Shown here: positions 1-44,189 of the stretch, piece after piece
Layout: each line of letters begins with the position of its first letter
How positions within the stretch are numbered: position 1 is the stretch's first letter
DNA from: Helicobacteraceae bacterium
GTDB lineage: Bacteria; Campylobacterota; Campylobacteria; Campylobacterales; Sulfurimonadaceae
Reading direction: 5' to 3'
Length of the DNA stretch: 44,189 nucleotides
Assembly (NCBI GenBank): GCA_021163845.1
Contig: JAGGTH010000075.1
Location: 1 to 44,189, forward strand
Made by a program: the position numbers and the translations under genes
The notes under the pieces: generated by a model
What the model was told of the DNA's origin: nothing
The model's database searches: none
Seen by the model: only the letters and a program-made list of their open reading frames with translations

Positions 1-1377
1 ACTTACAATAAAGATGAGTTCTTTTTACTTGATCATAGTATTGCTAAAGAATCACTTCTTTCTTCTATACATAAAAATAAAAAAGATCTGACTCCTATCC
101 TTTTGGAAAAACGCGATACGAATCTCAATAGATATTCGGCATATCTTTTTGATTTTGGTACAAAAAAATATGCTGCACTTTTTCAAGAAAATATTTCCCC
201 AAGAAAGACTCTGCAAAAGAACTATTATGTAGAGCTTTCTAGCGATGATGTAGAGATATTTTCTCAAATAAATTCAAGTGAATTACAAATAGAGTTTTTA
301 TTTAGTGTCATTGGAAAAATACACTTTAGCTCTTTTGCACTAGAGCGATTAGAGACAACGGAGATAAACTTAGAAGATGCATTAAAAAAACTGACCTTTA
401 AAGAACCGATTGCATTGGAGTATGCTACAAAGATTTATGAAAATAGAGTCTATAATCAACTCAAAGATGATGCAAAAGAGATCGAAGCAGCATATTTTAA
501 TCTCTATCATAGAAGTCTTGCCTTTTTGCATAATGCACAAGAATTTGATAGCTTAAAACTCTTTAGTATTAGTGTTGTACAGTTTGTTTCATACTTGCGC
601 GAAGTGAAAGACTTAGAAGATCTCGTAAGTTATTTTACAGCGATTCATCTTTTTGCAGATGATGGAAAGCTTGGCTATTTATTGGAAAAGAAAGATAAGG
701 ATTTTGTCGATATCTTTTTGTACACTCTAGAGTGTTTAACAGACTGGAACAATCAGCTCAATAGTACGAATAAAGATATGAAAGCGTTTAATATTGCTAC
801 AATAGACTTACAAGATGCAATGAAATATCTTTTTGACACTTATTTGAAATTCTCACACCAATATAACTGTAATGATGCGAAAAAAGAGATAAAGTCTACG
901 GACAATGAGTCTGAAAAGACTCTGCTAAAAAGTAAGACAAGAGTCTCTGCATCCGCATTTTGTACGGCTAATCCTATTTATCCTGAAACCATTGATGAGT
1001 TGCGCGAACTTGAGAACGATGCTGCCGTCTTATTTCAGACAAAGCAATATGAAAGTTTTTTAAATGAATCTGTGCGTAAATGTTTGACGGGCTATACCTC
1101 TATATTAAACGAATACTTAGAGCTAAGAAACCTTGCATATTCTTTGACGTTAGTGATGAGCTCTCTTGCAAATGCAGATAAGATAGAGGATAAGGAGCTA
1201 CTCCTTGTACTATTGCAGTCTCTTGTAACGACTCTTATTGACTGGAGTAAGAGTGTATTTATAGAACAAAATGTAGAGGATATCTGCTATATGGATGAAG
1301 TGTTTTACGAATACATTGCGCAAATAGAGATCGTGTTGGGTTCTATGGATGAGAGCTTGGATCAGTTTATAGACTGA
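1..1377 (+). CDS. Unknown helical protein, 5' end outside window
   Basis: The reading frame is open from the first base, so the start lies upstream; the TTG at 103 that could be read as a start is simply internal. 458 residues are visible. I recognise no family. The protein is acidic, looks almost entirely alpha-helical and has no membrane segment or signal peptide in the visible part. Two stretches have a similar helical pattern with an Asp-Trp after a leucine-rich helix: about residues 225-290 (around LTDWNN) and 395-450 (around LIDWSK). This suggests an internal duplication, separated by a charged, Lys/Ser-rich linker near 290-315. The HIT gene begins 41 bp downstream. A role in signalling or as a scaffold would be a guess; I do not assign one. 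Confidence 0.6.
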   Translation, partial: TYNKDEFFLLDHSIAKESLLSSIHKNKKDLTPILLEKRDTNLNRYSAYLFDFGTKKYAALFQENISPRKTLQKNYYVELSSDDVEIFSQINSSELQIEFLFSVIGKIHFSSFALERLETTEINLEDALKKLTFKEPIALEYATKIYENRVYNQLKDDAKEIEAAYFNLYHRSLAFLHNAQEFDSLKLFSISVVQFVSYLREVKDLEDLVSYFTAIHLFADDGKLGYLLEKKDKDFVDIFLYTLECLTDWNNQLNSTNKDMKAFNIATIDLQDAMKYLFDTYLKFSHQYNCNDAKKEIKSTDNESEKTLLKSKTRVSASAFCTANPIYPETIDELRELENDAAVLFQTKQYESFLNESVRKCLTGYTSILNEYLELRNLAYSLTLVMSSLANADKIEDKELLLVLLQSLVTTLIDWSKSVFIEQNVEDICYMDEVFYEYIAQIEIVLGSMDESLDQFID

Positions 1378-1418
1378 GTTTTGAGTTTGGATATAATTAG
1401 CTTTCCCAAGGAGAGTAG

Positions 1419-1910
1419 ATGCAAAATATCCTTTATGCCCCATGGCGCACCGAATATGTAAGTAATAAAATCATAGAAGGGTGTGTCTTTTGTCATATCA
1501 GCACCCATGCACAAGATGATGCCGCACTTCATGTGCTTTACCGCAATGAGCACTGTTTTATGGTAATGAATAAATACCCTTACACTCCGGGACATTTTAT
1601 GATTATCCCCCACAAACATACGGATAAGCTTGAAGAGCTCGATCCTGAGGTATGGTTACATATGAGTGCTTTGGCTCAAAAAGGGGTGCGTCTGCTCAAA
1701 GAGGGGATGAAGTCTCATGGAGTGAATATTGGGATGAATCTTGGAAGTGCAGGGGGTGCAGGGATTGCAGAACATATCCACATGCATCTCGTACCTCGCT
1801 GGGAGCGTGATACCAATTTTATCACATCCATAGCACATAATCGAGTTTACTCTACAGACTTTGAAAAGATCTATCAGCGCATCAAAGAGCTAGTAGATAT
1901 CTATATCTGA
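1419..1910 (+). CDS. HIT (histidine triad) family nucleotide-binding protein
   Basis: A 163-residue protein of the HIT superfamily, nucleotide hydrolases or transferases acting on adenylated substrates. The histidine triad is complete: H119, H121 and H123 in EHIHMHLVPRW, the last His being the catalytic nucleophile in the family. The N-terminal part has CxxC-like cysteines (GCVFCHI) and the conserved YPYTPGHFMIIPHKH strand. Length and layout match the Campylobacterota HIT proteins related to AP4A phosphorylase/FHIT. An AAGGAGAG ribosome-binding site lies just upstream of the ATG. Its stop shares a base with the ATG of the next gene (TGATG), so the two are translationally coupled. The substrate cannot be told from sequence. 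Confidence 0.93.
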   Translation: MQNILYAPWRTEYVSNKIIEGCVFCHISTHAQDDAALHVLYRNEHCFMVMNKYPYTPGHFMIIPHKHTDKLEELDPEVWLHMSALAQKGVRLLKEGMKSHGVNIGMNLGSAGGAGIAEHIHMHLVPRWERDTNFITSIAHNRVYSTDFEKIYQRIKELVDIYI

Positions 1911-3214
1911 TGCGTCTGCTGCTCTTTGTTTTTTTTCTTTTTGTTGGGGCAGAAGCTGCGAACTATCCACAACTCTACAAGCAACTAGGCACACCTCTTT
2001 ATGAAGCAAGAATACACTTTGAAAAACTCCAAGATATAGAGGGCCTACAAGAGGATATACAAGAGTATAGCTCTGAGACGAAAGAGTTACTGCAACTTGG
2101 CTTGGACGCCGAACAAAAAGGGGACAAAGAGAAAAAAGAGTATCTGCATTCACTGCGTGAACTTCAAAAAAAACATGATTATCTCATCCATCTTTTACAT
2201 ACAAAAGTACACGAAGCGATCGATACCGATAATTATTCACTCTTTGTAAAACTCACCGCTTATCACTTTCCCTCTTTTTTAGAATCTCGCAGTATCTCAA
2301 AAAGATCGTTTGAATATTATCAAAGATATCGCTCCAAAAAGAGGATAGAGGTTTTTGAGAATATGGCGAGGATACGTAAAGGGATAGAAAATGCCCAGCA
2401 CTACAATGCAAGAGTTGAATATTCAAGCTTTGATTCAAAGAGTAAAAGTAAAAAAGAAAACTCTGTTGCTGTTATTACAAAACGATCTGAGGGGAAACTC
2501 TCTATTTTTGTTCAAAACAAAAACCCTTATAGTGTCACAGTAAGCTTTGTAGGCAAATATAAAAATCTTCGAGTAAAACCCTATACACAAGATGTTTTTG
2601 TAGTTCCAGCACATTCACAAAAGCATTATGTCGATCTGTCTGCGATCAATAACTCTCAATCACACCGTTATAGTTACAGTTATCGATGGATCATAGGTTC
2701 TAAAGATGCCAAACATGATGCGAGTTATCTTTATAGACTTCCGTACCAAACGGGAAGTTCATACGTGGTCTCGCAGGGGTTCAATGGAAAACACACGCAC
2801 TCAGGTCAAAGCCAATATGCAGTTGATTTTGGAATGGAGATAGGAACAAAAATCTACGCAGCACGTGATGGAGTCGTGGTTCAGACAAAATCGGATTCGA
2901 ACAAAGGGGGAGGGAGTAAGGAGTTTGCTCAATATGGAAATTTTGTGACCATTGAGCATAATGACCATACGCTTGCGACCTATTATCACCTGAAACAATA
3001 CGGTGTTATGGTCAAAGTAGGGGAGAGAGTGAGTCGTGGTTCATTTTTGGGGTACTCAGGAAATACTGGTTTTTCAACCGGTCCTCACCTTCATTTTGCA
3101 GTTTTTAAAACGACAGCAGATGGAACCTCTGTAAAGTCTTTGCCGATACGTTTTATCTCAGATATAGGCGTTGTTAAAGAGCCTAAAGAAGGCTCTTATT
3201 ATAGAGCTAAATAA
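1910..3214 (+). CDS. M23-family (LytM) peptidoglycan peptidase, exported
   Basis: 434 residues. Residues 1-16 form a short hydrophobic signal peptide ending near AEA, so the protein should be periplasmic. Residues about 20-170 are helical and charged, with no known domain. Residues about 275-425 are a peptidase M23 domain with zinc ligands in the usual order: His295 or His297, Asp306 (AVDFG) and His393-x-His395 (GPHLHF), plus the AARDGVV strand. It should cut peptide cross-links in peptidoglycan. The spacing between the first His and the Asp is longer than in the textbook HxxxD motif, as in several Campylobacterota LytM proteins. In Helicobacter and Campylobacter, M23 enzymes such as Csd1-3 and Pgp3 shape the cell; which of these, if any, this corresponds to is not clear. 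It overlaps the HIT gene by one base. Confidence 0.88.
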   Translation: MRLLLFVFFLFVGAEAANYPQLYKQLGTPLYEARIHFEKLQDIEGLQEDIQEYSSETKELLQLGLDAEQKGDKEKKEYLHSLRELQKKHDYLIHLLHTKVHEAIDTDNYSLFVKLTAYHFPSFLESRSISKRSFEYYQRYRSKKRIEVFENMARIRKGIENAQHYNARVEYSSFDSKSKSKKENSVAVITKRSEGKLSIFVQNKNPYSVTVSFVGKYKNLRVKPYTQDVFVVPAHSQKHYVDLSAINNSQSHRYSYSYRWIIGSKDAKHDASYLYRLPYQTGSSYVVSQGFNGKHTHSGQSQYAVDFGMEIGTKIYAARDGVVVQTKSDSNKGGGSKEFAQYGNFVTIEHNDHTLATYYHLKQYGVMVKVGERVSRGSFLGYSGNTGFSTGPHLHFAVFKTTADGTSVKSLPIRFISDIGVVKEPKEGSYYRAK

Positions 3215-3218
3215 TTCG

Positions 3219-3252
3219 TTTAACTATAATTAAAAATAAATTTAACTATAAT
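3219..3252 (+). promoter_or_regulatory. Duplicated 12-bp promoter-like word upstream of sorA
   Basis: The word TTTAACTATAAT occurs twice, at 3219-3230 and 3241-3252, 22 bp apart. Each copy ends in a perfect -10 hexamer (3225-3230 and 3247-3252). No clear -35 is seen, which is normal for Campylobacterota promoters. The second copy is 30 bp before the sorA ATG. The two may be tandem start sites or a duplicated operator. Confidence 0.5.
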
Positions 3253-3282
3253 ACTCGCAAATTACTATGGGAGATTTGCATC

Positions 3283-4479
3283 ATGCAAAGAAGAGATTTC
3301 TTAAAAGCTTCATTAGCAGCTTCAGCTGTGGCAATAGGTTCCTCAGCTACAGCTGGAGTGACAACACAGCCAATTGACACGAGAAAAGTTTCAACAATAG
3401 CTTTTCCTGAAAAAAAACCACTGATTACTTATTCTGACAGACCGCCACTTTTAGAAACTCCAAGAGAGGCTTTTACACAAGCAATTACACCAAATGATGA
3501 GTTTTTTGTACGTTGGCATATGCCAGAGATTCCAACACACATCGATCCTGATACATATAAGATCAATATTAATGGACTTGTGAAGCAAGAATTACATATT
3601 TCACTTAATGATCTTAAAACAAAATTTGAACAAGTAGAAGTGACTGCCGTGCTTCAGTGTGGAGGAAATAGCCGTTCTGCATATAAGCCAGTTGCAGGTG
3701 GTATCCAATGGGGTAGTGGAGCGATGGGATGTGCAAAATGGAAGGGTGTAAGACTTCGTGATGTACTCAATCGTGCCGGACTTCAAAGAGATGCAGAATG
3801 GATAGGTTTTAATGGGATGGATAATGCAGCCTACTATGAAACGCCAAACTTTATCCGTGAGATGCGTATCGATGAACTTGATGACCATGTGATCTTAGCG
3901 TATGAGATGAATGGGGAGGATCTTCCTTATCTCAATGGCTATCCACTTCGCCTTGTGATCCCTGGAAAATACTCTGATAGCTGGGTAAAGATGCTCAGTA
4001 ATATCACAGTTACAAAAGACTACCAAGAGCTTTTCTTTATGGATGTAGCGTACCGTGTGCCAGATAATGACTGTGAGTGTGAGAGCCCAGATGAGAAGTA
4101 TCCAAGAACAAAACCTATCACAAATATGAATGTAAAATCGGTGATCGGTTGGCCAACAAACAATACTGTTGTGTATCATAACTCTCATCTTGTAGTACGT
4201 GGTGTAGCATTCGATGATGGACATGGGATCAAAGATGTGCTTATCTCAACGGATGATGGTAAATCATGGAAGCCAGCGCTCCTAGACAAAGATGCAAACC
4301 GTTATGCGTTCAGAGCTTTTAGATTCGCGTTCAAACCTAACAAATATGGAAAAGTCAATATCATGGCAAAAGCGATCAACCGCTTAGGCAACGAGCAACC
4401 ATTCGCACATGAGATCAAATGGAACCACGGTGGTTACAAATACAACGGTATCGATGTTGTAACGATAGAAGTGGTATAA
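3283..4479 (+). CDS. sorA: Sulfite:cytochrome c oxidoreductase, molybdopterin subunit (SorA-like)
   Basis: 398 residues of the sulfite oxidase family. The N-terminus MQRRDFLKAS is a twin-arginine signal, so the folded molybdoenzyme is exported to the periplasm. Residues about 70-260 are the oxidoreductase molybdopterin-binding domain. Cys126 in VLQCGGNSRSAY is the expected molybdenum ligand and the nearby Arg is the conserved substrate-site residue. Residues about 275-395 form the Mo-cofactor dimerisation (Ig-like) domain. The next gene is a monohaem cytochrome c, the arrangement seen in Campylobacter jejuni Cj0005c/Cj0004c, where the pair oxidises sulfite and feeds electrons to cytochrome c. 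A SoxC-type role in thiosulfate oxidation is less likely, because no sox genes are adjacent. An AT-rich leader with two TATAAT boxes precedes it. Confidence 0.85.
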   Translation: MQRRDFLKASLAASAVAIGSSATAGVTTQPIDTRKVSTIAFPEKKPLITYSDRPPLLETPREAFTQAITPNDEFFVRWHMPEIPTHIDPDTYKININGLVKQELHISLNDLKTKFEQVEVTAVLQCGGNSRSAYKPVAGGIQWGSGAMGCAKWKGVRLRDVLNRAGLQRDAEWIGFNGMDNAAYYETPNFIREMRIDELDDHVILAYEMNGEDLPYLNGYPLRLVIPGKYSDSWVKMLSNITVTKDYQELFFMDVAYRVPDNDCECESPDEKYPRTKPITNMNVKSVIGWPTNNTVVYHNSHLVVRGVAFDDGHGIKDVLISTDDGKSWKPALLDKDANRYAFRAFRFAFKPNKYGKVNIMAKAINRLGNEQPFAHEIKWNHGGYKYNGIDVVTIEVV

Positions 4480-4489
4480 GGAAGTGAAG

Positions 4490-4798
4490 ATGAAAAAAAT
4501 TATACTAACGACAATCTTGAGCGTTTCTGCTCTTTTTGCACAAGTAGATGAGCCTGTAGAAGTGCCATATATCCCTTTTGAGATCAAAATGGGTAAAGGG
4601 TTTGATGCTATCCAAGCAAACTGTTTGATGTGTCACTCTTTTGGATATATCATCAACCAAGGTCCTCAGTCACGCAAACATTGGCATGGGAAAGTGGTGA
4701 AAATGGTAAAACATTTTAAAGCACCAATAACAGATGAGGATGTAGAGATCACAACAGACTACCTTTTTGAACATTATGGAAATGGAAAGTTGGAATAG
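4490..4798 (+). CDS. sorB: Periplasmic monohaem cytochrome c, SorB-like
   Basis: About 102 residues. I choose the ATG at 4490, behind AAGGAAG at 4479-4484, over the in-frame GTG at 4484. It gives a classic signal peptide (MKKIILTTIL...ALFA). The mature protein has one haem-binding CLMCH motif. A Met that could be the sixth ligand lies in the second half (VKMVKH). The length and the position 10 bp after sorA match the C. jejuni Cj0004c cytochrome that accepts electrons from the molybdenum subunit. Its stop codon is followed directly by the ATG of the next gene, so all three genes are probably cotranscribed. Confidence 0.85.
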   Translation: MKKIILTTILSVSALFAQVDEPVEVPYIPFEIKMGKGFDAIQANCLMCHSFGYIINQGPQSRKHWHGKVVKMVKHFKAPITDEDVEITTDYLFEHYGNGKLE

Positions 4799-5125
4799 AT
4801 GATGAGCGTGCTCCTCGAATTTGCAATGTTTCCTACATCCGATGAGTGTAGAGAAGGTTCTTCTGTCTCAAAGCAAGTTAGTAAGATCATTGATGTGATC
4901 GACAAATCGGGTGCGGCATATCAGCTTACACCGATGGGTACGATCATTGAGGTTGGAAGTATGAAAGAAGCTCTAGGCATTATAGAACTCGCGTACGAGC
5001 AGTTGAGCGACTGTGAGAGAATTTACTCATCACTCAAGTTTGATATACGAAAAAACTGCGAGAATAGACTCAAAACAAAGATCGAGTCTGTAGAAAAAAA
5101 TCTTCAAAGAAAGGTAAATCACTAA
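4799..5125 (+). CDS. MTH1187/YkoF-like thiamine-binding family protein
   Basis: 108 residues of the MTH1187 (UPF0045, formerly DUF77) family. It has a ferredoxin-like fold with the typical start (LLEFAMFPT), the YQLTPMGTIIE strand and a C-terminal helix. Family members bind thiamine or related pyrimidines in structures and occur in transport or salvage contexts. It directly abuts the sorB stop, with MetMet at the start; either Met could be used. A link to sulfite oxidation is not obvious. thiD and thiE lie 25 kb away on the same strand. Function here is not established. Confidence 0.75.
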   Translation: MMSVLLEFAMFPTSDECREGSSVSKQVSKIIDVIDKSGAAYQLTPMGTIIEVGSMKEALGIIELAYEQLSDCERIYSSLKFDIRKNCENRLKTKIESVEKNLQRKVNH

Positions 5126-5134
5126 AAAAGTGAT
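5118..5134. terminator. Small hairpin between convergent genes
   Basis: ATCAC at 5118-5122 and GTGAT at 5130-5134 form a 5-bp stem. It includes the stop of the upstream gene and lies just before the stop of the opposing 43-codon gene. T-rich sequence follows on the plus side. It may serve as a weak bidirectional terminator. Confidence 0.3.
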
Positions 5135-5266
5135 CTACTTTTCATCATCTTTTTTATTTTTCTTTCTCTTTTTACTTGTAAGTACAAAGTAAAAGATCCC
5201 TATAATTACAACTAACAGAAGAGTTCGAATTCCAAGTTCAAGTGGATCTATAGCATCTGGCATCAT
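5135..5266 (-). CDS. 43-residue single-span membrane protein
   Basis: A small gene on the minus strand, supported by an excellent ribosome-binding site (AAAAGGAGAC) 5-8 bases before a double ATG (5266 or 5263). The product begins MMPDAIDPLELGIRTLLL, continues through one hydrophobic helix (about residues 14-30) and ends in a strongly basic-then-acidic tail (KKRKKNKKDDEK). This is the signature of a small membrane protein with a cytosolic C-terminus. It resembles small accessory subunits or regulators in shape, but I recognise no family. It is transcribed away from the Cys-rich lipoprotein gene and converges on the MTH1187-type gene. Confidence 0.6.
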   Translation of the reverse strand: MMPDAIDPLELGIRTLLLVVIIGIFYFVLTSKKRKKNKKDDEK

Positions 5267-5293
5267 GTCTCCTTTTTAATAAACTTCTACAAG

Positions 5294-5318
5294 AACTCTA
5301 TTATTGTATCATAGAGTT
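5294..5318. promoter_or_regulatory. Inverted repeat between divergent small genes
   Basis: AACTCTA at 5294-5300 and TAGAGTT at 5312-5318 form a 7-bp dyad with an 11-bp spacer. It sits in the 112-bp region between the 43-residue membrane protein gene (minus) and the lipoprotein gene (plus). It could be an operator serving both. No -10 box is certain; TATATT at 5344-5349 is a candidate for the plus strand. Confidence 0.3.
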
Positions 5319-5378
5319 TAGCTTCTCTTTACATCAAATGAGCTATATTACATCGGAAATAAATTAAAAGGATAATAA

Positions 5379-5585
5379 ATGAAAAAGATACTTTTTTTAG
5401 CAATCGCAGTAGGGATCACCTTTGCATTTTCTGGATGTAGTTCTAAAAATGAAACACTCAAATTAGAGGGACTAAATGGAAATGGATGTAACAATCCTCA
5501 ATGTCAATGTCCAAAACCATGTCAATGTGGACCAAGTTGTCGTTGTGGGACGAATGGTAATTCTGCAAATTTAGAGGGTAAGTAA
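5379..5585 (+). CDS. Cysteine-rich lipoprotein, metallothionein-like tail
   Basis: 68 residues. A lipoprotein signal peptide ends in a lipobox, FSGC, with Cys20 as the lipidated residue. After a short linker come eight further cysteines in about 22 residues, arranged as C-x4-C-x-C-x3-C-x-C-x3-C-x-C (CNNPQCQC...CQCG...CRCG) with interspersed Pro and Gly. The dense CxC pattern resembles metallothioneins, so metal binding (Zn, Cu, Cd) at the membrane surface is a reasonable inference, but I know of no characterised homologue. An AAAAGGATAAT ribosome-binding site precedes the ATG. It stands alone between the small membrane protein and the tRNA array. Confidence 0.7.
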   Translation: MKKILFLAIAVGITFAFSGCSSKNETLKLEGLNGNGCNNPQCQCPKPCQCGPSCRCGTNGNSANLEGK

Positions 5586-5657
5586 AGATAGATATTTGAA
5601 AGTCATGGGATATAGGGATATATTCTGTGGCATTTTAAGAATTGGGTGATTAAAAAG

Positions 5658-5732
5658 TGGATGGGGTAGAGGGATTCGAACCCCCGAATATCGGTACCAA
5701 AAACCGAGGCCTTACCGCTTGGCGATACCCCA
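5658..5732 (-). tRNA. tRNA-Gln(TTG), copy 2 in transcription order
   Basis: The minus strand folds as a 75-nt tRNA with an intact 7-bp acceptor stem (TGGGGTA/TACCCCA), anticodon loop TTTTGGT with anticodon TTG, T-loop TTCGAAT, discriminator T and an encoded CCA. It is the last tRNA of the four-gene array and is identical to the copy at 5957-6031. Confidence 0.95.
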
Positions 5733-5768
5733 ATAATGAATATTCAGTGTTAAGTCAATTTTAAATGT

Positions 5769-5845
<77 letters not shown>

Positions 5846-5955
5846 ATATTTTAGTTTACTCTGCGTCAGAACTTCGCTCACATATTACAATATGCTTCGC
5901 TCATCTCTTCCTTGATTAAACAAAAATATAATCTGTAAAAGATTATATAAAATTT
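5846..5955. other. Unique spacer between the two tRNA repeat units
   Basis: 110 bp with no open reading frame worth calling. It contains the word CTTCGCTCA twice (near 5872 and 5896) around an AT-rich palindrome-like ATATTACAATAT. It may hold a processing site or a weak promoter for the downstream tRNA pair; I see no consensus -35/-10. Confidence 0.4.
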
Positions 5956-5956
5956 G

Positions 5957-6031
5957 TGGATGGGGTAGAGGGATTCGAACCCCCGAATATCGGTACCAAA
6001 AACCGAGGCCTTACCGCTTGGCGATACCCCA
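5957..6031 (-). tRNA. tRNA-Gln(TTG), copy 1
   Basis: Same 75-nt gene as 5658-5732: anticodon TTG, encoded CCA, complete acceptor pairing. Confidence 0.95.
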
Positions 6032-6067
6032 ATAATGAATATTCAGTGTTAAGTCAATTTTAAATGT

Positions 6068-6144
<77 letters not shown>

Positions 6145-6191
6145 TTCTTTAAAAGCTCTTTACAACAAACTTCTATTGTTTGTGGAGCGAA

Positions 6192-6220
6192 ATTATAGGA
6201 AAAATAAGCTTTAATGTCAA
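6192..6220 (-). promoter_or_regulatory. Consensus sigma-70 promoter of the tRNA array
   Basis: Read on the minus strand, TTGACA (6220-6215) and TATAAT (6197-6192) are both perfect and exactly 17 bp apart. A full -35 is unusual in Campylobacterota and fits a strong stable-RNA promoter driving fMet-Gln-fMet-Gln. A short inverted repeat, ACAAAC/GTTTGT (6165-6183), lies in the leader. Confidence 0.85.
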
Positions 6221-6280
6221 GCCTTGTGGAGGTGAATTCTGAATTTTTATCCCTTTAGAGTATATTTATCCTATTTTTAC

Positions 6281-6286
6281 TATAAT
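6281..6286 (+). promoter_or_regulatory. -10 box upstream of ribBA
   Basis: TATAAT 30 bp before the ribBA ATG, in an AT-rich leader without a clear -35. Confidence 0.5.
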
Positions 6287-6315
6287 CAAAACAAATTATT
6301 GAAAAAAGAGAGTAT

Positions 6316-7344
6316 ATGACACCTACACAAAGAGTACTAGAAGCTATTGATGAGATAAAAAAAGGGAATATGGTCATAATGATCGATGATGAAGATAGAG
6401 AGAATGAGGGGGACTTGGTTTATGCTTCTGCTTTTTCGACTCCTGCTCATGTCAATTTTATGGCGACACATGCAAAGGGGCTTATTTGTGTAGCTATCTC
6501 TAAAGCGATCGCAACAAGACTCGATCTCAACCCAATGGTGAGCTCTAACACATCTTCATACGAAACAGCCTTTACAGTGTCTGTTGATGCAAAAGATGCG
6601 CTTACAGGCATCTCAGCAGCCGAGAGAGACGATACGATCAAGATACTCGCTAATCCTATCAGCCACGCAGATGATCTTGTCAAACCTGGGCATATATTTC
6701 CACTTATCGCAAAGGATGGGGGAACACTTGTGCGTACAGGACATACTGAGGGGTCTGTAGATCTCGCACGCCTTGCAGGTCTCAATGAATCTGCCGTGAT
6801 CTGTGAGATCATCAAAGAAGATGGTACGATGGCACGTCGTGATGATCTTGATATCTTTGGGGAAAAACACAATCTTAAAACGGTTTTTATCTCTGACATC
6901 GTAGAGTATCGCTTAGCAAATGAGAGACTTGTGAGTGAAGTGGATGTAGAGACGATAGAGTTTTTTGGTGTCAAGGTGAATCAGCACACCTTTAAAGACC
7001 ACGATGGGATAGAACATACTGCGATCGTGTTTTACAAAGCAGGAGAGGTTGCTAACGTGCGTGTGCATAATGTGATCACAGACAAAGAGCTTCTTCTTAA
7101 CCAAAGCAAGTATAACAATCTTATCAACTCCATAGAGTATCTCAAACAAAACAGCGGTATTTTGATCTTTATCAACAAGCCAAACCATAGCGATAACGCA
7201 GCGATGAAAGAGTTTGGGATCGGAGCGCAGATACTCAAATCTTTTGGTGTTTCAAAGATGAATCTCTTGACATCGTTAAAACAAACTGATTTTGTAGGTT
7301 TAGGTGGGTTTGGTTTAGAGATCAACGAGATCATTGATATCTAA
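6316..7344 (+). CDS. ribBA: 3,4-dihydroxy-2-butanone-4-phosphate synthase with degenerate GTP cyclohydrolase II domain
   Basis: 342 residues. Residues 1-200 are a complete RibB domain (MIDDEDRENEGDLVYAS, RTGHTEGSVDLARLAG), making the four-carbon riboflavin precursor from ribulose 5-phosphate. Residues about 200-342 align in order with GTP cyclohydrolase II (VRVHN, GILIFI, GAQILKSFGVSKMNLLT, GFGLEI). They lack all the zinc-binding cysteines: there is no Cys in this half. They also lack the arginine-rich R-x-IGL catalytic stretch. The second domain is therefore predicted inactive, as reported for Helicobacter pylori RibBA, and a separate ribA is expected elsewhere. The ribosome-binding site is weak (AAGAGAG). 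The gene converges on tonB, 9 bp apart. Confidence 0.92.
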   Translation: MTPTQRVLEAIDEIKKGNMVIMIDDEDRENEGDLVYASAFSTPAHVNFMATHAKGLICVAISKAIATRLDLNPMVSSNTSSYETAFTVSVDAKDALTGISAAERDDTIKILANPISHADDLVKPGHIFPLIAKDGGTLVRTGHTEGSVDLARLAGLNESAVICEIIKEDGTMARRDDLDIFGEKHNLKTVFISDIVEYRLANERLVSEVDVETIEFFGVKVNQHTFKDHDGIEHTAIVFYKAGEVANVRVHNVITDKELLLNQSKYNNLINSIEYLKQNSGILIFINKPNHSDNAAMKEFGIGAQILKSFGVSKMNLLTSLKQTDFVGLGGFGLEINEIIDI

Positions 7345-7353
7345 ACCCTTTGT

Positions 7354-8082
7354 TTATCTGAGGTTAAAGGCTATTGGTAAGATGAGCGTCGAGCGTGTTT
7401 GAGGCTTAGGTAGCACTTCATCTTTGAGTGATAGAGCAGCTTTGAGGGCTGTTTTATCCAAAAGCTCTTTGCCTGAAGATTTTACGACACTCGCTTCTAA
7501 AAGTTTTCCATTTGTATCAACGACAAGTTTGATCTCTACCACACCACTCCAACCCATCTTTTTTGCCATTCTTGGATAGCTTAAGTTTTTAAGAGCCATA
7601 TCACGTATAACAGAGAAGTTTGTTTGGATAAACTCTTGCTCTTGTTGGACGCGTATCTCCTCTTGCTCTTTTTGGATCTCTTCAGCTGTTTTTTGAGGCT
7701 TAATTGGCTCTTGTGGCTCTACTATCTCTTGGACAACTTCTTCTATCACCTCTTCAACGATTGGCTCCTCCACTACAGGCTCTTGTATAATCGGCTCTTT
7801 TTCAATAGGGATCTCTTTTACTGGCTCAGGTTTAGGCTCTGGCTTTGGTTTGGGCTTAGGAGGGGTTGGTTTAGGTTTAGGCTTCGCTTGTTCTACAGGT
7901 TTTATAACTTCTTTTGGCACGGGGGTATATGCCATAATATTCATAGGAATTGCTACAGGTTCGTTACTTACATCTGTAGATTGAGTAGAAAAGTAGAACA
8001 CACTCCCTATCACAAGAGTATGAATAGCAAGAGAAAGCGCTAAGGCTTTCTTCTCACTACTAAAGGGTGTTTTAAAAATCAT
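7354..8082 (-). CDS. tonB: TonB energy-transducing protein
   Basis: 242 residues. The N-terminus has one inner-membrane anchor (about residues 14-31, including the His of SLAIHTLV as in TonB/TolA). A long Pro-Lys then Pro-Glu stretch (about 55-125: KPKPTPPKPKPKPEP..., then EEPIVEE-type repeats) spans the periplasm. The C-terminal TonB domain (about 155-242) carries YPRMAKKMGWSGVVEIKLVVDTNG and the SSGKELLD helix. It couples the proton-motive force from ExbBD to the outer-membrane receptor encoded just upstream (20-bp gap). The last gene of the exbB-exbD-receptor-tonB operon, so probably iron regulated. Confidence 0.93.
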   Translation of the reverse strand: MIFKTPFSSEKKALALSLAIHTLVIGSVFYFSTQSTDVSNEPVAIPMNIMAYTPVPKEVIKPVEQAKPKPKPTPPKPKPKPEPKPEPVKEIPIEKEPIIQEPVVEEPIVEEVIEEVVQEIVEPQEPIKPQKTAEEIQKEQEEIRVQQEQEFIQTNFSVIRDMALKNLSYPRMAKKMGWSGVVEIKLVVDTNGKLLEASVVKSSGKELLDKTALKAALSLKDEVLPKPQTRSTLILPIAFNLR

Positions 8083-8102
8083 AAAGTGGAAAACTCCATT
8101 TT

Positions 8103-10160
8103 TTAGAATGAAACTTTTAAGCTAGCTTGTGCATTGAGACCCATACCAGGGTTGATTCCACCTGGAGCACGAGAAGCTATATACGTTTCATCTGTAAGGT
8201 TTTTAATAGCGAGATTGAGCTTTGCATTCTTATTCAGAACATACCATGCATTTACATCCCAGAGATTGTAAGATGGAATTATACCTTTTTTCCCATCTGC
8301 TGTTCCTATTTCTGTCTCATCAAAGTCCGAAAATTGCTCACTAACATACGAAAAAGTTACACCAGTACCCCAAGAGGCAGTTTTGTAGTTTGCCATGAGA
8401 TTGAGTAGATGTTCTGGAGCATAACTTAATCGGTTGCCTGCTCTTCCTTGGTTATTGCTTTTGATCTCTGCTGTTTCTAGGTACGTGTAGTTTCCACTTA
8501 GTGCAAAACCTGCACCTAGATCAACTCCACCGCTGAGTTCTAGCCCTTGATTAAGTGTTTCACCTGCATTTGTAAGCTGTCCACCTGAATCACTATTAGG
8601 AGCGATCTGATTTGCAAAATCGAGTCTAAACAATGTCACTTCATAGTTTGCGTTTTGAGTATGCCCGCGTAATCCTATTTCATAGTTTGTACTTCTCTCT
8701 GCGTCAAGATCTACAGCGTCTCCATCACTCGCGATAGCATCTGCTACACGTGGAGGTGCAAACCCTTTGTGCACACCCCCAAAGAGTGTCGCCTCTTTTG
8801 CAAACTTATGTGTCGCACCGATCCCTGGGATAAACTCTGTGTTGTCTGTTTTTGTCGATGTCGCTGTTGCACTTCCATTCCATGAATCTATCTTTCTTGT
8901 TTGCTCATACTTCTCTACGCGAAAACCAGGTGTAATCGTCGTATTTTCCCCTATATAGAGTCTGTTTTGTGCAAAAAGAGTGATCGCTTCAGCCTCTCTT
9001 GTATCCTGCTCACGTATACCATTGAGATAACTTCCTGACGTGTATGAGGTGTCTATCACATAAGTATACTGATCTGCAGTACGACCTCTTTGATTTTTCA
9101 TGGTCTCTTGATGGAGTTTAATACCAAACTCTGCACTATTATCGATATCAAAGAGCGTATAATCAAAAAGAGCACGAGAATCGATGCCCATCACTTCAAA
9201 CTCTCTGAGTCTGCCATCTGCATTGCTATTCATATCATTATAACCAGTCACGCTATTAAAAGAATTATTTTGTCTCCACCAGTCACGTGTCGCTTTATTA
9301 TAGTACGCAAGTGTTTTTACTCCAAAACCACTATCTGAAAAATATTGGTGGGTAAGATCAAGACTATCTCTTTCTACAAACATCAAGTCATTTTGTGCCT
9401 TGTTTTGTTTGTAATCTTGTTCATACTCTTTTTGTGTAAGCCCTAAATAGGTGTGCGCTGCTTCGTGCTCATAGTGAGTAAGCTTGATCCCAAGAGTGTT
9501 GTTGTCGTTGAGTTTTAGGGCACCTTTTATCACTACATCCGTAGCATCAAAAGGCATATCTCTCCAGCCATCTCCCTCTTTTGTGAGCGCGCTGATACTA
9601 AAGCTATAGTTATCGATCACCACACCATATTCGGCAAGAAGACTTTTGTAATTGTAGTTTCCTGCTGTAAAAACTACACTTGAACCATCACGAGGTTGCT
9701 TCGTGATATAGTTGATAACCCCACCGATATTTGAAGGTCCATGAGCGAGTGAGCCACTCCCTTTGAGGATCTCGATACGCTCCATTCTCTCTACAGGTGG
9801 ATGATAATATGCCGCTGGATCGGTGTATGGTCCAAGAGCGATCGGTGCTCCATCTTCGAGTAAGAGCACTTTTTTACTCATATCCGAACCGATCCCGCGG
9901 ATAGTGATACGTGGATAAAAACCATATCCATCTGTCTCCACAGCATGCACACCCGATGTCTTTTTCAAAGCATCTTGAAGTGAGAGAGGTTTTGTCTCTT
10001 CGAGTGTCTCTTGTGTAATGACTGTCGATGAGCCTGGGATATGGGAGAGTGATTCTTCGCTTCCTCCTATAACATTGATCGTAGGAAGTTTTACATCCTC
10101 TGCACAGAGTGTGCTTGCAAGTAATGTTGCTACACTGATACTTAATACTGTTTTTTTCAT
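8103..10160 (-). CDS. TonB-dependent outer-membrane receptor, FecA-like
   Basis: 685 residues. Signal peptide 1-20 (ending LCA-ED), then a TonB box (LPTINVIGG, about 25-33). A plug domain covers about 40-150 with the conserved RITIRGIG, VLLLEDGAPIALGPYTDP and RIEILKGSGSLAHGPSNIGGVINYIT blocks. The 22-strand barrel ends in the usual aromatic residue (SLKVSF). The plug resembles FecA-type receptors (ferric citrate and other ferric chelates), but the substrate cannot be fixed; haem or another siderophore is possible. No FecI/FecR pair or periplasmic binding protein is adjacent. A good AAAAGGA ribosome-binding site lies before the ATG. It is flanked by exbD (20 bp upstream) and tonB. Confidence 0.88.
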   Translation of the reverse strand: MKKTVLSISVATLLASTLCAEDVKLPTINVIGGSEESLSHIPGSSTVITQETLEETKPLSLQDALKKTSGVHAVETDGYGFYPRITIRGIGSDMSKKVLLLEDGAPIALGPYTDPAAYYHPPVERMERIEILKGSGSLAHGPSNIGGVINYITKQPRDGSSVVFTAGNYNYKSLLAEYGVVIDNYSFSISALTKEGDGWRDMPFDATDVVIKGALKLNDNNTLGIKLTHYEHEAAHTYLGLTQKEYEQDYKQNKAQNDLMFVERDSLDLTHQYFSDSGFGVKTLAYYNKATRDWWRQNNSFNSVTGYNDMNSNADGRLREFEVMGIDSRALFDYTLFDIDNSAEFGIKLHQETMKNQRGRTADQYTYVIDTSYTSGSYLNGIREQDTREAEAITLFAQNRLYIGENTTITPGFRVEKYEQTRKIDSWNGSATATSTKTDNTEFIPGIGATHKFAKEATLFGGVHKGFAPPRVADAIASDGDAVDLDAERSTNYEIGLRGHTQNANYEVTLFRLDFANQIAPNSDSGGQLTNAGETLNQGLELSGGVDLGAGFALSGNYTYLETAEIKSNNQGRAGNRLSYAPEHLLNLMANYKTASWGTGVTFSYVSEQFSDFDETEIGTADGKKGIIPSYNLWDVNAWYVLNKNAKLNLAIKNLTDETYIASRAPGGINPGMGLNAQASLKVSF

Positions 10161-10180
10161 AATTTTTCCTTTTTATGTTT

Positions 10181-10573
10181 TTATTTTTGAACAACCATAG
10201 AGATCTTCTCGATCTCTTGGGTTTTTAAAATATCTATCACAAAGACAAAATCCTCATAATCTGAGTTTTTGTCTGCACTAATTGCTACGAGATCCTCTTT
10301 TGTTACTTTTTTAAGCTCCTCTGTAAGAGCTGCGCGCGCTATCTCTTTTTCATTGACAAAGAATTTTTTATCCTTAGAGATAGAGATATCAAAGCGTTTT
10401 GGCTCTAACTTTGTTTGCGCGACACTCTCTTTTGGAAGTGCTATTTCGAGTTTTCCAAGAGCGATAAATGATGATATCGTGAGTACGATCGCCAAGAGTA
10501 CCAACATAATATCGATGAGAGGGACGACATTGATCCCCTCTACACGCTTAAGCGATCGCATCTTCAAACTCAC
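10181..10573 (-). CDS. exbD: ExbD proton-channel subunit
   Basis: 130 residues from GTG at 10573. The ATG at 10561 (MRSLKRVEG) is an equally good start and gives 126 residues. One N-terminal membrane helix (about 15-38) holds the essential aspartate in VVPLIDIMLVLL, which carries protons through the ExbBD motor. A periplasmic ExbD/TolR domain follows. It overlaps exbB by 26 bp, a sign of coupled translation. It works with ExbB and TonB to energise the receptor encoded downstream. Confidence 0.92.
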   Translation of the reverse strand: MSLKMRSLKRVEGINVVPLIDIMLVLLAIVLTISSFIALGKLEIALPKESVAQTKLEPKRFDISISKDKKFFVNEKEIARAALTEELKKVTKEDLVAISADKNSDYEDFVFVIDILKTQEIEKISMVVQK

Positions 10574-10973
10574 TTATTGCCAAATCTACTTTTCTTAAAA
10601 ATCCACCATAGATGATTGTCGAAGGTATCGCTACAATAAGTCCTGCTGCTGTGACTTTAAGTGCCAGTGCGAGCCCTACGATCACTTCGGATGTATCAAG
10701 TGCTCCACCACTCATACCGATCTCATAAAAGACCACCATGATTCCCCCAACGGTTCCAAGAAGCCCAACATAAGGAGCGTTAGAACCTATAAGTGAGATC
10801 GTTGTGAGATTTTTTGTCGCCGCTCTCTCCAGTGCATTTTTTGTTGCATACTGCTTGATGTTGAGCGTTTTGAAAAACATAAATCTCTCGAGTGCGTACC
10901 CTACGACGAGTGTACTCATAGCGAGCAAGATGCCAAGTGTTCCATAGTCAACGATCAGTTTTATATCTTCCAT
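10548..10973 (-). CDS. exbB: ExbB (MotA/TolQ/ExbB family) motor subunit
   Basis: 141 residues, the short three-helix form. Helices are at about 12-30 (LGILLAMSTLVVGYALERFMF), 65-88 (VGLLGTVGGIMVVFYEI) and 100-122 (ALALKVTAAGLIVAIPSTIIY). The LLGTVxG and AGLIVAIP motifs are diagnostic. First gene of the operon, with a strong AGAGGAG ribosome-binding site, a TATAAT at 11012-11017 and a Fur-box-like site further upstream. Confidence 0.92.
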   Translation of the reverse strand: MEDIKLIVDYGTLGILLAMSTLVVGYALERFMFFKTLNIKQYATKNALERAATKNLTTISLIGSNAPYVGLLGTVGGIMVVFYEIGMSGGALDTSEVIVGLALALKVTAAGLIVAIPSTIIYGGFLRKVDLAISEFEDAIA

Positions 10974-11011
10974 AAGTCTCCTCTAAAATGAAATTGCTTT
11001 TGATAGTCGTT

Positions 11012-11017
11012 ATTATA
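11012..11017 (-). promoter_or_regulatory. -10 box of the exbB operon
   Basis: Minus-strand TATAAT 39 bp before the exbB ATG. There is no good -35. The Fur-like site begins 31 bp further upstream, covering the RNA-polymerase region. Confidence 0.5.
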
Positions 11018-11047
11018 AAGAGAGGGTGCTTAAAGTATGTTTAAATT

Positions 11048-11066
11048 AATAATTAATATCAATATC
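11048..11066 (-). promoter_or_regulatory. Fur-box-like operator upstream of exbB
   Basis: On the minus strand the 19 bases read GATATTGATATTAATTATT. Compared with the classical Fur box (GATAAT-GATAAT-CATTATC) each hexamer has one mismatch. The position upstream of the -10 of an exbB-exbD-receptor-tonB operon makes iron-dependent repression by Fur the natural reading. Confidence 0.65.
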
Positions 11067-11103
11067 GTTAAATGTAGGAATTTATTGGGTAGGAGTGCTT
11101 GAC

Positions 11104-11541
11104 TTAGCCACAACACTTTTTATATTTTTTGCCACTACCACAAGGGCATGGGATGTTGCGCTCTATTTTAGAGTTGTAGATAATTCCCTCTTTGTAAAGC
11201 CACATCCCATCCTCTTTGACAAAGAGGCTTTTTTCGTGTTGCATCGCCACGCCTTCTGTATCACGATAATAGGCTTTGAACTCCACCATATCCTCAGCAA
11301 AAGAGACGATCTCTAAAGAGAGCCATGTAACACTTCTAGAGTACTCCTCTATCAAGGCAATATCATTTTCATAGCGATTCTCTTGTGTCGTTGTCTCTAC
11401 GAGATATTTGCCATCGCCTAGCACATAAGCGCTATAACGACTACGCATCAACTCTTGGGATGTAGAGGGTTTTTTCTCGCGCGCGAGAAAGGGCTGGCAG
11501 CACTCAGAAAACTCTTTTTGGCTTTTACAATAACATAACAT
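11104..11541 (-). CDS. YchJ-family protein with SEC-C zinc motif
   Basis: 145 residues. The N-terminal [16 protein letters not shown] and C-terminal [14 protein letters not shown] are two SEC-C-type zinc-binding motifs. They flank an NTF2-like YchJ middle domain ([21 protein letters not shown]). The family (UPF0225) is widespread, of unknown function, and its SEC-C motif resembles the SecA/ribosome-binding zinc finger. Length is normal. A single gene with 37 bp to the AEC transporter upstream on the same strand; the two could share a transcript. Confidence 0.85.
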
Positions 11542-11578
11542 TAGAGATCACTTTTTTTTGTTTGAAGTATAGCATAGA

Positions 11579-12481
11579 CTATGCAAGGAATTGATAGACA
11601 ACATAGGTCGTAGCAAAGGATATGAGGGTTCCATACCCGACCACTGAGGCACTAAGCCTTGGTGCAAGTCCCCATAATGAAGCCAAAACTCCCGCGGTTA
11701 TCATTGGTCCCATACTCGCTTCCATGATCGCTACATCCCAAGAGAGGTGTTTTGTTCCAAAAAGAGAGAAGAGCATAAACGCTACAAGTGGGGCAAATAC
11801 AAGCGTCGTTGTTAGTGCAAGCACAAAGGGTTTGATATCTTCGCGTGGGAGGGCGAACTGGAGTTGTAGTCCTACAGAGACAAGGGCGAGTGGTACGATC
11901 GTCGCGGCAAAAGATTCAAGAACACTCAAAAAGAGTGGAGGAAACTCTGAGCCGATAAAGCACAAGGCAAGAAGGAGTGTGAGAAAAGGGGGAAAGGTGA
12001 TGATCTTTTTGCCAATGGATCTTACATCGACCTTGCTTGTTCCCGAGTAATAGACCGCGATAAAGGTTCCATAGGTTGAGAGTGCGATAAAGGTACCGAG
12101 CTGATCGTACATCAAGACATAGCCTAGAGCGTTTGCTCCAAAATAGGCTTGGATGATTGGGATGCCCAAAAAAGAGGTGTTTCCAAGCACACCTACAAGA
12201 AGCAAGGCACCCGTGAGCTTTTTATCAAAGCCAAAATATCTGCTCAGAGAAAAGATAAGCAAAGCAGAAAGCCCCATAACAGCCCAAGCAACAAGAATAG
12301 GGATGAGTGTCTCTAGAGAAAAGCTAAGACGCGGAATCTGTAAAAGCGCCATAGCAGGCAGGGAGATATAGAGGATAAACTGATTGAGGATCAGAGGCGC
12401 TTCTTTGGGAAAAGCCTGGGACTTTTGTAAGATATATCCGATTGCAAGAGCGCTCAATATTAGGGCAAAATTTTCCATCAT
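11579..12481 (-). CDS. AEC family (auxin efflux carrier-like) transporter
   Basis: 300 residues starting at MMENFALILSALAIGYILQ; the Met at 12478 is an alternative. A longer in-frame extension to 12568 would run into the opposing nitroreductase gene and adds a non-membrane Phe/Cys-rich stretch, so I reject it. About ten membrane helices are visible with the AEC pattern of two five-helix halves. The first half has FILYISLPAMALLQIP and GNTSFLGIPIIQAYFG. The second half has LALVSVGLQLQF and MEASMGPMITAGVLASLWGL. AEC proteins export small organic acids or related anions; the substrate is unknown here. Divergent from the nitroreductase gene with a 69-bp shared region. Confidence 0.85.
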   Translation of the reverse strand: MMENFALILSALAIGYILQKSQAFPKEAPLILNQFILYISLPAMALLQIPRLSFSLETLIPILVAWAVMGLSALLIFSLSRYFGFDKKLTGALLLVGVLGNTSFLGIPIIQAYFGANALGYVLMYDQLGTFIALSTYGTFIAVYYSGTSKVDVRSIGKKIITFPPFLTLLLALCFIGSEFPPLFLSVLESFAATIVPLALVSVGLQLQFALPREDIKPFVLALTTTLVFAPLVAFMLFSLFGTKHLSWDVAIMEASMGPMITAGVLASLWGLAPRLSASVVGYGTLISFATTYVVYQFLA

Positions 12482-12490
12482 TTTCTTTGT

Positions 12491-12536
12491 GTTTGAAATA
12501 AGTTTGAAAGTATATAATCTTTTTATGAATTCAAAC
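12491..12536. promoter_or_regulatory. Divergent promoter region with 11-bp-spaced GTTTGAAA repeats
   Basis: GTTTGAAA occurs at 12491-12498 and 12502-12509 (one helical turn apart), with an opposing TTCAAAC at 12530-12536. A TATAAT at 12513-12518 serves the nitroreductase gene on the plus strand. The repeats lie where an activator or repressor would touch the -35 region. Confidence 0.45.
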
Positions 12537-12550
12537 AAAAGGTAATAAAA

Positions 12551-13180
12551 ATGGCAAAAACATTTCAAGAAGCATTAGATTTTAGACACGCATGTAAGAT
12601 CTTTGATGAAACACAAAAGATCTCAGAGAGTGATATCCGAACTATTTTAGAAGCAGGGCGCAAGGCTCCTTCATCTTTTGGGATGGAAGCGTGGAAGTTT
12701 TTGGTGATTACCAATGAAGAACTCAAAGCAAAACTACGCCCACTTTGTTGGGATCAAGTGCAGATCACATCCGCTTCTCATGTGGTAGTGCTCCTCGCTG
12801 GCATCGAAAATGTCAAACCTCAAAGTGGCGTACCAAAACAGAGATTTGAGCGTCGTGAGATGCCACAAGAGAAACTTGATTTTTATCTTGACCTCTATGC
12901 AGACCATCTCAAAGAGACACTCAGCTCTGATGCAAATATCTATGCGTGGACAGCACGTCAAACCTACATAGCCGCGGCAAATATGATGAATATGGCAGCA
13001 GTGCTTGGGATAGATTCTTGTCCGATCGAAGGCTTAGACAAAAGGGCAGTTGAAGAGCTTTTAGCCCTTGATACAACAAAATACCAACTCTCAATGGTGC
13101 TCCCGTTTGGGTATAGACTAAATGAACAATCTTCACAATTACGCCTTGATTTTGATGAAGTTGTGGAGTTTATTGAGTAG
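12551..13180 (+). CDS. Nitroreductase-family NAD(P)H-dependent flavin oxidoreductase
   Basis: 209 residues of the nitroreductase (NfsB/FRase I-like) FMN family. It begins with the typical ALDFRHACKIFDETQKIS FMN-phosphate-binding stretch, followed by APSSFGMEAWKFLVI and the C-terminal DSCPIEGLDK and YQLSMVLPFGYR. It should reduce quinones or nitro compounds with NAD(P)H in the cytosol. AAAAGG lies before the ATG. The gene ends at a strong terminator. Confidence 0.9.
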   Translation: MAKTFQEALDFRHACKIFDETQKISESDIRTILEAGRKAPSSFGMEAWKFLVITNEELKAKLRPLCWDQVQITSASHVVVLLAGIENVKPQSGVPKQRFERREMPQEKLDFYLDLYADHLKETLSSDANIYAWTARQTYIAAANMMNMAAVLGIDSCPIEGLDKRAVEELLALDTTKYQLSMVLPFGYRLNEQSSQLRLDFDEVVEFIE

Positions 13181-13182
13181 AT

Positions 13183-13205
13183 AAAGCCCTCTAAAGAGGG
13201 TTTTT
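13183..13205 (+). terminator. Rho-independent terminator after nitroreductase gene
   Basis: CCCTC-TAAA-GAGGG stem-loop (13187-13200) followed by TTTTT, starting 6 bp after the stop codon. It isolates the kinase operon downstream from read-through. Confidence 0.85.
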
Positions 13206-13259
13206 AAATAAAAGTGATTAAAATGTCTTTAAGAGAAAATAGAGGAGTGTGACAGATAG

Positions 13260-16200
13260 ATGCAATATCCAAAACTTTTTAGCATAGCAAGCCAGAATGT
13301 AGTTTCTTTAGATCATAAAAAGAGTCTCAAAGAAGCGATAGCCCTTATGGAAGAACATGATATTCGAGATGTGATCATTTCGGATGTCAAAGGGTACAAG
13401 ATACTCACTGCTACACAGCTTCTTTTTTTAAAGATGCAAAAGACTCCACTTGAGATCTCCTTGTCCGAGATTGACCTTCCTGAAGTGTTGAGTCTAGGCA
13501 AAGAGGCGACGCTTCTTGATGGTTTACATGCTATCAAAAACGATACTGAACATGTTTGTATCGTTGAAGAGAAGAGACTTTTAGGCATAGTAAGTTATAC
13601 GGATATTGCAAAACATCTCGACCCTGATCTCCTCGCACAAAACCAAACAGTCGCAGAGATGATCCAGTCTTCAGAAGTGCTGATAGTCCCAGAAGAGACA
13701 AGCCTAGAAGCACTTTTGCCACGCCTGATACAAACAAGACACAAAAGTGCTATCGTTTCTACCGATAAAGGCTATGGGATCATAACGCAAAAAGATATCA
13801 TCAAAGCACTCAATAGTGGATATGATTTTCATACATCTGTTACCTGTGTGATGAGTATCCCACTTTTTTGTATTCTCGATTCTCTGAGTATTGCTGAGGC
13901 TTTAGAACTTTCACGAAAGAAAAATTTTAAAAGAGTAGTTGTACAAAATAGTAGTGGAGAGATCATCGGTATTTTAGGGCAAAAAGATCTTATCAATACC
14001 TACTACAACCAATGGTACATGATACTCAAAGAGCATCAAGGGGAATTAGAGAGAAAAAATTCTCAGCTTGAACTTTTAGCAGATGAGCTTCCTAATGGGA
14101 TGTTTATTGTCAGTTCTGATGGAGTGATAGAAAAAGCAAATCATACGGCATCGAAGATCTTAGGTTTTTTAAAAGAGGAGCTTGAGGGCAAAGAGTTTAT
14201 TAGTCTCTTTGAGTGTGCGAGTAAACGTCTTTGTAATCAAGATCAAAAAAAGCTTTTAACTTGTTCGACCTGTAATGAGGATGTCTCCTTTGCAGAATGT
14301 GTCTTACTGGATGCACTCGGACAGAAAAAAGAGCATAGAGGCGAGGAGATTCTAGTGACAAAATCTGGTGCTCTTATCACGATAGAGTACAGTGTGAAAC
14401 CTCTCAATAACCATGATTATGAAAGTTCGATCTTCTTGTTTCATGATATCTCTGAAAAGGTCAAAGCACAAAGGGAACTTGAGTTTGAACATACTCTTTT
14501 TGTAGGTGGACCTGTTATGAGTATCGAGTGGCAAGTAACAGAGGGTTGGCCTATGAGCTTTGTTTCAAAAAACTGTGAATCTATTTTGGGCTACACATCT
14601 GAGGAGATGCTTCAAAGTAGTTTTAATTATAACACTTTAATACATCCTGATGACCTAGAAAAAACGCATCGTGAAGTGAGTCAATATATTCAGAGTGATG
14701 TAGAAAGTTTTGAACAATCCTATAGACTTAAAAGAAAAGATGGTATCTATCGCTGGTTTTATGATTTTACAAAGATTCATCGTAATAGTGATGGAGAGGC
14801 TATCTCGCTTCAAGGCTATCTTCTCGATCAGACACAACTCAAAGAGGTACAAGAGCAACTCCAAAAAAATGAAGATATGCTCCGTACTATTTATGATATC
14901 TTGCCTATAGGGATCTCTATCACAGATCCAGAGGGAAATATTGTCGATTGCAATAGAGCTTCAGAGGAGCTTTTGGGGATAACAAAAGAGGAACACCTCT
15001 CGCGCCATTTTGCAGGTAAAGCGTGGAGAATTATACGCCCTGATATGACAACTATGCCCTCAAGTGAATTTGCAAGCGTGATCGCACTCGAACAAAAACG
15101 AGCGGTCTTAGATGTAGAGATGGGTATCGTAAAATCTGAGGGGATCACTTGGATCTTAGTAAGTGCTATGCCTGTAAAAAACCCTGACTTTGGCGTTGTT
15201 ATCGTCTATATTGATATTACTCAGAGCAAAGAGACAAAACGGATGCTTGTCGAGGCCAAAGAGATGGCAGAACAAGCCAATAGAGCCAAAAGTTCTTTTT
15301 TAGCAAATATGAGTCACGAGATCCGTACTCCGATGAATGGTATCTTAGGTTTGAGTGAACTGCTTTTGGATACATCCCTTGATACAAAACAGCAAAAGAT
15401 GCTCTCTCATCTGAGTAAATCTGCCAATATGCTCTTAGATATCATCAATGATATCTTGGATTATTCTAAGATAGAGGCGCATAAGCTTCTTTTGGAATAC
15501 CGTGATTGTGACCTTTTGGAGTTCGTAGAACATTTAGAAGAGCTATTTACACCTCAAGCCCAGGCAAAACAACTTGAGTTTAAGATTCATACGAGTCAAG
15601 ATATTCCAGCGGTGATACGCACAGATGAGTTGCGACTTTTACAGGTTTTAAGTAACTTGATAGCAAATGCGCTCAAGTTTACCCATCATGGAGCTGTGGA
15701 TGTAGAGATATCTTTGGCGCAACAGATAGATGAGAGCAAAGCTGTTTTGTATTTTGAGATCAAAGATAGCGGTATTGGTATCGAGAAAGAGGATATGAAG
15801 AAACTCTTTAGCCCTTTTACACAAGCAGATATCTCTATCACACGTAATTACGGTGGATCTGGTCTAGGTCTTGTGATATCCCAAAGAGTTTTAGAAGCGA
15901 TGGGAAGTGAGCTTCATGTAAAGAGTGAAGTAGGCAAAGGCTCTACCTTTAGTTTTGAACTGACAGTTGATACAAAAAAAGATCTTGAAGATAAAAAGCT
16001 TTTGCAACACACAAATGAAATAGATAGAGTGGAGTTCTTGGGTGTACATGTCCTCTTAGTAGAGGATAATGAGATCAATCAAGAGGTCGCGACCATGATG
16101 CTTGAGCGTCTTGGTGTTGCAGTAGATGTTGCTTCAAACGGTAAAGAGGGTGTGCAACTCTTTGAGCGGGATAAAGAGAAATACAGTGCGATACTGATGG

Positions 16201-17720
16201 ATTTGCAGATGCCTGTGATGAGTGGCTATGAGGCGACCAACTTGATACGAGAGATCGATAAGGATATCCCTATCATTGCTCTTACAGCAGCTGCGATGAT
16301 CGAAGATAGAGAAAAAGTTTTAGCCTCTGGGATGAACGATCATCTTGCAAAACCTCTAGAGAGTGAACAACTCTATAAAGTACTTGTCAAACATCTTGCA
16401 AACGTAGATGTAACGCATCTAAGAGATCCAGGTGAGAGTGAAGACTCCCTCATCCTCGATCAGCGCTATTTACATAAGAACTTAGGTTCCCAAGAGCTTA
16501 TTGATAGATTGTTACAAAAGTTTTTGAAGCAACTCGAAGGTGAGTTTAACTCCATTGATGCAAGTATCATCAACAATGATGAAAATGCAGCGGCTCTTGT
16601 CCATACACTCAAAGGGATAAGTGGTAACTTGGGTGCGAAAGATCTTTACCGTATATGTCAAAAGATCGATGAAAAATATAAGATGGATACGATGATACTC
16701 AGCGATGAGATCCAAGAGCTTCGCAAAGCGATCGTCGCGGTAAAAGAAAAGATCGCTACTCTTTATGAAACAAAACCCTTGGTACAAAAAGACTCTGTCG
16801 CTGTGCAAGCGGAGAGTGTCAAAAGAGCAACAGTGCTTATTGTCGATGACTCTGTTACAAATATAGAGATACTTGTAGAACTCTTAAAAGATGACTATAA
16901 GATCAAAGTGGCGAAAAATGGAGCAAAAGCGCTAGAAATTGCTAAAAAATCAAATGATATTGATTTGATCCTTTTAGATATCGTGATGCCTGATATTGAT
17001 GGATATACAGTGTGTAAAGAGCTCAAAACTGATGAGAGAACCCATGGTGTGCCTATTATTTTTATTACAGGAAATGATATGCCAGAGGATGAAGAGTATG
17101 GGCTTCGTCTAGGTGCGATCGATTATATTAAGAAGCCATTTCATCCCACGATCGTAAAGATGCGTGTGCAAAATCATGTCAACACAAAGCTCAAAAGTGA
17201 TATGCTCGAACAGCTCTCTATGTATGATGGACTCACACACATCCCAAACAGACGCTTTTTTGATGAACGCTATACTTCACTCCAAAAAGAGGCAGTGGAT
17301 GCATATAAACCACTTGCAGTGATGATGTTGGATATTGACTATTTTAAGCCATATAACGATAATTATGGACATGGAAAAGGGGATGAGACATTGATCAAAG
17401 TCGCTGCAGCACTTCAAAGTACTCTTAAACGTCCAGAAGATCTTGTTGCACGTTATGGTGGAGAAGAGTTTGTTGTTGTCCTTCAAGATATCTCACTCGA
17501 GGGTGCTAAAAAAGTAGCGGATGAACTCGTGAAAAATGTTGCATCCCTTAACATAGAACATAAGTACTCCCAGACAGCACCGTATGTTACTGTGAGTGTA
17601 GGACTTGCCTATAAAGATGCTCATGATGTGATCTCTAAAGAGCAACTCCTCAAACAAGCTGATGATGCGCTGTACTTAGCAAAAGAAAAAGGGAAAAACC
17701 GATATGCTACAAATTCTTAA
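13260..17720 (+). CDS. CBS-PAS hybrid histidine kinase fused to HPt, receiver and diguanylate cyclase
   Basis: 1486 residues, no membrane segment. Domains: four CBS motifs in two pairs (about 1-260); three PAS-type sensor domains (about 270-400, 405-540, 545-660), the first interrupted by a Cys-rich insert (ECASKR...CSTC); HisKA with His686 (NMSHEIRTP); HATPase (about 785-905, DSGIGIE, GSGLGL); receiver 1 with Asp981; HPt with His1115 (HTLKG); receiver 2 with Asp1240; GGDEF (GGEEF 1400-1404) with an intact RxxD inhibitory site (RPED) five residues before it. It therefore holds a whole phosphorelay, kinase to receiver to HPt to receiver, ending in c-di-GMP synthesis. CBS pairs usually bind adenine nucleotides, so it may read energy charge. 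AGGAG lies 12 bp before the ATG, rather far. Its end overlaps the next gene by 17 bp. Confidence 0.92.
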
Positions 17721-20700
17721 GAGACGTTTTAACTGGATCGTCTCCCTTTTTTATATTCTTGTTTTAGGATTTATCCTCTTTTTGATGCACACCCTCAAAG
17801 AAAACGCGATACAAGAATATAAAGAGGAGCAAAACACAAAGCTCTCTCAAAACTTTCAAACACAACTCGTCGCACTTATAGAAGAAAAAGAGGAAGCAAC
17901 CCTTGCTATGGCTGTCTCTTTAGCTCAAAATGATCTTTTTAAAGAGGTACTCAAAACAAAAGATCGCTCCCTTTTAGATCTTGAGAAGATCTCAAAAAAT
18001 TATAGTCTCAGCACTGTGTATAAAAATGTTTGGATTCAACTCATTGATGCAAAGGGTAAGAGCTTTATGAGAAGCTGGAGTGATGCGCAAGGAGACAATA
18101 TTTATGAATTGCGTGAAGATATACGTCAGATGCTTCAAACTAAGAGAGTGCAAAGTAGCCTTAGTGTTGGTAAATATACGCTCTCTTTTAAATCTATGGT
18201 GCCCCTTTTTGATGGCAAAGAGTTTTTAGGGATTGTTGAGATCATCACCCATTTCAACTCCATAGAAAAAAAGCTCAAAAAGTTAGGATACGATGCGGTA
18301 GTGCTCGCAGATAAAAGGTATGAAAAAAACCTGACACATGCTGTCACAAAGCATTTTATTGATGGTTATTATGTGGCAAACTTTCAACTCAATCATAAGC
18401 TAACAGATCTGCTTGAGACAAAAGGTGTAGAGTATTTTTTGGATACAGAAAAGTTGTACTTTCCACATGATAGCACACATGTGGTTTTGACACACTCTTT
18501 TTATGATACTTTGCATCAGCCTTTAGGACATGTGATCGTCTTAGCTACAGATACGATAGACTTAGAGAATATTGATGCTATCGAGATGATGTATATCCTT
18601 TTTGCTTTTATCGCATTTTTGTTTTTGAGTGCTTTGCTCTATTTTTCCCTTGACAAAGATATCTTGAGTAGAGTGATCCAAAGTGGGACGTATGATAAAC
18701 GACTTATAGTTGTCATGCTTGTACTTTTTTCAATTTTTATGGGTATCACTTATTTTTTACTCATGGTGGAAAAAGAGCAAAAAACGACACAGTTCTTGAC
18801 ACAATACACCCAAAAAAAAGAGTATGACTATCAACATGTTTATGAAAAATATAAAGATCTGGCGACACTTTTTTTTGAGACAAAGATTGACTCACAAGAG
18901 GTTAAAGATATTCTTTTATTAAAAGATCAAGATCTCGCGCGCGAGAAACTCTATACACATCTTCACGATACGTATAATAATTCACTCAAATACAATATTA
19001 AACAGCTTCATTTTCATACCCCTTCAAACAAGAGTTTTTTACGCTTTCATCGACCAGAAAAATATGGAGATGATCTGAGTGGTTTTCGCCAGACGGTGAG
19101 TTATGTCAATCAGATGAAAGAGCCAATAGATGGCTTTGAAGAGGGGAGGATCTACAATGGATTTCGTTTTGTTTTTCCACTTTTTAATGCAGAGACTTAT
19201 TTAGGAAGTGTGGAGGTCTCTTTTTCAGCGCTCTCAATGCTCGAGGAGTACATCCATAGCTTTGGCGTAAAAGCAGCTTTTTTTATGAAAAAAAGTGCCG
19301 TTGAGAAAAAGGTGATGCTTGATGAATATGAAAACTATATACAAAGTCCTCTCAAAGATTATTCTTATGAAAAGCAGATCAATAATAAGCTCCAAATCGA
19401 GGATGCGGCGATCAGGTTTTGTAACAAAAAATCAAGTCTACTAGAAGAGATCAACGCCAAAGCTCTAGAGGGAAAAGCTTTTAGTATGTACTTTTGTGAT
19501 AAAAAAAGAGTGGTGAGTTTTGTCCCTGTCTTCAACCCTGTGACGAAAGAGAATGTTGCACTCTTAGCTGTGAGCAGTTATGATGGATTTTTAGAGGAAA
19601 AAGAGTTTTATACATACGCTATCTTTATAACATTGATGCTTTTGAGTGCGGTGGTATTTTTGTTTATCTACAGAGAGCTTGTAAGTAAAAAACAACTCAA
19701 AGAACTCAATGAACAGCTAAATGATGCACAGAAGATAGCCCATTTAGGGAGTTGGAATCTAGATATCGTGGCAAATGAACTTTATTGGTCCGATGAGGTG
19801 TTTGAGATCTTTGAGATCGATAAAGAGAGGTTTGCTGCGAGTTACGAGGCTTTTTTAGAGACCGTACATCCAGAGGATAGAGAGTTGGTGTATAAGAGCT
19901 ATGAAGATTCGTTAATAAGCCAAAAACCTTATAGTATCGAGCATCGACTCCTATTTCCTGATGGTCGTTTAAAATATGTACAAGAGCGTTGTGTCAATGT
20001 ATATGATGCAAATCAAAATCCTTTATATTCAAGTGGAACGGTCCAAGATATCACAGAGAGAAAACTCATAGAGATCGCCCTGAGTAATGCTAAGAGACAA
20101 GCAGAAGAAGCCTCTAGAGCAAAATCTCAGTTTTTGGCAAATATGAGCCATGAGATACGAACGCCGATGAATGCGGTGATAGGGCTAGGATCACTCTTAG
20201 AGGATATGGACCTTGATCCAAAAGCCAAAGAGATGCTACGCAAGATGAACGGCTCTTCACAGATGCTCCTTCGCATACTCAATGATATCTTGGATTATTC
20301 CAAAATAGAAGCAGGGAGACTAGAGCTTGAGAGTAAAAGTTTTGTACTAGAGAATCTTGTATCTCAACTCGATGTGATGTTTTCTGAGAGTGCGCACCAA
20401 AGAGACTTGGAACTTGTATTTGCTTTGGATGAAGATCTCCCCTATAAAGTCAAAGGGGATGAGTTTCGCCTTGGGCAAGTTTTGGTCAACCTTTTTTCTA
20501 ATGCGATTAAGTTTACAAGTAAGGGGCAGGTCAAACTATCAATAAAACTTGAGAGCACAAAAGGTACATCCCAAGCCTCTCTCTCTTTTGTGGTAGAAGA
20601 TAGTGGGATAGGGCTAAATCAAGAACAGCTTGAAAAGATATTTGAACCCTTTATGCAAGCGGATGTATCTACGACCCGTAAGTATGGGGGTACAGGGCTT

Positions 20701-21465
20701 GGTCTTGTGATCTGTAAAAATATTCTCGAAGCGATGGGCTCACAAATAAAAGTACAGAGCACTCCAAAACAGGGGAGTCGTTTTAGTTTCGTGCTTGCTT
20801 TGGATGTAGAGGAGTGGCAAAAGCCATCACAAGAAAGATCTCAAGAACTCAAACAAAACAAGATGCAAGATATAGGTGCGCTCAAAGGGCTTTATGTACT
20901 TCTCGTAGAAGACAATGAGATCAATCAAGAGGTCGCGACTATGATCCTAGAGAGTGCAGGGATGCAAGTAGATATTGCTTCTAATGGTGAGGAGGGAGTG
21001 GAACTCTTTATGCAAAATCAAGAGCGCTACAGCGCGATACTGATGGATCTACAGATGCCTGTTATGAGTGGCTATGAAGCAACAAAAAAGATACGAGAAT
21101 ACGATAAAGAGATCCCTATCATTGCACTTACAGCCGCGGCGATGGTGGAGGATAAGCAAAAAGTTTTAGAAGCGGGGATGAATGATCACCTAGGCAAACC
21201 AATAGAGAAAGAGGATCTTTATGAGGTACTCAAAAATCATATAGATTTTAGCAAAGCAAAACAAAATCCTCCTCTAGACCTAGAACCAATCAAAGCGCAA
21301 TTACGACAAGGGACACTTTTAGAGCAGACCGTACTTCATGATCTTTATGAAAAACTTCAAGTAATTCTTTCAGCAGAGTCACTACAAAAGTTCCAGAGTG
21401 CTATAGAACAGTATGATTATGATGAGGCACTCGATCAGATCCAAAAGTGGAGCAAAGAGAAATGA
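17704..21465 (+). CDS. Membrane hybrid histidine kinase with two tandem periplasmic dCache-like sensors
   Basis: 1253 residues. Membrane helices at about 12-29, 294-314, 333-354 and 637-657 place two separate sensory regions in the periplasm: residues 30-292 and 355-636. Both look like double-Cache (dCache_3-type) domains; the second has the family hallmark [20 protein letters not shown] domain (about 675-795), HisKA with His816, HATPase (about 915-1030, DSGIGL, GTGLGL) and a receiver with Asp1115 follow. There is no HPt. A helical tail (about 1190-1253) ends in [11 protein letters not shown]. Residues 1067-1197 are encoded by DNA identical to that in the next gene. It overlaps genes on both sides (17 bp and 4 bp). 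The ligand is unknown; dCache domains commonly bind small metabolites. Confidence 0.9.
20902..21295 (+). repeat. 394-bp receiver-coding direct repeat, copy A
   Basis: Base-for-base identical on reading to 23583-23976, offset 2681 bp, and in the same reading frame. It encodes most of the receiver domain and the linker LDLEPIK of the second kinase. Confidence 0.95.
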
Positions 21466-24140
21466 AAGCGATACTTGTTTTATTTTTAAGTGTACTTACT
21501 CTTTATGGGGCACCAAGTTTTGAAGAGATTTTTGAAAAACATACAATGGCAATGCTTCTTATTGATCCTCAAAGTGCAGAAATTGTTGACGCAAACAAGG
21601 CAGCTATAGAGTTTTATGGTTATGAGAAAAAAGAGCTTTTGGCAAAGAAGATCACACAGATCAACCTTTTTACTTCCCAGCAGATACAAGAAGAGATGCA
21701 AAGGGCAAAGCAGGAAAAAAGAAACTACTTTCTTTTTCGTCACAAACTAGCGAACGGCGAAATCAAACGTGTAGAGGTTCGTAGTGTTCCTTTTGACTTT
21801 CAAGGCAGGGTATTGTTACTCTCTTTTGTGCAAGATATTAGTCAAGAGCGATTTCAACAAGAAGATATATGGCATTATCAAAAAACTTTGGAGGAAACGC
21901 TTGAGCAAAAAACACAGTTGATAGTGGTTGTCTTCTTTGTCGCGCTTCTTTTTTTGACTCTTCTGTTTTTACTCTATAGAGCTAAAAAGAAAGTTCTTGA
22001 AAATAAACTTGTGCTCTCCCAAAAACATTTTTTAGAAAATATTGTCGAGGGGATACACCACGCTATTATTGTCACTGATACAAAAGGGCATATTATTCGT
22101 TGTAATCAAAAAGTTTACGAGATGCTTGGATATACCCAAGAGGAACTTCTTGGAAAAACTCCTGAGATCTTTCATGATAAAGAACAGATGCAACAAAGAG
22201 CACAGGACTTAAGTAGAAGACTTGATAAAGAGGTGCAGGTGGGTATTGAGCTTTTTGTTCTTCAATCACAAGCGAGTAGTAAAAGTGTAGAGGAATGGAA
22301 CTATATTACAAAAGATGGAGAACACTTAGAAGTTGAGCTCTCTGTGAGCCCCCTTAAAAATATGGATGGTGTGATAGAGGGATATATAGGTGTTGCAACA
22401 GATATAAGCCAAACCAAGGCAAATTTAGAGGAGCTTGAGAGCTTTTTTACGGTCAATCTTGATCTTTTGTGTATCGCTACGCTCGATGGAGTTTTTCTCA
22501 AAACAAATAAAGCATGGAATGATATTCTAGGTTATGATAGAGATGAGATAGAGGGAAGAAAGTTTTTAGACTTTATTCACCCTGAGGATATAGAAAAAAC
22601 TCTTGAAGCGATGTCACAGTTAGGTCAAGGGAAAGATGTGTCAGAGTTTATGAACAGATACCGTTGTCATGATGGTTCTTATAGATATATCGAGTGGCGT
22701 TCACATCCCAAGGGAGATCATATCTATGCAGCTGCACGTGATATAACAGAGCGTAAAAGAGTAGAGGATGCTCTAAGAGAAGCAAAAAGTGCAGCCGAAG
22801 ATGCCCTCAAAGCAAAGTCGCAATTTTTGGCAAATATGAGCCATGAGATACGCACCCCAATGAATGCTATTATAGGCTTTGGTTCACTTTTAGAAGAGAT
22901 GGATCTAAGAGCAGATCAAAAAGAGATGCTCCATAAAATGAATAGCTCTTCAAAGATACTCTTAAAAATTTTAAATGATATTTTAGACTATTCAAAAATA
23001 GAGGCAAGAAAATTAGAATTAGAACAAAAATGTTTTGCTATAGCAGATGTGATCTCACAGCTTGAAGTGATGTTTTTAGAATCCGCTAAAGAGAAGGGAA
23101 TAGAGTTTGGATGTTTCCTTGATAAAGAGTTGCCTCCTCAGGTAATAGGGGATGAATTTCGATTGGAACAGGTGTTGATAAATCTGTGTTCTAATGCGAT
23201 AAAGTTTACCAAAAAAGGGGAAGTGAAAGTCTCCATTGAGCTTCTTGAGAAGCTAGAAGATTCTTTTTATCGTCTTCGCTGGAGTGTGCAAGACAGTGGT
23301 ATAGGGATGAACAAGGCACAGCTTGCAAGACTTTTTGAGCCGTTTATGCAGGCGGATAGTTCTACGACTCGTCAATACGGCGGAACAGGTTTGGGGCTTG
23401 TGATCTGTAAAAATATCTTAGAGGCGATGGACAGTAACTTAGAGATTCAAACACAAGAGGGGAAGGGAACCCTTTTTAGTTTTGAATTGAAGATGAAGTT
23501 GTGCGATGAAGGGGAACGCCGATCTGTAGACAATACGCTCTCGAGCCAAAATACACAGACGCTTCAAGGCTTATGTATTCTCCTCGTAGAAGACAATGAG
23601 ATCAATCAAGAGGTCGCGACTATGATCCTAGAGAGTGCAGGGATGCAAGTAGATATTGCTTCTAATGGTGAGGAGGGAGTGGAACTCTTTATGCAAAATC
23701 AAGAGCGCTACAGCGCGATACTGATGGATCTACAGATGCCTGTTATGAGTGGCTATGAAGCAACAAAAAAGATACGAGAATACGATAAAGAGATCCCTAT
23801 CATTGCACTTACAGCCGCGGCGATGGTGGAGGATAAGCAAAAAGTTTTAGAAGCGGGGATGAATGATCACCTAGGCAAACCAATAGAGAAAGAGGATCTT
23901 TATGAGGTACTCAAAAATCATATAGATTTTAGCAAAGCAAAACAAAATCCTCCTCTAGACCTAGAACCAATCAAAGAGAAACTGCGCCAAGGAGCGCTTT
24001 TGCAGCAGAGTGTCCTTGAGGAACTTTATGAAAAACTCCAAACGCGTATTTCAAACGAAGCACTCGAGAGTTTTAAAGAGGCGATAGCAGATTTTGAATA
24101 TGATGTGGCATTGGCACAGATACAAAAGTGGAAAGTTTGA
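21462..24140 (+). CDS. Hybrid histidine kinase with periplasmic PAS domain
   Basis: 892 residues from the ATG at 21462, which overlaps the previous stop (ATGA). This start gives a clean signal peptide ([16 protein letters not shown]); the in-frame GTG 15 bp earlier does not. Residues about 17-135 form a PAS domain ([19 protein letters not shown]) that must lie in the periplasm, since a membrane helix follows at 152-173. Two cytosolic PAS domains (about 180-310 and 320-435), HisKA with His461, HATPase (about 560-675) and a receiver with Asp756 follow, then a helical tail ending [11 protein letters not shown]. No HPt is present, so phosphate must pass to an HPt elsewhere, most simply those of the first or fourth kinase. 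Residues 708-838 come from the 394-bp repeat shared with the preceding gene. Confidence 0.9.
23583..23976 (+). repeat. 394-bp receiver-coding direct repeat, copy B
   Basis: Second copy of 20902-21295. The flanking kinase core and C-terminal tail differ clearly in DNA and protein, so the identity has sharp edges. Confidence 0.95.
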
Positions 24141-24162
24141 ACTATAAAACAAAAGGCTCGAG

Positions 24163-25779
24163 ATGAAAAAAATACTTATAATAGATAACTCTAATGTCAC
24201 AATCTCTTTGTTTAAAAAAATACTTACTAAAGAGTTGGGTATGGAGGTGTTGGTTTCAAAATCTATTGAAGATACAAAAGAGTTACTCTCCGAGCATAAC
24301 TTTTTTATGGCTATTACAAATCTTTATCTCCTTGGTGTGAAGGGGAATGAAAACTTGGATATTTTAGCCTCATATAAAGTTCCTACAATCTTATTTAGCT
24401 CTCAGATTGAATCTGAGCTTTTAGAAGATGATAGGTATCCCAATGTCATAGATTATGTCTTTAAAGATGCAAATGGGATCAAATATATTACGCGATTGAT
24501 CGAGGCTATAGAATACTGTTCGTATAAAAAAGTTTTACTCATTGATGATTCAGCTACTACACTCAGCCTCACAGAAAAGATGTTAAAGAAGATTTCCTTG
24601 CGAGTACTCAAGGCAAAAGATGGAGTAGAAGCTTTTGAGATGCTTGAAACCCACAACGATATATCCTTGATACTGAGTGATTATCACATGCCAAACATGA
24701 ACGGTTTAGAGTTTGTAAAAAAGTTTAGATCAGAGATCAAAAATGCAGACATTCCAGTACTCATAGCTACTTCAGAGCTAGACCAAGCTATCAAAATTCA
24801 ATTTTATAAATATGGAGTCAACGACCTTATCCAAAAACCCGTTTTAGAAGAGGAGTTGAAGTTTAAACTTATCAATACATTTTTAGATAAGAAGCGATAC
24901 GAAGAGAACCTTGCAAAAAGTGAGATGATAGAGAACTATGTGATCACTTCGCGCACAGACACAAATGGCATTATTATGAATGTGTCAAAAGCTTTTTGTG
25001 AGATAAGTGGCTATAGCAAAGAGGAACTTGTGGGGCAAAACCATAAAATCTTACGACATCCTGATATGCCAGATGCTCTGTATGATGCTATGTGGAACAC
25101 TATCACATCAGGCAAGGTATGGAGAGGAGAGGTGAAAAATCTTAAAAAAGATGGTGAGTACTATTGGGTAGATGCCATTATCGAGCCACTTTTTGATAAT
25201 GAAGAGAATATCAAAGGCTACTACGCTATACGACTTGATATCACAAATAAAAAGAAGATAGAAGAGATTAGTATTACAGATGGACTTACCAATATCTTTA
25301 ACCGTAGACACTTTAATGAAACTTTTCCAAAAGTTATTAAAGGGGCTCAAAGAGGTGATGGGCTCGTTTGTTTCTTGCTAATGGATATAGATCACTTCAA
25401 ACAATACAACGATAACTACGGACACCAAGCAGGGGATGATGTGCTTATACAGTTTGCCGCTTGTTTAAAAGCAAATCTCAAAAGAGCCGATGATATCGCC
25501 TTTCGTCTTGGTGGAGAGGAGTTTGGGATCGTTTATAAAGCAGATGACAAAGGGAGTGCCCTAGAGTTTGCCAAGGAGATACGCCAAAAAATAGAAGATC
25601 TTCATATGAGACACGAATACAATAGTGCAAGTGAATATGTCACCGCATCCATGGGTCTTGTATGCAAAAGTGCAGATGAGATGAAAGATATCGATGCAAT
25701 ATTTAAAGAGGCGGATGATCTGCTCTATGAGGCAAAGAAAAGTGGACGAAATCAAGTAAAATTAGCAAGCAATAGCTAA
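24163..25779 (+). CDS. Two-receiver PAS diguanylate cyclase response regulator
   Basis: 538 residues, soluble. Receiver 1 (1-120) has Asn53 where the phosphate-accepting Asp is expected (AITNLYL), so it is probably not phosphorylated. Receiver 2 (about 122-245) is intact with Asp173 (LSDYHMP). An Aer-type PAS (about 255-365) contains ILRHPDMP and a following Trp, the positions linked to FAD binding in E. coli Aer. A GGDEF domain (about 370-535) has GGEEF 450-454 and a RADD inhibitory site. The layout resembles PleD (pseudo-receiver, receiver, GGDEF) with a PAS inserted. It would turn kinase phosphate, and perhaps redox state, into c-di-GMP. An AAAGG site lies before the ATG, 22 bp after the previous kinase. 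Confidence 0.92.
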   Translation: MKKILIIDNSNVTISLFKKILTKELGMEVLVSKSIEDTKELLSEHNFFMAITNLYLLGVKGNENLDILASYKVPTILFSSQIESELLEDDRYPNVIDYVFKDANGIKYITRLIEAIEYCSYKKVLLIDDSATTLSLTEKMLKKISLRVLKAKDGVEAFEMLETHNDISLILSDYHMPNMNGLEFVKKFRSEIKNADIPVLIATSELDQAIKIQFYKYGVNDLIQKPVLEEELKFKLINTFLDKKRYEENLAKSEMIENYVITSRTDTNGIIMNVSKAFCEISGYSKEELVGQNHKILRHPDMPDALYDAMWNTITSGKVWRGEVKNLKKDGEYYWVDAIIEPLFDNEENIKGYYAIRLDITNKKKIEEISITDGLTNIFNRRHFNETFPKVIKGAQRGDGLVCFLLMDIDHFKQYNDNYGHQAGDDVLIQFAACLKANLKRADDIAFRLGGEEFGIVYKADDKGSALEFAKEIRQKIEDLHMRHEYNSASEYVTASMGLVCKSADEMKDIDAIFKEADDLLYEAKKSGRNQVKLASNS

Positions 25780-25788
25780 GGAATAGAT

Positions 25789-28700
25789 ATGCAAAAAAAA
25801 GATGATATTCAATTTAAAGAGCTCTTTGAACTTTTTCCAGATGCTGTTGTGCTCATAGATACTACAACGAAGTTACCTGTGATGTATAATAAAGTGGCTT
25901 ACACACAGTTAGAATACGAAGAGAGTGAGTTTGCACAGATCTCTATCTCAGACTATGAAGCATTAGAAAACCCAGAACAAACAGCCAAGCATATAGAGAA
26001 TATCATCAAAAATGGGCGAGATGATTTTGAAACGCAGCACAAAACAAAAAATGGAAAAATTTTAGATATTAGGGTGACTGTTTTAATCAACATGATAGAG
26101 GAGATACCACACTTTTTGTGTGTATTTAGAGATATTACTGAGCAGAAAAACTTACAAAGAGAAATAGATAAGCAAAGTAGATTACAAAGAGAATTTCAAG
26201 AAAAGATTAAAAGAGAAAGAGATGCTGTAGATTTTATTCTTGAAAATACTGTTGGTGGGTATTGGGATTGGGATTTGGTAAACAACACGGAGTATTTAAG
26301 CCCTACATTTAAAAAGATGTTTGGTTATGAAGATCATGAGATGCAAAATGCCCCAGAATCGTGGATGAAGATAATTTTTAAAGAAGATCTTGAAAAAACA
26401 TTGAAGCTTTTTGATTTGCATGTAAAGAGTAGAGGTGAAGTGCCTTTTATAGGTGAAGTAAGATATCATCACAAAAATGGCTCAACGGTTTGGGTCGTTT
26501 GCTCTGGAACAGTGGTAGAATGGGATACAAATGGCAAGCCTTTACGGATGTTAGGAAGCCATGTGGATATTACGCAAAGAAAAGTGATAGAACAAAATCT
26601 AAGAGAGAGTGAACAACGCTTTAGTGATGTGGCAGAGGCTTCTGGAGAGTATATTTGGGAGCTTGATGCAAAGGGTGAATATAAATTTTTAACCAAACCC
26701 TTTGAGGAGATGCTAGGTTATAGTGTGCAAGAGGGCTTAGGCAGAACCCCTTTTTCTTTTATGCCAAAAGAAGAAGAGATAAGAGTTGGTGCGTATTTTA
26801 TCAATGAAGTAGCTGCTAATGGAGTTCCTTTTAGAGGGCTTGTACATCAGTCAATCACAAAAGAGGGCAATATCATCTGGCAAAAAGTAAATGGCTTGCC
26901 TATGTTTGATAGCAGTGGAAATATTATTGGTTATAGAGGTGCGGCACTTGATATTACGAATGAAAAAAAGGTGAGGGAGGAACTTGAGGCCGCAAAATTA
27001 AAAGCAGAATCTGCAAGTAAGGCAAAAACAGAGTTTTTAGCCAATATGAGTCATGAGATCCGTACACCTATGAATGCTATTATAGGGCTTGGTGATGTTT
27101 TAAATGATATGCTTCATGAAGAAGAACATAAAAATATTCTTTATAAGATCAATAGCGCTTCAAAAATGCTCTTGAGTGTTATCAATGATATTTTAGATTA
27201 TTCTAAAATAGAAGCTGGCAAACTTGAACTAGAACATCAAAGCTTTTCTTTTGAAGATGTGTTAGAGCAACTCAAAGTGATGTTTGAACAAAAAGCTTCT
27301 CAAAAAGGTCTCGAACTCTATTTTCACCTCCGAGATAAGATCCCCTCCATGCTTTATGGTGATCAACTAAGGCTCACGCAGGTGTTGACAAATCTACTCT
27401 CCAATAGTATTAAGTTTACAAGCCAAGGAAATATAGCCCTAAAGATAGAACTCAACCAAATAATAGAGCATCAAAAAGTACGATTGGATTTTAGTATACA
27501 AGACACTGGGATCGGGATGAATCAAGCTCATATCGATAAACTCTTTGAGCCTTTTACTCAGGCAGATAGCTCTACGACACGAAAATATGGAGGAACAGGT
27601 CTTGGACTTGTTATCGTCAAGAATACTTTAGAGGCTATGGGTTCAGAAATACAGGTGCAAAGTACAGAGAATGTGGGCACAAAGTTTAGTTTTACTATTG
27701 ACTTTGATATGGTCGCATGTGATCTTGAGCGACAAAGAGAGAAAAATTTTTTACAAAAGGTCCTGATAGTGGATGACCAAGAGATATCCAGAGAGGTTTT
27801 AAAAGATATGCTCTTTGAGTTTGAATGCTCTTTTGATGAGGCAAGTAATGGAGCTGAAGCTATAGAATATGTACTCCAAGCAGATGCAAAAGATGAACCT
27901 TATGATCTTTTACTCCTAGACTGGAATATGCCACTTTTAAACGGAGTACAAACAGTACAAAAACTTCAAGATCTCCAACAAAAAGGGGAGATTCGATCAA
28001 AAATACCTACGGTGTTTATGATAAGTGCATACGCAACAAAAGAGATAGATCTAGACTCCATTGCAATTGATTGTTTTATCTCCAAGCCTGTGACTCCATC
28101 AAACCTTTTAAATGCGATAGCAGATGCAAAAGGTGGAGAAAAGAGACGGCGTAAACACCTAGTAAAAGAGAGTAGTCCTGATCTGAGTGCGCTTTATATT
28201 TTGATAGTAGAAGATAATGAGGTCAATCAAGAAGTGATCTCTATGATGCTAGAAAAAGTGGGTATAAGCTACGAGATCGCAAATAATGGAAAAGAGGGTG
28301 TAGAGAAGTTTTTAGAGAACAAAGAAGGCAATAAAAAGAGCTTTGATCTCATACTTATGGATCTACAGATGCCTGTTATGAGTGGCTATGAAGCAAGCAA
28401 AAAAATACGAGAATATGATTTAAAAGTACCTATTATCGCCTTGACTGCCGCTGCGATGATAGAAGATAAAGAGAGGGCTTTAGCTGTGGGTATGGATGAA
28501 CACATAGGCAAGCCAATAGAGAGAGCTGAACTTTATAGGGTTATTTCTAAACTCACAAAGAAACAGATCCAAAGTAAAGAGACAAAAAGAGATAAAGAGT
28601 CTATTTTGGATATACGATATCTCCAAGAAACACTTTCTTCACAAGAACTTATTCGCTCTTTGCTTTTGAAGTTTCAAGCACAACTTCTTCATGGTGAGTT

Positions 28701-29169
28701 TAAAGATATCGAAGATATTTTGCAAAAACAAAGCACTGAGTCTTTGAGTAAACTTCACACACTCAAAGGTGTAAGTGGGAATGTGGGAGCAAACCAACTT
28801 TATGCTCTGTCGAGTGATCTAGAGAAAAAGTTGAAAAAAGAGGATAAAATATCTCATGAAGATATTCTTGCACTCAAAGGGGCAAAAAAAGAACTACTTT
28901 TTGAACTTAGTAAGTATGTGGGTGAGGTGTCAGATGAGGCGAAAGAGTATACATCATTGACACAAGAACAATTCGAAGGGATGCTCCAAGAGATAGAGCT
29001 TATGTTGCAGCAAGGTTTTTCGATGGAGCAAGAGATGTTAGAGGTATTTTATGCAAATTTGCAAAGCTTAGCAAGTGATGCAGAGATCATCAAGTTTAAA
29101 GATCTTGTTGAAGAGTTTGAATATGAGAAAGCTTTAGAGATGATACAGGAGTGGAAGAATGGATACTAA
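25789..29169 (+). CDS. Cytosolic PAS hybrid histidine kinase with two receivers and HPt
   Basis: 1126 residues, no membrane segment. Three PAS domains (about 5-125, 145-275, 275-400, the middle one of PAS_3 type with GGYWDWDL), HisKA with His422, HATPase (about 525-640, DTGIGM, GTGLGL), receiver 1 with Asp711 (LLLDWNMP), receiver 2 with Asp858 ([14 protein letters not shown]), HPt with His990 (HTLKG), and a tail ending YEKALEMIQEW like the second and third kinases. Receiver 2 is close to the receivers of the other three kinases, while receiver 1 is distinct. It is a BarA/ArcB-like phosphorelay kinase with an HPt that could also serve the two HPt-less kinases upstream. The ribosome-binding site is AAGGAATAG. 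It overlaps the next regulator by 11 bp, which makes that regulator its likely partner. Confidence 0.92.
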   Translation: MQKKDDIQFKELFELFPDAVVLIDTTTKLPVMYNKVAYTQLEYEESEFAQISISDYEALENPEQTAKHIENIIKNGRDDFETQHKTKNGKILDIRVTVLINMIEEIPHFLCVFRDITEQKNLQREIDKQSRLQREFQEKIKRERDAVDFILENTVGGYWDWDLVNNTEYLSPTFKKMFGYEDHEMQNAPESWMKIIFKEDLEKTLKLFDLHVKSRGEVPFIGEVRYHHKNGSTVWVVCSGTVVEWDTNGKPLRMLGSHVDITQRKVIEQNLRESEQRFSDVAEASGEYIWELDAKGEYKFLTKPFEEMLGYSVQEGLGRTPFSFMPKEEEIRVGAYFINEVAANGVPFRGLVHQSITKEGNIIWQKVNGLPMFDSSGNIIGYRGAALDITNEKKVREELEAAKLKAESASKAKTEFLANMSHEIRTPMNAIIGLGDVLNDMLHEEEHKNILYKINSASKMLLSVINDILDYSKIEAGKLELEHQSFSFEDVLEQLKVMFEQKASQKGLELYFHLRDKIPSMLYGDQLRLTQVLTNLLSNSIKFTSQGNIALKIELNQIIEHQKVRLDFSIQDTGIGMNQAHIDKLFEPFTQADSSTTRKYGGTGLGLVIVKNTLEAMGSEIQVQSTENVGTKFSFTIDFDMVACDLERQREKNFLQKVLIVDDQEISREVLKDMLFEFECSFDEASNGAEAIEYVLQADAKDEPYDLLLLDWNMPLLNGVQTVQKLQDLQQKGEIRSKIPTVFMISAYATKEIDLDSIAIDCFISKPVTPSNLLNAIADAKGGEKRRRKHLVKESSPDLSALYILIVEDNEVNQEVISMMLEKVGISYEIANNGKEGVEKFLENKEGNKKSFDLILMDLQMPVMSGYEASKKIREYDLKVPIIALTAAAMIEDKERALAVGMDEHIGKPIERAELYRVISKLTKKQIQSKETKRDKESILDIRYLQETLSSQELIRSLLLKFQAQLLHGEFKDIEDILQKQSTESLSKLHTLKGVSGNVGANQLYALSSDLEKKLKKEDKISHEDILALKGAKKELLFELSKYVGEVSDEAKEYTSLTQEQFEGMLQEIELMLQQGFSMEQEMLEVFYANLQSLASDAEIIKFKDLVEEFEYEKALEMIQEWKNGY

Positions 29170-30442
29170 AACTGAATTCAAACCGAGTGTATTGATCGTC
29201 GATGATATGCAAGTGAATCTGACTTTTTTATTGGATATACTCAAAGATAAATATACCCTCAAAGTGGCAAAAAATGGACAAAGAGCTTTGGATATCGCCA
29301 AGCAAGGGAATGTAGATCTGATCTTGCTTGATATTGTGATGCCCCAGATGGATGGCTATGAGGTGTGTAAAGCTTTAAAAGCGGATAAACAGACGCAAGA
29401 TATCCCTATTATATTTGTTACAGCCAATAGCGAGAGTGAAGATGAAGCAAAAGGTTTTGCTTTGGGTGCAGTTGATTATATAACCAAGCCTTTTCAAGTA
29501 AGCACTGTACTCTCACGCGTACAAAACCATCTTGCACTTCATCTAAAACAGTTAGAATTAGAAGATCTCAATAGAAAAACACAGCGCTATTTGGAGCTTA
29601 TAGACAAATATGTGATCACCTCTTCTACCGATCTTGATGGCACTATTGTTTCTGCTTCGGAAGCTTTTTGCAGTATTAGTGGCTACTCAAAAGAGGAACT
29701 TATCGGACAAAACCATAGAATTGTTCGTCATAATGATATGCCAAGCAGTCTCTATAAACAGTTGTGGAATACAATCACGCAAGATAAAACTTGGAGCGGT
29801 GAGATAAAAAATCGTAAAAAAGATGGAAACTACTATTGGGTTGAAGCTGCTATCTCCCCTATATATAATGAACTTGGAAAAAAAATAGGTTACACTGCCA
29901 TACGACAAGATATTACCGATAAAAAACTCATAGAAGAGATCAGTATTACCGATGGTCTTACTAATATTTACAATAGAAGATATTTTAATGAAACTTTTCC
30001 TAAGGTGATTGATGGAGCTAAAAGAGAAGATGAACTTGTGTGTTTTTTGCTTATGGATATAGATCATTTTAAACAATACAACGATAATTATGGACATCAA
30101 GCAGGAGATGATGTGCTGATACGTTTTGCCCAGTGTATGAAAGATAATCTTAAACGGGCAGATGATATGGCCTTTAGATTGGGGGGAGAGGAGTTTGGAA
30201 TAGTATATAAAAGCGATACGAAAGAGAAATCACTCGAATTTGCCAATACAATAAGAGAGCAAATAGAGGCTCTTGAAATACCTCATGAATATAGCAGTGC
30301 AAGTAAGTATGTTACTGCATCTATGGGACTTGTATCTGGTCGTGCATCGACACTTGGCGATATGGACAGCGTTTTTAAGCAAGCTGACGACCTACTCTAC
30401 GAGGCAAAAGAGAGTGGAAGAAATCAAGTAAAGACAAAATGA
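29159..30442 (+). CDS. Receiver-PAS-diguanylate cyclase response regulator
   Basis: 427 residues, soluble. A receiver (about 8-125) with Asp58 (LLDIVMPQMDGYE), an Aer-type PAS (about 145-255, IVRHNDMP and a conserved Trp) and a GGDEF domain (about 260-427) with GGEEF 342-346 and a RADD inhibitory site. The PAS-GGDEF half is a close paralogue of the gene at 24163. The receiver instead resembles the last receiver of the first kinase. It starts inside the end of the fourth kinase gene. Last gene of the six-gene array; I see no clear terminator before thiD, which has its own -10. Confidence 0.93.
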   Translation: MDTKTEFKPSVLIVDDMQVNLTFLLDILKDKYTLKVAKNGQRALDIAKQGNVDLILLDIVMPQMDGYEVCKALKADKQTQDIPIIFVTANSESEDEAKGFALGAVDYITKPFQVSTVLSRVQNHLALHLKQLELEDLNRKTQRYLELIDKYVITSSTDLDGTIVSASEAFCSISGYSKEELIGQNHRIVRHNDMPSSLYKQLWNTITQDKTWSGEIKNRKKDGNYYWVEAAISPIYNELGKKIGYTAIRQDITDKKLIEEISITDGLTNIYNRRYFNETFPKVIDGAKREDELVCFLLMDIDHFKQYNDNYGHQAGDDVLIRFAQCMKDNLKRADDMAFRLGGEEFGIVYKSDTKEKSLEFANTIREQIEALEIPHEYSSASKYVTASMGLVSGRASTLGDMDSVFKQADDLLYEAKESGRNQVKTK

Positions 30443-30481
30443 ACCTACAAAAACTCCCTATGAAGCTTTTCGTCTTTGCAC

Positions 30482-30487
30482 TATAAT
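30482..30487 (+). promoter_or_regulatory. -10 box of thiD
   Basis: TATAAT 25 bp before the thiD ATG, followed by an AAAAAGGAG ribosome-binding site. It marks thiD-thiE as a unit separate from the kinase array. Confidence 0.5.
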
Positions 30488-30511
30488 CACTCATAGAAAA
30501 AGGAGTCTTGT

Positions 30512-31291
30512 ATGAAAGTAGTTTTGAGTATTGCCGGAAGTGATTCGTGTGGTGGTGCAGGAGTTCAGGCTGATTTGAAGACCTTTGAAGCTTTTGGTGT
30601 TTTTGGAGCCTCGGCTCTGACCGTTATCACTGCGCAAAATACCACAGGTGTACGTGCTTTGGAAGTGTTGAGTCCTAAGTTTATCAAAGAGCAGATCAAG
30701 GCGGTGCTTGAGGACTTTGAAGTAAGTGCTATCAAGATCGGAATGCTCTATAGTGTCGAGATCATCCAAGCGGTAGCAGAGGTGATAAAAGATAGTAAAA
30801 TCCCTATCATCTTAGACCCTGTTTTTATCTCCAAGGCGGGCTCACCCCTTTTAAAACCCGAAGCGATCGAGGAGATGAAAACACTCTTTGAATATGCGAC
30901 ACTCATCACTCCAAATATGTATGAGGCAAAAGAGCTCTTTGGTTATACACATGGTGATACATCCTCTCTTGTGGCAGTGCAAAATGCTCCTTGTCCTGTT
31001 CTTATCAAGCACCAACTCTTAGAGATGCCAAGTGGAGCGGTGAGTATCGATCAGCTCTTTAAAGATGGGCGCAAAGCGATCTTTAGATCCCCTGCGATCG
31101 ACACAAGTAATCTGCATGGCACGGGATGTAGCTACTCAAGTGCAATTGCTGCAAATATTGCGCTTGGAAAAACACTCGAAGAAGCGATCGAGATCGCAAA
31201 GGATTTCATCTACCAAGCGATACAAAACGCTCCAAATATTGGACACGGTGCAGGGGTGATACACCACAAAGCAGGAGTGTGTCATGGATAA
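30512..31291 (+). CDS. thiD: Hydroxymethylpyrimidine/phosphomethylpyrimidine kinase
   Basis: 259 residues. It phosphorylates the pyrimidine moiety of thiamine (HMP to HMP-P to HMP-PP). Ribokinase-fold signatures are present: [22 protein letters not shown] at the start, [10 protein letters not shown], and the anion-hole [19 protein letters not shown] near residue 205. Normal length. It overlaps thiE by 8 bp. No THI-box riboswitch is visible in the 69-bp leader. Confidence 0.95.
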
Positions 31292-31898
31292 AAGACTCCA
31301 AGGGCTCTACGCGATTACAGATGAGATACTGACCCCAGATGATACAGTGCTGACGCAAGTAAGAGAAGCGTTAGAAGCGGGTGTGAAGATACTTCAATAC
31401 CGCAATAAAAATGCACGTGATAGCGAGCTAAAAGGGATTTGTGAGTCTCTTCAAGCTTTGTGTAAGGCGTATGGTGCGCTTTTTATCATCGATGATCGAC
31501 CTCACCTTGCTGCGGTAATTGGGGCAGATGGCTTGCATATAGGAAAGGATGATATGCCACTGAGTGAGGCACGAGAGATATTTCCTCTGGGGATCATAGG
31601 TGTTTCGTGTTATGGAAGTGTCAAAAAAGCGCTTGAAGCACAAGAGGAGGGAGCGGGTTATGTCGCTTTTGGTTCATTTTTCTCATCTCCTACAAAACCT
31701 CACTCAGGGATCGTGAGTAAAAGTGTGGTCACAAAGGCAAAAGAGAGCTTAGAGATACCCGTATGTGTCATAGGTGGAATCAGCACTTCAAACATCCATG
31801 AGATGGCTGCACTTGGACCTGATATGATTTCAGTTGTAAGTGCAGTATTTGATGGTAATATTACTCATAATGTAAAAAATCTACTCCAAAAGATGTAA
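31284..31898 (+). CDS. thiE: Thiamine-phosphate synthase
   Basis: 204 residues, a TIM-barrel enzyme joining HMP-PP and the thiazole phosphate to thiamine phosphate. Signatures: QYRNKN (pyrophosphate contact), FIIDDRPHLA, GADGLHIGKDDM, YVAFGSFFSSPTKP and VIGGIS. Normal length. It follows thiD with an overlap and is followed after 2 bp by the DUF523/DUF1722 gene, so the three are probably one transcript. Confidence 0.95.
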   Translation: MDKRLQGLYAITDEILTPDDTVLTQVREALEAGVKILQYRNKNARDSELKGICESLQALCKAYGALFIIDDRPHLAAVIGADGLHIGKDDMPLSEAREIFPLGIIGVSCYGSVKKALEAQEEGAGYVAFGSFFSSPTKPHSGIVSKSVVTKAKESLEIPVCVIGGISTSNIHEMAALGPDMISVVSAVFDGNITHNVKNLLQKM

Positions 31899-31900
31899 AT

Positions 31901-32848
31901 ATGAAAATAGCAGTTTCAGCGTGTTTGTTAGGGGAAAAGGTGCGCTTTGATAAAGGGCACAAAAGAGATGAGTTTGTGATGGATGAGTTGAGTCGTTATG
32001 CTGAGTTTGTCTCGTTTTGTCCTGAGCATTTTGCTTTTGGCTCGCCACGCCCCTCTATCCGTGTGGTGCGTAATGAATCAGAAGATCTTCGTATTGTTTC
32101 AAACAAGACAGGCGAAGATCTCACGGAGCCTTTGCGTGCTACATCCCAAGATGATCTGGAGAAAGTAAAAGCTTCGGATGTAGTGGGGATCGTCTTCAAA
32201 TCTAAGAGTCCGAGTTGTGGCATGATGAGTGCAAAAGTGTATTTAGAAAATGGCTTTGCTGATGGTAAGGATGATGGGCTGTTTGCTTCGATGTGTCGTA
32301 AAGAGTTTCCACTTTTACCGATGGAAGAGGAGGGGAGACTTCTTGATCCTTGGCTACGCGAAAACTTTGTGATGCAACTCTTTGCTTATGATGCTTTTGA
32401 GCGTTTTAAAGGAGATGCGACGATGAAAGACTTAGTGCTTTTTCATCAAAAAAATAAATTTTTGCTCCAAAGTAAAGATGATACGCTTTATAGACAGCTT
32501 GGAAAGATCGTGGGAAACCATGAACAAAAAGCGTTTGGGGATATCCTCGCTGAGTATGAGCTTCTCTTCAAAACAGCGATCGCAAAAAAGACAAGTGTAG
32601 GAAAGATTCGCAATGTTCTCGAACATATGGCGGGTTTTGTCAAGACATTTCTTACATCCCAAGAAAAAGAGATGCTTCACGAGCAGATCGACGATTATGC
32701 GAACAAGATCATTCCGGTGATCGTTCCTTTAAGTACGCTCAAGATCTATGCCACAAAATACAAGGTGGAATATCTTTTGGAACAGACATTTCTCAAACCT
32801 TATCCAAAAGAGCTGGCACTGCGTTCTGATATCAAAAGTGTGAAGTAG
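31901..32848 (+). CDS. DUF523-DUF1722 fusion protein (TudS-like/YbgA-like)
   Basis: 315 residues. Residues 1-150 are a DUF523 domain: ACLLGEKVRFDKGHKRD, FCPEHFAFGSPRPSIRVV, SKSPSCGM. Its three conserved cysteines match the TudS thiouracil desulfurase group, which uses an Fe-S cluster to remove sulfur from thio-bases. Residues about 170-310 are DUF1722 (YbgA). E. coli YbgA is encoded next to the photolyase gene, and here a photolyase lies 4.5 kb downstream. The activity of fused proteins is not established. It directly follows thiE. Confidence 0.85.
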   Translation: MKIAVSACLLGEKVRFDKGHKRDEFVMDELSRYAEFVSFCPEHFAFGSPRPSIRVVRNESEDLRIVSNKTGEDLTEPLRATSQDDLEKVKASDVVGIVFKSKSPSCGMMSAKVYLENGFADGKDDGLFASMCRKEFPLLPMEEEGRLLDPWLRENFVMQLFAYDAFERFKGDATMKDLVLFHQKNKFLLQSKDDTLYRQLGKIVGNHEQKAFGDILAEYELLFKTAIAKKTSVGKIRNVLEHMAGFVKTFLTSQEKEMLHEQIDDYANKIIPVIVPLSTLKIYATKYKVEYLLEQTFLKPYPKELALRSDIKSVK

Positions 32849-32852
32849 TAAC

Positions 32853-32868
32853 ACAGGCTTTAGCCTGT
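32853..32868 (+). terminator. Short hairpin after the thiD-thiE-DUF523 unit
   Basis: ACAGGC-TTTA-GCCTGT stem 4 bp after the stop codon. There is no T-run downstream, so intrinsic termination is uncertain. Confidence 0.4.
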
Positions 32869-32905
32869 ACCCTCTTGAAAAAACTAAATTCTTCTCATTT
32901 TATAC

Positions 32906-32911
32906 TATAAT
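32906..32911 (+). promoter_or_regulatory. -10 box of the membrane-protein gene
   Basis: TATAAT 30 bp before the ATG at 32942, with an AAAGGGAAAA ribosome-binding site between them. Confidence 0.45.
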
Positions 32912-32941
32912 AAACTCTATTTATCGTCAAAAAGGGAAAAA

Positions 32942-33811
32942 ATGAGAGAAGTTATAAATATTTATCGTAAACATAAGATCAGTGTCGATTCTTTTGTCAA
33001 ATCACTGATCAACAGTTTACCAAAAGACTACATAGGCGAAGCGCCTGCTATCTTAAAACAATACCGCTATATCCAGCTTATCTATGGAGTAGATGAGAAG
33101 TTTATACAGCAAACCCCTATCGTATGTAGACGTGAATCAGATACAAGACAGATCGGGAGTAACAAAAGTCACTATTTTACAAAACTCAACCTCAATGAAG
33201 ATGGGATCTATCTCTCAAACCCTTACATCCATTACCGTACGGGAAAAGCGAGTATCTCGGTGGTGTATTACACAAACCATATGTATTATGTCTTTGATAT
33301 CAATCTTATCTATCTACTAGAAGAGCTTAAACTTATCGAGTACAACAGTGTACACGATAAGTTTAAGAGGATCACTTATTTGCTTGGTTCTACCTTCCTT
33401 GCTATCGTCTCATTAGCACTTATTTTTTATGGGGGCTATGTGTTCGTGATGTTGATGATGACACTCTCCACCGCAGACTTTTTACATGATATCTTTAAGT
33501 CGATCATCTCTATGACACTAGGGCTTGCGATCTTTGATTTTGCAAGGCAGATCTTTGAGCATGAGGTGATGTTTCAGTCTTTTCATCAGCCAGAAGAAAA
33601 AGCGTACAAGGTACTTTCCAAGTTTTTGATCGCTATTATTATCGCCCTTGCAATTGAGACGCTTATGGTTGTGTTTAAAATCGCACTTGATGATTATGCC
33701 AATATGCTCTCAGCATTTTACTTACTTCTAGGGACCACATTTTTACTTGTGGGTCTTGGGTATTTCTATAAAACGATTCGTTCTACTGTGGATGTAAGAG
33801 AGGAAAACTAA
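32942..33811 (+). CDS. Four-helix membrane protein with cytosolic Cache/PDC-like N-terminus
   Basis: 289 residues. Residues 1-140 have no signal or membrane helix and look like a PDC/Cache-type fold: GIYLSNPYIHYRTGKASISVVYY followed by YYVFDINLIYLLEEL resembles the core strands and the C-terminal helix of Cache sensors. Residues about 145-285 hold four membrane helices (around YLLGSTFLAIVSLALIF, SIISMTLGLAIFDFA, FLIAIIIALAIETLMVV and AFYLLLGTTFLLVGLGYF). No output domain follows. The family seems to recur in Campylobacterota, but I cannot name it. Its position before the Usp and ion-pump genes (27-bp gap) suggests a stress or membrane-potential link, by inference only. Confidence 0.7.
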   Translation: MREVINIYRKHKISVDSFVKSLINSLPKDYIGEAPAILKQYRYIQLIYGVDEKFIQQTPIVCRRESDTRQIGSNKSHYFTKLNLNEDGIYLSNPYIHYRTGKASISVVYYTNHMYYVFDINLIYLLEELKLIEYNSVHDKFKRITYLLGSTFLAIVSLALIFYGGYVFVMLMMTLSTADFLHDIFKSIISMTLGLAIFDFARQIFEHEVMFQSFHQPEEKAYKVLSKFLIAIIIALAIETLMVVFKIALDDYANMLSAFYLLLGTTFLLVGLGYFYKTIRSTVDVREEN

Positions 33812-33838
33812 ACAAGCTTTGTAAACAGGGGGTTTGGT

Positions 33839-34657
33839 ATGAAGGTTTTAGTAGCGATCAATGGCTCTGTTATCTCAGAGAGTATGGTCTTGTACGCTTT
33901 GCGCTATGCCAAGCAGTTGGGATACGCTCTTGAGTTATTTCACCTTCGTAATGCCAAAGATGATCTCAAGAGCGTTGAGAAAACCTTTGCACATATCCAA
34001 ACCCTTGCAAAGGCTCAGGATATAGAGTTTCAAACGCTTCTCTTTGACTCTTCCTTAGAAGATGAACTGCGAGAGTATGTCAAAAAAGAGAGTGTGGATA
34101 TTATCTTTTGTTCTACACGTAGAGAAAAAAAACTTTTTGAAGACTCTTTTAGTCATAAACTCCTTGAACTTAATCTTGATGTTGATCTTGCTATTGTACG
34201 TATCGTCAAGCTTGTCGATATTAACACGCTCTCATCGATGATGCTCTCTATCAAACAAGAACGACTCTCTGTGAGAAAATTCACTTTCTTTGCAACCTTG
34301 GCTTCATCCTACGAAGCTCAAGGACAGATATACTCTGTCTCACAGCTTTCAAAGTTCAAGTTTGCACGCTTGGATATGCACCAAACACGTCAAAAACTTC
34401 AAGCAACGAACCACCAACTCCGCCACTATCTCAAACTCAGTAGTTTTATGCCCTTTGAGCTTATTATCAAGCACGATTTTAGTGATGACGAGGTGCAAAG
34501 TATTTTGTATAATATTGTCAAAACTGAGAGTGATCTTGTTGTAGTAGGAGCAAAGCGTTTGGTAGAGCCAGCTTTCTTTTTTGGACAAAGACCATTAGAG
34601 AGATTGCTACAAGAGACCTCTGTGAATGTGATCGCTTTTTATACCAAAGAGGATTAG
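33839..34657 (+). CDS. Tandem universal stress protein (UspA family)
   Basis: 272 residues with two Usp-like halves. The N-terminal half (1-130) starts KVLVAINGSVISESMVLYALRYA and has SVDIIFCSTRREKK. The C-terminal half (about 145-270) ends with SDLVVVGAKRLVEPAFFFGQRPLERLLQETSVNVIAF, whose G-x2-G-x9-like ATP loop is altered. The stop codon abuts the ATG of the P-type ATPase, so the two are translationally coupled and the Usp protein may regulate the pump. AGGGGG lies before the ATG. Confidence 0.8.
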   Translation: MKVLVAINGSVISESMVLYALRYAKQLGYALELFHLRNAKDDLKSVEKTFAHIQTLAKAQDIEFQTLLFDSSLEDELREYVKKESVDIIFCSTRREKKLFEDSFSHKLLELNLDVDLAIVRIVKLVDINTLSSMMLSIKQERLSVRKFTFFATLASSYEAQGQIYSVSQLSKFKFARLDMHQTRQKLQATNHQLRHYLKLSSFMPFELIIKHDFSDDEVQSILYNIVKTESDLVVVGAKRLVEPAFFFGQRPLERLLQETSVNVIAFYTKED

Positions 34658-37372
34658 ATGGCTGATTTTCAACTAGAACACAAAGAGCTTTTACAAAAGT
34701 ATAAGAGTTCCATCCAAGGGCTTTCTCAAAACGAGGTCGCAAAGCGGCTTGAAGACTTTGGTACAAACGAACTAAGCGATACAACACAAAAAAATTATCT
34801 CAAAGAGTATCTCAAGCAATATGTACAGTTTTTTGCTATCTTACTTGAAGTGGCGGCTATTCTCGCTTTTATAGCACACTCTTATACTCCAGAGGATGGA
34901 AATAATATCTTAGGGTATGCGATAGCAGTGGCAGTTTTTATCAACGCGACCTTTAGTTTTTGGCAGGAGTATAAAGCCGATAAGGCGATGGAAGCACTTT
35001 TGCGTTTGATGCCCACAGAGGTGCGGATTCGGCGTGAGGACAAAGTTAAAAGTATTGATGCAAGAGAACTTGTCCCTGGAGATATCGTCCTTTTGGAAGA
35101 GGGTGATAAGATCGCTGCGGATGCAGTACTTTTAGAAAATACCGCACTCTATATAAACACCGCTTTGATAAATGGTGAGTCGCGTCCTTCACGCAGAGAG
35201 CTTGAATCTTCAAAGAATATCAAGCGTGCTTTAGAAGCAAAAAATATGGTTTTTGCGGGTACATCCGTAGTCTCAGGAAGTGGTGTTGCTTTAGTGGTGG
35301 CCACAGGGCATGCAACGGAGTTTGGTAAGATCGCTACTCTGACAAAAAATGTTCAAAAACGTCTCACTCCTATGCAAAAAGAAGTGATCCATATCACCCA
35401 TATTTTAACCCTTATCGCCCTTGCAATGGGTGTGGTGTTCTTTATGCTTGGAGTGTTTTCAGGTCAAGGCTATTTACTCGCTGCGATCTTTGCACTCTCT
35501 TTGATCGTGGCAAATGTGCCTGAGGGGCTTATGCCTACGATTACTCTCTCACTCTCTTTGGCAAGTCAGCGGATGGCAAAACGTAATGCGCTTATAAAAA
35601 ACCTTGATTCTGTTCAGACTCTAGGCAGTGCAAGTGTGATCTGTACGGACAAAACAGGTACGTTGACACGTAACGAGATGACACTCAAAGAGATCCGCTT
35701 ATGTGGTGGTGAGCATATTACTCTTACAGGTGAAGGGTATGAGACACAAGGGGAGTTTCATTGGGAAAGTGAGGTCGATGAAAGTGCAGAGACCAGACTC
35801 AAAGAGCTTTTACTCTCAGGTGTTTTGAACTCACGCGCAAGTATCGAGGATGATAAGCCCATAGGGGATCCAACAGAGCTTGCCTTGGTGTGTGCTGCCA
35901 AGAAGAAAGGACTCAACCTACAAGAGTATGAAAAACTCAGTGAAAACCCTTTTGATAGCGAGCGAAAGATGATGTCTTCGTTTTATAAAAAAGGGGAGAA
36001 CTCCTCTCTTTATGTCAAAGGGGCTGTAGAGGTCTTATTTGAAAAAGCAAGCTACTATAGAGATGCAAAGGGGGAGCGCCAGAGTTTTGATGGCAAAATA
36101 AAAGAGCAGATGCAGCGCTACGCAGAGGAGTTTGAAGAGGGGGCGTACCGTGTCTTGGCGATTGCACAAGGGGAGAGTGACAAAGAGGAAGATCTCACCC
36201 TCTTAGGACTTGTCGCGATCATGGATCTCCCTCGTAAAGAGGTCAAAGAAGCACTTGCCCAGTGTAAAAGTGCAGGTATTCGCACCATGATGATCACCGG
36301 TGATAACGATAGAACCGCTCAAGCTATCGCACGCAAGATCGGTTTGGAGTTTGATAGTGTTCTCACAGGTGAAGAGGTGGAGAAGTTAAGTGAAGAGGAG
36401 CTTGAGAGACGTTTGGCAAAAGAGAATATTCTCTTTGCACGTATGGCAAGTAACCAAAAACTCAAAATCGCTACAGCTCTGCAAAATAACGGTGAAGTGG
36501 TCGCGATGACAGGTGATGGGGTCAATGACGCACCTGCTTTGAAGCGTGCTGATATTGGGATAGCAATGGGGCTTAGTGGTACCGATGTTGCCAAAGAAGC
36601 TGCAGATATGATCCTCCTCGATGATAACTTCAAATCGATCGTCTCAGCGATAGAGGAGGGGAGAACGGTTTATTTTAATATCAAAAAGTTTGTGACCTAT
36701 ATTCTCTCTTCAAATGTTCCTGAGATCGTGCCTTATATCTTGCAGTTTTTCTTTAAGATCCCTCTGCCACTCTCTGTGATCCAGATCCTCTCTATCGATC
36801 TTGGGAGTGATATGCTCCCAGGGCTTGCTCTTGGGAGTGAAAAGCCTGAGAAAAACATTATGAAACGCCCACCTATCGCACCGAGTGAAAAGATACTTGA
36901 CTGGGAGGTATTTAAAAGAGGTTATTTCTTTATTGGGGTGATCGAGGCAACGGCTGCAATGGTCGCGTTTATCAGCTTTTTACTTATGCATGGCTGGGAG
37001 TATGGTACGGTAGATCTAGGTGACCCACTCTTGCAATCTCAAGCGATGACTATGACCCTTTTAGGGGCGGTGAGCTGTCAGCTTGTGAATGTCTGGACGA
37101 TGCGAAGTTGGGAGTTTTCAGCGTGGAGTGTGGGACTGTGGAGCAACAAACTTCTTTTAGGTGCGATGGTCTTAGAATTTTTGTGGATATGGATGCTCTT
37201 GGGGCTCGAACCTGTGCAAAAGATCTTTCATACCGCTTCTATTCCGCTGAATGAGCTTTGGATCCTCTTGCCGTTTCCTATCATCCTTTTTGTGAGTCAT
37301 GAGTATTACAAATATAGACTTCGACGCAAAAAAGGTTTGAACGAACAAAATGGTACTACCAACTTTGTATAG
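34658..37372 (+). CDS. P2-type cation ATPase, Na+/K+-ATPase-like (P2C)
   Basis: 904 residues, full length for P2 ATPases. Cation-ATPase N-domain 5-70; actuator loop with NGES (about residues 171-174) in place of TGES; phosphorylation site DKTGTLT with Asp331; nucleotide domain with KGA; hinge TGDGVNDAPALKRADIGIAMG. Membrane motifs are closer to animal Na+/K+-ATPases than to SERCA or PMA1. Helix 4 reads VANVPEGL (Glu289), helix 5 SSNVPEIVP (Glu689) and helix 6 IDLGSDMLPG (Asp714, Asp718), followed by IMKRPP. All four acidic cation ligands of P2C pumps are present. Likely Na+ (or H+) export and K+ import, powered by ATP. No beta-subunit gene is seen. Confidence 0.88.
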   Translation: MADFQLEHKELLQKYKSSIQGLSQNEVAKRLEDFGTNELSDTTQKNYLKEYLKQYVQFFAILLEVAAILAFIAHSYTPEDGNNILGYAIAVAVFINATFSFWQEYKADKAMEALLRLMPTEVRIRREDKVKSIDARELVPGDIVLLEEGDKIAADAVLLENTALYINTALINGESRPSRRELESSKNIKRALEAKNMVFAGTSVVSGSGVALVVATGHATEFGKIATLTKNVQKRLTPMQKEVIHITHILTLIALAMGVVFFMLGVFSGQGYLLAAIFALSLIVANVPEGLMPTITLSLSLASQRMAKRNALIKNLDSVQTLGSASVICTDKTGTLTRNEMTLKEIRLCGGEHITLTGEGYETQGEFHWESEVDESAETRLKELLLSGVLNSRASIEDDKPIGDPTELALVCAAKKKGLNLQEYEKLSENPFDSERKMMSSFYKKGENSSLYVKGAVEVLFEKASYYRDAKGERQSFDGKIKEQMQRYAEEFEEGAYRVLAIAQGESDKEEDLTLLGLVAIMDLPRKEVKEALAQCKSAGIRTMMITGDNDRTAQAIARKIGLEFDSVLTGEEVEKLSEEELERRLAKENILFARMASNQKLKIATALQNNGEVVAMTGDGVNDAPALKRADIGIAMGLSGTDVAKEAADMILLDDNFKSIVSAIEEGRTVYFNIKKFVTYILSSNVPEIVPYILQFFFKIPLPLSVIQILSIDLGSDMLPGLALGSEKPEKNIMKRPPIAPSEKILDWEVFKRGYFFIGVIEATAAMVAFISFLLMHGWEYGTVDLGDPLLQSQAMTMTLLGAVSCQLVNVWTMRSWEFSAWSVGLWSNKLLLGAMVLEFLWIWMLLGLEPVQKIFHTASIPLNELWILLPFPIILFVSHEYYKYRLRRKKGLNEQNGTTNFV

Positions 37373-37405
37373 CATTGTGTAAAATAAAACAAAAAGGTTT
37401 TTGCT

Positions 37406-38758
37406 GTGCGAAGAATACTCTGGTTTCGGCGTGATCTGCGTATTGAAGATAATCCTTTGCTCTCTTACGAGGGGGAAGTGCTCCCTCTATTTATCTTTGA
37501 TACGAATATCCTAGACTCTTTGGACGCTGAGGATAAAAGAGTTTCGTATATCTTTAAAGCTGTTCTTGAACTCAAAGAGAAACTTCGCACCCTTGGGCTT
37601 GATCTCAAGCTTTTTTATGGCGATCCTTTGGATGTAATAGATCATTTGCTCCAAGAGTACGCTTTTGATGAAGTGGTGGCTTCGGGTGATTATGATAGCT
37701 ATGCCAAAGAGCGTGATAAGGCAATCTCGCACAAACTTCATTTTCGCTACATCCAAGATACCTATATTTTGAAGCCCTCTGACGTGCTCAAAGAGGATGG
37801 CTCCCCTTATTTGGTTTTTACCCCATTTTATAAAAAAGCGCGTCTTGCCTTGGAGAGTAAAGATCTTAGCCCTTATGGTCTTGCAAAACAAGGTTTGCTT
37901 GCAAGTAGTTATGAGACTATGAGCACCATCCAAAAAGATGCAGCGGTGAGCCAAAGAGAGATCACGCTTGAAAATCTTGGCTTTAGACCTCAAGAAATAC
38001 TCTTAGATGATCCACGCAAGAGGCTCTCAGATTTCTTAAAAAAGATAGAGCTCTATGCACAAAAGAGAGATTATTTGCAAGAGGATGCAGGCTCAAGTTT
38101 GAGTGTCGCTCTGCGTTTTGGTCGCATCGGTATTCGTGAGGTTCTTCGCGCAGCGCTCTTACATCCCAAGAGCGAAGCCTTTGTACGTCAGCTTCTTTTT
38201 CGCGATTTTTATGCCTTGATGCTTTTTTACTTTCCTCAGATCCAAACACAAAACTATAAGTATGCTTTTAACGGCATAGAGGATAGAGAAAAGTTTGAAC
38301 GATTTTGCAGGGCACAAACAGGAGTGCCGATAGTCGATGCAGCAATACAAGAGTTGCTAAGCTTTGGTACAATGCACAATCGCGCGCGTATGGTCGTTGC
38401 CTCTTTTTTTACCAAAGATCTGCTTTTGCCTTGGCAGTGGGGTGAGGCGTTTTTTGCCAAGCATCTGCTTGATTATGATGCGGCGAGTAATATTCTCTCA
38501 TGGCAGTGGAGTGCAGGCACAGGGGTAGATCCTCAGCCTTATTTTAGGATCTTTAACCCTTATCTTCAAAGCAAAAAGTTTGATAAAGAGGGTGTGTATA
38601 TCAAGAGATATCTCCCACAGCTTCAAAATATTGAGGCAAAGTATCTCCACGATGAGAGCTTTTTGCAAGCTACAGAGATACCAAACTATCCAAAACCTAT
38701 CGTTTCACACAAAGAGGCAGCCAAGCAGGCAATAGAACTTTTTAAGCAAGGGATGTAG
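37406..38758 (+). CDS. phr: Deoxyribodipyrimidine photolyase
   Basis: 450 residues, class I CPD photolyase/cryptochrome family. The N-terminal antenna domain starts ILWFRRDLRIEDNPLL. The C-terminal FAD-binding domain has FGRIGIREV, LLFRDFYALMLFYFP, MHNRARMVVASFFTKDLLLPWQWGEAFF, LDYDAASNILSWQWSAGTGVDPQPYFRIFNP and the terminal YPKPIVSHKEA. It splits cyclobutane pyrimidine dimers in light. The start is GTG at 37406 behind AAAAAGG. Presence implies at least occasional light exposure. It overlaps nothing upstream and lies 1 bp from the next gene. Confidence 0.95.
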   Translation: MRRILWFRRDLRIEDNPLLSYEGEVLPLFIFDTNILDSLDAEDKRVSYIFKAVLELKEKLRTLGLDLKLFYGDPLDVIDHLLQEYAFDEVVASGDYDSYAKERDKAISHKLHFRYIQDTYILKPSDVLKEDGSPYLVFTPFYKKARLALESKDLSPYGLAKQGLLASSYETMSTIQKDAAVSQREITLENLGFRPQEILLDDPRKRLSDFLKKIELYAQKRDYLQEDAGSSLSVALRFGRIGIREVLRAALLHPKSEAFVRQLLFRDFYALMLFYFPQIQTQNYKYAFNGIEDREKFERFCRAQTGVPIVDAAIQELLSFGTMHNRARMVVASFFTKDLLLPWQWGEAFFAKHLLDYDAASNILSWQWSAGTGVDPQPYFRIFNPYLQSKKFDKEGVYIKRYLPQLQNIEAKYLHDESFLQATEIPNYPKPIVSHKEAAKQAIELFKQGM

Positions 38759-38759
38759 A

Positions 38760-39632
38760 GTGAAAAAAATAGTTTTACTTATAGTGTTTTTTCTTGGAGT
38801 TTTAGAGGCACAAGAGAGGCTTAAAAAACCACTCCTAGAGCGTATGATAGAACCGCGTGTCTCTGTTGAGTCTTCTTATCTTAGTGATGCGGATGTCGAT
38901 GGCGGTGGGGGTATAGAGGTCTTTAAAAATAGAGTGCGTATCAATAACAAGATCGCAGGGATAAGCTATACCAATTGGAAGTTTAACTGGAGTGATATTG
39001 CTGCGCTTCCTTTTGGAGATGGAAAAATGAAACCCATCGAGGAGATGCATAGTTTTAAACTCAATCTTAACCTCCCTTATTTTATCAATGAAAAATGGTT
39101 TTTACTTGCGCAAACTTCATTTAATGCGACGTATGAAAAAGAGACAAATGATGCTTTTGGTGCAGGAATATTCTCTTTTCTCTCTTATAAATTCAATGAG
39201 GATCATACCTATCAGTTTGGAGCCTTTGCAAACTACCACCCGATAAAAACCTTAGCACTTCCAGTGATAAGCTACAGCTATCGTTCACAACAAAGGGATG
39301 GTTTGCAAGTGGTCCTTGGTTTTCCACGTACTTTTATCGGCTATCATCTTGATGAGAAGACACTTTTGCGTTTTGGAGCTATCTTCTCACAGTCGGTGAT
39401 AAAACTGAGCAATCAAAGTGTCTTAGAACCTCGTGGTTATGTGGAAGCAAAAGACTATATGAGCAATATCGGTATCTCTTATGAGTTAGATGACTCGCTG
39501 CAACTTGAATCAGATATACTTTATAGTCTCAAACGTGAATTTAACCTCTATAACAGTGCAGGGGAAAAGGGAAATAACTACTCTATTAAGCCATCTTTGG
39601 GGGTCAATGTCAGAGTAGCGTATCGTTTTTAG
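38760..39632 (+). CDS. Outer-membrane beta-barrel protein (DUF6268-like)
   Basis: 290 residues starting at GTG 38760. Signal peptide 1-17 (MKKIVLLIVFFLGVLEA). The rest alternates polar and hydrophobic residues in barrel-like strands with many aromatics and ends in Tyr-Arg-Phe, the C-terminal Phe of outer-membrane proteins. It resembles the DUF6268 family; substrate and role are unknown. It follows the photolyase by 1 bp and probably shares its transcript. Confidence 0.7.
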   Translation: MKKIVLLIVFFLGVLEAQERLKKPLLERMIEPRVSVESSYLSDADVDGGGGIEVFKNRVRINNKIAGISYTNWKFNWSDIAALPFGDGKMKPIEEMHSFKLNLNLPYFINEKWFLLAQTSFNATYEKETNDAFGAGIFSFLSYKFNEDHTYQFGAFANYHPIKTLALPVISYSYRSQQRDGLQVVLGFPRTFIGYHLDEKTLLRFGAIFSQSVIKLSNQSVLEPRGYVEAKDYMSNIGISYELDDSLQLESDILYSLKREFNLYNSAGEKGNNYSIKPSLGVNVRVAYRF

Positions 39633-39648
39633 AGTTTGGAAAAACTCT
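39631..39648. terminator. Hairpin between convergent genes
   Basis: AGAGTTT-GGAA-AAACTCT stem (39631-39648) between the outer-membrane protein stop and the chemoreceptor stop. T-rich on the plus side only partly (AATCTTTAT). Possible shared terminator. Confidence 0.45.
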
Positions 39649-40741
39649 AATCTTTATCGTGCAGTATCTCATCTAAGATACTAAAGACATCATCACTTCC
39701 TCTTTCCATCTCTTCAAAGGCACCCACTAATGCTTTGGTATCAACACTCTCTTGAACCATCAGATCAAAGACCTTATGGGTACCGTTGTGTACCGTAGCA
39801 TGCGGTGCTTCTAGTTTTGCATAATGTTTTGTTTTTGAAAAGTTCTCTTTGCCATCGCCTTCATAGTACCATTTGCCTAAGCGACAGTTGTGATGGTCTA
39901 CAAACTTGAACTGCTCCTCTTTCGTCACTGCAGAGTAGTAGGTGTTGACCTTCCATAAGATATGATCGAGCTTTGCAAGCGACATAAAGACACGGTCGTT
40001 GGTAAACTCCATATCTCGAAACGATTCTTTCATCGCTTGTGAATCATGACCAAGGCAGTCGTTGAGTTTGCTGATAAGCTCATTTGACTGACCTACATTG
40101 TTTTGTATCTCATTGAACTGTTCAGACATGCTATCGACATCCTGTTTCATCGATTGCAAAGATATATTGATCTCACTTACGGCTTTGTCTGTTCTATCTG
40201 CAAGTTTTCTCACCTCGTCTGCGACAACGGCAAAGCCTCGCCCGTGTTCTCCTGCACGAGCCGCTTCGATGGCAGCATTGAGCGCGAGAAGGTTCGTTTG
40301 ATCGGAGATATCTTTAATGAGCGCTAAGATACTCGTCACATCGTTTGTTCTCTCAGAGAGCCCCTCTACAGTATGCTTTGAAGTGTCTGAGAGTTCATTG
40401 AGCTTATCTAAGACATTTATTATTTCACTTGTCTTCTCTGTGATGTTTGAGATACTATCAACGAGTTCATTGGTTCTACTGAGATTACTTTTCGCATTCC
40501 CAACAGACTCTGCCATATTCCCTTGAATATCCATAATATTTGCTTTGAGATGCAGGTTTTGCATCTTCATAAGCGCATCAGAAGCACTTGGAATATTTTT
40601 TGAAGAGTTCTCCCGTGCCTTTTGTTCAAGCTCTTCTATAATGTCTTGCAGTCTTTGGTTCTCTTCTTGTAGTATATTTTTTTCAGTTTTTAGTTTTTCG
40701 TACTCTTGTAGCGGTACGCCAGAATCTCCAAATAGCCCCAT
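39647..40741 (-). CDS. Soluble CZB-domain chemoreceptor (TlpD-like)
   Basis: 364 residues from the ATG at 40741, chosen because a near-perfect AAGGAGGG precedes it; an in-frame ATG 42 bp earlier has none. No membrane helix. An N-terminal coiled coil (about 12-55), the methyl-accepting signalling domain with the hairpin tip [29 protein letters not shown], then a CZB zinc-binding domain (about 255-345: [13 protein letters not shown], later His residues in HATVH). This is the architecture of H. pylori TlpD, a cytosolic receptor for oxidants and energy state that uses a Zn-thiolate switch. A TGCAACA element lies upstream of it on the same strand. Confidence 0.9.
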
Positions 40742-40908
40742 AACTCCCTCCTTTTTATCACATAAATTTGATAACAATATCACACATTATGACAAGTTTA
40801 CATCACTTCAGATAAATTAAAGATAAATTTATCTTATAAGAAATAGTTTTTGTCATATTGAGAAGATATTTTAAAATTTTCTTGTCTTTTAAATACGAAA
40901 TACTAAGC

Positions 40909-40932
40909 TTTTAGTGTTGCAAACTTGTTGCA
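40909..40932 (-). promoter_or_regulatory. Paired TGCAACA element facing the TlpD-like gene
   Basis: On the minus strand: TGCAACA-AGTT-TGCAACA-CT-AAAA. Half-sites are 11 bp apart. A TTTAAA that could be a -10 starts 22 bp downstream (40893-40888). The gene start is 167 bp away. Same pattern as 40957-40980 and 44077-44100. Confidence 0.55.
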
Positions 40933-40956
40933 ATTCTCTCCCCTTTCAATGAAAAA

Positions 40957-40980
40957 TGCAACAAAAATGCAACATTAAAG
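40957..40980 (+). promoter_or_regulatory. Paired TGCAACA element upstream of the cetB-like gene
   Basis: TGCAACA-AAAA-TGCAACA-TT-AAAG, half-sites 11 bp apart. The second TGCAAC ends exactly 22 bp before a perfect TATAAT (40996-41001), so it covers the -35 region. Confidence 0.6.
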
Positions 40981-40995
40981 CGTCATACTTTCACC

Positions 40996-41001
40996 TATAA
41001 T
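40996..41001 (+). promoter_or_regulatory. -10 box of the cetB-like operon
   Basis: TATAAT 24 bp before the GTG start at 41026, with an AGGGAGAG ribosome-binding site between. Confidence 0.55.
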
Positions 41002-41025
41002 ATCTTTGAATACAAAGGGAGAGAA

Positions 41026-41514
41026 GTGGCTGGACAAGAACTAAGCTTTGGAGATCATGAATTTATTGTTTCTAAAACTGATACGAAAGGGAATATAACT
41101 TATGGAAATGGTGTGTTTATAAGAATGTCTGGATATACGGAAGAAGAGTTGATAAATGCACCACATAAGATTTTACGTCATCCTAAAATGCCTGCATTTA
41201 TCTTTAAGTTTTTGTGGCAAAGGGTTCGAGCAGGCAAAGAGATCTTTGCTTATGTGGTCAATAGAAATAAAAATGATGACTATTATTGGGTTTTTGCTCA
41301 TGTGACTGCAAGTAGAGATGAAAGTGGAAGAATCATAGGCTACCACTCTGCAAGAAGAAAACCAAAAGCAAAGGCTTTAGAGATCATCAAACCTTTGTAT
41401 GAAACTCTTTTAAGAGCAGAAAAGTCAGGTGGTGTGTCTGCATCTGAAGCGAAACTTCAAGCATTATTAGATGAGAAAGGAGTAAGTTATGACGAATTTA
41501 TCCTCTCTCTCTAA
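41026..41514 (+). CDS. cetB: Aer-type PAS protein (CetB-like energy-taxis sensor)
   Basis: 162 residues beginning at GTG 41026. A single Aer-like PAS domain (about 8-120): [17 protein letters not shown]-type start, ILRHPKMP and [13 protein letters not shown], with a C-terminal helical tail. In C. jejuni CetB binds FAD and passes redox signals to the membrane receptor CetA. The following gene, overlapping by 26 bp, encodes a CetA-like receptor. Compared with E. coli Aer, the RHPDMP motif is RHPKMP (Asp60 to Lys) and the later Trp (Aer W79) is Ile, so cofactor binding may differ. Confidence 0.82.
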
Positions 41515-42931
41515 AATTCAATACTTTAATGTTATCTCTATAGGAATCATCACATTCACTCTTTTATACGAGATCATCACTATGGGATTTAACTGGTTGG
41601 AAATCTTGAATATCGTCAACTATTTGGTAGCTTGGCTCATTTTTATAAATATACGTAAAGCAAGAAAAATTGTCTCTGATGTATCACACGCAATGAGTAA
41701 TGTTGAGAATGGAGTTTTAGAATCAAGGATCGTCAATAATAAGGCGCGAGGGGAGTTTAAAGTTTTATGTGACAACATGAATAATATGTTGGATCAACTC
41801 GAAGTTTATATGAGAGATACTTTTGCTGTTATTGATGCGCTCAGTGAAGATAAATATTATAGAGTGGTTCAAACAAGTGGTTTAAGAGGATTATACAAGC
41901 AAAGTGGTGAAAATATTAATACAAATGTACGTAAAATGAAAGAGCATCATCAGGCATTAGAACTCTCTTTCATAGATGCAGAGCTTTCCACGGTACAACG
42001 CTCAGTAGGTGGTTTGGATGTCATACAAAGAAGTTTGGGCTATTCCATAGAGGAACTTGAACTTATTACCAACATATCAGAAACAACTGCAAAAGAAGCA
42101 AGTGCAACTGTGGCGGATCTCAATATAGTTACAGAAAACCTCAATCAACTCACAGAGATCATTGGGAGTTCAAATGAGGCAGTAAATGCTTTGGGTGTAA
42201 GAGCTAATGAGATCAACTCGGTTGTAGAACTTATCAAAGATATTGCAGAGCAAACGAATCTTTTGGCACTCAATGCTGCTATCGAAGCTGCTCGTGCAGG
42301 GGAACATGGGCGAGGCTTTGCCGTTGTGGCTGACGAGGTGAGAAAGTTAGCTGAAAAAACACAAAGTGCGACAGGTGAGATCTCTATTGCGATACAAGTT
42401 TTACAACAAGATACAGCTTTAGTATGTGAGAGTTCTGAAACTATGAACACACTCTCTACGAAATCAAATGAGATGATACAAAGTTTTACGCAAGTTGTGC
42501 ATAGTTTTAGTGATAACTCTAAAGAAACAGCATGTAGAGTATTAGGAATTGAAAAGTCCTCTTTTGTTACTTTGGCGAAGATAGACCATATTCTTTTTAA
42601 ACAAAAGGCATACAACTCAATCTACAATAAAAAAGTGGAAGATAGTTTTGTGGATCACCATAGTTGCCGTCTAGGAAAGTGGTACGAAACAGGTAAAGGT
42701 AAGGATCAATTTGGAATGACAAAAATGTATCCAATGATCTTAAAACCACATCAAAGTGTACACCAAGAAGCTATAAATGCTGTCACATACTTTAGTGATG
42801 ATATTGATAACCTTATCCAAAAGAAAGAAGATATTATAAGTTCATTTCAAGCGATGGAATCTAACTCACAGCAACTTTTTGAGATTATGGATGAGATGCT
42901 TCGAGAGGCACTTACAAGTAGAAGTTGTTAA
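41489..42931 (+). CDS. cetA: CetA-like membrane chemoreceptor with CZB domain
   Basis: 480 residues. Two membrane helices (about 13-30 and 37-56) with almost no periplasmic loop, so the signal must come from inside, as expected when CetB is the sensor. A HAMP-like region (about 57-110), helical region, methyl-accepting signalling tip ([32 protein letters not shown]), then a CZB zinc domain (about 370-465: [25 protein letters not shown]). The CZB end is close to that of the TlpD-like receptor 0.8 kb away. C. jejuni CetA as I recall it lacks a CZB, so this would be a CetA variant with its own zinc/redox sensor. Confidence 0.82.
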
Positions 42932-42945
42932 AAGGAATGGAGACT

Positions 42946-43299
42946 ATGCTAGATGATGAAAGAGTACTTTTTGAAAAAGGTGTATTAGAGATCTTTCCTC
43001 TTGCAACAGTGGTCTTGGATGATTCGAAAATAGTTGCTTGTAATGCTCTTTTTAAGGACTTAACACACGGCTATTTTGAACATGGCGATATATTTGAAAA
43101 TGCTTTTGTCAATAAAATAGGATACATCTATATTGATCCCATATTTGACTGGAAGCATGATGTTATGGAGTTTTATGAAACAAATAAAATCCTTTTAAAG
43201 TTAGGGAGGGTGCAAAAAGAGTTCTTTGTTCATGTTCATCGAATTCATACAAGCACTTATTATGTGGTAAGTCTCTCAGAATTGGTTCATTATAAATAA
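42946..43299 (+). CDS. Small PAS-like protein (DWK-domain)
   Basis: 117 residues from the ATG at 42946, preceded by AAGGAATGGAG. Earlier in-frame starts (ATG 42937, TTG 42925) sit on or before the ribosome-binding site. No known family beyond a PAS-like beginning (FPLATVVLDDSKIVACNALFKDL). The whole protein is homologous to residues about 150-250 of the next gene product: shared elements are PL-x-V/A, CN/VN-x2-F-K, EN-x-F, GYI, DWK, NK-x-L and a C-terminal V-S-L-S. 14 bp after the CetA-like gene, so part of the same operon; possibly a soluble partner of the receptor. Confidence 0.65.
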   Translation: MLDDERVLFEKGVLEIFPLATVVLDDSKIVACNALFKDLTHGYFEHGDIFENAFVNKIGYIYIDPIFDWKHDVMEFYETNKILLKLGRVQKEFFVHVHRIHTSTYYVVSLSELVHYK

Positions 43300-43309
43300 A
43301 AGGAAAAAA

Positions 43310-44065
43310 ATGAAAGAAGATTTTACTCAAAGGCAGATACTAGAGGAATATAAAAAGATTGTAGACAGCAGTTATATTGTTACTGAAACAGATCTACGAG
43401 GTGTTATTACTTATGTCAATGAAACGTTTGTACGTATTTCAGGCTATTCTAGAGAAGAGCTTCTTGGGAAACCTCACAATATTGTCAGAGATCCAAATGT
43501 ACCTAAAGAGACATTTAAAGAGATGTGGCAAACGATAAAGAGTAAGAAGAGGTGGAAGGGAATCCTTCCAAATAGGGCTAAAAATGGAAAGCGATATATC
43601 GTAGATGTCACTATCGCTCCGATCTTGGATCATGATGGTGCCATCATAAAATATATCGCTTTTAGAACAGATATCACACAGCTCTTAGCGCAAAAACAAC
43701 AAGAACTAAGTTTGAGTGTTCAAAAAGCTTTACTGATAAATCAAGAAGATCTGCTTGCTACGATTCCATTACCATCAGCGATAGTAAATGAGGATTCTAC
43801 ACTTCTTTATGTCAATAAGACATTTAAACAATTTTTTGAGCAAAAAATGAGTCAGGATGATTGTCTTGAAAACTATTTTATAGACAAAGAGGGCTATATT
43901 TCTCAAGGACAAATAATAGATTGGAAGAGTTGCGAGTTAGATATCTGTTCTATTTTTAATAAAAAAGTACTTATAAAAGTTCATGGACATGAACAAGAGT
44001 TTTTACTTCATACAAAAATGCTCGAAGAAGAGAAGTTTATTGTTTCTTTATCCCCTTTGGCATGA
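43310..44065 (+). CDS. Aer-type PAS plus DWK-domain protein (CetC-like candidate)
   Basis: 251 residues, soluble. An N-terminal Aer-like PAS (about 12-130: VTETDLRGVITYVNETFVRISGYSREELLGKPH, then IVRDPNVP and a conserved Trp) and a second domain (about 150-251) homologous to the small protein encoded just upstream. No signalling output domain. In C. jejuni a third PAS protein, CetC, works with CetA and CetB; position and PAS type make this a candidate, but the extra domain is not something I recognise from CetC. The RHPD motif is altered to RDPN. AAAGGAAAAA lies before the ATG; 10 bp after the previous gene. Confidence 0.7.
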   Translation: MKEDFTQRQILEEYKKIVDSSYIVTETDLRGVITYVNETFVRISGYSREELLGKPHNIVRDPNVPKETFKEMWQTIKSKKRWKGILPNRAKNGKRYIVDVTIAPILDHDGAIIKYIAFRTDITQLLAQKQQELSLSVQKALLINQEDLLATIPLPSAIVNEDSTLLYVNKTFKQFFEQKMSQDDCLENYFIDKEGYISQGQIIDWKSCELDICSIFNKKVLIKVHGHEQEFLLHTKMLEEEKFIVSLSPLA

Positions 44066-44076
44066 ATATAATAAAA

Positions 44077-44100
44077 TGCAACACTTTTGCAACACTAAAG
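44077..44100 (+). promoter_or_regulatory. Paired TGCAACA element upstream of the gene at 44141
   Basis: TGCAACA-CTTT-TGCAACA-CT-AAAG, half-sites 11 bp apart, 40 bp before the ATG at 44141. A weak -10 (TTAAAT, 44114-44119) lies about 20 bp downstream. It starts a new transcription unit right after the cet-like operon. Confidence 0.55.
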
Positions 44101-44140
44101 GATTAAACTTGTTTTAAATGAAGTTAAAAGGTGTTATATA

Positions 44141-44189
44141 ATGGAAAAAACACAAAAAGAATTTTTTGTAAAACAACAACATCTGTTAT
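44141..44189 (+). CDS. Start of an unidentified gene, cut by window end
   Basis: An ATG behind AAAAGGTGTTATA opens a frame to the window end (16 codons: MEKTQKEFFVKQ...). Too little to identify. The TGCAACA element in front suggests it belongs with the taxis genes. Confidence 0.5.
   Translation, partial: MEKTQKEFFVKQQHLL

Follow-up and report, generated by a model that had tools for sequence, protein, structure and literature searches.

The best-described relative of the promoter element analyzed here is the pho box of E. coli, where PhoB binds two 11-bp direct repeats of seven conserved and four loose bases each (PMC2648988) at a strict spacing from the core promoter (PMC10294691). Our locus shares the 11-bp repeat plan, the strict core-promoter spacing, a box in place of the -35 element and a candidate regulator of the OmpR/PhoB type, whereas its half-site is TGCAACA rather than the CTGTCAT of the pho box and its targets are sensory rather than phosphate genes. 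Searching the literature for TGCAACA together with response regulators gave one likely case from Campylobacterota, PceP (RR2) of Sulfurospirillum, whose stated consensus, CTATW-N17-CTATW (PMC7755780), differs from our box; the remaining titles dealt with different organisms or subjects. PceP is likewise an OmpR-family protein; its site overlaps the -35 element at one promoter, and it is a predicted activator of its own transcription. However, it regulates tetrachloroethene respiration, and we rejected an identity of the two sites since their sequences differ.

Two further systems resemble the genes of the locus. A PAS protein beside a methyl-accepting chemotaxis protein (MCP), and a soluble MCP with a CZB domain, recall CetA/CetB and TlpD of Campylobacter and Helicobacter, a likeness by domains only; the literature searched held no such box or regulator for CetA/CetB and TlpD. 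A FIST protein that neighbors a histidine kinase and has GGDEF/EAL response regulators close by recalls NosP-NahK nitric-oxide signaling, and this FIST protein is not NosP by the model NF041558 (26.8 bits versus a cut-off of 450). We found no earlier report of the box in the literature searched, a body of work with subscription papers mostly outside it, and neither this switch nor its set of genes seems to have been described before. The operator and regulon of a new response regulator are well supported; their proposed mechanism is an ordinary, PhoB-like one, and what is new is their identity. For environmental Campylobacterota, a group with few regulons described in detail, the analysis thus supplies an operator, a promoter layout and a named candidate regulator of sensory genes.

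Three boxes and their promoters

The window, meaning the whole stretch of 44,189 nucleotides that was analyzed, is the entire contig C8 of a 2.24-Mb genome, and contig C38, discussed below, comes from the same genome. The features of the window are as follows.

39647-40783, minus strand: TlpD-like soluble chemoreceptor (MCPsignal and CZB domains, by Pfam)
40900-40905, minus strand: -10 of box B, TAGTAT (reading from 40905 to 40900), at the fixed spacing
40915-40932, minus strand: box B, TGCAACAAGTTTGCAACA, exact match, promoter of the divergent TlpD-like MCP-CZB gene
40957-40974, plus strand: box A, TGCAACAAAAATGCAACA, exact match, promoter of the PAS-MCP operon
40984-40989, plus strand: -10 of box A, CATACT, 9 nt past the box at the fixed spacing
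41026-41514, plus strand: CetB-like PAS-domain protein (by Pfam)
41489-42931, plus strand: CetA-like chemoreceptor (MCPsignal and CZB domains, by Pfam)
42925-43299, plus strand: small protein of the box A operon, no match in family searches
43310-44065, plus strand: PAS-domain protein, last gene of the box A operon (by Pfam)
44077-44094, plus strand: box C, TGCAACACTTTTGCAACA, exact match, promoter of the gene starting at 44141
44104-44109, plus strand: -10 of box C, TAAACT, at the fixed spacing
44141-44189, plus strand: gene cut by the contig end, first 16 codons, placed by the position of box C and the gene order in G048

Translation of the TlpD-like gene probably begins at the ATG at 40741, which follows a GGAGG.

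The three boxes are exact and lie where an earlier note on this DNA had placed them, and the 18 fixed positions it described, the TGCAACA-N4-TGCAACA cores plus [C/T]T-AAA, hold in all of them. Re-examination gave the same half-site distance as that note, with the two TGCAACA direct repeats 11 bp apart and on one face of the helix. Under Markov models of order 1 to 3, exact TGCAACA-N4-TGCAACA sites were expected 0.0006-0.0009 times (~0.0007) in the window and 0.03-0.05 times in the 2.24-Mb genome, as against three exact and four one-mismatch promoter sites found in this genome with 0.03 exact sites expected. A genome-wide search allowing two mismatches returned no exact paired copy beyond boxes A to C, which extends to the whole genome what the earlier note had said of the window. 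It returned eight one-mismatch copies, four of which lie on C38 within 10.3 kb and in promoter position, each 39-42 bp ahead of a start codon.

From loci in genomes that carry sites we collected 67 distinct exact copies, a set in which the -10 was not a selection criterion. A NANNNT hexamer stood 9 nt after the second half-site in 67/67 of them, with A at position 2 and T at position 6, and TANNNT stood at this spacing in 45/67. No other spacing came close to these frequencies. The consensus over sites is T-TGCAACA-nA(C/T)T-TGCAACA-CTAA-N5-TATAAT, and the resulting 33-bp pattern of box plus -10 offers a means of searching further genomes for the regulon. At the FIST promoter on C38 the spacing is off by one base, with TATAAT at 10 nt. 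Sites orthologous to box A were found in G031, G048, two Sulfuricurvum loci (L142 and L147) and a Lake Pavin relative (L159), and its CATACT recurs in G031 and G048. Because the -10 is kept at all 67 carrier sites and missing at spacing 9 from each of the six isolated exact matches found in relatives that lack the candidate regulator, we read the box as replacing the -35 element of activated promoters. The fixed spacing also favors the earlier suggestion that an activator would occupy the -35 region.

The -10 assigned to box A by the earlier note was a different one, a perfect TATAAT at 40996-41001, 22 bp on. It is off the family spacing, and we rejected it as the shared -10 in favor of the CATACT at 40984, since TANNNT at that distance is near background (7/67 sites, versus 45/67 at spacing 9). 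In G031 and G048 the orthologous promoters contain this TATAAT too, and it possibly marks a second transcription start.

We weighed three other accounts of the boxes against these data. Chance or a simple repeat as the source of the three copies has a negligible probability; nothing in its support was found, and the site census, with ~0.0007 sites expected in the window, refutes it, as does a promoter architecture conserved across genera. Boxes A to C are real promoter switches. Their position at -35 and the fixed spacing to the -10 would also suit an alternative sigma factor that recognizes the box as a -35-like element; however, the -10 is of the ordinary TATAAT type, direct repeats phased at 11 bp are typical for dimers of response regulators, and matching turned up no sigma factor gene in the cluster, which makes this account very unlikely. 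Slightly less remote, yet still quite improbable, is that the regulator acts on the boxes as a repressor that blocks polymerase. Overlap with the -35 region is a possible repressor position too, but no -35 consensus remains beneath the box, and strictly fixed spacing to the -10, as documented for PhoB (PMC10294691), is a need of activators rather than repressors.

A candidate regulator on contig C38

No regulator gene was found inside the window, and the candidate was reached on C38 by way of the one-mismatch sites. The relevant features of this contig are as follows.

C38, all on one strand, in order: propeller (start cut), receiver, [box] MCP-CZB, [box] FIST, histidine kinase, receiver-GGDEF-EAL, receiver-kinase
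C38, continued: [box] P0001, second receiver-GGDEF-EAL, small kinase, [box] 98-aa protein
C38 10385-11065: P0001, OmpR/PhoB-family response regulator (receiver and Trans_reg_C domains)

Sequence profiles settle the fold of P0001. Its receiver matches Response_reg (E 4e-24), with the phospho-acceptor Asp D51 and K101 invariant in 23 orthologues; its C-terminal winged helix matches Trans_reg_C (E 3e-14), and the full-length profile matches solved OmpR-type regulators. Against the PhoB equivalog model TIGR02154 it scored 76.6 bits, far below the cut-off of 296.2. No other protein of the cluster matched a DNA-binding domain, and kinase genes adjoin the P0001 gene. The recognition-helix region, TIRSLVNR, is identical in the 23 orthologues. 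In 19/24 P0001 orthologues a box with its -10 lies 39-45 bp ahead of the orthologue's start codon, and nearly all of these boxes fall within the 3' end of the kinase gene that precedes it; the five without such a box are L141, L144, L149, L159 and G134.

C38 is likely to continue the right end of the window, and the gene at 44141 is likely to be the start of a WD40-type propeller protein, with its body at C38:2-2059 (locus L031) and box C as its promoter. We judge both likely because similar genes are contiguous in G048 and G031 (box, PAS, MCP, box, large propeller-related protein, several genes, box, P0001), with the G048 order reading PAS, MCP, box, propeller, receiver, and because the C38 and G048 propellers are related (21% over 547 residues, E 6e-23). 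The earlier note had placed each site ahead of a taxis unit, which stands for the PAS/MCP operon and the TlpD-like gene but probably not for the gene at 44141. WD40-type propeller proteins recur behind boxes in several species.

Distribution of the box and P0001 across genomes

Orthologues of P0001 were called at ≥59% identity, below which the next homologues drop clearly to ~45%. The 11-bp phased repeat of the box tracks the presence of the P0001 gene. In the genus, 9/135 genomes carry P0001, and exact sites occurred in 9/9 carriers versus 10/126 non-carriers (Fisher p 3e-9, a value that ignores shared ancestry). At the level of the order (399 genomes), 12/13 carriers versus 11/386 non-carriers had a box together with its -10 (p 6e-16, which ignores shared ancestry in the same way), with no carriers outside the family. 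The named relatives with the module are mainly Sulfuricurvum and Sulfurimonas genomes, and copies are dispersed in some genomes, with 27 exact sites in G133 and 12 in G040.

We conclude from these sequence comparisons that the boxes are very probably bound by one response regulator encoded in the same cluster, P0001. The competing idea is that the binding protein is another transcription factor whose gene accompanies that of P0001, or else a paralogous response regulator found genus-wide (~44% identical). It has in its favor four genus genomes (G127, G099, G132 and G131) with 2-13 exact sites and no P0001 at the threshold used, and the fact that the paralogue is of the same family, with a related recognition helix, TIRAEINR. 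Two of these assemblies, G127 and G131, are 74% and 79% complete, and the box-bearing contig of G099 ends within the kinase operon, ahead of the expected place of the regulator; G132, at 99% complete, is an exception to the co-occurrence, with box loci near-identical to those of G063. Yet the paralogue is present in most site-free genomes, so it leaves the distribution of sites unexplained, and the cluster showed no DNA-binding protein other than P0001, which has a box before its own gene. We therefore give this idea a small chance, higher than that of the sigma factor or the repressor, and retain P0001 as the candidate.

The genus-wide paralogue is represented by G000:C94:5448-6101, which is 44% identical to P0001, and its helix mostly reads TIRAEINR or TIRAEVNR. 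Single perfect-looking boxes with a -10 also occur in other families of the order, in genomes without P0001 (G183:C1:1331637-1331669 and G155:C137:10596-10628), and perhaps reflect related regulators.

Proposed mechanism and regulon content

The box is, with high probability, the operator of a class II activated promoter of the sigma-70 type, to which a P0001 dimer would bind and switch on a sensory regulon. The parts of this model that rest on sequence are the boxes, the fixed -10, the co-occurrence, the autoregulatory box and the gene content. The two half-sites, 11 bp apart and ending 9 nt before the -10, would stand in for the -35 element. P0001 would bind as a dimer once phosphorylated by the cluster kinases, presumably the REC-kinase encoded just upstream and the FIST-linked kinase, and the bound protein would recruit RNA polymerase, which is activation rather than repression. 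By switching on its own gene it would set up positive feedback; its further targets would be the PAS/MCP operon, the TlpD-like receptor, the WD40 protein, the MCP-CZB receptor and the FIST-kinase-GGDEF/EAL operon. The FIST, PAS and CZB domains hint that the signal may be a small molecule, nitric oxide or redox state. We lean toward the broader view that, in the Sulfurimonas/Sulfuricurvum family, a new response regulator controls a dedicated sensory regulon that amplifies itself and in which chemoreceptors, kinases, FIST and c-di-GMP enzymes are turned on together as whole sets. If this is true, the taxis repertoire itself would be under one two-component switch, with the promoter at 27 places in one species, and the model predicts two-component control of chemoreceptor sets.

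The genes directly behind 84 boxes, a tally taken from loci mostly around the regulator and so weighted toward the cluster, were mostly sensory and encoded receiver (26), kinase ATPase (15), PAS (15), MCP (8), CZB (7), WD40-like propeller (~8) and NIT (3) domains, and Trans_reg_C in 15/84, which is the regulator itself. Among 38 control genes of the window's genome there were two kinase, two PAS and one MCP. The box does lie before PAS, MCP and CZB genes, where the earlier note had proposed to look for it. In all, the regulon would take in PAS proteins, chemoreceptors with CZB domains, histidine kinases, WD40 propellers and proteins of the FIST and GGDEF/EAL kinds. What had been called a small redox/energy-taxis regulon is right about an operator before taxis genes and too narrow about the rest, a broader signaling set with kinases, c-di-GMP enzymes, FIST and WD40 proteins.

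Conservation at orthologous genes, also proposed as a check, was found where they are cluster-linked (G031, G048 and several Sulfuricurvum) but not at unlinked homologues. The examined unlinked PAS homologues had no box, whether or not the genome held P0001, and neither did the examined unlinked TlpD-like homologues, carriers included; the exception is the cluster-linked homologue in G133, beside the regulator gene, which has a box (L152) as box B does. We rejected a genus-wide taxis regulon on these grounds, and the regulon is an accessory, mostly local, cluster-linked module in Sulfurimonas/Sulfuricurvum.

A few targets are not obviously sensory, namely a POTRA-domain protein, DUF3373 in an operon and a phosphonate-type binding protein. 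At L241, L238, L229 and L094, boxes precede a small exported-looking protein (~85 aa) followed by a larger one (DUF3373 in L241). At L245 (G127:C151), two near-identical box promoters at 3346 and 3597 lie 251 bp apart, which suggests a local duplication of the promoter.
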